The position numbers and the translations under genes were made by a program. Shown piece by piece: positions 1-64,000 of a DNA stretch of 64,000 nt (positions are counted from its first letter, which is position 1; each line of letters opens with the position of its first letter). The stretch spans positions 124,001-188,000 of the forward strand of contig NZ_BMDG01000004.1 in the NCBI RefSeq assembly GCF_014635665.1. The letters are read 5' to 3'. This stretch comes from Isoptericola cucumis (lineage in GTDB: Bacteria; Actinomycetota; Actinomycetes; Actinomycetales; Cellulomonadaceae). The notes beneath the pieces are model-generated. The model was not told the DNA's origin. It was given only the letters and a program-made list of their open reading frames with translations, and made no database searches.

Positions 1-953
1 AGGAGGCCGCGCGCGCCGCCCTGCGGGACGCCGAGCAGGTGCTGCGCCGCGAGAAGCGGGAGCGGATCAAGGCGGAGGAGCGCATCGCGCACTCCGAGCG
101 CCGCGGCCGCAAGGACGTCGCGGAGCGCCGGTATGTCAAGGCGCAGATCAACGACCGGCGCAACTCGGCCGAGAAGTCCCAGGCCGCCCGGCGGGGCCAG
201 GCCGCCGACAAGGAGGCCGAGGCCCGCGCGGCGGTCGAGGCGGCGGAGCGCTCCGTGCGCGACGACGACCGCATCGTCGTCGACCTGCCCGACCCCGACG
301 TGCCCGCGGGCCGCCGCCTGGCCGTGCTGCGCGGCACGGACGGGCGCGAGGTCCTGCTCGCCGGGCCCGAGCGCGTGGCCCTCACCGGACCCAACGGCGT
401 CGGCAAGACGACGCTGCTGGAGCACCTCGTGGCCGACGCGGGTCCCGGCCCGGGCACCGACGGCGCGCACGTCCCCGCCGCCGACGTCGGCGGGGCGACG
501 GCGGGGGCGCTCACCGACCGCGTCGGCTACCTGCCGCAGCGGCTCGACGTGCTCGACGACGACGCGACCGTCCTCGACGCGGTGCGCGCCGGTGCGCCGC
601 ACGTGCCGCCCGGGGAGCTGCGGGGCCGCCTGGCGCGGTTCCTCGTCCGGGGGGACCAGGTGGACCGGCCGGTGCGCACGCTCTCCGGGGGCGAGCGGTT
701 CCGGGTGAGCCTCGCGCGGCTGCTGCTCGCCGACCCGCCGGCGCAGCTGCTCGTGCTCGACGAGCCGACCAACAACCTGGACCTCGCGAGCACCGACCAG
801 CTCGTGGGCGCGCTCGCGGCCTACCGCGGCGGGCTGCTCGTGGTGAGCCACGACGCGGCCTTCCTCGCCCGGATCGGGCTGGACGCGAGGGTGGAGCTGC
901 GCAGGGACGGCACCCTGCACCACGAGCGCGAGACGTCGACCCTGCCGGGCTGA
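1..953 (+). CDS. ABC-F family ATPase, C-terminal part (5' end outside window)
   Basis: The reading frame is open from base 3 to a TGA at 951-953, so about 316 C-terminal residues are visible and the start lies upstream. The first ~80 residues are a highly charged Arg/Lys/Glu/Ala linker. A second nucleotide-binding domain follows, with Walker A GPNGVGKTT, signature LSGGE (about 681-695) and Walker B LVLDEPTNN (about 751-777). There are no membrane segments. This layout fits the soluble ABC-F proteins, which act on ribosomes in translation or antibiotic protection. Which subfamily it belongs to cannot be judged from this half. Confidence 0.88.
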   Translation, partial: EAARAALRDAEQVLRREKRERIKAEERIAHSERRGRKDVAERRYVKAQINDRRNSAEKSQAARRGQAADKEAEARAAVEAAERSVRDDDRIVVDLPDPDVPAGRRLAVLRGTDGREVLLAGPERVALTGPNGVGKTTLLEHLVADAGPGPGTDGAHVPAADVGGATAGALTDRVGYLPQRLDVLDDDATVLDAVRAGAPHVPPGELRGRLARFLVRGDQVDRPVRTLSGGERFRVSLARLLLADPPAQLLVLDEPTNNLDLASTDQLVGALAAYRGGLLVVSHDAAFLARIGLDARVELRRDGTLHHERETSTLPG

Positions 954-990
954 CGGCGCCACCGGTCCCGCCGGGGGCCGGGCGGGTCGG

Positions 991-996
991 TACGGT
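991..996 (+). promoter_or_regulatory. -10 hexamer TACGGT of the M20 hydrolase gene
   Basis: TACGGT ends 6 bases before the GTG at 1003 and there is no purine-rich ribosome binding site between them. The spacing is that expected for a leaderless mRNA starting at the GTG. No clear -35 box is seen. Confidence 0.45.
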
Positions 997-1002
997 GGGC
1001 GC

Positions 1003-2373
1003 GTGACGTCCCAGCCGATCGCCTCCACCCCGCCCGTGCCCACCGCCGCCGACGAGGTCGTCGGCATCTGCCAGGACCTGCTGCGCATCGACACCTCGAA
1101 CTACGCCACCGACGACGGGCCGGGGGAGCGGCTCGCCGCCGAGCACGTCGCCGGGCTCCTCACGGAGGTGGGGCTCGACGTCGAGATGTTCGAGCCGTTC
1201 CCGCGGCGGACGTCGGTCGTGACGCGGATCGCCGGCACCGACCCCAGCCGGCCGGCGCTGGTGCTGCACGGGCACACCGACGTGGTGCCCGCCGCGGCGG
1301 AGGACTGGTCCGTCGACCCGTTCGCCGGCGAGGAGATCGACGGCCTGCTGTGGGGCCGCGGCGCCGTCGACATGAAGGACATGGACGCGATGATCCTGTC
1401 GGTGGTGCGCCAGATGGTCCGCGAGGGCCGGCGGCCGGCCCGGGACGTGGTGGTCGCCTTCTTCGCGGACGAGGAGGCGGGCGGCGTCAAGGGCGCGCAG
1501 TGGGCGGTGCGGAACCGGCCGGAGCTCTTCGAGGGCGCGACGGAGGCGATCAGCGAGGTCGGGGGCTTCTCCGTCGAGGTCGGCGGACGTCGCGCCTACC
1601 TGCTGCAGACGGCGGAGAAGGGCCTGGCCTGGCTGCGGCTCGTCGCCGAGGGGCGGGCGGGACACGGGTCGCAGGTGAACCACGACAACGCGGTCACGGA
1701 GCTCGCGGCGGCCGTCGCGCGCATCGGGCAGCACCGCTGGCCGTACACGCTGACCCCGACCGTCGAGCGGCTGCTGCGCGGCGTCGCCGACCTCACGGGG
1801 CTGCCGCTCGACCTCGACCCGGGCGCCGGCGACCGGCCCGGGGTGGTCGACCGCGAGCAGGTGGACGCCCTGGTGGCGGCGCTGGGCCCGGCGGCGCGGT
1901 TCGTCGGGGCGACGGTGCGGCACACGTCCAACCCCACCCAGCTCGACGCCGGGTACAAGTCGAACGTCATCCCCGGGCGGGCGCAGGCCGCCGTGGACGT
2001 GCGCCTGGTCCCCGGCCACGAGGACGAGGGGATGGCGACGCTGCGCGAGCTCGCCGGCCCGCACGTGCGGGTGGAGCCGATCCACCAGGACGTGGCGCTC
2101 GAGGTCCCCTTCTCCGGCGACCTCGTGGACACGATGGTGGCCTCGCTCCTCGCCGAGGACCCGGGGGCCGCGGTCCTGCCGTACACGCTGTCCGGCGGCA
2201 CGGACAACAAGTCGCTGTCCAAGCTGGGCATCACGGGGTACGGGTTCGCGCCGCTGCGCCTGCCCGCCGACCTCGACTTCTCGGGCATGTTCCACGGCGT
2301 CGACGAGCGGGTCCCGACCGACGCCCTGAAGTTCGGCACCCGCGTCCTGGACCGCCTGCTGCGCGGCTGCTGA
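1003..2373 (+). CDS. M20 family zinc peptidase/deacylase
   Basis: A 456-residue cytosolic metallohydrolase of the M20/M25/M40 family, which cleaves amide bonds of peptides or N-acyl amino acids with two zinc ions. Visible motifs are HGHTDVVP (residues 89-96), GRGAVDMKD with the bridging Asp at 123, and ADEEAGG with the catalytic Glu pair at 157-158. A late His lies near the C-terminus in GMFHGVDE. Length fits the family. The GTG start has no Shine-Dalgarno sequence but sits 6 bases after a -10-like hexamer. The gene stands alone, between an ABC-F gene and a convergent kinase-like gene. Substrate is unknown; ArgE/DapE-type activity is possible. Confidence 0.9.
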   Translation: MTSQPIASTPPVPTAADEVVGICQDLLRIDTSNYATDDGPGERLAAEHVAGLLTEVGLDVEMFEPFPRRTSVVTRIAGTDPSRPALVLHGHTDVVPAAAEDWSVDPFAGEEIDGLLWGRGAVDMKDMDAMILSVVRQMVREGRRPARDVVVAFFADEEAGGVKGAQWAVRNRPELFEGATEAISEVGGFSVEVGGRRAYLLQTAEKGLAWLRLVAEGRAGHGSQVNHDNAVTELAAAVARIGQHRWPYTLTPTVERLLRGVADLTGLPLDLDPGAGDRPGVVDREQVDALVAALGPAARFVGATVRHTSNPTQLDAGYKSNVIPGRAQAAVDVRLVPGHEDEGMATLRELAGPHVRVEPIHQDVALEVPFSGDLVDTMVASLLAEDPGAAVLPYTLSGGTDNKSLSKLGITGYGFAPLRLPADLDFSGMFHGVDERVPTDALKFGTRVLDRLLRGC

Positions 2374-2405
2374 GCAGCGGGCTACGGGTCTGAGGGGCCA
2401 GCGCG

Positions 2406-3236
2406 TCAGTCGCGGGCCAGGGACGCGAGCAGGCGGCGCGTGGCGTCCACGTACCCGCCGCCGAACAACACGGCGTGCACGGCCAGCGGGTACAGCTGGT
2501 GCAGCGCCGTCCGCTCCGGCCGGCCTGCCGCGAGCGGGCGCCCGGACTCGAGCGCGGCGGCCTCGTACGCCGCCACGAGCTCGTCGAGGTGCGGGGCGCC
2601 GAAGAGGGCCAGCATCGCCAGGTCGGCCTCGCGGTGCCCGCCGTGGGCCGCCGGGTCGATGAGCACCGCCTCCACCTCGCCCGTCCCGGGGACGCCGGAC
2701 CCTGACGCGCCGGACCACAGGACGTTGCCGGACCACAGGTCCCCGTGCAGGCGCGCGGGCGCCTCGTCGGCCGCGGGACCGGCGAGCGCCGGCAGCCGCA
2801 CGCACACCCGCTCCACGGTCGCCGCGTCGTGGGCCGTGAGGACCCCGCGCTCGCGTCCCTGCTCGACGACGGGGCGCAGGCGGGCGTCGGCGTAGAACGA
2901 CGGCCAGTCGTCCCACGACCCGGCGGCCGTCGGCAGCGGGTCGTCGAGCGGGCCGAAGTAGCCACGGCACGGGTCGTCGGCGGTCGGGGGCAGCGCGCCG
3001 AACGCCGGGGCACCGGCGTCGTGCAGGACGGCGAGGCGCCGGCCGAGGTCGCGGGCCGCCGCGGGCGTCGGCGTCGTCGTGGCGACGTGCTCCAGGTCCA
3101 GGTGGTCGCCGGCGACCTCGACCACGCGCGCGACCCGCGGCCCGCCCGGCACCTCGAGCCAGCGCAGGCCGGCGGCCTCGAGGGCGAAGAACCCCTCGGG
3201 CGCGTCCGTGCGGGACTTGCGGAACACCTCGGTCAT
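2406..3236 (-). CDS. Fructosamine kinase family protein
   Basis: A 276-residue member of the fructosamine-3-kinase/aminoglycoside-phosphotransferase fold, which in this family phosphorylates ketoamines on glycated amines or proteins. The catalytic loop reads LHGDLWSGNVLW, followed by the metal-binding VLIDPAAHGGHREADLAM segment, both typical of the family. The ATG at 3236 (MTEVFRKS) was chosen because the family normally begins close to this point and upstream residues in the frame are low-complexity. It is convergent with the M20 gene and is followed upstream by a small gene on the same strand. Confidence 0.83.
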   Translation of the reverse strand: MTEVFRKSRTDAPEGFFALEAAGLRWLEVPGGPRVARVVEVAGDHLDLEHVATTTPTPAAARDLGRRLAVLHDAGAPAFGALPPTADDPCRGYFGPLDDPLPTAAGSWDDWPSFYADARLRPVVEQGRERGVLTAHDAATVERVCVRLPALAGPAADEAPARLHGDLWSGNVLWSGASGSGVPGTGEVEAVLIDPAAHGGHREADLAMLALFGAPHLDELVAAYEAAALESGRPLAAGRPERTALHQLYPLAVHAVLFGGGYVDATRRLLASLARD

Positions 3237-3289
3237 GGCGGCGGGCCTCGGCGGGGTCTGCGCGACCCCGCGGTCGTCGGTCGGGGGCC

Positions 3290-3568
3290 TCAGAAGGTGG
3301 CGGACACCTTGATGATCTTGCGCCGCAGCCACACCCGGCGCTCCCCGCCCACGTAGAGGCGGGTGCGGGCGAGCTCCCAGCGGCCGTACTCGGCCTCGTC
3401 GGTGAGCAGGCGGCGGGCGTCCGGGACGCTCGTCGCCCGGTCGATCGTCACCACCCGGTACTCGTACTGACCGTGCTTGCGCCATGCCGACCCAGAAGCC
3501 GACCCCGCGGCCGACCCTGCGGACCCGGATGCAGAACCCGAGCCGGCCCGCGTCGAGCGTGCCACCAT
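3290..3568 (-). CDS. Small DUF5703-like protein
   Basis: A 92-residue protein. The C-terminal ~60 residues (QYEYRVVTI, then LLTDEAEYGRWELARTRLY, ending WLRRKIIK) match the pattern I know from small actinobacterial DUF5703 proteins, which have no known function. The first ~30 residues are a Gly/Ser/Ala low-complexity stretch, so the real start could be later, although no better in-frame ATG is seen. It is divergent from the acidic repeat gene at 3638 across 69 bases and lies 53 bases ahead of the fructosamine kinase gene on the same strand, so the two may be cotranscribed. Confidence 0.65.
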   Translation of the reverse strand: MVARSTRAGSGSASGSAGSAAGSASGSAWRKHGQYEYRVVTIDRATSVPDARRLLTDEAEYGRWELARTRLYVGGERRVWLRRKIIKVSATF

Positions 3569-3625
3569 CCCTCGTCCTCCCACCTGGTCGGTGTCCTCGT
3601 GTGCCCATTGTGCCTCCGAGGGCGC

Positions 3626-3631
3626 TACGGT
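3626..3631 (+). promoter_or_regulatory. -10 hexamer TACGGT of the acidic protein gene
   Basis: TACGGT ends 6 bases before the ATG at 3638, the same leaderless spacing as many other genes in this window. Confidence 0.4.
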
Positions 3632-3637
3632 CAGAGC

Positions 3638-3997
3638 ATGACCGCAGACCCGCGTGCCGCGCTGGACCGCTTCGTCGCCGCGCTGGAGGCCCACTACCAC
3701 GCGGTGTCGACCCGCCGCGGGGACGACGACCCGGCGGTGGACGACGCCTACGAGGTGCTCGCCGACGCCTACGAGGTCTACGAGGACTCGCTCGCCCAGG
3801 TGTACTCCGAGGTGACGCCGTTCTACCTCGACGACGGCGACGACGACTCGGACGACGACCGGGACGACGACCGGGACGACGACCGGGACGACGACCGGGA
3901 CGACGACCGGGACGATGCGGACGAGCGGGACGGCGACGACGACCACGACGACGACGACCTCGAGGGCGCGCGCGGCGAGCTCGACCGGAGCCGCTGA
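3638..3997 (+). CDS. Acidic hypothetical protein with DDDR repeat tail
   Basis: A 119-residue protein with no recognised domain. Residues 1-65 look helical and ordered (alternating DAYEVLADAYEVYEDSL) and carry typical G+C-rich third codon positions. Residues ~66-110 are almost only Asp with Arg every fourth residue, encoded by five exact 12-bp repeats. The ATG at 3638 starts the conserved-looking part and sits behind a -10-like hexamer. Function is unknown; the tail would be disordered and strongly negative, suited to ionic binding of metal or basic protein, but this is speculation. Confidence 0.6.
   Translation: MTADPRAALDRFVAALEAHYHAVSTRRGDDDPAVDDAYEVLADAYEVYEDSLAQVYSEVTPFYLDDGDDDSDDDRDDDRDDDRDDDRDDDRDDADERDGDDDHDDDDLEGARGELDRSR
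3851..3910 (+). repeat. 12-bp tandem repeat, 5 copies (GACGACGACCGG)
   Basis: Five exact head-to-tail copies, in frame, each encoding Asp-Asp-Asp-Arg in the acidic protein. Copy number changes would not shift the reading frame. Confidence 0.95.
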
Positions 3998-4014
3998 GCG
4001 GCCCGTCCGGCAGG

Positions 4015-4989
4015 TCACCAGCGTTCGGGGTAGCCCACCTCGGGCGCGGACACGTCGTCGAGCGCCGCGTGCACCTCGGCGGGCAGGGCGAGGTCCACGG
4101 CCGCCAACGAGGTGCGCAGCTGGGCCGGGGTGCGCGCGCCCACCACGGCGCACGCGAGCGTGTCGCGCGCCAGCAGCCACGCCAGCGCCACCTCGAGGGG
4201 TGCGCGACCGAGCCCCTCGGCGGCGGTGGCGACCGCCTCCACGACCGCTGACGACACGTCGTCGAGATACGGGTCCACGAAGGCCGCGAGGTGCGGCGAG
4301 GCCGCGCGCGAGTCGGCGGGCAGGGACCGGCGGTACTTGCCCGTGAGCACCCCGCGGCCGAGCGGCGACCAGGCGAGCAGCCCCAGCCCGAGCGTGGACG
4401 CGGCAGGCACGACGTCGCGCTCGACGCCCCGCTGCAGCAGCGAGTACTCCAGCTCGAGACCGGTGAGCCCGACCCCGTCGCACGACGCACCCTGCAGCAG
4501 GGTCGCGGCCCGCGCGGCCGCCCAGGCGGGGTGGTTGGCGAGGCCCACGTAGCGTGCCCGCCCGGAGGTGACGGCCTGCCGCAGCGCGGAGACGGTCTCC
4601 TCGAGCGGTGTCGCCGGGTCGGGGCACGCCACGAGGTACAGGTCGACGTGGTCCGTGCCGAGCCGCTCGAGCGAGGAGTCGAGGTCGGCGAGCAGCCCGC
4701 CGCGGGACGCGTCGACCTGGGCCCCCGCGGGGCCGCCGCGCACCCCGCCCTTGGTGCACAGCACCAGCTCGTCGCGCCGCACCTTGCCCGCCAGCAACGA
4801 GCCGATCAGCCGTTCCGCGTCCCCGTCGCCGTAGGTGGCCGCCGTGTCCACGAACGAGCCGCCCGCGTCGACGAAGTCCCGCAGCTGCTCCGCGGCGTCG
4901 ATCTCGTCGGTGTCACGCCCCCACGTCATGGTCCCCAGGCCCAGCTCGGACACCCGCAGACCCGACCGGCCCACCGCACGACGCTCCAT
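4015..4989 (-). CDS. Aldo/keto reductase family protein
   Basis: A 324-residue NADPH-dependent oxidoreductase-type TIM barrel. It opens with the family pattern [21 protein letters not shown], then [14 protein letters not shown] (active Asp and Tyr), LCTKGG (active Lys), [14 protein letters not shown] and, near the end, the cofactor-binding [14 protein letters not shown]. Where family members usually have LHxPDP, this protein has VACPDP, so the usual active-site His is replaced by Ala and catalysis may be altered. The ATG at 4989 sits 8 bases after a TAGCCT hexamer (5003-4998). Divergent from uppP. Substrate unknown. Confidence 0.88.
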
Positions 4990-5047
4990 GGCGGGACAGG
5001 CTACCGGCGCCCGGGACGTGCTGGGCGGGAAACGCGCCGCGGCCCGG

Positions 5048-5053
5048 TAGTGT
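5048..5053 (+). promoter_or_regulatory. -10 hexamer TAGTGT of uppP
   Basis: TAGTGT ends 8 bases before the GTG at 5062, with no ribosome binding site; likely leaderless. Confidence 0.35.
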
Positions 5054-5061
5054 GGCGGCCC

Positions 5062-5934
5062 GTGACTGCGTGGGAAGCCATCCTCCTGGGGCTCGTCCAG
5101 GGCCTGACCGAGTTCCTCCCGATCTCCTCGAGCGCCCACCTGCGCATCGTCGGGGAGCTGCTCGGCTCGTCCGACCCCGGGGCCGCGTTCACGGCGATCA
5201 CCCAGATCGGCACCGAGGCGGCCGTGCTGCTGTACTACCGGCGCATGATCCGGGACATCTGCGTGGCCTGGTGGCGGTCGCTGACGGGTGTGCACGGCAC
5301 CGACTGGAAGTCGCGCCTCGGCGCGCACGACCCGGAGGCCAGGATGGCCTGGTTCATCGCCCTGGGCTCCGTCCCGATCGTCGTGCTCGGCCTGCTGTTC
5401 CAGGACGCGATCGAGACGACCCTGCGCAACCTGTGGATCACCGTCTTCACCCTCGCCTTCTTCGGTCTCCTGCTCGGGCTGGCCGACAAGATCGGGCGCC
5501 GCACCCGCAAGCTCGACGAGCTCACCGGGTCGCGCGCCGTGGCGTTCGGGTTCGCGCAGTCCCTCGCCCTGATCCCCGGGGTCTCGCGCTCGGGCGGCAC
5601 GATCACCGCCGGGCTGCTCATGGGGTTCACCCGCAAGGCCGCGGCGGACTACTCCTTCCTGCTCGCGGTCCCCGCGGTCCTGGGGTCGGGCTTCTACCAG
5701 CTCGCGAAGGCCGCCGGGTCGGAGCCGACGCCCGGCGCGCCGGGCGCGGTCGCGACGCTCATCGCGACGCTCGTCGCGTTCGTCGTCGGCTACGTCGTGA
5801 TCATCGGGTTCCTCAAGCTCATCACCACGCACTCCTTCATGCCGTTCGTCTGGTACCGGCTCGGCCTCGCGGCGGTCGTCGTGGTGCTGCTCCTCACAGG
5901 GGTCCTGACGCCCAACGGTGGGATCGTCGTCTGA
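5062..5934 (+). CDS. uppP: Undecaprenyl-diphosphate phosphatase
   Basis: A 290-residue integral membrane enzyme that hydrolyses undecaprenyl pyrophosphate to the monophosphate, recycling the lipid carrier for cell-wall synthesis; members also give bacitracin tolerance. Motif 1 is [16 protein letters not shown] near the N-terminus and motif 2 is PGVSRSGGT at about residues 173-181, holding the known catalytic Glu, Ser and Arg. Six or more hydrophobic segments are visible. The GTG at 5062 begins exactly at the family N-terminus ([13 protein letters not shown]). mshC follows 29 bases later. Confidence 0.96.
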
Positions 5935-5951
5935 CCACGTCGAGGGGCCGG

Positions 5952-5957
5952 TAGCCT
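5952..5957 (+). promoter_or_regulatory. -10 hexamer TAGCCT of mshC
   Basis: TAGCCT ends 6 bases before the GTG at 5964; no Shine-Dalgarno sequence. Leaderless start inferred. Confidence 0.45.
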
Positions 5958-5963
5958 GGGCGC

Positions 5964-7244
5964 GTGCGTTCCTGGCCCGCCCCGCAGATCCCCGAGCTCC
6001 CCCGTCCCACCGAGGGTCACGCCCCGGTCCGGGTGCACGACTCGACCACCGGTGCCCTCGTGGAGGCGGCACCGGGCGACACCGCGCGGTACTACGTGTG
6101 CGGCATCACCCCGTACGACTCGACCCACCTCGGTCATGCGAACACCTACGTGGCGTTCGACCTGCTGCACCGCGCGTGGCGCGACGCAGGCAAGGACGTG
6201 ACGTTCGTCTCGAACGTCACCGACGTCGACGACCCGCTCCTCGAGCGCGCCACGGCCACCGGGGTCGACTGGCGCCGGCTCGCTGCCGAGCAGACCGACC
6301 TGTTCCGCGAGGACATGGCCGCGCTCGGGATGGTGCCGCCGCACACCTGGACCGGTGCCGTGGAGTCGGTCCCCGCCGTCGTGGGCGCGGTCGAGCAGCT
6401 GCTGGCGGACGGCGCCGCCTACCGCGTGCCCGTCGAGCCGGGCGCCGGGGGAGACGACCCCGGGCTGGGCGACGTCTACGCCGACCTGTCGGCCGACCCA
6501 GGCTTCGGCTCGGTGTCGCGGCTGGAGCCCGCGACGATGGCCGCGCTGTTCGCCGAGCGCGGCGGCGACCCGCAGCGCGAGGGCAAGAAGAACCCGCTCG
6601 ACCCGCTGCTGTGGCGCCGGGAGCGGCCGGGCGAGCCGTCCTGGGACGGGTCGTCGCTCGGCACGGGGCGCCCGGGCTGGCACGTCGAGTGTGCCGTCAT
6701 CGCCCGCGACGGCCTCGGGCTCCCGTTCGACCTGCAGGGCGGGGGATCGGACCTGCTGTTCCCGCACCACGAGATGTCGACGTCGCACGACCGGCTGCTC
6801 GGCGGCGGCGGGGCCCGGGTGCACGTGCACGCGGGCCTGGTCGGCTACCAGGGCGAGAAGATGAGCAAGTCGCGCGGCAACCTGGTCTTCGTCTCCGTGC
6901 TGCGCGACGCCGGCGTCGACCCGATGGCGATCCGCCTGGCGCTCCTCGCGCACCACTACCGCACCGAGTGGGAGTGGACCGACGCCGACCTCGAGGCCGG
7001 CGCCGCCCGCCTCGAGCGGTGGCGGGCCTCCGTCTCGGGCAACGGCGGGCCCGCGCCCGACGAGACGCTCGCCGCCGTGCGCGCGGCCCTGGCCGACGAC
7101 CTTGACGCCCCCGCGGCGCTCGCGGCCGTCGACGCGTGGGCGGAACGTTCTCTCGACCCGGCACGTGACACGACCCACGACACCGAGGGCGCGCCCGGCG
7201 TGGTCGCGCGGACGATCGACGCCCTGCTCGGCGTCCGGCTGTGA
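5964..7244 (+). CDS. mshC: Cysteine:GlcN-Ins ligase, mycothiol biosynthesis
   Basis: A 426-residue class I tRNA-synthetase-like ligase, derived from CysRS, that joins cysteine through an adenylate to 1-D-myo-inosityl-2-amino-2-deoxyglucopyranoside, the step before the last in mycothiol synthesis. Motifs are the zinc Cys at 46 in [20 protein letters not shown] (including the HxGH signature), [16 protein letters not shown], the WHVECAVIA zinc region and [11 protein letters not shown] as the KMSKS loop. Length matches MshC (about 410-430) and there is no CysRS-type anticodon domain. Mycothiol is specific to Actinobacteria, which supports the taxonomic assignment. Confidence 0.96.
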
Positions 7245-7277
7245 CGCGGTCTTAGCCGCGGTGGTGGCGGACGGGGC

Positions 7278-8174
7278 CTACCCCTTGTCGGTGCCCTTGT
7301 CCCCGCCCTTTTCTCCGCCCTTGTCGCCGCCGACGTCGCGGCGGCGCAGGTAGCGCTCAAACTCACGGGCGATGGCGTCGCCCGACGCCTCGGGCAGGTC
7401 GGCCGTGTCCTTGGCCTCCTCCAGCTGCTGGACGTACTCCGAGATCTCCGCGTCCTCGCTCGCGAGCTCGTCGACACCGTGCTGCCACGCCTCGGCATCC
7501 TCCGGCAGGTCGCCCAGCGGGACGGGCTCGGCCAGCAGCTCCTCCACGCGGGTGAGGATCGCGAGGGTTGCCTTGGGCGACGGCGGGTTGGCGACGTAGT
7601 GCGGGACGGCCGCCCAGAGCGACACCGACTGGAAGCCGCGCTCCGCGGCCGCGTGCTGCAGCACCCCGACGATCCCCGTCGGGCCCTCGTAGAGGCTGGG
7701 CTCGACGTCCAGGACCGCCTGCAGGCCCACGCTCTCGGTGGTCGCCGTCATCGGGATGGGACGCGTGTGCGGGACGTCCGCGAGGAGCGCGCCGAGGGTC
7801 ACGACCGTCTGCACGCCGAGCTCCTCGGCGAGGTCGAGCAGCTCGGCGCAGTAGGAGCGCCACCGGAACGAGGGCTCGATCCCGTGCACCAGCACCACCG
7901 TGCGGTCCGGCAGCTCGGCCACCGAGACCGTCGTCGTCGGCCACGTGATCACGCGCTCGCCGTCCGGCCCCGACTCCATGACCGGCCGGTTCACCTGGAA
8001 GTCGTGGTAGAGCTCCGGGTCCAGCTCGCGCACCTGCGTCGCGCCCCAGATGCCGGCGAGGTGGGTGAGCGCCGAGGTCGCCGCGCTCCCGGCGTCGTTC
8101 CAGCCCTCGAACGCCGCCACCATCACGGTCTGTCGTGCGGCGTGGCGCCCGCCGGAGTCCGGCTCGATCGTCAT
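7278..8174 (-). CDS. PAC2 family protein
   Basis: A 298-residue protein of the PAC2 (proteasome assembly chaperone 2) fold. The N-terminal core has VMVAAFEGWNDAGSAAT, the middle VTLGALLADVPHTRP, and a later stretch SLWAAVPHYVA, all typical of actinobacterial members near mshC. The last ~20 residues are a GDKGGEKGG-like repeat encoded by imperfect 15-bp units. No catalytic residues are known. The ATG at 8174 follows a TAGGCT hexamer by 6 bases. Its convergent neighbour is mshC and the proteasome operon lies about 2 kb away; a role in proteasome assembly in bacteria is unproven. Confidence 0.88.
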   Translation of the reverse strand: MTIEPDSGGRHAARQTVMVAAFEGWNDAGSAATSALTHLAGIWGATQVRELDPELYHDFQVNRPVMESGPDGERVITWPTTTVSVAELPDRTVVLVHGIEPSFRWRSYCAELLDLAEELGVQTVVTLGALLADVPHTRPIPMTATTESVGLQAVLDVEPSLYEGPTGIVGVLQHAAAERGFQSVSLWAAVPHYVANPPSPKATLAILTRVEELLAEPVPLGDLPEDAEAWQHGVDELASEDAEISEYVQQLEEAKDTADLPEASGDAIAREFERYLRRRDVGGDKGGEKGGDKGTDKG

Positions 8175-8254
8175 TCGGCCAGCCTATACACGCCCCCGTC
8201 GAGCCGACGGCACGACGGCGCCGGGCGGCACACGGAGGTCCGTACGATGGACGG

Positions 8255-9034
8255 GTGCCTGCCGACCTGACGACCGACCCGACGACCGAGCTGCCGAGGG
8301 TGCCGACGACCCAGCCCCCGACCGCGCCGACGACCGCGCGCGCCGCCGCGCCGCGCGACGGCTCCGACCTCCGGCCCGCCGCCGTGCTGTGGGACATGGA
8401 CGGCACGCTGGTCGACACCGAGCCGTACTGGATCGCGGCCGAGCAGGAGCTCGTCGCCGAGCACGGCGGCACCTGGACCCACGAGCAGGCGCTGCAGCTG
8501 GTCGGCAACGCGCTGACGGTGTCGGCGGGCATCCTGCGCGACCAGGCCGGCGTCGACATGGAGCCGGACGCGATCGTGGAGCGGCTGCTCGGACGCGTCG
8601 TGGAGCAGGTCCGGGTGCGGGTGCCGTGGCGCCCCGGCGCGGTGGAGCTGCTGAGCGAGCTCGTCGCGCAGGGGGTGCCGTGCGCCCTGGTCACGATGAG
8701 CTACGCGTCGCTCGCCCGCGAGGTCGTCGACCGCGCCCCTACGAACGCCTTCCGCACGGTGGTCACCGGCGACCAGGTGACCCGGGGCAAGCCCGACCCG
8801 GAGCCCTACCTGACGGCGGCCGCGCGGCTCGGCGTGGAGCCGGCCGCCTGCGTCGCGATCGAGGACTCGCCCACCGGCATCGCCTCGGCGCGCGCCGCCG
8901 GCGTCCCGACGCTCGGCGTCGAGGCCGTGGTCCCGGTGCCGCGCCAGGCCGGGCTGAGCCGGGCGACGTCGCTCGCGGACGTCGACCCGGCGACCCTCGG
9001 CCGGATCGCCACCGGCGAGGTGCTCGACCTCTGA
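8255..9034 (+). CDS. HAD superfamily hydrolase (phosphatase-like)
   Basis: A 259-residue HAD hydrolase of the beta-phosphoglucomutase/phosphoglycolate-phosphatase type. Motif I is DMDGTLVDTE with nucleophile Asp 47 and acid/base Asp 49, motif II Thr lies in ALVTMSYASLA, motif III Lys in RGKPDPEPYL and motif IV in IEDSPTGIASARAAG. A helical cap domain sits between motifs I and II. Residues 2-40 are a Thr/Pro-rich disordered leader. GTG 8255 is preferred because TACGAT ends 6 bases before it and no other start is closer to the domain. Substrate cannot be predicted. Confidence 0.88.
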   Translation: MPADLTTDPTTELPRVPTTQPPTAPTTARAAAPRDGSDLRPAAVLWDMDGTLVDTEPYWIAAEQELVAEHGGTWTHEQALQLVGNALTVSAGILRDQAGVDMEPDAIVERLLGRVVEQVRVRVPWRPGAVELLSELVAQGVPCALVTMSYASLAREVVDRAPTNAFRTVVTGDQVTRGKPDPEPYLTAAARLGVEPAACVAIEDSPTGIASARAAGVPTLGVEAVVPVPRQAGLSRATSLADVDPATLGRIATGEVLDL

Positions 9035-9073
9035 CCTTCCCTCACCGGCAGGGCCGGCAGGGCCGGGCCGGCC

Positions 9074-10000
9074 TCACGAGACCGGCGCGGCGTCGGGCTC
9101 GACACCGAGCCGGGCACGCAGCGCGCCCGCAGGGACGACGGGCGGCGTGCCCCCGAACGCGGGGCAGACGTCCTGGTGCGCGCACCACGAGCACAGGCGG
9201 CCGGGACGTGGTTGCCAGTCGCCGGTGCGGGCCGCGGTCTCGATCGCTGACCACAGGGCGGTCACCTTGGCCTGGGTGGCCTCGAGCTCGCGCTGCTCGG
9301 GCTCGGCCCGCAGCACCTGCCCGTCGCCCAGGTACACCAGCTGCAGCATCTTGGGCACCACGCCCCGCTCACGCCAGATGACGAGGCCGTAGAAGCGCAT
9401 CTGGAACAGCGCCGACGCCTCGTACCCCCGCCGAGGGGACCGTCCCGTCTTGTAGTCGACGACGCGGATCGCCCCGTCGGGCGCGACGTCCAGGCGGTCG
9501 ACGACGCCGCGCAGCAGCGGCCCGCCGTCGAGCTGGGTGGAGACCTTCAGCTCCCGCGCCTCGGGTTCGAGGCGGTTGGGGTCCTCCAGCGTGAAGTACG
9601 TGCCCAGGAGGCGCCCGGCGCCGTCCAGCCAGGAGTCGAGGCCGACGTCCGCGGCGTCGCCTCCGGCGGTGAAGAGCTGCGCGTACCGCGGTTCGGCCTC
9701 GACGAGCCGCTCCCACTCGGCCGGCAGCAGCTCGAGCGCCGCCTCCCGCGTGCGCTCGCCCAGCGGCGCGTCGTACAGCCGCTCGAGGACGGCGTGCACC
9801 AGCGTGCCGCGCGAGGCCGCCGACGACGGCGGCTCCGGCAGGCGGTCCACGACCCGGAACCGGAACAGCAACGGGCACCGCATGAAGTCGCTCGCCCGCG
9901 AGGGCGACAGGGCCGGGACCCGCGCGGGCTCCGGCGTGCCGTCCGCGTCGACAGGGGCGACGGCGGTGGGCTCGGCGGTGGGCTCGGCGGTCGTCGTCAT
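9074..10000 (-). CDS. RecB/Cas4-like PD-(D/E)XK exonuclease
   Basis: A 308-residue nuclease of the PDDEXK_1/RecB family. Visible are LSPSRASDFMRCPLLFRFR, SRGTLVHAVLERLYD (conserved His), LLRGVVDRLDV (catalytic Asp), IRVVDYKTGRSP (Asp and Lys of the catalytic core) and, near the C-terminus, CSWCAHQDVCPAF. The N-terminal Cys in MRCPL together with the three late Cys residues matches the Fe-S cluster arrangement of Cas4/AddB-type nucleases. ATG 10000 follows TAGGGT (10013-10008) by 7 bases. There is no CRISPR array or cas gene nearby, so a general DNA-repair role is more likely. Confidence 0.9.
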   Translation of the reverse strand: MTTTAEPTAEPTAVAPVDADGTPEPARVPALSPSRASDFMRCPLLFRFRVVDRLPEPPSSAASRGTLVHAVLERLYDAPLGERTREAALELLPAEWERLVEAEPRYAQLFTAGGDAADVGLDSWLDGAGRLLGTYFTLEDPNRLEPEARELKVSTQLDGGPLLRGVVDRLDVAPDGAIRVVDYKTGRSPRRGYEASALFQMRFYGLVIWRERGVVPKMLQLVYLGDGQVLRAEPEQRELEATQAKVTALWSAIETAARTGDWQPRPGRLCSWCAHQDVCPAFGGTPPVVPAGALRARLGVEPDAAPVS

Positions 10001-10134
10001 GCGCGCCACCCTACGGTCGGCCGCCGACGGTCCTCGCCGGCGGTCCACAGCCCCGGCGAGCACCGCACCGACCGGCATGCTCGTCGGGCGGCGCGACCGG
10101 CGGCGTGACCGGCGGCAGGGCACCGCGCGGCGGA

Positions 10135-10140
10135 TAGCCT
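10135..10140 (+). promoter_or_regulatory. -10 hexamer TAGCCT of the M50 protease gene
   Basis: TAGCCT ends 6 bases before GTG 10147, with no Shine-Dalgarno sequence. It may be the first promoter of the trmI/proteasome gene cluster. Confidence 0.4.
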
Positions 10141-10146
10141 GGGGCG

Positions 10147-11265
10147 GTGACCTCACGCTCCTCCGGCTGGGTGGTCGGCCGCATCGCCGGCGCGCCCGTC
10201 CTCGTGACACCGTCCTGGTTCCTCGGCGCGGTCGTGCTGACCGTGGTGTTCGCGCCCACCGTCAGCCGCTTCGCGCCCGGGATGGCGACCACGGGGGTGC
10301 TGGTGGTCGCGTTCGCGTTCGTGCTGCTGCTCTTCGCGTCGGTCTTCCTGCACGAGGTCGCGCACGCCCTCGTCGCCCGCGCCCGCGGGCACGAGGTGAC
10401 CGAGCTCGCCGTCACGCTGTGGGGCGGGCACACGGCCTACACGGGGGCCGCTGCGCGCCCTCTGGACGGGGCGCTCGTCGCGGTGGTGGGGCCGCTGACC
10501 AACCTCGTGCTGGCCGTGGGGCTGTGGTTCGCCTTCGAGCTGCAGCCCGTGATGACCGTGCCCGCGATGCTCCTGTTCGCGGGGGCGTTCTCCAACGCGT
10601 TCGTGGGGATCTTCAACCTCCTGCCCGGGCTGCCGCTCGACGGCGGGCAGATCCTCGAGTCGATCGTGTGGGGGGCGACGGGGTCGCGCACGCGCGGCAC
10701 GGTCGCCGCGGGCTGGGTGGGGCGGGTCGTCGCGGTCGGGGTGGTGGCCTGGGCCCTGCTGTGGCCGCTGCGGGAGGGGCTGTCCCCGTCGTGGGTCACC
10801 GTGATGTGGTCGGCCCTCATCGGCGCGTTCCTGTGGGCCGGCGCGGGCGACGCGATCAAGGGCGCCAGGCGCCGCGACGAGCTGGGCCGGCTCACCGTCC
10901 GCGCGCTCGCCGTGCCGGCGATGACGGTCCCCGTGACGACCGTCGTCGCGGGGGTGTCGGCGGCAGCCTCGGCCCGGCCGGGTGCCGTCGTGGTCGTCGT
11001 CGACGCGGCGGGGGAGCCGGTGGGCTGGGTCGACCCGGCCGCCGCGGCGAGCGTGCCGCCCGAGGCCGCGGCGACGACGCCCGTCGATGCCGTGGTCGTG
11101 CCGTTCCCGCCCGGCTCCGGCGTGGAGGCCGACCTCGGCGGCCCCGACCTGCTGTCCCGGCTCGCGCGCACGTCCGCCGGGTCGCGGGTCGTGCCGGTCC
11201 TCGACGAGGGCCGCGTCTGGGGCGTGCTCGACGTCGCCCGCGTGGCGGCCGCCGTGCGCCGGTAG
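10147..11265 (+). CDS. M50 (site-2 protease) family membrane metalloprotease
   Basis: A 372-residue multi-spanning protein. The zinc motif HEVAH occupies residues 69-73 inside a membrane segment and the third ligand lies in FNLLPGLPLDGGQ (about residues 156-168), the two signatures of S2P-type intramembrane proteases. Four or more hydrophobic segments precede residue ~240. The C-terminal ~120 residues are soluble and resemble a worn CBS-domain pair (TVRALAVPAMTVPVTTVVAG, then VVPVLDEGRVWGVLDVARVAA), a known architecture in actinobacteria. It ends 11 bases before trmI. Substrate unknown. Confidence 0.88.
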   Translation: MTSRSSGWVVGRIAGAPVLVTPSWFLGAVVLTVVFAPTVSRFAPGMATTGVLVVAFAFVLLLFASVFLHEVAHALVARARGHEVTELAVTLWGGHTAYTGAAARPLDGALVAVVGPLTNLVLAVGLWFAFELQPVMTVPAMLLFAGAFSNAFVGIFNLLPGLPLDGGQILESIVWGATGSRTRGTVAAGWVGRVVAVGVVAWALLWPLREGLSPSWVTVMWSALIGAFLWAGAGDAIKGARRRDELGRLTVRALAVPAMTVPVTTVVAGVSAAASARPGAVVVVVDAAGEPVGWVDPAAAASVPPEAAATTPVDAVVVPFPPGSGVEADLGGPDLLSRLARTSAGSRVVPVLDEGRVWGVLDVARVAAAVRR

Positions 11266-11268
11266 ACT
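11263..11268 (+). promoter_or_regulatory. -10 hexamer TAGACT of trmI
   Basis: TAGACT overlaps the stop codon of the M50 gene and ends 8 bases before GTG 11277, so trmI may have its own leaderless transcript besides read-through. Confidence 0.35.
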
Positions 11269-11276
11269 CGCCCGTC

Positions 11277-12359
11277 GTGACTTCCGCCGACTCCGCCGAC
11301 CTGACGCCGACCCCGACGCCGGACTCGACGCCGGACCCGACACCGCTCCCGACGTCGGACCCGGCGCCCGACGCGCCCGCCGGCGCCACCGGCGCCGAGC
11401 TGCGGCGCGGGCCGCTGCGGGTGGGCGACAAGGTGCAGCTGACGGACCCCAAGGGCCGCCTGCACACGATCACGCTCAAGCCCGGCGGGACGTTCCACAC
11501 GCACAAGGGCTACTTCCGCCACGAGGACCTCATCGGCCACCCCGAGGGGTGGGTCGTGACGAACACGGCCGGGATCCAGTACCTCGCTCTGCGACCCCTG
11601 CTCAGCGACTACGTCCTGTCCATGCCCCGCGGTGCCGCCGTCGTGTACCCGAAGGACGCCGGGCAGATCGTGCAGATGGCGGACATCTTCCCCGGGGCGC
11701 GCGTGGTCGAGGCGGGCGTGGGCTCGGGCGCCCTGACGATGTCGCTCCTGCGCGCGGTGGGCGACGGCGGGCTGCTGCACTCCATCGAGCGGCGCGAGGA
11801 CTTCGCCGCGGTCGCCCGCGGGAACGTCGAGGCGTTCTTCGGCGGCGACCACCCCGCCTGGCGCCTGTCCGTGGGCGACCTGGCCGACGTGCTGCCGACG
11901 GTCGCCGAGCCGGGCAGCGTCGACCGCGTGGTCCTCGACATGCTCGCCCCCTGGGAGAACATCGACGCCGTGGCCGGGGCGCTCGCGCCCGGCGGCGTGC
12001 TCATCTGTTACGTGGCGACCGCCACCCAGCTCTCGCGGACCGCTGAGGACCTGCGCGCCGACGGCCGGTTCGCCGAGCCGACGGCGTGGGAGTCGATGGT
12101 GCGCGGCTGGCACCTCGAGGGGCTCGCCGTGCGACCCCAGCACCGCATGATCGGGCACACCGGGTTCCTCGTCACGGCGCGCCGGCTCGCCGACGGGGTC
12201 GCGCCGCCCGAGCGGACCCGCCGCCCGGCCAAGGGCTCCTACCCCGGGCCCGAGCAGGAGTGGTCGGAGTCCGACCTGGGCGAGCGGCCCGTCTCGGACA
12301 AGAAGGTCCGTCGCGCCCGCCGCGACGTCGGCCAGGACGGGACCGACGCAGGGGCCTGA
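11277..12359 (+). CDS. trmI: tRNA (adenine-58-N1)-methyltransferase
   Basis: A 360-residue SAM-dependent enzyme that methylates N1 of A58 in the tRNA T-loop. After a ~40-residue Thr/Pro/Asp-rich disordered leader, the N-terminal beta domain reads LRVGDKVQLTDPKGRLHTI. The Rossmann fold follows with GARVVEAGVGSGALTMSLL as the SAM-binding loop and VDRVVLDMLAPWENID as motif IV. The family hallmark HRMIGHTGFLV is near the C-terminus and the tail is basic. In many actinobacteria this gene sits directly before the proteasomal ATPase gene, as here. Confidence 0.94.
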   Translation: MTSADSADLTPTPTPDSTPDPTPLPTSDPAPDAPAGATGAELRRGPLRVGDKVQLTDPKGRLHTITLKPGGTFHTHKGYFRHEDLIGHPEGWVVTNTAGIQYLALRPLLSDYVLSMPRGAAVVYPKDAGQIVQMADIFPGARVVEAGVGSGALTMSLLRAVGDGGLLHSIERREDFAAVARGNVEAFFGGDHPAWRLSVGDLADVLPTVAEPGSVDRVVLDMLAPWENIDAVAGALAPGGVLICYVATATQLSRTAEDLRADGRFAEPTAWESMVRGWHLEGLAVRPQHRMIGHTGFLVTARRLADGVAPPERTRRPAKGSYPGPEQEWSESDLGERPVSDKKVRRARRDVGQDGTDAGA

Positions 12360-12470
12360 CGGGGTCGCTGGCCCGGCGACGGAGGTCGCGGACAGGTCAC
12401 CGTCGTGTGTCGAGGTGGTGAAAGACGACCGCTCCGTGAAATGAACCCCGCCGGTGTCGGCGTTCGTGTC

Positions 12471-12476
12471 TAGGGT
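12471..12476 (+). promoter_or_regulatory. -10 hexamer TAGGGT upstream of arc
   Basis: TAGGGT lies 67 bases before the arc ATG. Unlike its leaderless neighbours, arc also has a purine-rich site (GAGAGGGGA, about 12532-12540), so a leadered mRNA starting near 12483 is likely. No convincing -35 box. Confidence 0.35.
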
Positions 12477-12543
12477 GCTGTATCTCGGGGGCGCCTTCCC
12501 GCCCGGGGAGGCTGGCCACCCCGGCCGCACGAGAGGGGACGCG

Positions 12544-14211
12544 ATGACCGACGACGCTGCTCGCCAGGAGTACCGCCCGGAGCCCACCACGACGCCTTCC
12601 GCACCGAGCCGGGACGCCCAGCTCGCGCTCCTCTCGGCGAAGAACGAGCGGCTCGCGGAGGCGCTGCGCGCCGCCCGCGACCAGATCGTCGAGCTGAAGC
12701 GCCAGATCGACGACCTCGCGAAGCCGCCGGGCACCTACGCGACCTTCCTCGGGGTGCACGACGACGGCACGGTCGACATCTCGTCGGCCGGGCGCAAGAT
12801 GCACGTGCAGGCGAGCCCGGGGCTCGATGCGCACGACCTGCGCCCCGGCCAGGAGGTCAAGCTCAACGAGGCCATGACGGTCGTCTCCGCCGGCGGCTAC
12901 GAGCGCACCGGCGAGCTGGTGACGGTCAAGGAGGTCCTCGACTCCGAGCGGGTGCTCGTCGTGGGCCGTGCCGACGAGGAGCGGGTCGTCCGGCTGGCCG
13001 GGTCCGTGTCGGGGACGTCGCTGCGGGTCGGCGACGCGCTGACCGTGGACGTGCGCAGCGGCTTCGTGTTCGAGGTCGTGCCCAAGTCCGAGGTCGAGGA
13101 GCTGGTGCTCGAGGAGGTCCCCGACATCGCGTACGAGGACATCGGCGGGCTGGGGCCGCAGATCGAGCAGATCCGCGACGCCGTCGAGCTGCCCTTCTCG
13201 CACCCGGACCTGTTCCGCGAGCACGGGCTGCGCCCGCCGAAGGGCGTGCTGCTGTACGGCCCGCCCGGTTGCGGCAAGACGCTGATCGCGAAGGCGGTGG
13301 CGAGCTCGCTGGCGGCCACGGTGGCGGCGGCCCGGGGCGGCGACCCGACGGCGAAGAGCTACTTCCTCAACGTCAAGGGCCCGGAGCTGCTCAACAAGTA
13401 CGTGGGCGAGACCGAGCGGCACATCCGGCTGATCTTCGCCCGCGCCCGCGAGAAGGCGTCGCAGGGCATGCCCGTCGTCGTGTTCTTCGACGAGATGGAG
13501 TCGCTGTTCCGCACCCGCGGCACCGGCCTCTCGTCCGACGTCGAGACGACCATCGTGCCGCAGCTGCTGGCCGAGATCGACGGCGTCGAGCGCCTCGACA
13601 ACGTCATCGTCATCGGCGCGTCGAACCGCGAGGACATGATCGACCCCGCGATCCTGCGCCCGGGCCGTCTCGACGTGAAGATCAAGATCGAGCGGCCGGA
13701 CGCCGAGGGCGCCACGGAGATCTTCGGCAAGTACCTCACGCCCGACCTGCCCATCCACCCCGACGACCTCGCCGAGCACGGCCAGGACCGCTCCGCGGCG
13801 GTCGAGGCCATGATCCGCAGCGTCGTGGAGCGCATGTACGCCGAGGACGAGGAGAACCAGTTCCTCGAGGTGACCTACGCGTCGGGGGACAAGGAGACGC
13901 TGTACTTCAAGGACTTCAACTCCGGCGCGATGATCCAGAACGTCGTCGACCGGGCCAAGAAGACCGCGATCAAGGACTTCCTGTCCACGCAGCAGCGCGG
14001 GATCCGCGTCGAGCACCTGCTGAGCGCGTGCGTCGACGAGTTCAAGGAGAACGAGGACCTGCCCAACACGACCAACCCGGACGACTGGGCGCGCATCAGC
14101 GGCAAGAAGGGCGAGCGCATCGTCTTCATCCGCACGATCGTGCAGAAGAAGGGCGGGGACGGGGCGCCGCGCACCATCGACACGGTGACCAGCACGGGCC
14201 AGTACCTCTGA
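12544..14211 (+). CDS. arc: Proteasome-associated AAA ATPase (ARC/Mpa)
   Basis: A 555-residue hexameric unfoldase that binds pupylated proteins and feeds them to the 20S core. Residues ~24-60 form the Pup-binding coiled coil. Two OB-fold segments follow ([17 protein letters not shown] and a second near 150-190). The AAA module has Walker A GPPGCGKT and Walker [11 protein letters not shown]. The protein ends in GQYL, the C-terminal tail that docks into the alpha-ring pockets. The ATG at 12544 has a good ribosome binding site and gives the usual family N-terminus. It heads the dop-pup-prcBA-pafA cluster. Confidence 0.97.
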
Positions 14212-14270
14212 TCCTGCAGACCGGCGGCGGTCTCGGGCCTACCGGCGTCCGGGGCCGCCGCCGGGCGACC

Positions 14271-14276
14271 TAGGGT
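14271..14276 (+). promoter_or_regulatory. -10 hexamer TAGGGT of dop
   Basis: TAGGGT ends 6 bases before GTG 14283, with no ribosome binding site; leaderless start inferred within the proteasome cluster. Confidence 0.45.
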
Positions 14277-14282
14277 GGTGAC

Positions 14283-16019
14283 GTGAGCGTTCGTCGTGTG
14301 ATGGGAATCGAGACCGAGTACGGCGTGCTGGCGCCGGGGCGGCCCCTGGCCAACCCCATGCTCATGAGCTCGCAGGTGGTGACGACGTACCGGGCCCTCG
14401 TCCCGCGCCCGGGGGCCCGGCCGCCGGCGCGGTGGGACTACGACGACGAGGACCCCCTGCAGGACGCCCGCGGCTTCCACCTGCAGCGGGCGTCGGCGCA
14501 CCCGTCGCTCCTCACCGACGACCCCGCCCGCCCGGCGCCGTCGGGCCCGACGGCGGGCGGCGTGGCGGGCGAGGGCGCGGCCGTGCCGGCGTCGGCGTCG
14601 GTGGCCGCGGCGGCGACGGGCGGCCGGGGACGGCGCGGCGACGCGCGGACGGGCGAGCCGCAGGAGGTCGAGCGGCCCTCGGCGGAGGACTACGACGACC
14701 CGAGCGCGGCGAACTGCATCCTCACCAACGGCGCCCGGCTGTACGTCGACCACGCCCACCCGGAGTACTCCTCGCCGGAGGTGACGGGACCGCTGGACGG
14801 CGTGCTGTGGGACGTGGCGGGCGAGCGCGTGATGCTCGCGGCCGTGCGGTCGATGGCGCAGGTCCCGGGCGGCGAGGTCGTCCTGTACAAGAACAACGTC
14901 GACGGCAAGGGCGCCAGCTACGGCACGCACGAGAACTACCTCGTGGACCGGGGGCTGCCGTTCGGCACCCTGGTCGAGGTGCTCACGCCCTTCCTGGTGA
15001 CGCGGCAGGTCTTCGCGGGCTCGGGTCGCGTGGGGATCGGGCCGACCGGCGCCGAGGCCGGGTACCAGCTCTCCCAGCGCGCGGACTACATCGAGGCCGA
15101 GGTCGGGCTCGAGACGACGCTGCGTCGCCCGATCGTCAACACCCGCGACGAGCCGCACGCCGACCGCGCGCGCTGGCGGCGGCTGCACCTCATCATGGGC
15201 GACGCCAACCTGTTCGAGGTCGCCACGTATCTCAAGCTCGGCACGACGTCGCTGGTGCTCTGGGTGGCGGAGCACCTGGACGAGCTGGCGGCGGCGGGGG
15301 TGCCGGCGCGCGAGGAGATCGCGGCGCTGCGCCTGGCCGACCCGGTGGCCGACGTGCAGCGGGTCTCGCGCGACCTCGACCTCACCGCGACGCTGGAGCT
15401 GGCGGACGGGCGGCGGCTCACGGCCCTGGAGGTCCAGCAGGCCTACGTCGACCTGGTGGAGCGGTCCCTGGCGGCGCTGGGAGGGGCCGCGGGCGGCGGG
15501 CCCGACGCCGAGACCGCCGCGGTCGTCGAGCGGTGGCGCTCGGTGGTGCACCGGCTCGCGACCGACCCGGCGTCCTGCCTGCGCGAGGTGGAGTGGGTCG
15601 CCAAGCGTCGCGTCCTGGAGGGGCTGCGGTCGCGCGACGGCCTGGACTGGGACCACCCGCGGCTGCGGGCGCTGGACCTGCAGTGGTCGGACGTGCGCCC
15701 CGAGCGGGGCATCTACCACCGCCTGGTCGCGTCGGGCGCGGTGGAGCGGCTGGTGGACGACGAGAGCGTCGCCGACGCGGTGCACCACCCGCCGACGGAC
15801 ACCCGCGCGTGGTTCCGCGGGGAGGTGATGGCCCGCTATCCGGACGAGGTGTCGGCCGCGAGCTGGGACTCCGTCATCTTCGACGTCGACGGCGCGCCCG
15901 CGCTGCAGCGCGTGCCCATGCTCGACCCGACGCGCGGGACGCGACGCCACATCGGGTCGCTGCTGGACGCGAGCGCCGACGCCGCGGCCCTGCTCAAGGG
16001 TCTGCGGGGCGAGGGATGA
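14283..16019 (+). CDS. dop: Pup deamidase/depupylase
   Basis: A 578-residue member of the carboxylate-amine ligase fold. It deamidates the C-terminal Gln of Pup to Glu and also removes Pup from substrates. The ATP-site signature MGIETEYGVLAPG is at the N-terminus. Further conserved segments are ILTNGARLYVDHAHPEYSSPE, YKNNVDGKGASYGTHENYL and NTRDEPHA. It is longer than the usual ~500 residues because of a Gly/Ala/Arg-rich insertion at about residues 80-135, in the region of the Dop-specific loop. The GTG at 14283 fits both the motif position and the upstream hexamer. pup follows after 156 bases. Confidence 0.95.
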   Translation: MSVRRVMGIETEYGVLAPGRPLANPMLMSSQVVTTYRALVPRPGARPPARWDYDDEDPLQDARGFHLQRASAHPSLLTDDPARPAPSGPTAGGVAGEGAAVPASASVAAAATGGRGRRGDARTGEPQEVERPSAEDYDDPSAANCILTNGARLYVDHAHPEYSSPEVTGPLDGVLWDVAGERVMLAAVRSMAQVPGGEVVLYKNNVDGKGASYGTHENYLVDRGLPFGTLVEVLTPFLVTRQVFAGSGRVGIGPTGAEAGYQLSQRADYIEAEVGLETTLRRPIVNTRDEPHADRARWRRLHLIMGDANLFEVATYLKLGTTSLVLWVAEHLDELAAAGVPAREEIAALRLADPVADVQRVSRDLDLTATLELADGRRLTALEVQQAYVDLVERSLAALGGAAGGGPDAETAAVVERWRSVVHRLATDPASCLREVEWVAKRRVLEGLRSRDGLDWDHPRLRALDLQWSDVRPERGIYHRLVASGAVERLVDDESVADAVHHPPTDTRAWFRGEVMARYPDEVSAASWDSVIFDVDGAPALQRVPMLDPTRGTRRHIGSLLDASADAAALLKGLRGEG

Positions 16020-16175
16020 GACGCGTCGCCGGGGCAGGCGTTCAGCCGTGGGCGCACACGGCCCCACGCGACGGCTCAGATGGCGCACGATGTCGTCACC
16101 AGCGCATAGGCTCTTGAGCGCGAGACCCCTCGGAGGCTCCCCCGGAGGCTCCGCAGCAGAAGAAGGAGGCGGACC

Positions 16176-16373
16176 ATGGCCGGTCAGGAACGGATCAACC
16201 CGCAGCACGAGGACCGCACGCCCGACGACGACGCGGACGTCCCGGCTCCCGCCGCGCCGCAGGCCGCCGAGCGGGACGCGGAGGTCGACGCGTTCCTCGA
16301 GGAGATCGACGAGGTCCTCGAGACCAACGCGGAGTCGTTCGTCCGGGGCTTCGTCCAGAAGGGCGGTCAGTGA
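16176..16373 (+). CDS. pup: Prokaryotic ubiquitin-like protein Pup
   Basis: A 65-residue disordered protein modifier. It has the hallmark C-terminal half VDAFLEEIDEVLETNAESF followed by VRGFVQKGGQ, ending in Gly-Gly-Gln. The terminal Gln must be deamidated by Dop before PafA ligates Pup to lysines of target proteins. The central helix binds the coiled coil of the ATPase. The start has a strong ribosome binding site (AGAAGGAGG, about 16159-16167). prcB begins 6 bases after the stop, so the two are cotranscribed. Confidence 0.97.
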   Translation: MAGQERINPQHEDRTPDDDADVPAPAAPQAAERDAEVDAFLEEIDEVLETNAESFVRGFVQKGGQ

Positions 16374-16379
16374 GGCTTC

Positions 16380-17369
16380 ATGACGCACCCCGCTGACACC
16401 TCGGGCCGGCTCCCGGACGCGTTCCTGCGGCCCGGGTCGTCGTCCTTCGTGGACTTCCTCGCCGAGCACTCGCCCGACCTCCTGCCCGGCCGGCGGCCGG
16501 CGGCCGGGGGCGCGGCGGGCGGCCCCGACGGCCTCTCGCCGCACGCCACGACCATCGTCGCGCTCACCTTCGGCAGCGACGACCCCGAGGGTGCCGGGGG
16601 GCGCGGCGTCGTCATGGCGGGCGACCGCCGCGCGACCATGGGCAACATGATCGCCAGCCGCGAGATGGAGAAGGTCTTCGCGGCCGACGCCTACTCGGTG
16701 GTGGGCATCGCGGGCTCGGCGGGCGTCGCGGTCGAGCTCGTGCGCCTGTTCCAGCTCGAGCTCGAGCACTACGAGAAGATCGAGGGCTCGCTGCTGTCCC
16801 TGGACGGCAAGGCGAACCGGCTGGCGACGATGATCCGCGGCAACCTGCCCCTGGCGATGCAGGGGCTGGCGGTCGTGCCGCTGTTCGCCGGGTACGACCT
16901 GGACCGCGGCACCGGCCGCCTGTTCAGCTACGACGTCACCGGCGGTCGCTACGAGGAGCACGACCACCACACGGTCGGGTCGGGCTCCGTCTTCGCGCGC
17001 GGGGCGATGAAGAAGCTGTGGCGCCCGGGCATGGGCGCCGACGAGGCGGTGGCTGTCGCCGTGGAGGCCCTCTATGACGCCGCCGACGACGACAGCGCCA
17101 CGGGCGGCCCGGACACGGTGCGTCAGCTGTGGCCGGTCGTGACGACCGTGACGTCGGAGGGCGTGCGGCACGTGTCCGACGACGAGCTGGCCTCGGTCGC
17201 CGAACGGATCATCACGGAACGGCGCGCCGCGCACGTGGCCGCCCACGGGAACCGCCCGGCGGGCCGGCGCGACCCCTCGGTCGCGCCGGAGGCAGGCGGG
17301 CGACCTGGTGGGCAGGCCGGTGAGCAGCCCGGCGAGCAGCCCGGCGAGCAGGGAGGTGCGCGCGCATGA
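16380..17369 (+). CDS. prcB: 20S proteasome beta subunit
   Basis: A 329-residue precursor of the catalytic subunit. The propeptide of about 56 residues ends in SPHA before TTIVAL, and Thr 57 becomes the N-terminal nucleophile after self-cleavage. Other conserved parts are [14 protein letters not shown] (Asp and Arg), the Lys equivalent in [20 protein letters not shown], and [13 protein letters not shown]. The C-terminus carries a low-complexity Gly/Glu/Gln/Pro tail ([11 protein letters not shown]), coded by 12-bp repeats, that is not part of the fold. It overlaps prcA by four bases (ATGA). Confidence 0.95.
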
Positions 17370-18088
17370 CGATGCCGTTCTACGTCTCGCCCGAGCAGCT
17401 GATGAAGGACCGGGCGGACTTCGCGCGCAAGGGCATCGCCCGCGGCCGGTCGGTGGTGGTGCTCGCCTACGACGGCGGGATCCTCTTCGCCACGGAGAAT
17501 CCCTCGCGCGCGCTGCACAAGATCTCCGAGATCTACGACCGCATCGCGTTCGCGGCCGTGGGGAAGTACAACGAGTTCGAGAACCTCCGGGTCGCGGGCG
17601 TGCGCTACGCGGACCTGCGCGGCTACTCCTACGACCGGACCGACGTCACGGCGCGCGGGCTGGCCAACGCCTACGCGCAGACGCTGGGCACCGTGTTCAC
17701 CACCGAGTCCAAGCCGCTCGAGGTCGAGCTGGTCGTGGCGGAGGTGGGGGACACCCCGGCCGCCGACCAGGTGTACCGCCTGTCGTACGACGGATCGGTG
17801 GCCGACGAGCGCGGCTACGTCGTGATGGGCGGCCAGGCGGAGCAGCTGGGCGCGCGGCTCGGCGACGACTGGCACGAGGGGATGACGCTGGCCGACGTGC
17901 TGCGGCTCGCGGTGCGCACCCTGGGGGCCGTGGGCACGGACGGGACGCTGGCCACGGCGGGCTCCGAGCGCGAGATCGCGCCGGCCGGGCTCGAGGTCGC
18001 CGTCCTGGAACGGGACCGCCCGAGGCGCGCGTTCCGCCGGTTGACCGGTGCGGGTCTCGCCGGGCTGCTCGAGCAGCCCGGCGACTGA
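17366..18088 (+). CDS. prcA: 20S proteasome alpha subunit
   Basis: A 240-residue subunit forming the outer rings of the 20S core, where it gates the chamber and docks the ATPase. The N-terminus [21 protein letters not shown] is the typical gate segment, followed by [21 protein letters not shown] and [20 protein letters not shown]. It has no N-terminal Thr and is not catalytic. The ATG overlaps the prcB stop (ATGA), so translation is coupled and subunits are made in equal amounts. The C-terminus has a short basic stretch before LLEQPGD. Confidence 0.96.
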
Positions 18089-18116
18089 GGCGGGGCCGAG
18101 GCGAAGGAGGACGGAC

Positions 18117-19478
18117 GTGGACCGCAGGATCTTCGGTCTGGAGACCGAGTACGGCGTCACGTGCGCGGCGGACGACGGGCGCGGGCTGTCCGCGGACGAG
18201 GTCGCGCGCTACCTCTTCCGCAAGGTGGTGGCGTGGGGACGGTCGTCGAACGTCTTCCTGCGCAACGGCTCGAGGCTGTACCTCGACGTCGGCTCCCACC
18301 CGGAGTACGCGACGGCCGAGTGCGACGACGTGCACCAGCTCGTGGCGTACGACCGCGGGGGCGAGCGCATCCTCGAAGGGCTCGTCGCCGACGCCCAGGA
18401 GCGCCTCGAGCACGAGGGCCTCGCGGGCAAGGTGCACCTGTTCAAGAACAACACCGACTCGGCCGGCAACTCCTACGGGTGCCACGAGAACTACCTCGTG
18501 CGGCGGCAGGGCGACTTCTCCCGCCTGTCCGAGGTCCTCGTGCCGTTCCTCATCACGCGCCAGGTGCTCACCGGCGCCGGCAAGGTGCTCGCGACCCCCC
18601 GCGGCGCGGTCTACTGCCTGTCGCAGCGTGCGGACCACATCTGGGAGGCCGTCTCGAGCGCCACGACGCGGTCGCGCCCCATCATCAACACGCGTGACGA
18701 GCCGCACGCCGACGCCGAGAGCTACCGCCGCCTGCACGTCATCGTGGGGGACTCGTCGATGGCCGAGCCGACGACGATGCTCAAGGTCGGGGCGACCGAC
18801 CTGGTGCTGCGCCTCGTCGAGGCCGGCGTCCCGATGCGCGACCTGACGCTCGAGAACCCCATCCGGGCGATCCGGGAGATCAGCCACGACTCGTCGGGGC
18901 TGCACCCCGTCCAGCTGGCGAACGGCCGGACGGCGACGGCCGTGGACATCCAGTGGGAGTACTTCAACCGCGTGCGCGAGCACGTGGACGCGCACGTCGA
19001 GGTGACGCCGGTCGTCAAGCAGGTGCTCGACCTGTGGGAGCGCGGCCTGCGGGCCGTCGAGTCGGGCGACCTGTCGCTGGTCGACCGGGAGCTCGACTGG
19101 GTGATCAAGCTGCGGCTCATCGAGCGGTACCGGGCGAAGCACGGCCTGGAGCTCGACGACCCCCGTATCGCCCGCCTCGACCTCGCCTACCACGACATCT
19201 CCCGCACGGAGGGCCTGTACAACCTGCTCGCGGCGCGGGGCATGGTGGAGCGGGTGGTCACCGACCTCGAGGTCTTCGAGTCGACGGCCGTGCCCCCGCC
19301 GACCACGCGGGCCAAGCTGCGCGGCGACTTCGTGCGCGCCGCCCAGGAGGCGCGGCGCGACTACACGGTGGACTGGGTGCACCTGAAGCTGAACGACCAG
19401 GCGCAGCGGACCGTGCTGTGCAAGGACCCGTTCCGCAGCGTCGACGAGCGGGTGGACCGGCTGATCGAGTCGATGTAG
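18117..19478 (+). CDS. pafA: Pup-protein ligase
   Basis: A 453-residue glutamine-synthetase-like ligase that uses ATP to join the C-terminal Glu of Pup to substrate lysines. The N-terminal signature is [14 protein letters not shown]. The paralogous motifs seen in Dop recur: [39 protein letters not shown] and NTRDEPHAD. The Dop-specific loop is absent and the length fits PafA. GTG 18117 has a strong ribosome binding site (GAAGGAGG, 18102-18109). It closes the Pup-proteasome set. Confidence 0.96.
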
Positions 19479-19545
19479 GGGGACGCGACCCGCTCTGTGG
19501 GCGCGGTCCGGGTGGACGGAGATCTCTCTCGTCGCTGGGGCGTGG

Positions 19546-19551
19546 CAGGAT
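19546..19551 (+). promoter_or_regulatory. -10-like hexamer CAGGAT of the FKBP gene
   Basis: CAGGAT ends 6 bases before GTG 19558; spacing fits a leaderless start although the first base departs from TANNNT. Confidence 0.3.
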
Positions 19552-19557
19552 GGCGCG

Positions 19558-20559
19558 GTGCCTCGCCGACTGACGCTCCTGCTCGTCCTGCTCCTCGGCG
19601 GCACCCTCGTCCTCGGGGCGTGCAGCTCGTCCGTGCTCGACGAGATGGGGGCCGCCGAGTCGCCGTCGCAGGCACCCGTCCAGGTCACCGGCGCGGTGGG
19701 CGAGCCGCCCGCGCTCGACTACGGCACGCCGTACGAGGTGACGCGGCCGGGTGCCCGGTCGATCTGGCCCGGCACCGGGGAGCCCGTCGTCGACGGGGAG
19801 CCCGTGCTGCTGAACATGTACGCGGAGGACGGCCGGGACGGCAGCGTCATCTCGAGCACCTTCATCGACGCGCCGGCCTGGTACACGATGTCGCCCGAGT
19901 CCCTCGGCACCAACCTGTACGACACCCTGCGGGGCGAGCGCGTGGGCGCACGGCTCCTGCTGGTCGAGGAGGACGACGGCGTGCCCGTGGTGCTCGTGAT
20001 CGACGTGCTGCCCACCCGGGCGTCGGGCTCCGAGGTGCCGCCGGTCGACGGGCTGCCGAAGGTCGAGCGCAGCGACGACGGCACGCCGTCCGTGACGGTC
20101 CCCTCCGACGCCGCGCCGCCCGAGGACCTCGTCGTCCAGCCGCTCGTGCGCGGCAGCGGGCCGCAGGTGCAGGTCGGGCAGGTCGTCACGATGCGGTTCA
20201 CCGCGGTGCGCTGGAGCAACGGGAAGGTCTTCGACACGACGTGGTCCGCGGGCACCCGGCCGCAGTCCGCCACGGTCGGCATCGGACAGCTCATCGACGG
20301 CCTGGACCAGGGGCTGCTGGAGCAGACGGTGGGCTCGCAGCTCATGCTCGTGGTGCCGCCGAGCCTCGGCTACGGTGGCACCAGCAGCGACCTGGCCGAC
20401 CAGACGCTCGTCTACGTCGTCGACATCCTGGACGCTCATTACCAGGTGACCGACGAGGAGGCCGTCGGCGGCAAGGACGAGGGTGACGGCGGCAGGGGCA
20501 AGGACGGCGGCGAGCGCGCCGACGACGCCCCGTCCGACCGGGCCGACGACGCCGGCTGA
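19558..20559 (+). CDS. FKBP-type peptidyl-prolyl isomerase lipoprotein
   Basis: A 333-residue exported lipoprotein. The signal peptide (RRLTLLLVLLLGG) ends in the lipobox LGAC with Cys about residue 22, so lipid anchoring by Lgt is expected. An N-terminal FKBP-like domain (about 70-160) is diverged; the second (about 195-290) is canonical: VGQVVTMRFTAVRW, GKVFDTTW, IDGLDQGLLEQTVGSQ, LVVPPSLGYGG. It probably assists folding of secreted proteins. The last ~45 residues are a charged Gly/Asp/Lys tail. The gene commonly follows pafA in actinobacteria. Confidence 0.92.
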   Translation: MPRRLTLLLVLLLGGTLVLGACSSSVLDEMGAAESPSQAPVQVTGAVGEPPALDYGTPYEVTRPGARSIWPGTGEPVVDGEPVLLNMYAEDGRDGSVISSTFIDAPAWYTMSPESLGTNLYDTLRGERVGARLLLVEEDDGVPVVLVIDVLPTRASGSEVPPVDGLPKVERSDDGTPSVTVPSDAAPPEDLVVQPLVRGSGPQVQVGQVVTMRFTAVRWSNGKVFDTTWSAGTRPQSATVGIGQLIDGLDQGLLEQTVGSQLMLVVPPSLGYGGTSSDLADQTLVYVVDILDAHYQVTDEEAVGGKDEGDGGRGKDGGERADDAPSDRADDAG

Positions 20560-20715
20560 CGCGTTCCGACCCGTCAGGTACCGGGTCCGAGCGCCCGCCC
20601 GCCTCCGCACCGGTCGTCGAACCGACCTCCGTATCCGCACCGACCTCGAACCGACCCCGAACCGGCCGCCGGGACGACCGCCCGGCCTGCCCCGACCTGA
20701 AGGAAGCGTGAGCAC

Positions 20716-21489
20716 ATGCCCGTGGCCGTCCGCGTGATCCCGTGTCTCGACGTCGACGCGGGCCGCGTCGTCAAGGGGGTCAACTTCACCGACCTGCGCG
20801 ACGCCGGCGACCCGGTGGAGCTCTCGGCCCGCTACGACGCGGAGGGCGCCGACGAGGTGACGTTCCTCGACGTCTCGGCCTCCTCCAGCGGCCGCGAGAC
20901 GATGATGGACGTCGTGCGGCGCACCGCCGAGCAGGTCTTCGTGCCGCTCACCGTCGGGGGCGGCGTCCGCTCCACCGACGACGTGGACCGCCTGCTGCGG
21001 GCCGGCGCGGACAAGGTGGGGGTGAACACGGCGGCGATCGCGCGGCCGGAGCTCATCGCGGAGATCGCCGCCCGCTTCGGCCGGCAGGTGCTCACCCTGT
21101 CGGTGGACGCCCGCCGCACCACGGGCGACACGGTGACCGCGTCGGGTTTCGAGGTCACGACCCACGGCGGCCGACGGGGCACCGGCATCGACGCGGTCCA
21201 GTGGGCCGAGCGGGCCGCCGGGCTCGGCGCCGGGGAGATCCTCCTCAACTCGATGGACGCCGACGGCACCACGTCGGGGTTCGACCTCGAGATGCTGGTC
21301 GCGGTGCGCGAGCGCGTCTCCGTGCCGCTGGTCGCGTCGGGCGGCGCGGGCACGCCGGAGCACTTCGTCGCCGCGGCCGAGGCGGGGGCGGACGCCGTGC
21401 TCGCGGCGAGCGTCTTCCACTTCGGCACCCTCACGGTCGGGCAGGTCAAGGACGCGCTGCACGCCGCGGGCATCGAGGTACGGAGATGA
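20716..21489 (+). CDS. hisF: Imidazole glycerol phosphate synthase, cyclase subunit
   Basis: A 257-residue TIM barrel that, with HisH, makes imidazole glycerol phosphate and AICAR in histidine synthesis. It shows [19 protein letters not shown] with catalytic Asp 11, [37 protein letters not shown] and [12 protein letters not shown] with the second catalytic Asp. Length is standard. The ATG is preceded by GAAGGAAG (about 20698-20705) at fair spacing. The leader upstream (20560-20715) is C-rich and G-poor with repeated GAACCGACC-like units. hisI is downstream, separated by two ABC genes. Confidence 0.96.
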
Positions 21490-21540
21490 CCGGTCGTCGG
21501 CCCGACGGCGGCCGCACGGCGACAGGCCGCGTGCCGGCCG

Positions 21541-21585
21541 GGTGCATGACGTCCGGGTGCACGACGTCCGGGTGCATGACCTCCG
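21541..21585 (+). repeat. 15-bp tandem repeat, 3 copies
   Basis: Three near-identical 15-bp units (GGTGCATGACGTCCG with one change in each of copies 2 and 3) lie between hisF and the first ABC gene. The unit holds the palindrome TGACGTCC/TGCATG-like core. If translation began at GTG 21542 the units would encode HDVRV repeats. No function is known. Confidence 0.85.
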
Positions 21586-21592
21586 GCGACCG

Positions 21593-23560
21593 ATGACGGC
21601 CGGCCCCGCGGACGCGACCCTGACGGGGTCGCGCCTGCGTCGCTCGGCGACGCTCATGTGGCGCGGCATGCGCTCGGAGCCGCGTCTGTACGTCCTGGCC
21701 GTGGCGGCGTCGGCGCTGTTCGGGGCCGCGACGGTGGCCGTGAGCCGCGCCGTCGGCTGGGCGACCGACGCGGTCGTCGTCCCCGCGATCGGCGGCGACG
21801 CGGACGCCCGGGCGCGGATCTGGCAGGCCGGCCTGGTGCTCGCCGCCGTCGCGGTGACGCTGGCCGTCAGCGTCGCGGGCCGGCGGATCTGGGCGGGTCT
21901 GGGCTTCGCCGCCATCCAGGCCCACCACCGGCGCGGGGTGACGAGGCAGTACCTGCGGCTGCCGATGTCGTGGCACCGCGCGCACCCGACCGGCCAGCTG
22001 CTGTCGAACGCCAGTGCCGACGTCGAGGCCGCGACGGGCGTGTTCAACCCGCTGCCCTTCGCCCTCGGCGTCGTGGTGATGATCGGTGTCGCGACCGCGA
22101 TGCTGCTCGCGATCGACGTGTGGCTGGCGGCCGCCGCGCTGGTCGTGATCCCGGCCGCCGTCGTCGTCAACGTCGTGTTCCAGCGGTACATGACGCCCGC
22201 GGCGACGCGGGCGCAGCAGCTGCGTGCCGAGGTCGCGGACGTCGCCCACGAGTCCTTCGAGGGCGCGCTGCTGGTGAAGTCGCTCGGCACCGCGGACCGT
22301 GAGGAGGCCCGCTTCGCGGACCGGGCCGACGCGCTGCGGGCCGCCAACGTGCGGGTGGGCGTGGTCCGTGCCTTCTTCGACCCGGCCATCGAGCTGCTGC
22401 CGTCGCTCGGCACCCTCGTGGTGCTCGGCGTGGGCGCGTGGCGCGCGTCGACGGGCGCCGTCGACACGGGCGACGTCGTCACGGCGGCGTACCTGCTGAC
22501 GGTCATGGCCGTGCCCGTGCGGGCCTTCGGCTGGGTGCTCGGCGAGCTGCCGCGCGCGCTCGTCGGGTACGAGCGCATCTCCCGTGTCCTCGACGCGCGC
22601 GGTGAGCTGCCGGTGGGGGACGCCGCGCTGCCCCGTGCCGGGGCGGGGCTGGCGGTACGGCTGGCCGGCGTCGGGGTGGACGTGCCCGCGTCCGGGCGCA
22701 CCGCGACGCTGCTCGACGACGTCGACCTGGAGGTGGCGCCCGGCAGCACGGTCGCGGTCGTCGGGGCGACCGGGGCCGGCAAGACGACGCTCGTGTCGTT
22801 GCTGGCCCGGCTGAGCGACCCCACGCGCGGGCGCGTGCTGCTCGACGGCGTCGACGTGCGGGACCTCGCGGCGGGCGAGATCCCCGCGCAGGTGGCGCTG
22901 GTCGCCCAGCAGACCTTCGTCTTCGAGGACACCGTGCGGGCCAACGTGACGCTCGCCGACCCCGACGGCGGCACCGGTCCCGGCGACGGTGCCGGGGACG
23001 GAGCAGGCGCGTCCGCGGCGCGGGTCCCGACCGACGACGAGGTCTGGGCGGCGCTGCGGGTGGCGCGGGTGGACGACGTGGTGCGGGCGCTGCCCGGCGG
23101 GCTCGACGCCCCGCTCGGGGAGCGCGGCGCGAACCTGTCGGGGGGCCAACGGCAGCGGCTCGCCATCGCGCGGGCCCTGGTGCGCCGCCCCCGTCTCCTC
23201 GTGCTGGACGACGCGACCTCCGCGGTCGACCCGCGCGTCGAGTCCGAGATCCTGGCCGAGCTGCGGTCGGCCCGCACCGCGGGGGACGCACGGTCGACGA
23301 CCGTCGTCATGGTCGCCTACCGCATGTCGTCGGTGTCGCTCGCCGACGCCGTCGTGCACCTGGGCTCGGGTCGGGTCGTGGACGTCGGGACGCACGCCGA
23401 GCTGCTCGACCGCGACCCCGGCTACCGCGCGCTGGCCACGGCCTACGAGCAGGAGACGGCACGCCGCGAGCGCGAGCTCGCGGACGAGCGCGCCGCGGGG
23501 GAGGACGTGCCGACGCCGTGGGACGCCACCGCGGGCGCGACCGAGGAGGAGGCGCGATGA
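21593..23560 (+). CDS. ABC exporter half-transporter with degenerate ATP site
   Basis: A 655-residue protein with six membrane segments (about 30-330) fused to a nucleotide-binding domain (about 360-620). Walker A is GATGAGKTT and the signature is canonical LSGGQ. Walker B reads LLVLDDAT, with Asp in place of the catalytic Glu, and the switch His is Tyr (VAYRMSS). An Ala/Gly/Asp-rich insert sits before the signature. ATG 21593 was chosen over GTG 21542, which would add only repeat-encoded residues. It overlaps the next ABC gene by four bases, so a heterodimeric exporter is expected. Substrate unknown. Confidence 0.9.
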   Translation: MTAGPADATLTGSRLRRSATLMWRGMRSEPRLYVLAVAASALFGAATVAVSRAVGWATDAVVVPAIGGDADARARIWQAGLVLAAVAVTLAVSVAGRRIWAGLGFAAIQAHHRRGVTRQYLRLPMSWHRAHPTGQLLSNASADVEAATGVFNPLPFALGVVVMIGVATAMLLAIDVWLAAAALVVIPAAVVVNVVFQRYMTPAATRAQQLRAEVADVAHESFEGALLVKSLGTADREEARFADRADALRAANVRVGVVRAFFDPAIELLPSLGTLVVLGVGAWRASTGAVDTGDVVTAAYLLTVMAVPVRAFGWVLGELPRALVGYERISRVLDARGELPVGDAALPRAGAGLAVRLAGVGVDVPASGRTATLLDDVDLEVAPGSTVAVVGATGAGKTTLVSLLARLSDPTRGRVLLDGVDVRDLAAGEIPAQVALVAQQTFVFEDTVRANVTLADPDGGTGPGDGAGDGAGASAARVPTDDEVWAALRVARVDDVVRALPGGLDAPLGERGANLSGGQRQRLAIARALVRRPRLLVLDDATSAVDPRVESEILAELRSARTAGDARSTTVVMVAYRMSSVSLADAVVHLGSGRVVDVGTHAELLDRDPGYRALATAYEQETARRERELADERAAGEDVPTPWDATAGATEEEAR

Positions 23561-25356
23561 GCGAGTCGCGGATCGCTGCCGCGAGCAGCCTGGGCGTCGT
23601 CGCGACCCTGCGTCGCGGCGTGCAGATCTCCCCGCAGATCACGGACGGCCTGTGGCTCACCCTCGCGTTCGCGGTGGTGGCGGCGGGCGGCCGCGTCGTG
23701 GTGCCGGTCGCGGTGCAGCGCACGATCGACGACGGGATCCTGGCCTCGCAGGGGCCCGACGCCGGGCGGGTGGCGCTGTTCACCGTGCTCGCGGCGGGCG
23801 CGATCGTGGTGGCCGGCCTGTGCTCGGCGATGGTCAACGTCCGGATGTTCCGCAGCACCGAGGCCGGCCTCGCCGCCCTGCGGGTGCGGGCGTTCCGGCA
23901 CGTGCACGACCTGTCGACCCTGTCGCAGGGCACGGAGCGCCGGGGCGCGCTGGTCTCGCGCGTGACCTCCGACGTGGACACGATCTCGCTGTTCGTGCAG
24001 TCGGGCGGGATCATGCTCCTCGTCTCGTCGCTCCAGGTGCTCGTCGCGACGGCGCTCATGGCCGTCTACTCCTGGCAGCTGACGATCGTGGTGTGGCTCT
24101 GCTTCGTGCCGCTGTTCCTGGTGCTGCGCCGCGCGCAGCGCCACGTCAACGCCGCGTACACGACCGTGCGCGCCCGGATCGGGGCGATGCTGGGCGCGAT
24201 CTCGGAGGCCGTCGTCGGCGCCGAGACGGTGCGTGCCTACGGGGTGGCGCGCCGCACGCGGCGACGCGTGGACGCGTCGATCGAGGCGACGCGCTCGTCG
24301 CAGGCGCGCGCCCAGGTGCTCGTCGCGTCGGTGTTCTCCGGCGGCGTCCTGGTGGCGAACCTCGTGCTCGCCGTGGTCGTGGTGGTGGGCACGCTGCTCG
24401 GGGTCGGCGGCGGGCTGACTGCGGGGCAGGTCGTCGCGTTCCTGTTCCTCGTGCAGCTCTTCACCGGGCCGGTGCAGATGGCCACCGAGATCCTCAACGA
24501 GCTGCAGAACGCCGTCGCGGGGTGGCGCCGCGTGCTCGCGGTGGTGGAGACCCCCCTGGACGTCGTGGACGCGCCCGACGGCGTGGTGAGCCCGCGCGGG
24601 CCGGCGGCGGTCTCGCTCCGGGGCGTGCGGTACGCCTACCCGGACGGGCCCGAGGTGCTGCACGGGATCGACCTCGACCTGCCCGCCCGCACGAAGGTCG
24701 CGGTCGTCGGCCGCACGGGGTCCGGCAAGACCACGATCGCCAAGCTGGTGACGCGTCTCATGGACCCCACGGAGGGCCGGGTGCTGCTCGACGGCGTCGA
24801 CCTGCGCGACGTGCGCCTCGAGTCGTTGCGCCGGCGGGTGGTCCTCGTGCCGCAGGAGGGGTTCCTGCTCGACGCCACCGTGGGCGAGAACGTCGCCTAC
24901 GGCCTGCGCGAGCCTGCGGCCGGCGGTGCGGCGGACGCGGCCGAGCAGGTGGCCGCCGCGGTCGACGCGCTGGGGCTGGCCGACTGGGTCGCCGACCTGC
25001 CCGCGGGGCTCGACACGCCCGTCGGGCAGCGGGGCGAGGCGCTGAGCGCGGGGGAGCGGCAGCTCGTGGCGATCGCCCGGGCGTACATCGCCGAGCCCGA
25101 CCTGCTCGTGCTCGACGAGGCGACCTCGGCGGTGGACCCCGCCACCGAGGTCCGCATCGCCCGGGCCCTCGACTCGCTGACCTCGGGCCGCTCGACCCTG
25201 ACCATCGCGCACCGCCTCTCGACCGCCGAGGCGAGCGACCTGGTGGTCGTGGTCGACGACGGGCACGTGGCCGAGGTCGGGACGCACACGGAGCTGGTGG
25301 CGGCCGGCGGCGTGTACGCGCGGATGCACGCGAGCTGGGTGGCACAGACGCGCTGA
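23557..25356 (+). CDS. ABC exporter half-transporter, catalytic partner
   Basis: A 599-residue half-transporter: six membrane segments, then a nucleotide-binding domain from about residue 360. Walker A is GRTGSGKTT, Walker B LLVLDEAT with catalytic Glu, and switch IAHRLST with His, all canonical. The signature is altered to LSAGE. Combined with the partner's altered Walker B and switch His, exactly one of the two composite ATP sites would be degenerate, as in heterodimeric exporters of the TM287/288 type. The start overlaps the previous stop (ATGA) and has a GAGGAGG ribosome binding site. Transported compound unknown. Confidence 0.9.
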   Translation: MSESRIAAASSLGVVATLRRGVQISPQITDGLWLTLAFAVVAAGGRVVVPVAVQRTIDDGILASQGPDAGRVALFTVLAAGAIVVAGLCSAMVNVRMFRSTEAGLAALRVRAFRHVHDLSTLSQGTERRGALVSRVTSDVDTISLFVQSGGIMLLVSSLQVLVATALMAVYSWQLTIVVWLCFVPLFLVLRRAQRHVNAAYTTVRARIGAMLGAISEAVVGAETVRAYGVARRTRRRVDASIEATRSSQARAQVLVASVFSGGVLVANLVLAVVVVVGTLLGVGGGLTAGQVVAFLFLVQLFTGPVQMATEILNELQNAVAGWRRVLAVVETPLDVVDAPDGVVSPRGPAAVSLRGVRYAYPDGPEVLHGIDLDLPARTKVAVVGRTGSGKTTIAKLVTRLMDPTEGRVLLDGVDLRDVRLESLRRRVVLVPQEGFLLDATVGENVAYGLREPAAGGAADAAEQVAAAVDALGLADWVADLPAGLDTPVGQRGEALSAGERQLVAIARAYIAEPDLLVLDEATSAVDPATEVRIARALDSLTSGRSTLTIAHRLSTAEASDLVVVVDDGHVAEVGTHTELVAAGGVYARMHASWVAQTR

Positions 25357-25377
25357 CGTCGGCGCCCCGGGACGTGT

Positions 25378-25383
25378 CAAGAT
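25378..25383 (+). promoter_or_regulatory. -10-like hexamer CAAGAT of hisI
   Basis: CAAGAT ends 6 bases before GTG 25390, with no ribosome binding site. It would start a hisI-trpE transcript independent of the ABC genes. Confidence 0.35.
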
Positions 25384-25389
25384 GCTCGG

Positions 25390-25863
25390 GTGCAGCACGG
25401 AACCCCGCCCTCCCCGCTCGCCCCGGACCTCGCCGCCCGCCTCAAGCGCGACGAGCACGGGCTCGTCGCCGCGATCGTGCAGCAGCACGACTCGGGCGAG
25501 GTGCTCATGCTCGGCTGGATGGACGACGAGGCCCTCCACCGCACCCTGACGCAGGGTCGGGTGACGTTCTGGAGCCGCTCGCGCGGCGAGTACTGGCGCA
25601 AGGGCGACACCTCCGGCCACGTGCAGCACGTGCGCTCCGTGGCCCTCGACTGCGACGGCGACGCGCTGCTGGTGCGCGTCCACCAGGTGGGCGCGGCGTG
25701 CCACACCGGCACCCGCACCTGCTTCGAGGCGGGGGGCGACCTCGGCGCCGTCACGGACCCGGACCTCGACCTCGACCTGAACCTCAGCGACGACCCGGAC
25801 CGGGCGCCCGCGCGCGCGGCCGATCAAGCGCCCAGCCTTGACAAGGACCAGGAGACCCCGTGA
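25390..25863 (+). CDS. hisI: Phosphoribosyl-AMP cyclohydrolase
   Basis: A 157-residue enzyme that opens the purine ring of phosphoribosyl-AMP in histidine synthesis. It has [31 protein letters not shown], the Asp metal cluster in [14 protein letters not shown], and [12 protein letters not shown] with the zinc Cys residues. It lacks the HisE pyrophosphohydrolase domain, so this step is on a separate gene as usual in actinobacteria. The last ~40 residues are a poorly conserved acidic tail. The stop overlaps the trpE GTG (GTGA), coupling histidine and tryptophan gene translation. Confidence 0.95.
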
Positions 25864-27461
25864 CCCCGTCAGCTCCCGCCACGTCCGCGCCTGCCCCGCA
25901 CGCCGCTGCGCCGGCGCCCACGGCCGACGACCTGACGTGGGGCGCGACGTGGCCGGCCCTGCCCGCGTTCCGCGAGCTGGCGCGCGACCGCCGGGTCGTC
26001 CCCGTGGTGCGCCGCGTCCTGGCCGACGACGTGACCCCCGTCGGCCTGTACCGCACCCTCGCCGAGGACCGGCCGGGCACGTTCGTCCTCGAGTCCGCGG
26101 AGGCCGCCGGCGGCTGGTCGCGCTGGTCGTTCGTCGGGGTGGCGTCGCGTGCCACGCTGACCGCGCGCGACGGCCGGGCGGTCTGGCGGGGTGACGTCCC
26201 GGTCGGCATCCCGACGTCGGGCGACGTCGTGGAGGTGCTCGGCGCGGCGCTGGAGGCGCTGCGCACCCCGCCGATCGAGGGGCTGCCGCCGCTGACCGGT
26301 GGGATGACGGGCGCCCTGGGCTGGGACGTGGTCCGCCACTGGGAGCCGACCCTGCCGGCCCGGGCGCCCGACGAGCTCGGCGTTCCGGAGGTGGCCCTGA
26401 GCCTGGCCACGGACCTCGTCGCCGTGGACCACCACTCGGGCACGGTCTGGCTGATCGCCAACGCGATCAACGGCGACGACACCGACGAGCGCGTGGACGA
26501 GGCGCACGCGGACGCCGTCGCCCGGCTCGACGCGATGGCGGCCCGGCTCGCCGCGCCCACGCCGCCGGTGCGCACCGTGCTGCGCGCGCCGGGCGAGGTC
26601 GCCGAGCCCCAGCTCGAGTTCCGCAGCGCCCGTGAGGACTTCGAGGCGGCCGTCCGCGCCGGGCAGGAGGCGATCCACGAGGGCGAGGTGTTCCAGGTCG
26701 TGCTGTCGCAGCGCCTCGACCTCGACTGCCCCGCCGACCCGCTCGACGTGTACCGGGCCCTGCGCACGATCAACCCGAGCCCGTACATGTACTACTTCCG
26801 CCTGACGGACCCGGACGGCGGGGAGTTCTCCGTCGTGGGGTCCAGCCCGGAGACGCTGGTCAAGGTCACCGAGGGACACGTCACCACCTACCCCATCGCG
26901 GGGTCGCGCCCGCGCGGGGCCACGGTCGAGGAGGACGTCGCGCTCGGCGAGGAGCTGCTGGCCGACCCCAAGGAGCGGGCCGAGCACCTCATGCTCGTCG
27001 ACCTGTCGCGCAACGACCTGGTCAAGGTCTGCGAGCCGACGTCCGTCGAGGTGGTGGAGTTCATGTCCACGCGCCGCTTCAGCCACATCATGCACCTGTG
27101 CTCCACCGTGGTCGGACGCCTGCGGGAGGGCCGCACCGCGCTGGACACGCTGCGCGCGACGTTCCCCGCGGGCACGCTGTCGGGGGCGCCCAAGCCGCGG
27201 GCCATCGCGCTGATCGACGCGCTCGAACCGGCCTCCCGGGGGATCTACGGTGGCACCGTGGGCTACTTCGACTTCGGCGGCAACATGGACATGGCGATCG
27301 CCATCCGCACCGCCTACATCCGCGAGGGGCGCGCGTCGGTGCAGGCCGGCGGCGGCATCGTCGCGGACTCCGTGCCGGCGCTCGAGTACGCCGAGTCGCG
27401 CAACAAGGCGGCGGCCGCCGTGCGTGCCGTGCAGCTCGCGGCCCGGTTCGGGGCGCTGTGA
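25860..27461 (+). CDS. trpE: Anthranilate synthase component I
   Basis: A 533-residue chorismate-utilising enzyme that forms anthranilate, using ammonia from the TrpG glutaminase (not in this window). The feedback site LESAE is intact near residue 77, suggesting inhibition by tryptophan. Catalytic segments are [55 protein letters not shown] and [13 protein letters not shown]. The N-terminal ~20 residues are Ala/Pro-rich. It overlaps hisI by four bases and the next gene by four, forming a tight operon. Confidence 0.96.
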
Positions 27462-28159
27462 GCGGCGCCGGGGCACGCGCGCCCCAGGGCGGTCGAGGGC
27501 CCCTGCGATCCCGGTCGCGCGCGGTCTGGTCCGTCGTCCTGCTCGGCGGGCTCGTGCTCGCCACCGCGGCGCCGACCTGGGTGAGCTCGACGGTCTCCAC
27601 CGCGCTCGAGTCGGAGGTCCCGGTGGCGGTCACCGGCACCGCCGCGTCGCCCGCCGTCGGCGCGGCGGCGCTCGTGGTCGTCGCCGCGGGCGTGGCGCTC
27701 GCGATCGCGGGCCGGGTCGCCCGCTGGGTCGCGCTCGCCGTGGTGGCGCTGTCCGGAGCGCTGGCGGCGGCGTCCGCCCTCGGAATCCTGCTCGACCCCG
27801 TGCCGGCCGCCACCTCCGGCGCCTCGAGCGCCGAGGGGGTGACCGACCTCACGTCGGCGGTCGCCGTGAGCGTCTGGCCCTGGTTGACGCTCGTGGCCGG
27901 GGTGCTGGTGGTCGGCGCGGCCGTGCTCGCGGCGGCCGGCGCGCCCGGGTGGGGCTCGACGTCGGGCCGCCACGAACGGGTCACGCCGGCGGTGCCGCAG
28001 CGGTCGGCCGCCGCGGGTGCGAGCCCGACCGGTGCCGACGGCGCCGGGCGTGGTCAGGACCGGCCCCGGCCGGCCGGGGACGACGGCTCCGACCCGCACG
28101 ACCCGCACGACGCCTGGGACGCTCTCACCCGGGGCACGGACCCGTCCGAGGACCGCTAG
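27458..28159 (+). CDS. Trp biosynthesis-associated membrane protein (TIGR02234-like)
   Basis: A 233-residue protein with four clear hydrophobic segments: WSVVLLGGLVLATAAPTWV, the Val/Ala-rich stretch after AVGAAALVVV, VARWVALAVVALSGALAAA, and WPWLTLVAGVLVVGAAVLAA. The rest of the C-terminus is hydrophilic and disordered. A four-helix membrane protein directly after trpE is a known actinobacterial family of unknown function. GTG 27458 overlaps the trpE stop by four bases. Its job is unknown; the position suggests a link with tryptophan metabolism. Confidence 0.85.
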   Translation: MSGAGARAPQGGRGPLRSRSRAVWSVVLLGGLVLATAAPTWVSSTVSTALESEVPVAVTGTAASPAVGAAALVVVAAGVALAIAGRVARWVALAVVALSGALAAASALGILLDPVPAATSGASSAEGVTDLTSAVAVSVWPWLTLVAGVLVVGAAVLAAAGAPGWGSTSGRHERVTPAVPQRSAAAGASPTGADGAGRGQDRPRPAGDDGSDPHDPHDAWDALTRGTDPSEDR

Positions 28160-28197
28160 GCTTGACCTCGCTCCTCGTCACGAAAGGCTTCCACTCC

Positions 28198-28470
28198 ATG
28201 ACCGACAACCGCACCTCCGAGGTCGCCTACCTGCCGCCGGCGGCACCGCCCACCAACCACGGCCACACCGTGGCGGCCTGGACCGCCATGATCGGGATCA
28301 TGCTCGGGGTGGCGATCGGCGCGGTCGGGATGCTCCCGGGCGTGGCGGACGTGGTCCTGTGGATCGGGGTCGTCGTGGTCGTCGGTGCGTTGATCGGCGG
28401 GGTGGTGCTGCGCAGCCTCGGCTACGGCCAGCCGAAGGCCTCCGTGCGGCGGGAGCCGGCCACGCGCTGA
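28198..28470 (+). CDS. Small HGxxPAAW-motif-like membrane protein
   Basis: A 90-residue protein with the pattern NHGHTVAAWT at residues 20-29, a variant of the HGxxPAAW motif found in small actinobacterial membrane proteins of trp operons. Two hydrophobic helices follow (IGIMLGVAIGAVGML and VLWIGVVVVVGALIGGVVL) and the tail is basic. The ATG has an AAAGG-type ribosome binding site about 10 bases upstream. A TAGGCT at 28156 may be a promoter overlapping the previous gene's end. Function unknown. Confidence 0.8.
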   Translation: MTDNRTSEVAYLPPAAPPTNHGHTVAAWTAMIGIMLGVAIGAVGMLPGVADVVLWIGVVVVVGALIGGVVLRSLGYGQPKASVRREPATR

Positions 28471-28505
28471 GCGCCCCCCTGGCGCCGGCCCGTCCGGACG
28501 ATCAC

Positions 28506-29027
28506 GTGCGCGCGGCGCGTCCCCTCCGACAGGTCGGGGACGCGCCGCGCTCGTCTGCCCCCCGTGGGCCGGGAGCCGCTCCCCGAGGGCCGGGGGCCGG
28601 GCGCCTGGCGGCCCCGCTCGGGTGGGGCGCGTCCGTCGCGGTCGCGACCGGCGTCGTCGCCGTCGTCGACCCGCACGTCCCGGGGCGCTACCCCGCCTGC
28701 CCCCTGCTCGCCCTGACCGGGCTCGCCTGCCCGCTGTGCGGGGCGCTGCGTGCCACCCACGACCTCGCCCACCTCGACGTCGCCGGGGCCTTCGCGGCCA
28801 ACCCGTGGTGGGTCGTGGTCGCCTCCGGTCTCGTCGCCGCGTGGGCGGTGTGGACGCTGCGCGCATGGCGTTCCGCCCTCGGTCGTCCCGCGGGACGACG
28901 CGCGGGCCCGTGGCCGGTCCGGGTGCCGCCGAGGGTGGTCGCCGTCGCGGTGGGTGCCAGCGCGGCCGTCTTCGGTGTCGCGCGCAACGTGCCAGCGCTC
29001 GAGAACGTCCTCGGCCCGGGCGGGTGA
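28506..29027 (+). CDS. DUF2752 family membrane protein
   Basis: A 173-residue protein. Its core, about residues 50-100, reads CPLLALTGLACPLCGALRA then THDLAHLDVAGAFAANP, the Cys-rich signature of DUF2752, with hydrophobic helices before and after. GTG 28506 is the only in-frame standard start, yet a 15-bp perfect hairpin (28510-28550) lies over its first codons, so either the start is unusual (for example a CTG further in) or translation is hindered. Function of the family is unknown; membership in the trp region is common. Confidence 0.75.
   Translation: MRAARPLRQVGDAPRSSAPRGPGAAPRGPGAGRLAAPLGWGASVAVATGVVAVVDPHVPGRYPACPLLALTGLACPLCGALRATHDLAHLDVAGAFAANPWWVVVASGLVAAWAVWTLRAWRSALGRPAGRRAGPWPVRVPPRVVAVAVGASAAVFGVARNVPALENVLGPGG
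28510..28550 (+). terminator. Perfect 15-bp hairpin after the HGxxPAAW gene
   Basis: GCGCGGCGCGTCCCC pairs with its exact reverse complement across an 11-base loop. There is no T-run, as usual in high-G+C actinobacteria. It could end the trpE transcript or control the DUF2752 gene, whose annotated start it overlaps. Confidence 0.65.
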
Positions 29028-29170
29028 ACCTCCGCCGCGGCGACGTCAGGTCCCGGCGTCATCGGGCCCTGACGCCGTCTCACGGCCAGAGACGTGTCAG
29101 GGGTCACCCCGGCGCGGGCCTACGATGAGAGGCAGGCACCGGCGCGGTGCCGGGGACGGGGAGGCAGAGC

Positions 29171-29995
29171 ATGACGGTCCTTCAGGACATCGTCGCGGGG
29201 GTCCGCGAGGACCTGGCCGTACGTCAGGCACGCACGCCGCTGGACCAGCTGAAGGAACGTGCGGCCCGGGTGCCCGGAGCGCTCGAGTGCTGCAGCCGGC
29301 TGCTGTCGGAGGACCGGGTCGCGGTGATCGCCGAGGTGAAGCGCTCCAGCCCGAGCAAGGGTTCGCTGGCGCCGATCGCCGACCCCGCGTCGCTCGCCGA
29401 GGAGTACGCCAGCGGGGGAGCGAGCGTGATCTCGGTGCTCACCGAGCAGCGCCGGTTCGGGGGCAGCCTCGCCGACCTGGACGCCGTCCGGGCCCGCGTG
29501 GACGTGCCCGTGCTGCGCAAGGACTTCGTCGTGACCCCGTACCAGGTCTGGGAGGCCCGCGCGCACGGGGCGGACGTCGTCCTGCTCATCGTGGCGGCCC
29601 TCGAGCAGACCGTGCTCACCTCCCTGGTCGAGCGGGTGCACTCGCTCGGCATGACCGCGCTCGTCGAGGCGCACACGGCCGACGAGGTCGCGCGCGCCCT
29701 GGACGCCGGGGCTCGCGTGGTCGGCGTCAACGCCCGCGACCTCAAGACGCTCGAGGTCGACAGGACGACGTTCGCGCGGCTCGCGCCGCTGATCCCGGAC
29801 GACGTCGTGCGCGTCGCGGAGTCGGGCGTGCGCGGTCCGCACGACGTCCTGGACTACGCCCGCGCGGGCGCGCACGCCGTGCTCGTGGGGGAGGCGCTGG
29901 TGACCGACGGCGCTCCCCGACGCTCGGTCGCCGACCTCGTCGCGGCGGGGCAGCACCCGGCCGTGTGGTCGGTGCGCCCGGCAGCGAAGCCCTGA
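29171..29995 (+). CDS. trpC: Indole-3-glycerol phosphate synthase
   Basis: A 274-residue TIM barrel that closes the indole ring in tryptophan synthesis. Visible motifs are [13 protein letters not shown] (catalytic Lys), [61 protein letters not shown] and [12 protein letters not shown] 29171 was preferred to an upstream GTG because GGGGAGG (about 29158-29164) lies at the right distance and the family begins at [15 protein letters not shown] at about 29122-29127 may be its -10 box. It is followed by trpB after 125 bases. Confidence 0.96.
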
Positions 29996-30120
29996 CGGGC
30001 CGGCGCCCGCCGGCCGTCCAGGCCTTCGCCTGCGCCCGAGCCGTCCGACCCGACCCGCCTGACCCGACCCGAACCTGACCTGAAGCTGAACCGCCCGACC
30101 CGAACCTCGAGGGAGACCCT

Positions 30121-31452
30121 GTGCCCGACCAGCCCGTGCGGGACGCGCTGACCGAGTCCCTGGCGCACCAGGTGCTCGGCCGCCTCGCCGACGTGCAGGG
30201 GCCGTACTTCGGCGACTTCGGTGGCCGTTTCGTGCCCGAGGCGCTCATCGCGGCGCTCGACGAGCTGGAGACCGAGTACCGCAAGGCGCTCGGCGACCCG
30301 GCGTTCACCGGCGAGCTGGCCCGGCTGCACCGTGAGTACACCGGCCGGCCGTCGCCCCTGACCGAGGTGCCGCGCTTCGCGGAGCACTGCGGGGGCGCCG
30401 AGGCGGGCCACCGGGTCTTCCTCAAGCGGGAGGACCTCAACCACACCGGCTCGCACAAGATCAACAACGTCCTCGGCCAGGCGCTCCTGGTCAAGCGCAT
30501 GGGCAAGACCCGCGTCATCGCCGAGACGGGCGCAGGTCAGCACGGCGTCGCCACGGCGACCGCGGCGGCGCTGCTCGACCTCGAGTGCGTCGTCTACATG
30601 GGCGAGGAGGACACGCAGCGGCAGGCGCTCAACGTCGCCCGCATGCGCCTGCTCGGCGCCGAGGTGGTCCCCGTGACGATCGGCGCGCGCACGCTCAAGG
30701 ACGCGATCAACGAGGCGCTGCGCGACTGGGTCGCCAACGTGGAGACCACGCACTACCTGCTCGGCACGGTCACCGGGCCGCACCCGTTCCCCGAGATGGT
30801 GCGCGAGTTCCACCGCATCATCGGGGAGGAGGCGCGCGAGCAGATCCTCGAGCGCGCCGGCCGCCTGCCCGACGCCGTCGCGGCGTGCGTGGGCGGCGGG
30901 TCCAACGCGCTGGGCATCTTCAACGCCTTCCTGGACGACGACGCCGTCGTCCTGTACGGCTTCGAGGCCGGCGGCGAGGGCGTCGACAGCGGCCGGCACG
31001 CGGCCCGGTTCTCCGGCGGCGCGCCCGGCGTGCTGCACGGCGCGCGGTCCTACCTGCTGCAGGACGACGACGGGCAGACGCTGCCCAGCCACTCCGTGTC
31101 GGCGGGGCTCGACTACCCGAGCGTCGGGCCGGCGCACTCCTGGCTGCACGACCTCGGCCGCGCCGCGTACGAGCCCGTGACCGACGACGAGGCCATGGAG
31201 GCGTTCCGACTGCTGTGCCGCACCGAGGGCATCATCCCGGCCATCGAGTCCGCGCACGCGCTCGCCGGCGCGCTGCGGCTCGGGCGCCGGGCCACCCAGG
31301 AGGGCCGGACGGGCCAGGTGTTCCTGGTGAACCTGTCGGGCCGCGGGGACAAGGACGTGGCGACGGCGGGCCGCTGGTTCGGCCTGCTCGACGACGCCGG
31401 GACGCACGACGCCGGGCAGGACGCCGGGCACGCCACGGAGGGGGACCGGTGA
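30121..31452 (+). CDS. trpB: Tryptophan synthase beta chain
   Basis: A 443-residue PLP enzyme that joins indole and serine. The conserved start [16 protein letters not shown] is present, the PLP Lys lies in [14 protein letters not shown], the phosphate-binding loop is [10 protein letters not shown], and the C-terminal LSGRGDKD is intact. The last ~20 residues ([14 protein letters not shown]) are a repeat-like tail. GTG 30121 is preceded by GAGGGAGA (about 30108-30115). The leader is strongly C-rich. It overlaps trpA by four bases (GTGA). Confidence 0.97.
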
Positions 31453-32345
31453 GCGGGACGACGGGGACGGCAGCACCGGCGGACATGGCGGCCCCCGCCA
31501 CCGGCTCGCGCACGGGCGACCGCATCGAGGCGCTGCGCGCGGAGGGCCGTGCCGCGCTGATCGGCTACCTGCCGATCGGCTTCCCGGACGTCGAGCGCTC
31601 CGTCGAGGCCGTCCTCGCGATGGTCGACGCCGGAGTGGACGTCGTGGAGCTCGGCATGCCGTACACGGACCCCGTGATGGACGGCCCGGTGATCCAGCGG
31701 GCCGCCGAGGCGGCCCTGGCGGGCGGCGTCCGCGCGCGCGACGTGCTCCGGTTCGCGGAGGCCGTCGCGGAGCACACCGGCGGCCGGGTGCCCGCGCTCG
31801 TCATGAGCTACTGGAACCTGGTCCTGCGCTACGGCGTCGACCCGTTCGCCCGGGACCTGGCCGCCGCGGGCGGCGCGGGGGTCATCACGCCCGACCTCAT
31901 CCCGGACGAGGGCGCCGACTGGATCGCCGCGTCGGACGCCCACGGCCTCGACCGTGTCTTCCTGGTCGCCCCGAGCTCGACGACCGAACGCCTGCGGCTC
32001 ACCGCCGCGGCCTCGCGCGGGTTCGTGTACGCCGCCTCCACCATGGGCGTCACGGGCGCCCGCGAGCAGGTGGGCGAGCGCGCCGAGCAGCTGGTCGCGG
32101 ACACGCGCGCCGCGGGTGCGGAGCGTGTCTGCGTGGGACTCGGCGTGTCCACGGGCGACCAGGCGGCCGAGGTCGGCCGGTACGCCGACGGCGTGATCGT
32201 CGGCTCGGCGCTGGTGCGGACGCTGCTCGACGACGACACCCCGTGGGCGGCCCGGCTCGACGCCCTGCAGGCCCGCACCGCCGACCTCGCGGACGGCGTC
32301 CGCCGGGCTCGGCCCGGCGCGGCCTCGCGAGGGACGCGGTCGTGA
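31449..32345 (+). CDS. trpA: Tryptophan synthase alpha chain
   Basis: A 298-residue TIM barrel that splits indole-3-glycerol phosphate and passes indole to TrpB. It has [31 protein letters not shown] with the catalytic residues, [38 protein letters not shown] and [11 protein letters not shown]. The N-terminal ~25 residues are Ala/Thr-rich and not part of the barrel. Start and stop both overlap neighbours by four bases, so trpB, trpA and lgt are translationally coupled. Confidence 0.96.
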
Positions 32346-33385
32346 CCGGGCTGACGGCCGCCGTGCACGCGGCGATCCCGAGCCCGCCGGAGCACACCTG
32401 GTACCTCGGTCCGGTGCCGCTGCGCGCCTACGCGCTGGCGATCCTTGCGGGCATCGTCGTCGCGGTGTGGATGACCATGAGGCGCTGGGTGGCGCGGGGC
32501 GGTATCGCCGACGACGTGCTGGACATCGCGTTCTGGGCGGTCCCGTTCGGCATCGTCGGCGGGCGGATCTACCACGTGTTCAGCACGCCGGACCCGTACT
32601 GGGGCGAGGGCGGCGACCCCGTCAGCGCGCTCTACGTCTGGGAGGGGGGCCTCGGTATCTGGGGCGCCGTGGCGCTGGGCGGTGTCGGCGCCTGGATCGG
32701 CTGCCGCCGCAAGGGCGTGAGCCTCGCCGTCTTCGCCGACGCGCTCGCCCCCGGCCTCCTCGTCGCTCAGGCCGTCGGCCGCCTCGGCAACTGGTTCAAC
32801 CAGGAGCTCTTCGGCGCCCCCACCACCCTGCCGTGGGGCCTGCAGATCGACCCGGCGTACTTCCCGGTGGACCCGGCGACCGGGGCGGCCTACGCGGAAG
32901 GTACCCTCTTCCATCCGACGTTCCTCTACGAGATGATCTGGAACCTTGCAGCAGCAGCGTTCTTGATCTGGCTCGACCGTCGGTACAGGCTGGGTCATGG
33001 AAGGGTATTCTGGGCCTACGTCGCGGTCTATACTCTCGGCAGAGTCTGGATCGAGATGCTCCGCATCGACACCGCCGAGCACGTGCTCGGGCTCCGGTTG
33101 AACGTGTGGACGTCGATCATCGTGGGTCTCGGGGCCGTCGTGGCGTTCGTCGTCATCGGCAGGCTCCGGTCCGGCCGTGAGGCCGGGGTCTGGCTGCCCG
33201 GTCGTGCTCCGGCCGGAGCCGCGGACGAGGCCGACGAGCAGGACAGCAACGAGCAGCACAGCGAGCACGACGGCGCCGACGACAACGGCGCCGACCGGGC
33301 GGACATCCCCGCAGGGGGTGACGGCCCGGACCGCGCGGACGTGGACGCTGCCGGGCCCGACAAGGGACCGGCAGCCCACTCCTGA
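32342..33385 (+). CDS. lgt: Prolipoprotein diacylglyceryl transferase
   Basis: A 347-residue membrane enzyme that transfers diacylglycerol from phosphatidylglycerol to the lipobox Cys of prolipoproteins. Conserved parts are WYLGPVPLRAYALAIL, GIVGGRIYHV, VWEGGLGIWGAV, the signature LGNWFNQELFG and HPTFLYEMIWN, among about seven membrane segments. The C-terminal ~60 residues form a long acidic cytosolic tail (Asp, Glu, Asn, Gly), a common actinobacterial extension. trpCBA-lgt-pyk linkage is conserved in actinobacteria. Confidence 0.96.
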   Translation: MTGLTAAVHAAIPSPPEHTWYLGPVPLRAYALAILAGIVVAVWMTMRRWVARGGIADDVLDIAFWAVPFGIVGGRIYHVFSTPDPYWGEGGDPVSALYVWEGGLGIWGAVALGGVGAWIGCRRKGVSLAVFADALAPGLLVAQAVGRLGNWFNQELFGAPTTLPWGLQIDPAYFPVDPATGAAYAEGTLFHPTFLYEMIWNLAAAAFLIWLDRRYRLGHGRVFWAYVAVYTLGRVWIEMLRIDTAEHVLGLRLNVWTSIIVGLGAVVAFVVIGRLRSGREAGVWLPGRAPAGAADEADEQDSNEQHSEHDGADDNGADRADIPAGGDGPDRADVDAAGPDKGPAAHS

Positions 33386-33393
33386 GGTGATCA

Positions 33394-33422
33394 CGGGCCC
33401 TGGGGTACCTCCCCGGGGCCCG
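33394..33422 (+). terminator. Hairpin terminator after lgt
   Basis: A 12-bp stem (33394-33405 with 33411-33422, one T-G pair) and a 5-base loop lie 9 bases after the lgt stop, separating the trp-lgt operon from gltBD. Confidence 0.6.
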
Positions 33423-33511
33423 CGGCGCCCGAGTTCCGACGGGCCGACGACGTCCCGACCACCCATGAGCATGACGCGCCCGCGTGCGGGCGTGGATGGA
33501 GGACGGTGTTG

Positions 33512-38072
<4,561 letters not shown>

Positions 38073-38080
<8 letters not shown>

Positions 38081-39539
38081 CCCCCGAGGATTCCTGAAGG
38101 TGCGGGAGCGCGAGCTCCCGCCGAGCCGTCCGGTCGAGGTGCGCCTGCGCGACTGGAAGGACACGCACGCCCACCGCGAGGACGGGCAGCCGTTCCTCAA
38201 GGAGCAGGCGGGCCGCTGCATGGACTGCGGCATCCCGTTCTGCCACCAGGGCTGCCCGCTGGGCAACCTCATCCCGGACTGGAACGACCTGGTCTGGCGC
38301 GGCCAGTGGGCCGACGCCGTCGAGCGCCTGCACGCGACGAACAACTTCCCGGAGTTCACCGGGCGGGTCTGCCCGGCGCCGTGCGAGACGAGCTGTGTGC
38401 TCGGCATCAACCAGCCGGCCGTGACCATCAAGAACGTCGAGGTCTCGATCATCGACGAGGCGTTCGCCCGCGGGCTGGTCACGCCCCAGGTGCCCCAGCG
38501 TCTCACCGGGTCGACGGTCGCGGTGGTCGGCTCCGGCCCCGCCGGGCTCGCCGCCGCCCAGCAGCTCACCCGCGCGGGGCACACGGTCGTCGTCTACGAG
38601 CGCGACGACGCCGTCGGTGGCCTGCTGCGGTACGGCATCCCGGACTTCAAGCTCGAGAAGACGCACATCGAGCGCCGGCTGGAGCAGATGGAGGCGGAGG
38701 GCACCCGGTTCCGGCCGGGGGTCGAGATCGGCCGCGACATCACCTGGGACGCGCTGCGCCGTCGCTTCGACGCGGTCGTGGTGGCCACCGGGGCGACGGT
38801 CCCGCGTGACCTGCGGCTGCCGGGGCGCGAGCTCGCCGGCGTCCACTTCGCCATGGACTTCCTCACCCCCGCGAACAAGGCGGCGGCGGGGAACCCGGTG
38901 CCCGGTGCGCCGAGCGCCGCGGGCAAGCACGTCGTCATCATCGGCGGCGGCGACACCGGTTCGGACTGCCTCGGCACGTCGTTGCGGCAGGGGGCGGCGA
39001 GCGTCACCACCCTCGCGATCGGCAAGCAGCCGCCGCTCGAGCGCACCGCGAACCAGCCGTGGCCGACGGACCCGATCCTGTTCGAGGTGTCGTCGTCCCA
39101 CGAAGAGGGCGGCGAGCGCACCTTCCTCGCCTCGACGGTAGAGTTCGTCGGTGGCGACGACGGGTCGGTGACGGCTCTGCGTGTCGCCGAGACCGAGTAC
39201 CTGCCGGACGGCCGCCGGGCACCCAAGCCGGGCACCGAGCGGGAGATCCCGGCCGACCTGGTGCTGATCGCGATGGGCTTCACCGGCCCGGAGACGGACC
39301 GCATCACCGAGCAGACGGGCATCGACCTGACCGGCCGTGGCCTCGTGCGTCGCGACGACGACTACGCGTCGAGCGTCCCCGGCGTCTACGTCACGGGTGA
39401 CGCGGGCCGCGGGCAGTCGCTGATCGTGTGGGCGATCGCCGAGGGCCGCGCCACCGCGGCCGCGGTGGACGCCTATCTGCAGGGCAGCACCGAGCTGCCC
39501 GCCCCGGTGGGGCCGCGGACGGTCGCGCTGCGGGGTTGA
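38073..39539 (+). CDS. gltD: Glutamate synthase small subunit
   Basis: A 488-residue NADPH:FAD oxidoreductase that passes electrons to GltB. The N-terminus holds two 4Fe-4S Cys sets, [17 protein letters not shown] and CPAPCETSC. The FAD-binding motif is [14 protein letters not shown], the NADPH-binding motif [13 protein letters not shown], and the second FAD site [21 protein letters not shown] 38073 lies inside the end of gltB with TGGAGGTGG just upstream, giving coupled translation and matched subunit amounts. A hairpin follows the stop. Confidence 0.97.
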
Positions 39540-39562
39540 GCAGGACGAGGATGTAGCAGTAC

Positions 39563-39585
39563 CCGGGTGCCGGACGGGCACCCGG
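39563..39585 (+). terminator. Hairpin terminator after gltD
   Basis: A perfect 9-bp G+C-rich stem (CCGGGTGCC and complement) with a 5-base loop lies 23 bases after the gltD stop. Confidence 0.55.
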
Positions 39586-39633
39586 TGCCGGCCCCGGCTC
39601 GCGCCGGGACCGTTCGACGACGAGGCTGGAGAC

Positions 39634-41073
39634 ATGCGCAGAGCGAAGATCGTGTGCACCATCGGACCCGCGACCGCGACCCCCGCCAAGCTCCGGGAGC
39701 TGGTGGACGCGGGCATGGACGTGGCCCGGATCAACCGGAGCCACGGTGAGCAGGCGGAGCACGAGGCCGTCTACCAGGGTGTACGGACTGCGGCGAAGGA
39801 GGCCGGCCGCAACGTCGCCGTCCTCGTCGACCTGCAGGGCCCGAAGATCCGGCTGGGCCGGTTCGAGGGCGACCAGAAGCACCACCTGAACGAGGGCGAC
39901 ACCTTCACCATCACGACCGAGGACGTCGTGGGCACCCGTGAGCTGGTGTCGACGACCCACAAGGGGCTGCCGGGCGACGCACGCGTCGGGGACCCGATCC
40001 TCATCGACGACGGCAAGGTGCGCGTGCGCGTCACCGCGGTCGAGGGCCCGCGCGTGGTCACGACGGTCGAGGTCGCCGGTCCCGTCTCGAACAACAAGGG
40101 CCTGAACCTGCCCGGCGTCGCGGTCTCCGTGCCCGCGCTGTCGGAGAAGGACACCGACGACCTGCGGTGGGCGCTGCGCATGGGCGCCGACCTCATCGCG
40201 CTGTCGTTCGTGCGGTCCGCCAAGGACTACGACGACGTCGCGGCGATCATGGAGGAGGAGGGCCGCACGGTCCCCGTCATCGCCAAGATCGAGAAGCCCC
40301 AGGCGGTGGACAACCTCGAGGAGGTCGTCGCGGCTTTCGACGGCTTCATGGTGGCCCGCGGCGACCTGGCGGTCGAGATGCCGCTCGAGCAGGTTCCGCT
40401 CGTGCAGAAGCGCATCGTCGAGCTGGCCCGTCGCAACGCCAAGCCGGTGATCGTCGCGACGCAGGTGCTGGAGTCGATGACCACCAGCCCGACCCCGACG
40501 CGTGCGGAGGCCTCCGACTGCGCCAACGCGGTGCTCGACGGCGCGGACGCGGTCATGCTCTCGGGCGAGACCAGCGTCGGCGACTACCCGATCGTCACCG
40601 TGGAGACCATGGCGCGGATCATCACCGCGACGGAGGAGATGGGCCGCGAGCGGATCGCGCCCCTCGGCTCCACGCCGCACACCCGCGGCGGTGTCATCAC
40701 CCGGGCTGCCGCCGAGATCGGCGAGACGCTCGGCGTGAAGTACCTCGTGACGTTCACCCAGTCGGGCGACTCCGCCAAGCGGATGTCCCGCCTGCGGGCC
40801 GGGATCCCGCTGCTGGCCTTCACGCCGGAGGAGAGCGTGCGCAACGTCCTCGCGCTCACCTGGGGCACCACCACGTACCAGGTGCCCAAGGTGGGCAGCG
40901 TGGACGCGATGGTGGGTCAGGTCGACTCCACCCTGCAGGCGAACGGCCTCGCCGAGCCGGGCGACCGCGTGGTGATCGTCTCGGGCGCTCCGGTGGGCGT
41001 GCCCGGCTCGACGAACTCCATCCTGGTGCACAAGGTCGGCAGCCACGGGGACCTCTCCGCGATCACCGAGTGA
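39634..41073 (+). CDS. pyk: Pyruvate kinase
   Basis: A 479-residue glycolytic enzyme converting phosphoenolpyruvate and ADP to pyruvate and ATP. It shows RRAKIVCTIGPAT, DVARINRSHG, VLVDLQGPKIR, VIAKIEKPQAVDN with the catalytic Lys, VARGDLAVEMPLEQVP for metal binding and ATQVLESMTTSPTPTRAE. The C-terminal allosteric domain ends at HKVGSHGDLS. The stretch at residues 26-31 reads DVARIN followed by RSHG, where RLNFSHG is more usual. The start lacks a strong ribosome binding site (GAGGCTGGAGAC at 39622-39633 is closest). Transcription ends at a strong shared hairpin. Confidence 0.97.
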   Translation: MRRAKIVCTIGPATATPAKLRELVDAGMDVARINRSHGEQAEHEAVYQGVRTAAKEAGRNVAVLVDLQGPKIRLGRFEGDQKHHLNEGDTFTITTEDVVGTRELVSTTHKGLPGDARVGDPILIDDGKVRVRVTAVEGPRVVTTVEVAGPVSNNKGLNLPGVAVSVPALSEKDTDDLRWALRMGADLIALSFVRSAKDYDDVAAIMEEEGRTVPVIAKIEKPQAVDNLEEVVAAFDGFMVARGDLAVEMPLEQVPLVQKRIVELARRNAKPVIVATQVLESMTTSPTPTRAEASDCANAVLDGADAVMLSGETSVGDYPIVTVETMARIITATEEMGRERIAPLGSTPHTRGGVITRAAAEIGETLGVKYLVTFTQSGDSAKRMSRLRAGIPLLAFTPEESVRNVLALTWGTTTYQVPKVGSVDAMVGQVDSTLQANGLAEPGDRVVIVSGAPVGVPGSTNSILVHKVGSHGDLSAITE

Positions 41074-41121
41074 GCACACCGGCGGGCGGCGCGCGCTGAG
41101 CCGCCGTCCCGCCGCCCGCGC

Positions 41122-41172
41122 ACGACGCCGGGGTGCACCGCAGGTCCCGCCTGCGGTGCACCCCGGCGTCGT
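41122..41172. terminator. Bidirectional terminator, perfect 23-bp stem
   Basis: 41122-41144 is the exact reverse complement of 41150-41172, with a 5-base loop. It lies between the convergent pyk and serine hydrolase genes and can stop transcription from both sides; its right arm ends 4 bases before the hydrolase stop codon. Confidence 0.85.
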
Positions 41173-41175
41173 CTC

Positions 41176-42927
41176 TCAGCGTTCGACGAGCCGCCAGCTC
41201 TCGGCGTCGAAGGCGTCCGGTGTCCGCTCGCCGTCGAGCAGGGTGCCCGAACCGGTCCGGGCGACGACGCCGTCGACGAACACGCCCCGGCCCAGGTAGG
41301 CCGGGTCGGTGGTGGTACGCCACCTCAGCAGGAGGTCGCCGGGCGGCAGGTCCGCTCGCACCTGCGTCCAGCGGCGCGTGCCCGACCCGGCGACCGCACC
41401 GTCGTGCTCGGTCATGCTGCCGCGGTCGCGCACGACGAACGGCAACGGGTCCCACGTCTCGCCGCCGTCGGCGGAGGTCTCGAGGTGCAGCGGGTCGGAC
41501 TCCTCCGTGTCGAGGTACAGGTCGAACCGGAGCCGGGCGCCGTCCGCGGGGACCTGGAGCGCCGTGGTCAGCGTCGACGTCGTGGCGTTCGTGTCCCCGG
41601 AGAACCAGGCGTCGGCGCCGCGGCGCGGCTCGACGCCCTGGGCGTACGCGAGACCGCGCGCCCACTCCCGGCGGGCGATGTTGTTGCTGCCCGAGTCCCG
41701 CGACGGGTGGACCCGGTTCGTGAGCAGGATCGCGAAGGCGTGGGCGTCGAAGTCGATGACCAGCGACGTGCCGGTGTAGCCGGTGTGCCCGGCCGTGCGC
41801 GGCCCGGACATCGCGTCCATGTACCACCGCTGGTCGAGCTCGAAGCCGAGGCCGTGCTCGTCGCCGGGGAACGCGGTGGTGAAGTTGGTGATCATGAGCT
41901 CCACCGACCGCTTGTCCAGGATCCGCTGCTTGGCGTAGCTGCCGCCGTTGAGCAGCGCCTGCGACAGCACCGCCATGTCGTGGGCGGTCGAGAAGATCCC
42001 GGCGTGCCCGGCGACGCCGCCGAGGGACCAGGCGTTCTCGTCGTGCACCTCGCCGCGCACGGCCCCGCGCGGCGGGCTCGCCTGGTACTCGGTCGCGGCC
42101 GTGCGGTCCACCTGGGTGGGGTTGAACCCGGTGTCCGACATGCCGAGCGGCCCGGTGATGCGCTCGGCGACGACCTCGTCGAGGGGCGCGCCCCGCAGCT
42201 CCTCCACGAGCACGCCGAGGGTGATGAGGTTGAGGTCGCTGTACCGGTAGACGGTGCCGGCCGGGTCGTCCAGCGGTTGCGCCATGACCGCGGCGATGCG
42301 CGACTGCTCGTCGGGGTAGCGGCTCCACAGCGGCACCCAGGCGACGAACCCGGAGGTGTGGGTGAGCAGGTGGCGCACCGTCACGTCCTGCTTGCCGCCG
42401 GCCGCGAACTCGGGCAGGTAGGTGGCGACCGGCTCGTCGAGGGTGACCCGTCCCTCCTCGACGAGCTGGACGACCGCGATCGACGTGAACAGCTTCGTCA
42501 CCGACGCCATGTCGAAGATGGTGTCCTCGGCCGTCGGGACCCGCTGGTCCTCGGGCAGGGGCACGCCCTCGTCCCCGAAGGCCACCGCGTACCCGCTGGC
42601 GTCCGTGCGCACCACGTGCCCCTCGTAGCCCATCAGCCCGACGGCGCCCGGGTACATGGCGTACGTCCCGTCGGGCTCGGGGACCTCGTGCGCGCGGACC
42701 TGGGCGACGGCGGCCTCGATCGGTGCCGGGTCGAGGCCGACGTCCGCGGGGTCGGCCTGGCTCAACGTGGTGCGGGGTGGCATGAACTGCACGGGTCCTC
42801 CTTGCGGGTCGCCCGGGGGGACGTCGGTGGCCGACGCGGTCGCGGCGGCGAGGGGTGCGGCCACCAGTGCGGCCACCAGTGCGGCTCCCAGGCCGCCCGC
42901 GGCCAGTGCATGGCTGTCCTTGCGCAT
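41176..42927 (-). CDS. Secreted serine hydrolase (class C beta-lactamase-like)
   Basis: A 583-residue exported protein. The signal peptide has MRKD, a hydrophobic core of about 22 residues and the cleavage site TASA-TD near residue 33. The beta-lactamase/DD-peptidase fold follows with nucleophile SVTK (142-145), the Tyr motif YSDLN (229-233) and the late AGHTGYTG box. After about residue 440 comes a beta-rich domain (LRFDLYLDTEESDP, then WDPLPFVVRDRG) that may bind wall polymers or sugars. Activity may be D-peptidase, esterase or N-acetylmuramyl-related; it is not necessarily a resistance enzyme. A ribosome binding site (GGAAGGA) lies upstream. Confidence 0.88.
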   Translation of the reverse strand: MRKDSHALAAGGLGAALVAALVAAPLAAATASATDVPPGDPQGGPVQFMPPRTTLSQADPADVGLDPAPIEAAVAQVRAHEVPEPDGTYAMYPGAVGLMGYEGHVVRTDASGYAVAFGDEGVPLPEDQRVPTAEDTIFDMASVTKLFTSIAVVQLVEEGRVTLDEPVATYLPEFAAGGKQDVTVRHLLTHTSGFVAWVPLWSRYPDEQSRIAAVMAQPLDDPAGTVYRYSDLNLITLGVLVEELRGAPLDEVVAERITGPLGMSDTGFNPTQVDRTAATEYQASPPRGAVRGEVHDENAWSLGGVAGHAGIFSTAHDMAVLSQALLNGGSYAKQRILDKRSVELMITNFTTAFPGDEHGLGFELDQRWYMDAMSGPRTAGHTGYTGTSLVIDFDAHAFAILLTNRVHPSRDSGSNNIARREWARGLAYAQGVEPRRGADAWFSGDTNATTSTLTTALQVPADGARLRFDLYLDTEESDPLHLETSADGGETWDPLPFVVRDRGSMTEHDGAVAGSGTRRWTQVRADLPPGDLLLRWRTTTDPAYLGRGVFVDGVVARTGSGTLLDGERTPDAFDAESWRLVER

Positions 42928-43168
42928 CGTCAGGGTCCTTCCTGCCTCATGCTGCAGACGTCGGCGGCGGCGTCGTCGCCGTCACCGGAGCGACGGCTCG
43001 GTCGCCGCCGCCGAGGAGCCGGCGCGGCCGCCTCGTCGCGGGCGCGCGGATCCGGGTGTGTGAAAAGTTGCCGTCAAGTGCTGACCACCTGAAAGTTACC
43101 GACGCACCGGTGCGGGGGCAAGGGCGGCGGCGCGGCCGCGGGACGACCGTGGCGCTGCGGCGGTGAGG
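42928..43168. other. Intergenic region between serine hydrolase and attL
   Basis: No credible gene. On the minus strand TTGACG (43077-43072) could be a -35 box for the serine hydrolase gene, but no good -10 hexamer follows at 17-18 bases. The region is ordinary host-like, very G+C-rich sequence apart from an A/T-richer patch at about 43058-43096. Confidence 0.4.
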
Positions 43169-43191
43169 GTGCCCCGGGCGGGATTCGAACC
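43169..43191. other. attL core, 23-bp direct repeat
   Basis: GTGCCCCGGGCGGGATTCGA plus ACC, identical to 53250-53272. It is a remnant of the T-arm and 3' acceptor strand of the minus-strand tRNA; the rest of the tRNA is absent here. Confidence 0.9.
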
Positions 43192-43201
43192 GAGCGGCCC
43201 C

Positions 43202-43338
43202 CGTGGAACCGGGAAGACGCAGGTAGACAGGATATCGGCCTGACCTGCACCGGAGCATTCACCCTGTAGACACTCGCAGACACCCGCGTACTCTCGTAGT
43301 TCCACGCCCAGTTCCACGAGCGGATTTCCCGTTCCACG
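43202..43338. promoter_or_regulatory. Cluster of GTTCCACG sites, likely integrase arm sites (attL side)
   Basis: GTTCCACG occurs at 43299-43306, 43311-43318 and 43331-43338, and inverted (CGTGGAAC) at 43202-43209. Copies recur near attR. Repeats at both element ends just inside the cores are typical of arm-type sites bound by the N-terminal domain of tyrosine integrases. Confidence 0.55.
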
Positions 43339-43368
43339 GCCGGGCATCTAACACGGGAGACGAGCTCT

Positions 43369-44487
43369 ATGGGCAGACGAGATTTCGGCTCGGTCGAGCA
43401 GCTCCCCAGCGGACGATACCGAGCTCGGTACGCGGTGCCCGGCTCGAGGCCGAAGGTGTGGGTGAAGGCGCCCATGACGTTCGAGAGGATCGGCTCGGCA
43501 CGATCCTGGCTCAACCGCCAGCAGGTCGAGATTGAGGACGGCGTCACCCGCCCGCAGACCGTGGCGACGAGGACCACCCTGGGCGAGTACGCCGAGCAGT
43601 GGATCAAGACCCGTCGCAGCGCCAAGGGTGGCCCGCTGAGGGCGACGACCGTCCGCACCTATCGCGGGTACATGTCGAAGCACATTGAGCCCACCCTGGG
43701 GCACCTGGCGCTTCCTGCGGTCACGCGCGAGGTGATCCGGGCCTGGTATGCCGCCCTGCCCGACGAGACCCCTACGGGCAACGCGCGCGCGTACGCCTTC
43801 CTCAAGTCCGTGTGCGCGACCGCCGTTGAGGACGGGCTCATGCCGTCGCAGCCGTGCACCATCCGGGGCGGGTCGTCGTCCAAGCCGAAGACCAAGGTGA
43901 CCGTGGCGACCCCGGCTCAGGTTCGAGCCCTGGCCGACAAGATGCCCGAGCACCTGCAGTTGGCCATCCTCCTGGGCGCGTGGTGCTCGCTGCGCAACGG
44001 GGAGGTGCTCGAACTACGGCGTCGAGACGTCACGCCCGAGAGCATCCGCGTGGAGCGGGGCGTGACGTTCGTCGACGGGAAGGCGATCATCGGCCCGCCG
44101 AAGACGGACGCCGGAGTCCGCACCGTGGCGGTCCCGCCGCACATCTCCGAGGCGATCACCGAGCACCTGGACAAGTGGGTGAACGCCGACGCCGACGCGC
44201 TCCTGTTCGTCAGGGCACCGGGAGACCGGACCAACCTGCACACCAACACGTTCGGCTACTTCACCAAGCAGGCGATCAAGCAGACGGACCTGCCCGCGAC
44301 GTTCCGGTTCCACCACCTGCGGCACTCCGGGCTCACGCTCGCGGCACGCACCGGCGCGACCGTGGCGGAGCTACAGGCCCGGGCCGGACACTCGACCCCG
44401 CACATGGCCCTCAGGTATCAGCACGCCGCATCGGAGCGGGACCGTGCCCTGGCGGATGCGTTGTCGGCGCTGGCCGTCGACAACTAG
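43369..44487 (+). CDS. int: Tyrosine site-specific integrase
   Basis: A 372-residue phage-type integrase. The N-terminus (GRRDFGSVEQLPSGRYRARY) is the arm-site-binding AP2-like domain, residues ~65-150 form the SAM-like core-binding domain (TLGEYAEQWIKTR), and the catalytic domain follows. Catalytic residues are visible: Arg in WCSLRNGEV, His-x-x-Arg in FHHLRHSGLT, His in AGHSTPHMA and Tyr in LRYQHAA. It lies next to attL, as expected, and GGGAG sits 9 bases before the ATG. It should integrate the element into the tRNA-Leu-like gene. Confidence 0.95.
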   Translation: MGRRDFGSVEQLPSGRYRARYAVPGSRPKVWVKAPMTFERIGSARSWLNRQQVEIEDGVTRPQTVATRTTLGEYAEQWIKTRRSAKGGPLRATTVRTYRGYMSKHIEPTLGHLALPAVTREVIRAWYAALPDETPTGNARAYAFLKSVCATAVEDGLMPSQPCTIRGGSSSKPKTKVTVATPAQVRALADKMPEHLQLAILLGAWCSLRNGEVLELRRRDVTPESIRVERGVTFVDGKAIIGPPKTDAGVRTVAVPPHISEAITEHLDKWVNADADALLFVRAPGDRTNLHTNTFGYFTKQAIKQTDLPATFRFHHLRHSGLTLAARTGATVAELQARAGHSTPHMALRYQHAASERDRALADALSALAVDN

Positions 44488-44493
44488 GACCGC

Positions 44494-44756
44494 ATGCTGT
44501 TCCTGGACAAGGTGATCGGGTTCGTCATGGAGTACGACATCTACAACCCGTTCCACTGCAAGTGCGACGACATCATCTCGTTCGTGCAGAAGATCGACGA
44601 GGGCTTCGTGGTGATCTACCTCAACACCGTCGAGGCGCGGAACTACAAGGAGACGCCGCTCCTGCACTGGCCGATTTCTGCGGTTGCCGGCCCGAGGTGC
44701 ACAAGATGCCCGCACAGTTCTACGCCGGTCGTGGAGGCGCGGTGCGGGCGGAATGA
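44494..44756 (+). pseudogene. Small CxC-containing gene with a frameshift
   Basis: The frame from ATG 44494 has good actinobacterial codon use for about 60 codons (MLFLDKVIGFVMEYDIY, later HCKCDD and ARNYKETPLLHW). Near 44673 codon quality collapses, while the frame one base back becomes good and reads DFCGCRPEVHKMPAQFY to a TGA at 44754-44756. A one-base deletion (or sequence error) best explains this. The joined protein would be about 87 residues with two Cys-x-Cys pairs and a His, possibly zinc-binding. Read without the shift, the ORF runs on to 44817. No family recognised. Confidence 0.55.
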
Positions 44757-44829
44757 AGCCGTTTGGCCGTCTCGATCCGAGGCGTGGGCCGACGGTGTGT
44801 CGGTAGCCGTCGTCTAGCGTCTTCACCAG

Positions 44830-44849
44830 ACAACCCAAAACCGGGTTGT
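44830..44849 (+). terminator. Short hairpin between the frameshifted gene and the HTH gene
   Basis: ACAACCC pairs with GGGTTGT across a 6-base A-rich loop and is followed by TGTTC. It could end the integrase transcript before the HTH operon. Confidence 0.45.
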
Positions 44850-44931
44850 TGTTCGAAGATGACGGCGGCCTGCCCCTTCACCGCCAAGATCCAAGGCAGG
44901 CCACCGTGTGAGTGCCCCTGGAGGCATCTAC

Positions 44932-45123
44932 ATGGAATCACAGATTTCACTCCCGGTGTTCCTGTCACCGGTTGAGGCCGCGGTACACGTCGGTGTGTCG
45001 CGGCGCACGATCGATCGCGCTATCGCGGACGGGCAGCTCCCTGCCTACCGCGCGGGCTCACGAGTGGTGCGCATCCGCGTCACCGACCTCGAGGGCTGGC
45101 TGCGACCGATCGAGGCCGCTTGA
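44932..45123 (+). CDS. Excisionase-type helix-turn-helix protein
   Basis: A 63-residue winged-helix DNA-binding protein of the excisionase/MerR type: FLSPVEAAVHVGVSRRTIDR is the HTH, followed by AIADGQLPAYRAGSRVVRI and the wing ending in DLEGWL. Such proteins act as recombination directionality factors or small repressors in integrated elements. ATG 44932 was chosen because GGAGG (44920-44924) lies 7 bases ahead; a GTG at 44908 would add eight unconserved residues. It begins the coupled gene chain of the element. Confidence 0.82.
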   Translation: MESQISLPVFLSPVEAAVHVGVSRRTIDRAIADGQLPAYRAGSRVVRIRVTDLEGWLRPIEAA

Positions 45124-45401
45124 TCACCCGCGAGGTGTACGTGGTCGACGTCTCGTCGACGGATCGGTTCATCGACGAGCGCCACGCTCACTTGCAGATC
45201 GACGACCTGATGCGCGTTGCGCCCCGGGGCTCGAGCGTCCGCCTCGTCGTCGGGCGCACCTGGCCGGTGTTCTCCGCTGCCGAGTTCATGGAGCCCGCGC
45301 CGTATTGGGTCCAGCTCGTGCGGGACCACGCGGTACAGCTCGAGGGCGAGGTGCGCACCGTCCGAGCTTGGATGGCCGCGCTCGAGGGGGTGGCGGCATG
45401 A
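45120..45401 (+). CDS. Hypothetical element protein (93 aa)
   Basis: A 93-residue protein with no recognised family. It begins with TTG overlapping the previous stop (TTGA), and its own stop overlaps the next ATG (ATGA), so it is translated as part of the chain. The predicted fold is mixed alpha/beta (EVYVVDVSSTDRFIDERHAH, then VRLVVGRTWPVFSAAEF, ending in a helix). There is no signal peptide or membrane segment. GTG 45135 is an alternative start. Confidence 0.6.
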   Translation: MITREVYVVDVSSTDRFIDERHAHLQIDDLMRVAPRGSSVRLVVGRTWPVFSAAEFMEPAPYWVQLVRDHAVQLEGEVRTVRAWMAALEGVAA

Positions 45402-46663
45402 CAACCCCCGACTACTTCGCCGTGGACACGTACGACCAGCCCGAAATTCAGACAATCCAGACTCGCCAGCCTGACTCTCCAGTCTCGCCCCGTCTCTCTG
45501 GCATTGGAGAGTCTGGAGAGTCTGGAAAGTCAGGGAAGCCGCCGCGCCTCTACCGGGCCGACGAGCTCAAGGAGGGCACCCCGACCCGCTGGCTCGCCCG
45601 GGGCACCATCCCTCAGGCCGAGGTGTCCGTACTCATCGGGGCGGAGGGCATCGGCAAGAGCTTGTGGTGGGTGCTGGTCGTCTCGTACGTCACCACCGGC
45701 CGGAAGAGCAACCTCCTGGGCATCCCGCAGCGCGAGCCGCGCGACGTCGTCCTCATCCTCACCGAGGACTCGTGGGCCGACGTCCGTGCCCGCCTCGTGT
45801 CAGCCGGGGCGGACCTGGCTCGCATCCGCGTCTTCTGCGAGGACGACGACGGCACGGGCGCACCGACCTTCCCCGACGACTTCGTGTACATCGCGGACGA
45901 GTTGAAGCACAGCCGGCCCGGGCTGATCGTCGTCGATGCGTGGCTCGACACCGTCCGTGCCGGTATCCAGATCAAGGACACCCAGCAGGCCCGGGAAGCC
46001 CTGCACCCGTGGAAGGAGTTCGCCGCCCGATCCGGTGCCGGTGTCCTCCTTCTCGGGCACACGAACCGCACCGACAGCGACGACCTGCGCTCCATGATCG
46101 GGGCGACGGCCGCGCTGAGGCAGAAGGCGCGGGTGCTCTTGTTCGCCATGGCACCCCCGGAGACCGAGGGCGTCCTGTACGTCGGGTCGGAGAAGTCGAA
46201 CCACGCTGGACGGTCGACCGCCACCGAGTACCGGATCGACGTGCAGCAGGTGCGCGAGGAAACGGACGACGACCCCGGCACGGTTCCCCGATTGCGCGTC
46301 GTCGGTGACACCGGCCGCACCGTGCAGGACCACTTCGCTACCTGGCGCAAGCAGTCGAAGGAGGCCGCACGCCCGCAGACCGCGGACGAGAAGGCCGCGG
46401 AATGGGTGAGGGACTACCTCACGGATCGGGGCGGGCAGGCTCTCGCCTCCGAGGTCCAGGAGGCAGCGACGTTCACCGACGTCAACCCGAAGCGACTGCC
46501 AGCCGCGGTGAAGTCCCTGGGCGGGTATGTCGGCCCCGGCGACGGCCCCCGGACACCCCACGTCTACCGCCTGACTCTCCAGACTCTCCAGACTCTCCAG
46601 CTCTCCAGTGATGGGGAACCCGCTGGCGAGTCTGAGATGTCCGATTCCGAGGTGGCCGCGTGA
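45398..46663 (+). CDS. RepA-like AAA ATPase (AAA_25 type)
   Basis: A 421-residue RecA-fold ATPase. Walker A is GAEGIGKS (81-88), Walker B LIVVDAWLD (about 180-188), with a later sensor-like LLLGHTNRTDSDDLRSM. The C-terminal ~90 residues look like a winged helix (LASEVQEAATFTDVNPKR). Proteins of this type serve as replicative helicases or helicase loaders on plasmids and satellites. Its N-terminus (ESGESGKSGK) and C-terminus (LTLQTLQTLQLSS) are encoded by opposed 9-bp repeat arrays. It starts with an ATGA overlap. A role in element replication is inferred. Confidence 0.78.
   Translation: MTTPDYFAVDTYDQPEIQTIQTRQPDSPVSPRLSGIGESGESGKSGKPPRLYRADELKEGTPTRWLARGTIPQAEVSVLIGAEGIGKSLWWVLVVSYVTTGRKSNLLGIPQREPRDVVLILTEDSWADVRARLVSAGADLARIRVFCEDDDGTGAPTFPDDFVYIADELKHSRPGLIVVDAWLDTVRAGIQIKDTQQAREALHPWKEFAARSGAGVLLLGHTNRTDSDDLRSMIGATAALRQKARVLLFAMAPPETEGVLYVGSEKSNHAGRSTATEYRIDVQQVREETDDDPGTVPRLRVVGDTGRTVQDHFATWRKQSKEAARPQTADEKAAEWVRDYLTDRGGQALASEVQEAATFTDVNPKRLPAAVKSLGGYVGPGDGPRTPHVYRLTLQTLQTLQLSSDGEPAGESEMSDSEVAA
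45505..45531 (+). repeat. 9-bp tandem repeat TGGAGAGTC, 3 copies (left array)
   Basis: Two exact units and one with a single change, inside the 5' end of the ATPase gene. An inverted unit (GACTCTCCA) lies at 45473-45481, so local hairpins can form. The array is the reverse complement of that at 46573-46599. Confidence 0.9.
46573..46599 (+). repeat. 9-bp tandem repeat GACTCTCCA, 3 copies (right array)
   Basis: Three exact units inside the 3' end of the ATPase gene, inverted with respect to the left array about 1.04 kb away. Spacing and copy number resemble replication iterons, but no origin has been shown. Confidence 0.9.
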
Positions 46664-46824
46664 TGGCCGGAGCCGCGTTCTTCCAGAAGTCATCCGGCGC
46701 GTGCCCCGACTGCGACGCCGACACCGAGCTCACCACCGACCCGGACTATCCGACCGTCGCGTACCTGACCGTGCGCCACGACGACACCTGCCCGAACCTG
46801 CGGGCGCGAAGGGCGCGACCATGA
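46663..46824 (+). CDS. 53-aa protein with Cys/His zinc-ribbon-like pattern
   Basis: A small gene whose ATG shares its first base with the ATPase stop (TGATG) and whose stop overlaps the next ATG (ATGA). The protein, MAGAAFFQKSSGACPDCD followed by a hydrophilic middle and VRHDDTCPNLRARRARP, contains Cys-x-x-Cys, then His and Cys, which could bind zinc, and a basic tail suited to nucleic acid contact. Coupling on both sides supports a real gene. No family recognised. Confidence 0.65.
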   Translation: MAGAAFFQKSSGACPDCDADTELTTDPDYPTVAYLTVRHDDTCPNLRARRARP

Positions 46825-47033
46825 CCACGACCACGACCGACCTGGACACCGAGGCCCTGATCCTCGAGGGTGCCCGCTCCCACCTCGTCAAGCGGATGCG
46901 ACGACTGAGCTACCGCGTGCACGGCTTCGACCGTGAGGCCATCGACGACATGCACGCCAAGCTCGACACCTTCCGCGACGAGCAGCGAGCACGGCTCGAG
47001 GCGGCACGGGCCGAGAAGTCGGAGAGCGCATGA
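46821..47033 (+). CDS. 70-aa helical charged protein
   Basis: A 70-residue protein, predicted mostly helical: EALILEGARSHLVKRMRRL, then a second helix DREAIDDMHAKLDTFRDEQ and a charged tail. Both ends overlap neighbours by four bases. It lies just before HNH and terminase, where a small terminase subunit is often coded, but no HTH signature is visible and this role is only a guess. Confidence 0.6.
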   Translation: MTTTTTDLDTEALILEGARSHLVKRMRRLSYRVHGFDREAIDDMHAKLDTFRDEQRARLEAARAEKSESA

Positions 47034-47428
47034 CGTACCGAGCGTGCGTGGTCTGCGGAGAGCCGAGCCCCGAGAGCAGGTGTGCCGAGCACCAGCTCCC
47101 CGAGCCCGCCAAGCCGTCGCGAGTCGCACGAGGCTACGACGCGGCATGGCAGCAGCTATCGAAGCGCGCTCGCCGGTTGCAGCCGTTCTGCTCCGACTGC
47201 GGCACGACCGAAGACCTATCGGCCGACCACCTGCCTATCGCGTGGGAAAGGAAGGCAGCAGGTAAGCCGATTCGCTTGCAGGACATCGATGTTGTGTGCC
47301 GTTCCTGCAACGCCAAGCGCGGCCGAGCCCGACCCACGGGGGATGGGGTCGACGCCAACGTTAAGCACCCCTGGTGGAAGGCATCGAGGCAGTTACATAC
47401 CGAGTCACAGAGAGGCGGTGCAGCATGA
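47030..47428 (+). CDS. HNH endonuclease
   Basis: A 132-residue zinc-containing HNH nuclease. Zinc Cys pairs are CVVCGEPSPESRC and FCSDCGTTEDL with CRSCNAKRG; the catalytic core is LSADHLPIAW, with His as general base. HNH nucleases beside the large terminase take part in cleavage at cos sites in HK97-type phages, which suggests cos packaging here. ATGA overlaps are present at both ends. The last ~25 codons use less G+C-rich codons than the host. Confidence 0.88.
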   Translation: MTYRACVVCGEPSPESRCAEHQLPEPAKPSRVARGYDAAWQQLSKRARRLQPFCSDCGTTEDLSADHLPIAWERKAAGKPIRLQDIDVVCRSCNAKRGRARPTGDGVDANVKHPWWKASRQLHTESQRGGAA

Positions 47429-48891
47429 GGGCAGGCCCCAAGAAGGCGGTAACCGCCGAACCTCTGGACTTCTCCCACCTGGGACCAGTGGGCTGGAAGC
47501 GCGTGGATGCATTCGCCCGTGAGTACCTTCTGGTGCCCAAGGGTGAAGGTGCCAAGTCGCCTTTCCGGCTGCGGAAGTGGCAGCTCGATATCGTCCGTGG
47601 GCTGTACCCGATGCGCGGTCAGCGTCCGCGTCAGGGCCTTCTCTCCCTGCCTCGAGGCAATGGGAAGACGGCCCTTGCCGCGGTGCTCGGCGTCTATGGC
47701 CTCTTTGCCGACGACGTCGAGTCTGCTCAGGTTCTCGTCGTCGCCAGCGACGAGCGCCAGGCAGGGCACGTCTTCAAGGCGGCGGCGCGCATGGTCGAGA
47801 TGAACCCGCTCCTTGCCGAGCAGGTGCAGGTCTACCAGGACCGCCTCTACGTGCCGAACACGAACAGCGAGCTTCGGACCCTGCCGGCGACGGTCGACGC
47901 ACTCCAGGGCTGGGACCCGTCGCTCATGATCGTGGACGAGCTGCACGTTGTCACCGAGGCCGTGTGGGACGCCGTGACGTCCGCAGCGGGCAAGCGGCGG
48001 TCATCCCTCACCCTGGCCATCTCCACGCCCGCAGACACGCCCGAGAGCATCATGTGGACCCTCGTGGAGCACGGGCGCGCGGACGACGATCCGGCCTTCT
48101 TCTTCCGCGAGTGGGCGGCCCCTGAGGGGTGCGCGAAGGACGACGAGAAGGCGTGGAAGATCGCCAACCCGGCGCTCGGTGACTTCAAGTTCGTGGACGC
48201 CATGCGCGCCACGATGCGCACGACCCGTGAGCCCGCGTTCCGGCGCTACCAGCTCGGGCAGTGGGTCGGTCAGGCCGAGTCGTGGCTCCCATGGGGCCAA
48301 TGGGACGGATGCTCCGACGCTGGCCGTGAGGTCCGCGACGGGGAGCGCGTCGTCCTGGCGTTCGACGGCTCGGCGTCCGGCGACTCCACGGCCCTCGTGG
48401 GCTGCACCGTGGGCGAGGACCCGCACGTCTTCGTCGTGGACGTCTGGGAAAACCCCGGTGACCGCGGGTGGCGCGTGCCGCGCGAGCAGGTCGACACGTC
48501 GGTCATCGCGGCATTCGAGAAGTACGACGTCGTGGAGCTCGCGGCGGACCCGTGGGGCTGGAGAAGTGAGCTTGAATCGTGGTCCAAGAAGTTCGGAGAG
48601 CGGCGCGTTGTCGAATACAACACCGCCTATGCCGGGCGCATGGCCCCGGCTACGGACAGGCTCTATCAGGCGACCGCTACTCAGGCCATGACGCACGACG
48701 GCGATTCTCGAATGGCCGCGCACGTCGCCAACTGTAAGGCGAAGTCGACTTCCCAGGGTGATCTAGTCACCAAGGACAAGCGCGGTTCACCTCGAAAGAT
48801 TGACGCCGCCGTCGCCGGCATCGTGGCATTCGATAGAGCGGCATTCCATTCCAACAAGACGACCCGAAAGCGAGTAGTGAGTTTCCGATGA
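47425..48891 (+). CDS. Phage terminase large subunit
   Basis: A 488-residue DNA-packaging motor. The ATPase domain has Walker A LPRGNGKTALAA (about 74-85) and Walker B SLMIVDELH; the nuclease domain has VLAFDGSASGDSTALVG (catalytic Asp), VELAADPWGW and KIDAAVAGIVAFDRA, the late Asp of the RNase H-like site. ATG 47425, overlapping the HNH stop (ATGA), is preferred over 47374, which lies inside the HNH gene. No small terminase gene is recognised next to it. Confidence 0.93.
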   Translation: MRAGPKKAVTAEPLDFSHLGPVGWKRVDAFAREYLLVPKGEGAKSPFRLRKWQLDIVRGLYPMRGQRPRQGLLSLPRGNGKTALAAVLGVYGLFADDVESAQVLVVASDERQAGHVFKAAARMVEMNPLLAEQVQVYQDRLYVPNTNSELRTLPATVDALQGWDPSLMIVDELHVVTEAVWDAVTSAAGKRRSSLTLAISTPADTPESIMWTLVEHGRADDDPAFFFREWAAPEGCAKDDEKAWKIANPALGDFKFVDAMRATMRTTREPAFRRYQLGQWVGQAESWLPWGQWDGCSDAGREVRDGERVVLAFDGSASGDSTALVGCTVGEDPHVFVVDVWENPGDRGWRVPREQVDTSVIAAFEKYDVVELAADPWGWRSELESWSKKFGERRVVEYNTAYAGRMAPATDRLYQATATQAMTHDGDSRMAAHVANCKAKSTSQGDLVTKDKRGSPRKIDAAVAGIVAFDRAAFHSNKTTRKRVVSFR

Positions 48892-50213
48892 ACGATCTTC
48901 TCAAGACCCTCTCCGACAAGCTCGACACCACGGCCCCAGCCCTGGCGCGGCTGGACAACTACTACAACGGCACCCAGCCTGCGGCGTTCCTGACCCCGGA
49001 GGCCCGCGAGGCGCTGGGCGACCGACTCAAGGTGCTGAGCGTCAACTTCCCCCGGCTGGCCGTGCAGTCCGTGGCCGAACGGCTCCAGGTGACCGGCTTC
49101 CGGCTCGAGGGCGACCAGTCCGAGCCCGACGCCGCCCTCTGGTCGACGTGGCGACGGAACCGCATGGAGGACGCGGCGGCTCAGGCGCACGTTGACTCCC
49201 TCGTGTACGGGCGTTCGTTCGTGATCGTGTGGGCCGGTGCGAACGGTCAGCCCCTCATCACCGTGGAGAGCCCCCGGCAGGTGGCCGTTCTGCGGGACCC
49301 GGCCACTCGTGAGGTGACGTCGGCGCTCAAGCGTTGGCACGCGGACGGACGCGGTCACGCGGTGCTGTACGGCCCCGACCGGATCACGCGGTACGTGTCC
49401 CAGGCTCGAGTGACGGACAGCGGCTCGCTCCCGTCGACCGGCTGGGACGTCGTCTCGGAGATTCCGAACCCGCTCGGCGTCGTGCCCGTGGTGCCCATCG
49501 TGAACCGAGGCCGTCTGCTCGAGGTGGACGGAGTCTCGGAGATGGAGGACGTGCTGGACCTCGCGGACGCGCTCAACAAGATCATGAGCGACGCCCTGGT
49601 CACGTCCGAGTACTACGCCCGCCCGCGACGCTGGGCCACGGGCCTGGAGATCGTGGAGGACGACGAGGGCAACCCCGTCAAGCCCTTCTCCAGCGCGCTC
49701 GACGACATCTGGCAGGCCGAGGACCCGGCTACGAAGTTCGGGCAGTTCGAGGCCGCCAGCCTCTCCGGGTACGCCGAGCTGGGCGCGATGCTCACCCAGC
49801 AGATTGGCGCGCTCTCCACCCTGCCCCCGCACTACCTGGGGCTGAACGGTGACCAGCCGCCGAGCGCCGACGCCATCCGCTCGGCTGAGGCGTCCCTCGT
49901 CTCCCGGTGCTACTCGCTCCAGCGCACGTTCGGGCAGTCGTGGGCCGACGTCGCCCGCCTCGTCGTGGCCGTCCGCGACGGCGTCGACCCGACGACGCTG
50001 GACGTCGAGACCGTGTGGGCCAACCCGGAGACCCGGACCCCGGCTCAGGCCGCGGACGCCGCTGCCAAGCTCGCGGGCATCGGGATGCCGCTGACCATCC
50101 TCCTGGCCGACCAGCTCGGCATGACCCCGGCTCAGGTCGACCGGGTCCGCGAGGCCATCCGCACCCAGGCACTCGACTCCGCCGGCGTCGACCTCGCCGC
50201 CCTCGCGTCGTGA
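48888..50213 (+). CDS. Phage portal protein (SPP1 Gp6-like)
   Basis: A 441-residue portal subunit, forming the ring through which DNA enters the head. Recognisable are LARLDNYYNGTQPAAFL at the start, SLVYGRSFVIVWAG, the core PNPLGVVPVVPIVNRG, and the long helix region LNKIMSDALVTSEYYARPR before APPHYLG-like LPPHYLGLNGDQP. It overlaps the terminase gene (ATGA) and the MuF-like gene (GTGA), the usual terminase-portal-MuF order of Siphoviridae-type head modules. Confidence 0.9.
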   Translation: MNDLLKTLSDKLDTTAPALARLDNYYNGTQPAAFLTPEAREALGDRLKVLSVNFPRLAVQSVAERLQVTGFRLEGDQSEPDAALWSTWRRNRMEDAAAQAHVDSLVYGRSFVIVWAGANGQPLITVESPRQVAVLRDPATREVTSALKRWHADGRGHAVLYGPDRITRYVSQARVTDSGSLPSTGWDVVSEIPNPLGVVPVVPIVNRGRLLEVDGVSEMEDVLDLADALNKIMSDALVTSEYYARPRRWATGLEIVEDDEGNPVKPFSSALDDIWQAEDPATKFGQFEAASLSGYAELGAMLTQQIGALSTLPPHYLGLNGDQPPSADAIRSAEASLVSRCYSLQRTFGQSWADVARLVVAVRDGVDPTTLDVETVWANPETRTPAQAADAAAKLAGIGMPLTILLADQLGMTPAQVDRVREAIRTQALDSAGVDLAALAS

Positions 50214-50818
50214 CCTACCGCGACGCGCTCCAGGCGCTCAGCAGCGAGACCGAGGCGAAGGTGCTCGCCATCTATGCCGCGTTCTCCGAGGGCAGCATCA
50301 CCTACGACGAGGCAGCAGCAGCCATCGCGGCCGTCGTCGTCAAGGGCAACGCCCGAGCCGTCGCCCTGGCGGACCTGGCCCTGGCCGCGAACCTCATGAC
50401 CGCCCTCAGGAAGCCCGTGGCGACCCTGGGGCTGGCCCTGCCGGACGGCGAGCCCGCGAGGCTCCACAAGGCCGCCACGACGCTCCTGGCGATCCGTGAG
50501 GTGACCCCGGAGCGCGTGGCCCGTCTGGGCCGCGTGGAACCGCTCGAGGCAGGGCAGCGCGCGTTCTCCGAGGGCATCGCTCGATCCGGCTCGGTGGAGG
50601 GCTGGGTCCGCAACAAGAGCGCGAGCGCGTGCCAGCTCTGCACCTGGTGGTCCCGTGACGGTCGAGTCTGGCCAGCAGGTCACCCGATGCCCCGGCACAA
50701 GGGCTGTAGCTGCACCCAGACCATCGTCCACGTCGACCGCGTCCAAGAGACCGCAGCGGGCCGCAAGGAGCGCATCGCCCGCGAAGCCGCGACCAACACC
50801 CGGAGGTACAACCCATGA
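50210..50818 (+). CDS. MuF-like minor head protein
   Basis: A 202-residue protein. The N-terminal helical part (YRDALQALSSETEAKVLAIY) is followed by a C-terminal domain with ACQLCTWWSRDGRVWP and MPRHKGCSCTQ, a Cys/His pattern typical of phage head morphogenesis (Mu gpF/VG15-type) proteins coded after the portal. The role is likely in capsid assembly or DNA ejection. GTG 50210 overlaps the portal stop. It is shorter than most relatives and has no added toxin domain. Confidence 0.8.
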   Translation: MTYRDALQALSSETEAKVLAIYAAFSEGSITYDEAAAAIAAVVVKGNARAVALADLALAANLMTALRKPVATLGLALPDGEPARLHKAATTLLAIREVTPERVARLGRVEPLEAGQRAFSEGIARSGSVEGWVRNKSASACQLCTWWSRDGRVWPAGHPMPRHKGCSCTQTIVHVDRVQETAAGRKERIAREAATNTRRYNP

Positions 50819-51261
50819 CCGTTGAGCAGATCAAGCCCGAGGACGAGGCGACCGAGCCCGTCGAGACCGCGACCCCCGACCTCGAGCAGACCGAGCCCGA
50901 GACACCGGAGCCCACCGAGGACCCGGAGCCGGAGCCAGAGACCTTCCCCCGCGAGTACGTCCAGAAGCTCCGCGACGAGTCCGCCAAGTACCGGCAGCGG
51001 GCAGCCAAGACCGACGAGCTCGCCCACCGTCTCCACGCGGCACTCGTGACCGCCACGGGACGTCTGGCCGACCCCACGGACCTGCCCTACGACGAGGCCC
51101 ACCTGGACGACCCTGACGACCTCGAGCGGGCGATTTCCGACCTTCTGTCTAGGAAGCCGCACCTGGCCAGCCGTAGGGTCGCCGGAGACGTCGGACAGGG
51201 CGCATCGGGCGGCACTGGCGGCGTCAGCCTCGCCGGCCTTCTCCGGGCCGGGGCCGCGTAA
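50815..51261 (+). CDS. Scaffold-like capsid assembly protein
   Basis: A 148-residue protein. Residues 1-45 are Glu/Pro/Thr-rich and disordered, and residues ~48-85 form a charged coiled-coil-like helix (YVQKLRDESAKYRQRAAKTD, then LAHRLHAAL). The short C-terminal end is Gly/Ala-rich. Position directly before the capsid gene and this composition match scaffolding proteins of HK97-fold phages. No protease motif (Ser-His) is seen, so the capsid is probably assembled without a maturation protease. ATGA overlap upstream. Confidence 0.75.
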   Translation: MTVEQIKPEDEATEPVETATPDLEQTEPETPEPTEDPEPEPETFPREYVQKLRDESAKYRQRAAKTDELAHRLHAALVTATGRLADPTDLPYDEAHLDDPDDLERAISDLLSRKPHLASRRVAGDVGQGASGGTGGVSLAGLLRAGAA

Positions 51262-51275
51262 GAGGGGGATGAACG

Positions 51276-51425
51276 ATGGGCCATCGTGAAGAAGCACTGG
51301 TCAACCTCGGTCGGGCCAAGGAAGGGGACTCGAGAGCCCTCGCGCTTGCCCAGGTCTACGCGACGCTGGCAGTTCTCGACGCGGTCGATGCCCTCAATGA
51401 CACGCTGAACAGCACGAGCGAGTAA
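51276..51425 (+). CDS. 49-aa protein between scaffold and capsid
   Basis: A short ORF of 49 codons with a strong ribosome binding site (AGAGGGGG, about 51261-51268, 7 bases before ATG). The protein starts MGHREEALVNLGRAKEGDSR and ends in a helix, ALALAQVYATLAVLDAVDAL, then NDTLNSTSE. It uses TAA, rare in this region, and is followed 16 bases later by a strong hairpin. No family recognised. Confidence 0.55.
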   Translation: MGHREEALVNLGRAKEGDSRALALAQVYATLAVLDAVDALNDTLNSTSE

Positions 51426-51441
51426 TACCCTCCTGGGGTAT

Positions 51442-51478
51442 AGTGAAGGGGTCGGGCCTGGTGCCCGACCCCTTCGCT
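51442..51478 (+). terminator. Strong hairpin just upstream of the capsid gene
   Basis: A 16-bp stem (51442-51457 with 51463-51478, one T-G pair) and 5-base loop. It lies 52 bases before the capsid ATG. It could terminate the upstream operon or stabilise a processed capsid mRNA. Confidence 0.6.
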
Positions 51479-51529
51479 ATGTGGGCCTGGCGTCCAAGCG
51501 TGAATCCCTTCTCACGTCTTGGAGACATC

Positions 51530-52411
51530 ATGGCTATTTCCACCACCACCGCCGCCGAGCTCACCGCCGAGCAGGTTCAGAGCATCCTCGTGCAGCCCCT
51601 CGAGGCCGCGTCCGTCTTCCTCGCTTCTGGCCCGCGCGTCTTCGACACCAACGGCTCGAGCGTCCGCATCCCCAAGCTGGGCGGCGAGACCTCGCCGGGC
51701 TGGGCCGGTCAGAACGCTCAGATCGCTGAGGTGAACCCGGACTTCGACGAGGTCGTGCTCCTGCCGGACACGATGCTCTCGGTCAAGACCCTCACGCGCT
51801 TCTCCAACGAGCTGGCCCGCCAGTCCGTCGTGAGCCTGGACGCGGCCCTGCGTGACCGCCTCGTGCGCGACGTCGCCACGGCGCTCGACAAGGAGTTCAT
51901 CGCGGGCACCACGACCAACGGCACCAAGCCGCTCGGTCTGATCAACTACGCCGACCGTCAGAAGATCACCGGCGTTGGCGCGGTCAGCATCGACGACCTG
52001 CACGACGCTGAGGGCCTGGCCCTGGGCGCGGACGTCGACCCGGCCGGTCTGCGCTGGATGATGAACCCCCGCGACTTCGTCGCCATCCGCAAGCTCAAGG
52101 CGTCCGGCACCGGTGCGTACCTGGTGCAGCCGGACGTGACCGCTGCGGGCGGGTACACGCTCCTGGGCCACCCGGTGACCGTCACGAGCCGCGTGCCCAA
52201 GAACCTGGGCACCGGCACGAACGAGTCCGTCATCGCGCTCTGGGACCCGTCTCAGGTGGCCGTCGCGCGCGACATGGCCCCCTCGGTCAAGATCCTCGAC
52301 CAGACGTTCGGGGACTACGACCAGCAGGCCATCCGCGTCGTGGCCCGCTACGACGCCAAGCCGCTCAACGGCGAGGCCGTCGTCACGCTCGAGGGCGTCA
52401 CGGCCGCCTGA
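51530..52411 (+). CDS. Phage major capsid protein (HK97 fold)
   Basis: A 293-residue capsid subunit. Segments typical of the fold are visible: the N-arm EQVQSILVQPLEAASVFLAS, the E-loop region VRIPKLGGETSPGWAGQNAQ, the long spine helix SNELARQSVVSLDAALRDRL and the P/A-domain MMNPRDFVAIRKLK and LGHPVTVTSRVP, ending with ARYDAKPLNGEAVVTLEGV. There is no N-terminal delta domain, in line with a separate scaffold gene and no protease. ATG 51530 with GGAGA (51521-51525) is preferred; an upstream GTG lies inside the hairpin. Confidence 0.9.
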   Translation: MAISTTTAAELTAEQVQSILVQPLEAASVFLASGPRVFDTNGSSVRIPKLGGETSPGWAGQNAQIAEVNPDFDEVVLLPDTMLSVKTLTRFSNELARQSVVSLDAALRDRLVRDVATALDKEFIAGTTTNGTKPLGLINYADRQKITGVGAVSIDDLHDAEGLALGADVDPAGLRWMMNPRDFVAIRKLKASGTGAYLVQPDVTAAGGYTLLGHPVTVTSRVPKNLGTGTNESVIALWDPSQVAVARDMAPSVKILDQTFGDYDQQAIRVVARYDAKPLNGEAVVTLEGVTAA

Positions 52412-52731
52412 TGGCCGCTCCCACCTCAGAGCAGGTGGCCGCATACCTCGGCAAGGGTGACGACAGTGGCCTCGTCACCCTTGCCGGGCAGCACCTGCCC
52501 ATCGTCACCGCGTTCGTACGGGCCTACGTGCGCGGCAACGGCTTCACGGACAACGAGCCGAACGCCGACCTCGAGGCCGTCGTCGTGTCCGCTACGGCAC
52601 GGCTGACCGCCAACCCGGAGCAGGTCACCCGTCGCCAGCTCGACGACTACGCGGAGAACCCGGCGACGCTCCACGGCTTCACGCTCCCCGAGCTGGCGAT
52701 CCTCCACCTCTACCGCCGACGGGTCGCCTGA
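52411..52731 (+). CDS. Head-tail connector-like protein
   Basis: A 106-residue helical protein. The N-terminus SEQVAAYLGKGDDSGLVTLA and the middle LPIVTAFVRAYVRGNGF with a later DLEAVVVSATARL resemble the small gp6/gp15-type adaptor proteins that sit under the portal. Start and stop share single bases with neighbours (TGATG), a tight coupling. Function is inferred from position after the capsid gene. Confidence 0.7.
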   Translation: MAAPTSEQVAAYLGKGDDSGLVTLAGQHLPIVTAFVRAYVRGNGFTDNEPNADLEAVVVSATARLTANPEQVTRRQLDDYAENPATLHGFTLPELAILHLYRRRVA

Positions 52732-53135
52732 TGGACGCCGCCGGCATGATCCGCAACGGCCGCGCCGTCGCGCTCCGGTACATGAAGGCCACGGGGACCA
52801 CCGTCACCCTGGGCCGCAACACCGGTGCACTCGACCCCGAGACGTTCGACCCGATCCTCACGACCGTCTACAGCGGTCCGGGACGGGTGCAGACGAACGA
52901 GGCCGTCGAGCGTGAAGTGGAAGTCGGCGGGGGAACCGTCGTCGTGCAGCGGTACGCCGTGCACATCCCGGTCGGGGACTTCACTCCGGCGATCAACGAC
53001 GTCGTGACGGTCACCGCGTCCGCGCTCGATGCCAACCTCGTCGGACGGCAGTTCACGGTTCGGTCGCTGCTCCACAAGAGCGCCGCGACCGCATACCGGC
53101 TCGGCGTGGAGGACACCAACGGCTTCGGTGCCTGA
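52731..53135 (+). CDS. Head-completion protein (DUF6093-like)
   Basis: A 134-residue beta-rich protein: GMIRNGRAVALRYM, then YSGPGRVQTNEAVEREVEVG and a C-terminal VVTVTASALDANLVGRQF. The layout resembles phage head-closure proteins annotated as DUF6093, which would be the last neck component before tail genes. Here it is the last gene of the element: a terminator and attR follow and no tail gene exists. The family match is from memory of the pattern and is moderate. Confidence 0.65.
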   Translation: MDAAGMIRNGRAVALRYMKATGTTVTLGRNTGALDPETFDPILTTVYSGPGRVQTNEAVEREVEVGGGTVVVQRYAVHIPVGDFTPAINDVVTVTASALDANLVGRQFTVRSLLHKSAATAYRLGVEDTNGFGA

Positions 53136-53169
53136 CCAAGTCCGTAGCGGGCTGACGTCCCGCACGGCT

Positions 53170-53202
53170 AGGCCCCGGTCCCTCACGAGGGGGCCGGGGC
53201 CT
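53170..53202 (+). terminator. Hairpin terminator at the right end of the element
   Basis: A G+C-rich stem of about 15 bp with one bulge (AGGCCCCGGTCCC... pairing with ...GGGCCGGGGCCT), 34 bases after the last gene of the element; it ends with a TTAG. Confidence 0.65.
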
Positions 53203-53204
53203 TA

Positions 53205-53223
53205 GTTCCATGTAGGTTCCACG
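53205..53223. promoter_or_regulatory. GTTCCATG/GTTCCACG pair, likely integrase arm sites (attR side)
   Basis: GTTCCATG at 53205-53212 and GTTCCACG at 53216-53223, 26-46 bases inside attR and matching the cluster near attL. Confidence 0.5.
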
Positions 53224-53249
53224 ACTCTGCATCGTCGCTGGTCAAGTGA

Positions 53250-53272
53250 GTGCCCCGGGCGGGATTCGAACC
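53250..53272. other. attR core, 23-bp direct repeat
   Basis: Identical to 43169-43191. It forms the 3' end of the intact minus-strand tRNA, so integration restored the gene. Confidence 0.9.
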
Positions 53273-53324
53273 CGCACTGGATCGGGTTTGAGCCGATTGC
53301 CTCTGCCGGTTGGGCTACCGGGGC
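53251..53324 (-). tRNA. tRNA-Leu(CAA)-like, 74 nt, short variable loop
   Basis: Read from 53324 downwards, the acceptor strand GCCCCGG pairs fully with CCGGGGC, the D-arm begins GCCCAACC, and the anticodon stem ATCGG/CCGAT closes the loop CTCAAAC with anticodon CAA. The T-arm is GCGGG-TTCGAAT-CCCGC and the discriminator base is A; CCA is not encoded. The variable loop has only 5 bases (CCAGT), whereas leucine tRNAs normally have a long variable arm, so the amino acid identity is uncertain. The 3' half is the integration site. Confidence 0.85.
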
Positions 53325-53533
53325 GGTGCGAGGCCCATCGAACCACACGCCCAGGTCAGGTACCCAACCCGTCCGAGCCGGCGGTCGGCCGGCGTCGCAC
53401 GGTGCGCGGCGGCCGCTCCGACCGCCGTCGAAGGAGCGCGGCGGGTGCTGTCCGCGACCGGGCGTCACGCGCGGTGCACGGTCGCGTCGCATGACTCACA
53501 CCTCGAGCGCACGCGGCCCGCCCGCGTGACGTC

Positions 53534-53539
53534 TAGGAT
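53534..53539 (+). promoter_or_regulatory. -10 hexamer TAGGAT of the ANTAR regulator
   Basis: TAGGAT ends 7 bases before GTG 53547, with no ribosome binding site; leaderless start inferred. Sequence 53325-53533 between the tRNA and this site shows no gene. Confidence 0.45.
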
Positions 53540-53546
53540 GTGACAC

Positions 53547-54227
53547 GTGACCGAGAAGCCCAACGACGCGAAGCCCGAGGCGACGGTGCCGCTCGACCTG
53601 CCGCCCATGATCGACCAGGAGCCCGAGGCTCAGAAGGTGTCGGCCGAGCGACCGGCGCGCCGCGCCGTCGTCGCCGAGGACGAGGCGCTCATCCGCATGG
53701 ACGTCGTCGAGACGCTCCGTGAGGCGGGGTTCGACGTCGTCGGCGAGGCCGGTGACGGCGAGACCGCCGTGCAGCTGGCCACCGACCTGAAGCCCGACGT
53801 GGTGGTCATGGACGTCAAGATGCCCGAGCTCGACGGCATCTCGGCGGCCGAGCGGATCGGCAAGGCGCACGCCGCGCCGGTCGTCCTGCTCACCGCGTTC
53901 TCGCAGACCGAGCTCGTCGAGCGCGCCCGCGACGCGGGCGCCATGGCGTACGTCGTCAAGCCCTTCACCCCGGCGGACCTGCTCCCGGCCGTGGAGATCG
54001 CGATCTCCCGGTACCAGCAGATCGGCGCGCTCGAGTCGGAGGTCGCCGACCTCGCCGAGCGGTTCGAGACCCGCAAGCGGGTCGACCGGGCGAAGGGCCT
54101 GCTGATGACGAAGATGGGGCTCAGCGAGCCCGAGTCGTTCCGCTGGATCCAGAAGACGTCCATGGACCGGCGACTGACCATGCGTGAGGTCGCCGATGCC
54201 GTGATCGAGCAGGTCGGCGGCGCCTGA
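53547..54227 (+). CDS. ANTAR-domain response regulator (PdtaR-like)
   Basis: A 226-residue two-component regulator acting on RNA. After a ~35-residue leader, the receiver domain reads RAVVAEDEALIRMDVVETL, the phospho-acceptor Asp lies in VVVMDVKMPELDG, followed by LLTAFSQ (Thr) and YVVKPF (Lys). The C-terminal ANTAR domain (about 160-220) has RKRVDRAKGLLM, then SEPESFRWIQKTSMDRR. ANTAR proteins bind paired hairpins and cause antitermination. The gene order ANTAR regulator-polA-rpsA matches the M. tuberculosis pdtaR region. The partner kinase (PdtaS type) is not in this window. Confidence 0.93.
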   Translation: MTEKPNDAKPEATVPLDLPPMIDQEPEAQKVSAERPARRAVVAEDEALIRMDVVETLREAGFDVVGEAGDGETAVQLATDLKPDVVVMDVKMPELDGISAAERIGKAHAAPVVLLTAFSQTELVERARDAGAMAYVVKPFTPADLLPAVEIAISRYQQIGALESEVADLAERFETRKRVDRAKGLLMTKMGLSEPESFRWIQKTSMDRRLTMREVADAVIEQVGGA

Positions 54228-54235
54228 GCGCTCTG

Positions 54236-54270
54236 ACGGCGGCCCGCCCCGGACCGGGGCGGGCCGCCGT
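54236..54270 (+). terminator. Hairpin terminator after the ANTAR regulator
   Basis: A perfect inverted repeat of up to 17 bp (ACGGCGGCCCGCCCCGG and complement, one base between; the realistic stem is about 14 bp) begins 9 bases after the stop. The 54271-54437 stretch behind it has no gene. Confidence 0.7.
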
Positions 54271-54437
54271 CCGTTGTGCGGCCGGTGCCAGGCGGCTATC
54301 GTCACCTGGGGGCCGTGACCATTTCGTGATATTCGCGCTCCACGGGCGCACCCGGGTGACCCGCCCGGAGGTGCGACGGGCAGGGTGGCGGTCGTGCCGT
54401 CCCGTGCCGGTGGAGGTTCGTCGTCGAGGAGGTGCTG

Positions 54438-55169
54438 ATGCGGGCAGCCGTCGAGATCAGGGCAGTTGAAGCGGACGACCTGGCCGCGGTCGCGAGCCTC
54501 GCCGCCGAGGCGGTCGAGGAGTCGCCCACGAGCGTGCAGGCGGCTCAGGCCGAGCCCGGCCGGCTCGTGGAGCACCTGAGCGTGCTCCTCGCCGCCGGAG
54601 GCAACGTGCTGGTGGCGGCGCACGAGGGCGAGGCCTGCGGGTTCCTCGTCGTGCGCATGATCGAGCCGCTGCTGTTCGCCCCCACGTCCAGCGCCTACGT
54701 CGACGCGCTCTACGTGACCCCCGAGGCGCGCCGGCGCGGCGTCGGCCATGCGCTCCTCGCCTCGGCCTCGTCGCTCGCCGCCGAGAAGGGTGCGGAGCAC
54801 GTGTACTGCGCCCCCGCCCCGGGCGCACGCGGCATGCAGCGCTTCTTCGCCCGGCTCGGGTTCGCGCCGGCGTCCGGGCACCGCGTCGTGCCGACGGCGG
54901 CGCTGCAGCGCCGCCTCGCGCAGGAGGGGCCGCAGTCTCCGCGGGGCACCCGGTTGAGCCGTCGCGAGGCCACGCGGGCCGCGATCGAGGACCTCGTCGC
55001 CCGCCGCCGCCGGGCCCGGGACGCCGGGCTCCCGACCGGCCCTGTCGATCTGCGGGACTTCCAGGCTCAGCGCGAGGCGATGCTCGAGGCGGCGTCGGCC
55101 CCCCACGCCGGGACCCGCGACGGCGCGGTGCTCGACCCGGTGGGTCGCGGCGAGTCCCTCGGGTCCTGA
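54438..55169 (+). CDS. GNAT family N-acetyltransferase
   Basis: A 243-residue protein. The GNAT fold spans about residues 4-155: IRAVEADDLAAVASLAAEAV, AYVDALYVTPEARRRGVGHAL as the acetyl-CoA pyrophosphate loop (R/Q-x-x-G-x-G/A form) and GMQRFFARLGFAPASGH. The C-terminal ~85 residues are a basic helical extension outside the fold. ATG 54438 was preferred to GTG 54432 because GAGGAGG (54426-54432) then has a 5-base spacing. Substrate unknown. It is convergent with the thioesterase gene. Confidence 0.85.
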   Translation: MRAAVEIRAVEADDLAAVASLAAEAVEESPTSVQAAQAEPGRLVEHLSVLLAAGGNVLVAAHEGEACGFLVVRMIEPLLFAPTSSAYVDALYVTPEARRRGVGHALLASASSLAAEKGAEHVYCAPAPGARGMQRFFARLGFAPASGHRVVPTAALQRRLAQEGPQSPRGTRLSRREATRAAIEDLVARRRRARDAGLPTGPVDLRDFQAQREAMLEAASAPHAGTRDGAVLDPVGRGESLGS

Positions 55170-55205
55170 CGCGCACGTCGTCGGCGCTGTCCCTTCGCGC
55201 GTGCT

Positions 55206-55235
55206 GACCCCGCGCTCCTGACGGAGCGCGGGGTC
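55206..55235. terminator. Bidirectional hairpin between GNAT and thioesterase genes
   Basis: A perfect 13-bp stem (GACCCCGCGCTCC and complement) with loop TGAC, between two convergent genes. Confidence 0.75.
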
Positions 55236-55258
55236 TGCTGCACGTCAGGTCGCGTGGT

Positions 55259-55687
55259 TCACGCCGTGCCGAGGATCATGCAGGTGAGCCGCGCCGTGCA
55301 CACGCGGCGCCCGTCGTCGTCGGTCACCACGATCTCGTAGGCCGCGGTCGTGCGCCCGAGGTGCAGCGCGACCGCCTCGCCGTGCACCCGGCCGTCGCGC
55401 ACGCCCCGGTGGTGGGTGGCGTTGACCTCGAGGCCCACGGCCGCGCGGGCCGGCCCGGCGTGCTGCTGTGCGGCGATCGACCCGAGGGTCTCCGCGAGCG
55501 TGACGGACGCCCCGCCGTGCAGCAGGCCCGCGGGCTGCGTGTTGCCGGCCACCGGCATGCTGCCGGTCGTCCGCTCGGCGCTCACGTCGACGATCTCGAT
55601 GCCGAGCCGCTCGATGAGGCTGCCGCGTGCGGCGGCCCGCCACTGCTCGGTCGTGGCGGGGAACTCCTGCGCTGGTGTGTCGGTCAC
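55259..55687 (-). CDS. Hotdog-fold thioesterase (PaaI-like)
   Basis: A 142-residue acyl-CoA thioesterase-type protein. It shows the LIERLGIEIVDVSAERTTGSMPV start, the active-site helix NTQPAGLLHGGASVTLAETLGS with HGG, and VGLEVNATHHRG, ending YEIVVTDDDGRRVC. Such enzymes hydrolyse aromatic or fatty acyl-CoA. GTG 55687 gives a normal family length; the frame stays open upstream through polA but those residues do not fit. Its start is only 19 bases from the divergent polA start, so the two promoters must overlap. Confidence 0.88.
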   Translation of the reverse strand: MTDTPAQEFPATTEQWRAAARGSLIERLGIEIVDVSAERTTGSMPVAGNTQPAGLLHGGASVTLAETLGSIAAQQHAGPARAAVGLEVNATHHRGVRDGRVHGEAVALHLGRTTAAYEIVVTDDDGRRVCTARLTCMILGTA

Positions 55688-55693
55688 GCACGC

Positions 55694-55699
55694 TAGGTT
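55694..55699 (+). promoter_or_regulatory. -10 hexamer TAGGTT of polA
   Basis: TAGGTT ends 7 bases before GTG 55707. On the other strand a CAACCT lies 7 bases before GTG 55687, so the two -10 regions overlap within the 19-bp gap. Confidence 0.45.
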
Positions 55700-55706
55700 G
55701 GCACCC

Positions 55707-58454
55707 GTGACGACCTCTGCGCGAACCGGCCCCGGACACACGACCCGCCCCCGGCTCCTGCTGATCGACGGACACTCGATGGCGTACCGCGCGTTCTTCG
55801 CGCTGCCGGACACGCTGGTGACCTCGAGCGGCCAGGTGACCAACGCCGTCTACGGCTTCACCTCGATGCTGACGAACCTCCTGCGCGACGAGCAGCCGAC
55901 GCACGTCGCGGTCGCCTTCGACGCGGGGCGTGTGACGTTCCGCACCGAGCAGTTCGCCGAGTACAAGGGCAACCGCGACGCGACCCCCGAGGTCTTCCGC
56001 GGTCAGGTCCCGCTGATCAAGGAGGTGCTCGAGGCGCTGCGCATCCCGTCGCTGCAGCGCGAGGGAATCGAGGCCGACGACATCCTCGCGACGCTCACGC
56101 AGCGGGGCACCGAGGCGGGCATGGAGGTGCTGATCTGCTCCGGCGACCGTGACGCGCTCCAGCTGGTCACCGACGACGTGACGCTGCTGTACCCGAAGCG
56201 CGGCGTGTCCGACCTGGTGCGCATGACGCCCGGCGCCGTCGAGGAGAAGTACGGGATCCCGCCCGAGCGCTACCCGGACCTGGCCGCGCTGGTCGGCGAG
56301 ACGAGCGACAACCTGCCGGGCGTCGCCGGGGTCGGGCCCAAGACCGCGGCGAAGTGGGTGACGGCCTACGACGGCCTGGACGGCCTGCTGGAGCACGTCG
56401 ACGAGCTCAAGGGCAAGGCGGCGCAGAACCTGCGGGAGTCGGTCGACCAGGTACGGCTGAACCGGGTGCTGAACGCGCTCCTGCGCGACGTCGAGCTGCC
56501 GCTGACGGTCGAGGAACTCGCGCTCGCCGGGTTCGACCGGGAGGCCGTGCACCGCGTGTCCGACACGCTCCAGTTCGGGGCGCTCCGCGACCGGCTGCTC
56601 GCGGTCGACCCGTCGGCGGAGGCGGCCGTCGAGACGGCGAAGGGTGGGGTCGAGGTCGACCTCGTCGCCCTGGAGCCGGGGGAGCTGGCCGCGTGGCTGG
56701 CCGCGCGGGCCGGCACCCGGCTGGGGCTCGACGTCACGGGCACCGCCACGCCCGGGGCGTCGGACGCGTGGGAGGTCGCCCTGGCGGCCCCCGCCGGGAA
56801 CGGCGCGACCGGAGCCGGGACCGCCGTCGTCGTCGACCTCGCGGACGCGGCCCCGGACGACGAGCGGGCCCTCGCCGCCTGGCTGGCCGACCCGGGCGCG
56901 CCGAAGGTGGTGCACGGGGCGAAGTCGGCGTGGCACATGCTCGCCGGGCGCGACCTCGAGCTGGCGGGCGTGTCGTTCGACACGGAGCTCGCGGCGTACC
57001 TGTGCTACCCGGACCAGCGGGGCTACGACCTCGCGGACCTCGTGGTGCGCCACCTGGGCCGTGAGCTCACCGTGGGCGAGCCGGAGGGTGCGCAGGGTGC
57101 GCTCGACCTGGCCATGGCGGACGACGACGACCCGCACGAGGACCCGCGGTCGCGGCAGGCCGCGGTGCGCGCGGTGGCGGTGGCCGACCTCGCGACGGCC
57201 CTGACGGGCCAGCTCGCCGACCGCGGCGCCGACGGCCTGCTCACGGACCTGGAGCTGCCCCTGACGGGCGTGCTCGGGCGGATGGAGGCGACGGGGATCG
57301 CCGCCGACGTCGAGTACCTCACCGAGCTGGAGCGCCAGTTCGCGTCGGCGGTCGCCGACGCGGCCGCGGAGGCCTACGACGTCATCGGCCGGCAGGTGAA
57401 CCTGGGCAGCCCCAAGCAGCTCCAGGAGGTGCTGTTCGACCAGCTGGCGATGCCCAAGACCAAGAAGATCAAGACGGGCTACACGACGGACGCCGCGTCG
57501 TTGCAGGACCTGTACGTGAAGACCGGCCACCCGTTCCTCGAGCACCTGCTGGCGCACCGGGACGTGACCCGGCTCCGCTCGACCGTGGAGGGCCTGCTCA
57601 AGTCGGTCGCGCCCGACGGGCGCATCCACACGACGTTCCAGCAGACGATCGCGGCGACGGGCCGGCTGAGCTCGACCGACCCCAACCTGCAGAACATCCC
57701 CATCCGCACCGAGGAGGGCCGCCGCATCCGCCGCGCCTTCCGCGTGGGCGAGGGGTACGAGACGCTGCTCACCGCCGACTACAGCCAGATCGAGATGCGG
57801 ATCATGGCGCACCTGTCGGGCGACGAGGGGCTCATCGACGCGTTCCGGTCGGGGGAGGACCTGCACCGCTACGTGGGGTCCCGGGTGTTCGACGTGGCGC
57901 CGTCCGAGGTCACGCCCGAGATGCGGTCCAAGATCAAGGCGATGTCCTACGGCCTGGCGTACGGGCTCAGCGCGTTCGGCCTGTCGCAGCAGCTGACCAT
58001 CCCCACGAGCGAGGCGCAGTCGCTCATGGACGACTACTTCACGCGGTTCGGGGGCGTCCGGGACTACCTCACCGGCGTGGTCGAGGAGGCGCGGGCGACC
58101 GGGTACACGGCCACGATCCTCGGGCGCCGGCGGTACCTCCCCGACCTCACGAGCGACAACCGCCAGCGGCGCCAGATGGCCGAGCGGATGGCCCTGAACG
58201 CCCCGATCCAGGGGAGCGCCGCCGACATCATCAAGGTGGCGATGCTCGGCGTGCAGCGGGAGCTCGACTCCCGCGGGCTCGCCTCGCGGCTCCTGCTGCA
58301 AGTGCACGACGAGCTTGTCGTCGAGGTGTCGCCGGGGGAGCGGGAGGCTGCCGAGGACGTCCTGCGTACCCAGATGGGCGCCGCGGTCGAGCTCGACGTC
58401 CCGCTCGACGTCTCGGTGGGGGCCGGCGCGACGTGGCACGACGCGGGGCACTGA
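55707..58454 (+). CDS. polA: DNA polymerase I
   Basis: A 915-residue enzyme for gap filling and Okazaki fragment processing. The 5'-3' exonuclease (about 15-310) has LLLIDGHSMAYRAFFALP, AFDAGRVTFR, GIEADDILATL and SDNLPGVAGVGPKTAAK. The 3'-5' exonuclease-like region (about 330-500) lacks the metal-binding DxE motif (LDVTGTATPG in its place), so proofreading is probably absent, as in other actinobacterial PolA. The polymerase has motif A TADYSQIEMRI, motif B RSKIKAMSYGLAYG and motif C VHDELVVEV. The GTG start is leaderless-type. Confidence 0.97.
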   Translation: MTTSARTGPGHTTRPRLLLIDGHSMAYRAFFALPDTLVTSSGQVTNAVYGFTSMLTNLLRDEQPTHVAVAFDAGRVTFRTEQFAEYKGNRDATPEVFRGQVPLIKEVLEALRIPSLQREGIEADDILATLTQRGTEAGMEVLICSGDRDALQLVTDDVTLLYPKRGVSDLVRMTPGAVEEKYGIPPERYPDLAALVGETSDNLPGVAGVGPKTAAKWVTAYDGLDGLLEHVDELKGKAAQNLRESVDQVRLNRVLNALLRDVELPLTVEELALAGFDREAVHRVSDTLQFGALRDRLLAVDPSAEAAVETAKGGVEVDLVALEPGELAAWLAARAGTRLGLDVTGTATPGASDAWEVALAAPAGNGATGAGTAVVVDLADAAPDDERALAAWLADPGAPKVVHGAKSAWHMLAGRDLELAGVSFDTELAAYLCYPDQRGYDLADLVVRHLGRELTVGEPEGAQGALDLAMADDDDPHEDPRSRQAAVRAVAVADLATALTGQLADRGADGLLTDLELPLTGVLGRMEATGIAADVEYLTELERQFASAVADAAAEAYDVIGRQVNLGSPKQLQEVLFDQLAMPKTKKIKTGYTTDAASLQDLYVKTGHPFLEHLLAHRDVTRLRSTVEGLLKSVAPDGRIHTTFQQTIAATGRLSSTDPNLQNIPIRTEEGRRIRRAFRVGEGYETLLTADYSQIEMRIMAHLSGDEGLIDAFRSGEDLHRYVGSRVFDVAPSEVTPEMRSKIKAMSYGLAYGLSAFGLSQQLTIPTSEAQSLMDDYFTRFGGVRDYLTGVVEEARATGYTATILGRRRYLPDLTSDNRQRRQMAERMALNAPIQGSAADIIKVAMLGVQRELDSRGLASRLLLQVHDELVVEVSPGEREAAEDVLRTQMGAAVELDVPLDVSVGAGATWHDAGH

Positions 58455-58469
58455 GGCTGCCCGGGCCGG

Positions 58470-59279
58470 TCAGTCCTTCGTGGTGACGAACACCGCGGTG
58501 CCCGGCAGGTAGGCGCCCCGCTCCGGTCCCCAGCCGCCCCAGACCTGGTCGTTCCACTCCGGCCACTCGGGCTCGACGACGTCGCGCACCCGCAGGCCGG
58601 CGGCGACGACGTCACGGACGTGGTCGCCGAGGGTGCGGTGGTACTCCGCATAGGCGACGTGCCCCTGGTCGTCGGTCTCGACGTACGGCCTGCGGTCGAA
58701 GTACGGGCGGTTCGCCGTCATGCCGAGGAAGGTCGGGTCGTCGGGGAACGCCCAGCGCAGCGGGTGCGTCACCGAGAAGACCCACCGGCCGCCCGGCCGC
58801 AGGACGCGGGCCGCCTCGGCGTGGACACGCTCGGCGTCCGGGACGAACGGGATCGCGCCGAACGAGGTGAAGACGACGTCGAAGCCGCCGTCGGCGAAGG
58901 GCAGGGACCGGGCGTCGGCCTGCACGGCGGGCACGCGCGTCCCGGCGGCGGCGTCGAGCACGGCGGCCCGGCCGAGCATCCCCGCCGAGACGTCGGTCGC
59001 GACGACCGTCGCACCACGTGCGGCCAGCCACCGGGAGCAGTGGGCGGCGCCCGCCCCGACCTCGAGGACCCGCGCCCCGGCGACGTCACCCAGCAGACCG
59101 GCCTCGTCCTCGGTCAGGCCCTCGGGGCCCCAGCGGAAGCCCGCGTCGCCGAGGAACGCCCGGTGCTCGTCGAGGTACTCGGCGGCATTGGCGTCCCACC
59201 AGCCGCGCGCCGCGGTCCCGCCCTCGTCGTCCGGCACCTCGAAGTAGCCGGCGTGGGAAGGGGGAAGCGGTGCGCTCAC
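58470..59279 (-). CDS. SAM-dependent methyltransferase (class I)
   Basis: A 269-residue protein with a Rossmann fold: ARVLEVGAGAAHCSRWLAAR is motif I, VVATDVSAGML binds the ribose, ADARSLPFADGGFDVVF is motif II/III and VLRPGGRWVFSVTHPLRWAF motif IV. N-terminal GWWDANAAEYLDEH is typical of UbiE/type 11 enzymes of actinobacteria. GTG 59279 is chosen since the frame upstream to 59363 adds Pro/Asp-rich residues overlapping the rpsA promoter. Convergent with polA. Substrate unknown. Confidence 0.88.
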   Translation of the reverse strand: MSAPLPPSHAGYFEVPDDEGGTAARGWWDANAAEYLDEHRAFLGDAGFRWGPEGLTEDEAGLLGDVAGARVLEVGAGAAHCSRWLAARGATVVATDVSAGMLGRAAVLDAAAGTRVPAVQADARSLPFADGGFDVVFTSFGAIPFVPDAERVHAEAARVLRPGGRWVFSVTHPLRWAFPDDPTFLGMTANRPYFDRRPYVETDDQGHVAYAEYHRTLGDHVRDVVAAGLRVRDVVEPEWPEWNDQVWGGWGPERGAYLPGTAVFVTTKD

Positions 59280-59343
59280 CGTGTCATCCTGGCACGGTGG
59301 GTCGGGCCCGGCGTCGGGGTCGACCCGGGTCGGTTCGTGCGCG

Positions 59344-59372
59344 TTGACCGGCGGGTAGAGCATCGATAAGAT
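59344..59372 (+). promoter_or_regulatory. Sigma-70-type promoter of rpsA
   Basis: -35 TTGACC (59344-59349) and -10 TAAGAT (59367-59372) are spaced by exactly 17 bases, the best full promoter in the window. Transcription would begin near 59379, giving a leader of about 97 bases that is C-rich and lacks a Shine-Dalgarno sequence before the rpsA ATG. Confidence 0.75.
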
Positions 59373-59475
59373 AGCGGGCGGTGCCGTGCGCCCGGTGTGA
59401 CCTCAGGCCACCGCCGCACCCCGGCACCACGACCCTGTTCGCACTACGCCCTGTCCGCATCGGAGCATCCACTCA

Positions 59476-60978
59476 ATGACCATCTCCACCACGAAGTCCG
59501 CCCCGCAGGTTGCCGTCAACGACATCGGCACCGAGGAGGACTTCCTTGCCGCCGTCGACGCCACCATCAAGTACTTCAACGATGGTGACATCGTCGAAGG
59601 CACGATCGTCAAGGTCGACCGCGACGAGGTCCTCCTCGACATCGGTTACAAGACCGAGGGCGTCATCCCGTCCCGCGAGCTCTCGATCAAGCACGACGTG
59701 GACCCGGGCGAGGTCGTCGCCGTCGGCGACGCCGTCGAGGCGCTCGTCCTCCAGAAGGAGGACAAGGAGGGGCGTCTGATCCTGTCCAAGAAGCGCGCCC
59801 AGTACGAGCGCGCCTGGGGCACGATCGAGAAGATCAAGGAGGAGGACGGCGTCGTCACCGGCACCGTCATCGAGGTCGTCAAGGGTGGCCTCATCCTCGA
59901 CATCGGGCTGCGCGGCTTCCTGCCCGCCTCGCTCGTGGAGATGCGTCGCGTCCGCGACCTCGCGCCGTACGTCGGCAAGGAGATCGAGGCCAAGATCATC
60001 GAGCTCGACAAGAACCGCAACAACGTGGTCCTGTCGCGCCGTGCCTGGCTCGAGCAGACGCAGTCCGAGGTCCGCTCGACCTTCCTGCAGACGCTGCAGA
60101 AGGGCCAGGTGCGCCCCGGTGTCGTCTCCTCGATCGTCAACTTCGGTGCGTTCGTCGACCTGGGCGGCGTGGACGGCCTCGTGCACGTCTCCGAGCTGTC
60201 CTGGAAGCACATCGACCACCCGTCCGAGGTCGTCGAGGTCGGCCAGGAGGTCACGGTCGAGGTGCTCGACGTCGACTTCGACCGCGAGCGCGTCTCCCTG
60301 TCGCTGAAGGCGACGCAGGAGGACCCGTGGCAGGCCTTCGCCCGCACGCACGCCATCGGCCAGGTCGTGCCCGGCAAGGTCACCAAGCTGGTGCCGTTCG
60401 GTGCGTTCGTCCGCGTGGAGGACGGCATCGAGGGCCTCGTGCACATCTCGGAGCTGGCCGTGCGCCACGTCGAGCTGCCCGAGCAGGTCGTCAGCGTCGG
60501 TGCCGAGGTCTTCGTCAAGGTCATCGACATCGACCTCGAGCGTCGCCGCATCTCGCTGTCGCTCAAGCAGGCCAACGAGGGCGTCGACCCGGAGTCCGAC
60601 GACTTCGACCCCGCCCTGTACGGCATGGCCGCGGAGTACGACGAGAACGGCGAGTACAAGTACCCGGAGGGCTTCGACCCCGAGACCAACGAGTGGCTCG
60701 AGGGCTTCGAGACGCAGCGGGAGGCGTGGGAGGCGGACTACGCCAAGGCGCACGCTCGCTGGGAGGCCCACCGCGAGCAGGTCCGTGCGGCCATCACGGC
60801 CGACGCGGACGCCGCGGTGAGCGACGCCGTCCCGAGCGGTGGCGGCAGCAGCAGCTCCTCCACCCCGGCGTCGACCTCGTCGTCCTACTCGTCGGCTCCG
60901 GCGCAGCAGGAGGCCGCGGGCACGCTCGCGTCCGACGAGGCCCTCGCGGCCCTGCGCGAGAAGCTCACCGGCAACTGA
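59476..60978 (+). CDS. rpsA: 30S ribosomal protein S1
   Basis: A 500-residue RNA-binding ribosomal protein with four S1 domains: GDIVEGTIVKVDRDEVLLDI (about 36-), GVVTGTVIEVVKGGLILDIG (about 121-), VRPGVVSSIVNFGAFVDLGG (about 210-) and VPGKVTKLVPFGAFVRVEDG (about 296-). A linker and Ala/Ser-rich tail follow (GGGSSSSSTPASTSSSYSS). The last ~20 residues (LASDEALAALREKL) are a conserved-looking helix. No Shine-Dalgarno sequence is seen; S1 genes often depend on leader structure and are autoregulated. A good promoter lies upstream and a hairpin downstream. Confidence 0.97.
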   Translation: MTISTTKSAPQVAVNDIGTEEDFLAAVDATIKYFNDGDIVEGTIVKVDRDEVLLDIGYKTEGVIPSRELSIKHDVDPGEVVAVGDAVEALVLQKEDKEGRLILSKKRAQYERAWGTIEKIKEEDGVVTGTVIEVVKGGLILDIGLRGFLPASLVEMRRVRDLAPYVGKEIEAKIIELDKNRNNVVLSRRAWLEQTQSEVRSTFLQTLQKGQVRPGVVSSIVNFGAFVDLGGVDGLVHVSELSWKHIDHPSEVVEVGQEVTVEVLDVDFDRERVSLSLKATQEDPWQAFARTHAIGQVVPGKVTKLVPFGAFVRVEDGIEGLVHISELAVRHVELPEQVVSVGAEVFVKVIDIDLERRRISLSLKQANEGVDPESDDFDPALYGMAAEYDENGEYKYPEGFDPETNEWLEGFETQREAWEADYAKAHARWEAHREQVRAAITADADAAVSDAVPSGGGSSSSSTPASTSSSYSSAPAQQEAAGTLASDEALAALREKLTGN

Positions 60979-61014
60979 GCCGGTCCGGCCGCCAGGAGCG
61001 GCCGGCCGAGCATC

Positions 61015-61050
61015 GACGGCCCGTCACCCCGCGTGGGGTGGCGGGCCGTC
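61015..61050 (+). terminator. Hairpin terminator after rpsA
   Basis: A 16-bp stem (61015-61030 with 61035-61050, one T-G pair) and 4-base loop, 36 bases after the rpsA stop. Confidence 0.75.
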
Positions 61051-61131
61051 GTCGTGCGCGGGGGGCGGCGTCGTCGAGACGGTGGATCCGGACGTGGGTC
61101 TCGGGGCGAAGGCGTCGGCCCCGGGCGTCAC

Positions 61132-61179
61132 GGGCGTCAGGACGGGCGTCAGGACGGGCGCCAGGACGGGCGCCAGGAC
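61132..61179 (+). repeat. 12-bp tandem repeat, 4 copies, after rpsA
   Basis: Four units of GGGCGTCAGGAC (copies 3 and 4 with T to C at position 6), preceded by a partial unit at 61123-61131. It is noncoding, between the rpsA terminator and the end of the ABC gene. Confidence 0.85.
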
Positions 61180-61206
61180 GGGCCTTGAAGGCGTCCGGGC
61201 GGGCCG

Positions 61207-63084
61207 TCAGGGGGCGCGCGGTGCGTCGGCGAACTGTGTCGCGTAGAGCTCGGCGTACAGACCGCCCGCCGCGAGGAGCTCGGGATGCGTGCCGTGCTCC
61301 ACGACGCGTCCGTCCTCCAGGACCACGATCGCGTCCGCGGCGCGCACCGTCGACAGGCGGTGCGCGATGACCAGCGAGGTCCGCCCGGCGAGCGCCTGGT
61401 CGAGCGCGGTCTGCACCGCCGCCTCCGACTCGGAGTCCAGGTGTGCGGTCGCCTCGTCCAGCACGACGACGTCGGGCGCCTTGAGGAGCAGCCGGGCGAT
61501 GGCGAGCCGCTGCCGCTCCCCGCCGGAGAGGCGGTACCCGCGATCACCGACGACGGTGTCGAGGCCGTCGGGCAGGGCCGTGACGAGGTCCCAGATGCGC
61601 GCCTGCCTCAGCGCCTGCTCGAGCTGGTCGTCGGTCGCGTCCGCACGCGCGAAGCGGAGGTTGGCGGCGATCGTGTCGTGGAAGAGGTGCGCCTCCTGCG
61701 AGACGACCCCAACAGTGGCGCGCAACGACGCCGCCGTGACCTCCCGCAGGTCCTCGCCCGCGATCCGCACGGCGCCCTGCGTCGGGTCGTACATCCGCGA
61801 GACGAGCTGGGACACGGTCGTCTTGCCCGCGCCCGAAGGCCCCACGAGGGCGACCATGGCGCCGGCGGGCACGACGAACGACACGTCGTGCAGGGTATCG
61901 GAGACCGGGTCGGCGCGCAGCGTGGCGACGGATTCCAGGGACGCGAGCGAGACCTCCTGGGCGCCGGGGTAGCGGAACGTGACCCGGTCGAGCTCGACGG
62001 ACGGCCCCCGGTCGGCCACGGCGGCCCGCAGGTCGGCGGCACCCGGCTTCTCGGCGACGGTGGGCTCGAGGTCGAGGACCTCCAGCACGCGCTCGAAGCT
62101 CACCAGGGCGGTCATCACGTCGACCTGGACGTTCGACATCGCCGACAGCGGCCCGTAGAGGCGGCCGAGGTACGCGGTCAGGGCGACGACCGTGCCGACC
62201 GTGAGCTCGCCGGCGATCGCCTGCAGCCCCCCGAGCCCGTACACCAGCGCGATCGCGACGGACGCGAGCGTGGTCAGCCCGACCCGGAACCATGTGCCCA
62301 GCAGGGCCGTGCGCACGCCGAGGTCGCGCAGCTGGCGCACCTGCTCGGCGTAGCGGACGGACTCGCGCTGCGGGTCGCCGAAGACCTTGACGAGGTGCGC
62401 GCCCGCGACGTTGAACCGCTCGTTCATCATCTGGCCCGCGTCCGCGTTGAGCTCGTACCCGGTGCGGGCCAGCGCGGCGAGCCGCCTGCCGAACCACCGC
62501 GCGGGCAGGACGAAGGCCGGCACCAGGAGCAGCGACAGCAGCGTCAGCTGCCACGACATCACGAACATGGCCGCCAGGGTGAAGGCGATGGTGAGCCCGT
62601 TCGACACGACCGTCTGCAGGGTCGAGGTGAACGCCTGCTGGGCGCCGAGGACGTCCCCGTTGAGCCGTTGCACGAGGGCGCCGGTGCGAGCCCGGGCGAA
62701 GAACGCGAGCGGCATGCGCTGGACGTGGTCGAAGACGGCGGTGCGCAGGTCGAGGATCAGGCCCTCGCCGACCCGCGCCGACAACCACCGCTCGCCGACG
62801 GACAGCGCCGCGGTGACGAGCGCGATCCCGGCGGCCGCGCCGGCAAGGGCGAGGACGAGCGGCCCGTCGCCGGTCGCGATGCCGTCGTCGATGAGGCGCC
62901 GGAAGAGGAGCGGGGTGACGGCTCCGGCCGCCGCGCTGAGCACCAGCAGGGCGACGAAGGCCACGAGCAGGCGCGTGTAGGGCCGGGCGAAGCCGAGGAT
63001 CCGGCGCAGCGTGCGTCGTGCGAACCGGTGCTCCCGCACGGACGAGTCGTGGAGGAACGAACGCATCGCGGGGCCGCCGGCCAT
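61207..63084 (-). CDS. ABC exporter (membrane and ATPase fused, homodimer type)
   Basis: A 625-residue half-transporter with six membrane segments (about 30-330; LVAFVALLVLSAAAGAVTPL is the first) and a C-terminal ATPase. Walker A is GPSGAGKTT, signature LSGGE, Walker B VVLDEAT with the catalytic Glu, and switch IAHRLST, all canonical, so it probably works as a homodimer, unlike the hisF-hisI pair. An extra ~20 residues lie before Walker A (EVSLASLESVATLRADPVSD). The ATG at 63084 has AGGAGG 7 bases upstream. Substrate unknown; lipid or drug export is usual. Confidence 0.92.
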   Translation of the reverse strand: MAGGPAMRSFLHDSSVREHRFARRTLRRILGFARPYTRLLVAFVALLVLSAAAGAVTPLLFRRLIDDGIATGDGPLVLALAGAAAGIALVTAALSVGERWLSARVGEGLILDLRTAVFDHVQRMPLAFFARARTGALVQRLNGDVLGAQQAFTSTLQTVVSNGLTIAFTLAAMFVMSWQLTLLSLLLVPAFVLPARWFGRRLAALARTGYELNADAGQMMNERFNVAGAHLVKVFGDPQRESVRYAEQVRQLRDLGVRTALLGTWFRVGLTTLASVAIALVYGLGGLQAIAGELTVGTVVALTAYLGRLYGPLSAMSNVQVDVMTALVSFERVLEVLDLEPTVAEKPGAADLRAAVADRGPSVELDRVTFRYPGAQEVSLASLESVATLRADPVSDTLHDVSFVVPAGAMVALVGPSGAGKTTVSQLVSRMYDPTQGAVRIAGEDLREVTAASLRATVGVVSQEAHLFHDTIAANLRFARADATDDQLEQALRQARIWDLVTALPDGLDTVVGDRGYRLSGGERQRLAIARLLLKAPDVVVLDEATAHLDSESEAAVQTALDQALAGRTSLVIAHRLSTVRAADAIVVLEDGRVVEHGTHPELLAAGGLYAELYATQFADAPRAP

Positions 63085-63153
63085 TCCACCTCCTGGTCCC
63101 CCCGCGGGACGCGCCCACGGGACGTGCTCATGGCGGGAAGCCTACGCCCGGGG

Positions 63154-63159
63154 CAGGAT
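63154..63159 (+). promoter_or_regulatory. -10-like hexamer CAGGAT of coaE
   Basis: CAGGAT ends 6 bases before ATG 63166; no ribosome binding site, leaderless spacing. Confidence 0.3.
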
Positions 63160-63165
63160 GACCTC

Positions 63166-63801
63166 ATGCTTCGCATCGGTCTCACGGGCGGTATCGCCGC
63201 CGGCAAGTCCGTCGCCGCGCGCCGTCTCGCCGAGCTCGGTGCCGACGTCATCGACCACGACGTGCTCGCGCGCGAGGTGGTCGAGCCGGGCACGGTCGGC
63301 CTGGAGGAGGTCGTCGCCGCCTTCGGCGACGGCGTGCTCGCGCCCGACGGCTCGCTCGACCGGCCCGCCCTCGGGCGGCGGGTCTTCGACGACGACGACG
63401 CCCGGGCCCGGCTCGAGGGCATCCTGCACCCGGAGATCCGGCGCCTCGCCGCGGAGCGGGAGGCGCTCGCGGCGGCGGCCGAGGCACGGACCGTCGTCGT
63501 GCACGACATCCCCTTGCTCGTCGAGACCGGGCAGGCGGACCACTTCCACCTGCTCGTGGTCGTGCACGCGCCCGCGGACCAGCGGGTCGGGCGCCTCGTC
63601 GCCGGCCGCGGGATGGACGAGGCCGCCGCCCGGGCGCGCGTCGCCGCGCAGGCGGCCGACGAGGAACGCCTCGCCGCGGCCGACGTCACCCTCGACGGCA
63701 CCGGGACCGAGGACGACCTGCGGGTCCAGGTGGACGAGCTGTGGCAGCGCCTCGAGCGCGAGGTCGCCGAGGAGGCGGACGCGGAGGGTGCGGGCGCCTG
63801 A
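63166..63801 (+). CDS. coaE: Dephospho-CoA kinase
   Basis: A 211-residue kinase for the last step of coenzyme A synthesis. The P-loop is GLTGGIAAGKS (residues 6-16), followed by ADVIDHDVLAREVVEPG (substrate Asp), the lid-region HPEIRRLAAERE and VVVHDIPLLVETG, all typical. The C-terminal GRGMDEAAARARVAAQ lid is present. It has no fused second domain as in mycobacterial CoaE. It ends with a short acidic Glu/Ala stretch. uvrB follows after a repeat-rich gap. Confidence 0.95.
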   Translation: MLRIGLTGGIAAGKSVAARRLAELGADVIDHDVLAREVVEPGTVGLEEVVAAFGDGVLAPDGSLDRPALGRRVFDDDDARARLEGILHPEIRRLAAEREALAAAAEARTVVVHDIPLLVETGQADHFHLLVVVHAPADQRVGRLVAGRGMDEAAARARVAAQAADEERLAAADVTLDGTGTEDDLRVQVDELWQRLEREVAEEADAEGAGA

Positions 63802-63835
63802 CCCTGCGCGGCTGCCCGTGGGCGGCGGGCACGGC

Positions 63836-63891
63836 GCGGCGGGCGCGGTGCGGCGGGCGCGGTGCGGTGGGCGCGGTGCGGCGGGCGCGCG
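63836..63891 (+). repeat. 14-bp tandem repeat, 4 copies, between coaE and uvrB
   Basis: Units of GCGGCGGGCGCGGT; copy 3 has one change and copy 4 two. Noncoding and almost pure G+C; it ends 25 bases before the uvrB -10 hexamer. Confidence 0.85.
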
Positions 63892-63916
63892 ACGCGTGCG
63901 TGTCGGAGGCGCGCCG

Positions 63917-63922
63917 TACGGT
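63917..63922 (+). promoter_or_regulatory. -10 hexamer TACGGT of uvrB
   Basis: TACGGT ends 6 bases before ATG 63929, with no ribosome binding site; leaderless start inferred. Confidence 0.45.
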
Positions 63923-63928
63923 GGTGAC

Positions 63929-64000
63929 ATGCGACCCGTGACCGACCTGCAGCGTGCGGTGGCGCCCTTCGAGGTGGTCTCCGACTTCGAGCCCTCGGGG
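63929..64000 (+). CDS. uvrB: UvrABC excinuclease subunit B, first 24 residues (3' end outside window)
   Basis: The start of a reading frame that leaves the window: MRPVTDLQRAVAPFEVVSDF followed by EPSG. This is the well-known N-terminus of actinobacterial UvrB, just before the first helicase motif, which is not in view. UvrB verifies damage in nucleotide excision repair. The position after coaE is conserved in actinobacteria and supports the call. Confidence 0.85.
   Translation, partial: MRPVTDLQRAVAPFEVVSDFEPSG

What the first reader, a model, noticed from the sequence alone, without database searches (positions are those of the whole stretch)
43169..53272. Tail-less, capsid-forming phage satellite integrated in a tRNA gene
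Seen: perfect 23-bp att repeats, integrase at one end, HTH excisionase-like gene, RepA-like ATPase, then HNH-terminase-portal-MuF-scaffold-capsid-two head-completion genes, terminator and attR. All genes face one way and nearly all overlap by one or four bases. Absent: any tail, tape-measure, holin, lysin, capsid-protease or recognisable repressor gene. Known: capsid-forming phage-inducible islands carry head and packaging genes and take tails from a helper. Inferred: this is an actinobacterial member or relative of that class, with several uncharacterised small genes. A prophage that lost its tail half is possible, but the clean right end (last head gene, hairpin, arm sites, att core) argues for a selected boundary.
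Basis: partly seen in the sequence, partly recalled or inferred. Interest (0 to 1): 0.88.

Follow-up and report, generated by a model that had tools for sequence, protein, structure and literature searches.

The report
Head-only phage satellite in actinobacteria
A 10-kb mobile element in an actinobacterial chromosome encodes a phage head but no recognisable tail, and its last gene, the part that would dock a tail, closely resembles that of ordinary tailed phages, which hints at whose tails it borrows.

Summary
Window 43169-53272 is a clean 10,081-bp insertion at a tRNA-Leu gene: integrase, excisionase-like gene, RepA-like ATPase, HNH, TerL, portal, scaffold, capsid, Ad1, stopper, attR. No tail, lysis or protease gene was recognised.

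It is not a lone deletion. Scans gave 95 viral-contig and 40 genome relatives in actinobacteria; 93 of 95 contigs are at most 14.1 kb, and 16 of 40 genome loci have bracketing repeats (15 of them 8.4-11.3 kb apart). No tail module was found beyond the head genes.

Two new results: (1) metagenomic relatives assemble as linear ~10-kb genomes whose ends fall between HNH and TerL, as expected of a cos site (window ~47370-47379), so monomers are probably packaged. (2) The stopper is 70-71% identical to stoppers of tailed phages in metagenomes and 43-61% to those of five prophages in the host's family, one in its genus; against those phages the portal is 28-32% and Ad1 has no match.

Best reading: a capsid-forming satellite that fills its own small head and takes tails from siphophages. 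Helper transfer is inferred, not shown. cf-PICIs and mycobacterial candidate PICIs are prior art; this is a new variant.

The parts
43169..43191 (.). attL core (23 bp)
   Evidence: exact repeat of 53250-53272
43299..43338 (+). integrase arm-type sites, GTTCCACG x3
   Evidence: same motif at the other end
43369..44487 (+). tyrosine integrase, 372 aa
   Evidence: PF00589 E 6e-14, PHROG 1 E 6e-54
44494..44817 (+). ORF of 107 aa, doubtful
   Evidence: no Pfam, PHROG or PADLOC match
44908..45123 (+). HTH_17 protein, excisionase or AlpA-like regulator
   Evidence: PF12728 E 2e-10; PHROG 66 excisionase and regulator E 2e-9
45120..45401 (+). 93-aa protein, unknown
   Evidence: 68-77% identical in L002, L005, L026; dN/dS 0.23-0.37
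45398..46663 (+). RepA-like AAA ATPase, probably replication
   Evidence: PF13481 E 6e-19; 99% identical in L002
45505..45531 (+). 9-bp repeats TGGAGAGTC x3, putative origin iterons
   Evidence: the inverse unit recurs at 46573
46573..46608 (+). 9-bp repeats GACTCTCCA x4, inverse of the unit at 45505
46660..46824 (+). 54-aa protein, unknown
   Evidence: 94% identical in L002
46821..47033 (+). 70-aa protein, unknown
   Evidence: 92% identical in L002
47030..47428 (+). HNH endonuclease of the packaging module
   Evidence: PHROG 144 E 8e-10; found in 76 of 95 viral-contig relatives
47370..47379 (.). predicted cos overhang, about 10 nt, inside the 3' end of the HNH gene
   Evidence: right ends of contigs L002, L005, L026 and left ends of L005, L026, L043, L130, L133 map on either side
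47380..47401 (+). conserved motif at the left genome end (GGC...GTTACA)
   Evidence: first bases of free linear contigs
47425..48891 (+). terminase large subunit
   Evidence: PHROG 9 E 3e-94; PF03354 and PF20441
48888..50213 (+). portal, SPP1 gp6 type
   Evidence: PF05133 E 1e-41
50210..50818 (+). 202-aa protein in the MuF/protease position
   Evidence: no family match; position as in phage Hestia gp4
50815..51261 (+). scaffolding protein
   Evidence: PHROG 233 E 9e-5; found in 94 of 95 viral-contig relatives
51276..51425 (+). 49-aa ORF, unknown
   Evidence: no match at E 0.01
51439..51481 (+). 18-bp hairpin just before the capsid gene
   Evidence: z -5.4
51530..52411 (+). major capsid protein, HK97 fold family
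   Evidence: PF05065 E 2e-41
52411..52731 (+). head-tail adaptor Ad1
   Evidence: PHROG 137 E 9e-6; same family as Hestia Ad1
52731..53135 (+). head closure / stopper (DUF6093), tail-docking end of the head
   Evidence: PF19586 E 6e-26; PHROG 13779, the family of the Hestia head-to-tail stopper; 70-71% identical to tailed-phage stoppers
53162..53207 (+). hairpin at the end of the operon
   Evidence: z -4.1
53205..53223 (+). integrase arm-type sites x2
53250..53272 (.). attR core within tRNA-Leu(CAA) 53250-53324, minus strand

Best explanation
A capsid-forming phage satellite. SHOWN by sequence: it sits in a tRNA gene between att repeats and carries its own integrase, replication ATPase, packaging genes and a head cassette that stops at the stopper, the last head-side neck protein. 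INFERRED: when a siphophage infects, the element excises, replicates from iterons around repA, builds its own small head, and TerL with HNH cuts at a cos site between hnh and terL to fill the head with one ~10-kb genome. The finished head has no tail of its own. Its stopper presents the surface of a tailed phage, so it joins a tail made by that phage. The likely helper type is the siphophage group of contigs L182-L186 and prophages L210-L214. In the window's own sub-lineage (window, L002, L005) the stopper has been exchanged with tailed phages while the rest of the head has not. The direction of that exchange is not established.
For: Family with conserved edges: 95 viral-contig relatives, 93 in contigs of at most 14.1 kb; 16 of 40 genome loci with bracketing repeats, and four of the further order genomes (L169, L171, L172, L173). 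Tandem head-to-tail copies, unit 9,752 bp, 99.96% identical over 8,927 bp. Circular contigs by terminal repeats: L084 (isolate Arthrobacter sp. MYb227) and L131. cos: 8 of 63 metagenomic contigs have an end at the hnh/terL junction, 1.05 expected, P about 1e-5; L005, L026, L043, L130, L133 start at one homologous base, and L132 starts with the same motif about 300 bp before terL. Selection: dN/dS to L002/L005 capsid 0.07/0.14, portal 0.26/0.23, stopper 0.17/0.30. Stopper: 70-71% to L182-L185, 59% to L186, 43-61% to prophages L210-L214, where the portal is 28-32%, TerL 24-33%, and Ad1, scaffold and the MuF-position protein have no match. Control: the stopper of tailed phage L183 is 40-58% to L186 and L210-L214, the same range, while L183's own portal is 45-54% to L211-L214. 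Hestia order places a neck gene, tail terminator and tube directly after the stopper.
Against: No induction, particle or transfer data exist here. No resident helper: the host genome has no PF10145 tape measure, no L183-type tail tube and only this portal. The majority stopper type (PHROG 501-like, 59 of 144 rows) was found only in satellites in 396 order genomes and gave no relatives in two viral-contig scans, so stopper matching is not general. To Hestia the portal (39%) is closer than the stopper (34%). Support in the small stopper tree is weak: no starred branches. No small terminase subunit was identified. The capsid best matches phages in the 50,697-record collection at under 30%, so no helper shares its head.
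Confidence: 0.8

Rival explanations
1. A prophage that lost its tail and lysis half and is decaying.
For: The head cassette keeps ordinary phage order, and decayed relatives do exist, e.g. L097 with a fragmentary head region and a truncated second capsid in L089.
Against: The same right edge recurs at different tRNA genes in many genera; no tailed relative of the capsid above 30% identity in 50,697 phage records; purifying selection on head genes; cos-ended whole genomes in metagenomes.
Confidence: 0.06
2. A self-sufficient minimal virus that enters without a borrowed tail, using an unrecognised short tail or a neck adhesin.
For: Several small genes are unknown. Relatives L003, L004, L026 and L070 carry an extra ~140-aa domain on the stopper; the L070 model resembles carbohydrate-binding modules (E about 1e-3). 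L061 has an extended Ad1 with a weak minor-tail-protein match (E 5e-4).
Against: The window element lacks that extra domain and has no gene after the stopper. A head ending in Ad1 plus stopper is the docking surface for a separately built tail. No lysis gene was recognised in the element.
Confidence: 0.09
3. The stopper likeness reflects a shared ancestor or capture by tailed phages from satellites, and says nothing about the helper.
For: Direction cannot be read from the tree; phages are mosaic.
Against: The satellite stopper falls inside the identity range of tailed-phage stoppers while the other head genes fall far outside, and other satellites' DUF6093 proteins are only 22-27% identical.
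Confidence: 0.3

Closest known systems
[quoted passage not shown]
   Same: Integrated; own capsid, portal, HNH, terminase, head-tail adaptor and closure genes; no tails (gene list from passages of PMC13230959; 'produce their own capsids', passages of PMC10803314).
   Different: About 10 kb against a mean of 14 kb; [quoted passage not shown] A scaffold but no recognised protease, and no recognised Stl-like regulator.
Candidate PICIs of Mycobacterium, including the phiRv1/phiRv2 elements (Abad et al. 2023, PMC10654092)
   Same: Small, integrase plus capsid, tRNA sites, some with terminase, scaffold and helicase; proposed as mobilizable satellites (section 9 read). My relatives include Mycolicibacterium and Mycobacterium loci.
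   Different: That survey is limited to Mycobacteriaceae and the section read gives no packaging site and no tail-interface comparison. Whether the lists overlap was not checked: their data sets could not be opened.
MulchRoom and MiniFlayer satellites of Streptomyces (PMC10690885)
   Same: Actinobacterial satellites with their own capsid and packaging genes (abstract and discussion section read).
   Different: Satellites of virulent helpers, found as particles in lysates; MiniFlayer does not appear to integrate and has its own tail adaptation; the authors report no obvious replicase. This element is integrated with a RepA-like ATPase.
Hestia-like siphophages (Arthrobacter phage Hestia, L182-L186, prophages L210-L214)
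   Same: Same gene order from TerL to stopper; stopper and Ad1 families shared.
   Different: These carry tail genes; their capsids give at most a 28% partial match.

Membership tests
cf-PICI | own capsid, portal, terminase, HNH and head-tail connector genes | tested here: met
cf-PICI | no tail genes | tested here: met
   positive control on Hestia finds tube, tape measure and minor tail proteins but not the terminator or chaperone
cf-PICI | integrase and att sites in the chromosome | tested here: met
   empty site in sister genomes
cf-PICI | head maturation protease | tested here: not met
   no protease family in Pfam or PHROGs
cf-PICI | Stl- or AlpA-type regulator of induction | tested here: inconclusive
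   only an HTH_17 protein matching excisionase/regulator families
cf-PICI | capsid inside the published cf-PICI clades | not tested
   no published cf-PICI capsid set was compared
cf-PICI | mobilised by a helper whose tails it uses | not testable with these tools
   needs infection experiments
tailed prophage (intact) | tail and lysis modules | tested here: not met
Mycobacterium candidate PICI (Abad et al.) | integrase plus major capsid protein in one small region | tested here: met
   the host is not Mycobacterium

The most novel reading that the evidence does not exclude
An actinobacteria-wide lineage of ~10-kb capsid-forming satellites packages its own cos-ended monomers and follows its tail donors by exchanging a single neck gene: the stopper is taken from the current helper's lineage while the rest of the head stays satellite-specific, so the helper of an uncultured satellite can be read from its stopper sequence.
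Probability: 0.45. Interest if true: 0.85.

Novelty: new variant of a known kind. Interest (0 to 1): 0.72.

Why it matters
Capsid-forming satellites are best known from Proteobacteria and Firmicutes. This family carries the idea into actinobacteria (soil, skin, dairy and mycobacterial relatives among those found) at about 10 kb, near the small end for a tailed-phage-type head. The stopper result makes an open question testable: how a tail-less head recognises foreign tails. It names a single gene and a concrete helper group, including prophages of the same family and one of the same genus. The cos ends in metagenomes suggest these particles are made in nature.

Tried and rejected
Considered and set aside: deleted prophage; L089 as a 16-kb variant with cargo (it holds a second, truncated capsid gene); larger contigs L022 and L048 as tailed kin (L022 repeats itself at 10.35 kb; L048 runs into another integrase). 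An endolysin-like match among right-flank proteins is the C-terminal peptidase domain of a 457-aa protein in L097, outside the head genes. Replicating the stopper finding with the other stopper type failed. PADLOC found no defence gene among 7 proteins. No close match in the phage collection by DNA. The capsid structure was not modelled: the machine was busy.

Limits of the tail test: one search scanned 52 proteins (2 of the window and 50 of the 63 right-side proteins of 18 bounded elements; 13 short ones dropped) and listed 25 of 34 families. One search scanned 98 of 173 right-flank proteins (plus strand only) and listed 25 of 59 families. One search scanned 94 (3 of the window and 91 of 109 left-side proteins). 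One search found 129 relatives and kept 80. The P value assumes uniform contig ends, and its windows were chosen after seeing the ends. One search counts rows, some of which are the same element from two collections.
Full report
What is there. The element lies at 43169-53272, between a 23-bp perfect repeat whose right copy is the 3' end of tRNA-Leu(CAA). In sister genomes of the same genus the left flank sits beside this tRNA without the element; L140 is the clearest case. Of 18 genomes of the genus only the window's own has this capsid. The window lies in contig C4 of a 4.46-Mb genome. A capsid relative in the same GTDB family (G243) lies on a contig of the same length as an Oerskovia contig (263,273 bases), so the family is probably that of Oerskovia (inference).

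Gene content. Pfam and PHROGs give integrase, HTH_17 protein, AAA_25 ATPase, HNH, TerL, SPP1-type portal, scaffold, capsid, Ad1 and DUF6093. No tail, lysis or protease family was matched. Nine-base repeats of one unit, in opposite orientation, lie near the start and just before the end of repA and may be the origin. The DUF6093 protein is PHROG 13779, the family of the annotated head-to-tail stopper of Arthrobacter phage Hestia, and Ad1 is PHROG 137, as in Hestia. In Hestia the order is TerL, portal, protease, scaffold, decoration, capsid, connector, Ad1, stopper, one small gene, tail terminator, tail tube, tape measure. The window element therefore stops at the head side of the neck.

A family with fixed edges. 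Capsid scans of viral contigs found 59 relatives and, with an alignment, 129, of which 80 were kept: 95 distinct loci. Of these, portal was found in 94, TerL in 90, scaffold in 94, Ad1 in 78 and HNH in 76; 93 lie in contigs of at most 14.1 kb. The two longer ones are L022, which repeats itself at 10.35 kb, and L048, which runs into another integrase. A genome scan gave 40 loci, in Mycolicibacterium, Nocardioides, Cryobacterium, Rhodococcus, Janibacter, Oerskovia, Nesterenkonia, Arthrobacter and others. In 16 of the 40 an exact repeat of at least 21 bp brackets the element, 13 at tRNA genes (Ser, Val, Lys, Pro, His, Met, Thr, Leu); 15 are 8.4-11.3 kb apart and one (L089, 16.1 kb) contains a second, truncated capsid. 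Two more loci have only 17-bp repeats, and the rest gave none; some are cut by contig ends. In 396 genomes of the order, 18 match the capsid profile at E<=1e-20, 8 of them (own included) at E<=1e-100. One of these has two copies in tandem, unit 9,752 bp.

Tail test. Right-side proteins of 18 bounded elements matched head closure, Ad1 and connector families, and right-flank proteins of 24 further loci matched connectors and apparently host genes. No tail family is among the listed rows, but the lists are cut at 25 of 34 and 25 of 59 families. A weak minor-tail match (E 5e-4) occurs in the extended Ad1 of L061, and a peptidase-domain protein in L097 matches endolysins and, through that domain, tape measures. 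As positive control the same library finds the tube, tape measure and minor tail proteins of Hestia, though not its terminator or chaperone.

Packaging. Metagenomic contigs of the family tend to end at the hnh/terL junction: 8 of 63, expected 1.05, P about 1e-5 (uniform ends assumed). L005, L026, L043, L130 and L133 begin at one homologous base, a GGC...-type motif 33-44 bp before terL that is also seen in integrated relatives; L002, L005 and L026 stop at the homologous point about ten bases earlier. L132 begins with the same motif, about 300 bp before terL. L044 is permuted likewise, but its ends are offset by some tens of bases. About ten bases are missing from both ends, as expected if a 3' overhang is lost in library making (inference). 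The nearest terminases in the phage collection are of phages related to phiC31 (35%). The predicted overhang in the window is about 47370-47379. L005, L026 and L132 would then be whole genomes of 10,073, 9,847 and 9,732 bp. Other relatives are circular by terminal repeats: L084, a separate contig of the isolate Arthrobacter sp. MYb227, and L131. So the elements are seen both as circles and as cos-ended molecules.

Function kept. Against L002 and L005, dN/dS is 0.07-0.14 for capsid, 0.23-0.26 for portal, 0.18-0.27 for Ad1 and 0.17-0.30 for the stopper; TerL, absent from L002, is 0.19 against L005. Some small genes evolve fast: the 70-aa protein is 0.66-0.81 in the four more distant comparisons.

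The stopper. A scan with the window stopper found, besides satellites, the contigs L182-L185 at 70-71% and L186 (43,944 bp) at 59%. L182, L183, L184 and L186 continue into Hestia-like neck and tail genes; L185 ends at the stopper and its head genes are about 100% identical to those of L183. L185 comes from the same metagenome number as satellite L026. In the host family 13 of 221 genomes, own included, carry this stopper at E<=1e-8, one in the same genus. Five were opened, and all five have tape-measure matches beside it. The window stopper is 43-61% identical to theirs. Where these ten phages and prophages show the other genes, the window portal is 28-32%, TerL 24-33%, the capsid gives one partial match (28% over 123 residues, L184), and Ad1, scaffold and the MuF-position protein give none. 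As control, the stopper of tailed phage L183 against L186 and L210-L214 is 40-58%, the same range, whereas L183's portal against L211-L214 is 45-54% and its Ad1 41-62%. Thus the satellite stopper behaves like a tailed-phage stopper and the rest of the head does not. Against Hestia this does not hold: portal 39%, stopper 34%. Other satellites with DUF6093 (L014, L045, L116) are 22-27%; the tree has no starred branch.

Most satellites use another stopper type (59 of 144 rows; DUF6093 in 7, one being the window again; none detected in 78, many cut short). Close kin of the window differ: L003 (TerL 90%, capsid 98%), L026 (TerL 89%, portal 85%) and L070 (TerL 78%) have the other type, while L002 and L005 have DUF6093. 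So the stopper has been exchanged within the lineage. A search for tailed phages with the other type was negative, so I do not claim a general rule.

Mechanism and limits. I conclude that this is a satellite that makes and fills its own small head and needs foreign tails. The helper is inferred from the stopper. The own genome has no PF10145 tape measure, no L183-type tube and no other PF05133 portal, so the helper would come from outside. Induction, small terminase and regulator are unknown.

Known and new. cf-PICIs work this way (passages of PMC13230959 and PMC10803314; the original cf-PICI papers are not held and are recalled only). Mycobacterial candidate PICIs, including phiRv elements, are described by Abad et al. 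2023 (abstract and section 9 read). A survey of actinobacterial prophages suspected that small elements could be satellites (PMC10023795, passages). In eight paper searches I saw no description of this family outside Mycobacterium, of its packaging site, or of a stopper exchange; most subscription papers are not in that library. I rate it a new variant of a known kind.

Noticed in passing
L070:11193-11954, also L003, L004, L026: Stopper with an extra N-terminal domain of about 140 aa; the model of the L070 protein (pLDDT 88) resembles carbohydrate-binding modules (CBM35, CBM6) at Foldseek E about 1e-3, perhaps an adhesin at the neck.
   Followed up: partly
L061:10836-11759: Ad1 with a long N-terminal extension, unlike the ~105-aa Ad1 of most relatives.
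   Followed up: no
window 51439-51481: An 18-bp hairpin (z -5.4) in the only longer gap, just before the capsid gene; perhaps a control of capsid dosage.
   Followed up: no
window 45505-45531 and 46573-46608: The same 9-bp repeat in opposite orientation at both ends of repA, a possible origin.
   Followed up: no
L068, L071: Rhodococcus relatives of 8.4-9.1 kb with capsid but no portal found and TerL after the capsid, another layout.
   Followed up: no
L101, L106, L127: Capsid gene on the opposite strand to portal, TerL and HNH.
   Followed up: no
L010, L012, L015, L063: A DUF6093-like gene between the portal side and the scaffold instead of after Ad1.
   Followed up: no
L176, L178, L179: Capsids far from this family (about 24-28%) also sit in att-bounded 9.0-9.6-kb elements, so head-coding satellites of more than one kind occur in this order.
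   Followed up: partly
L167: Two tandem copies, 99.96% identical, unit 9,752 bp, in one chromosome.
   Followed up: no
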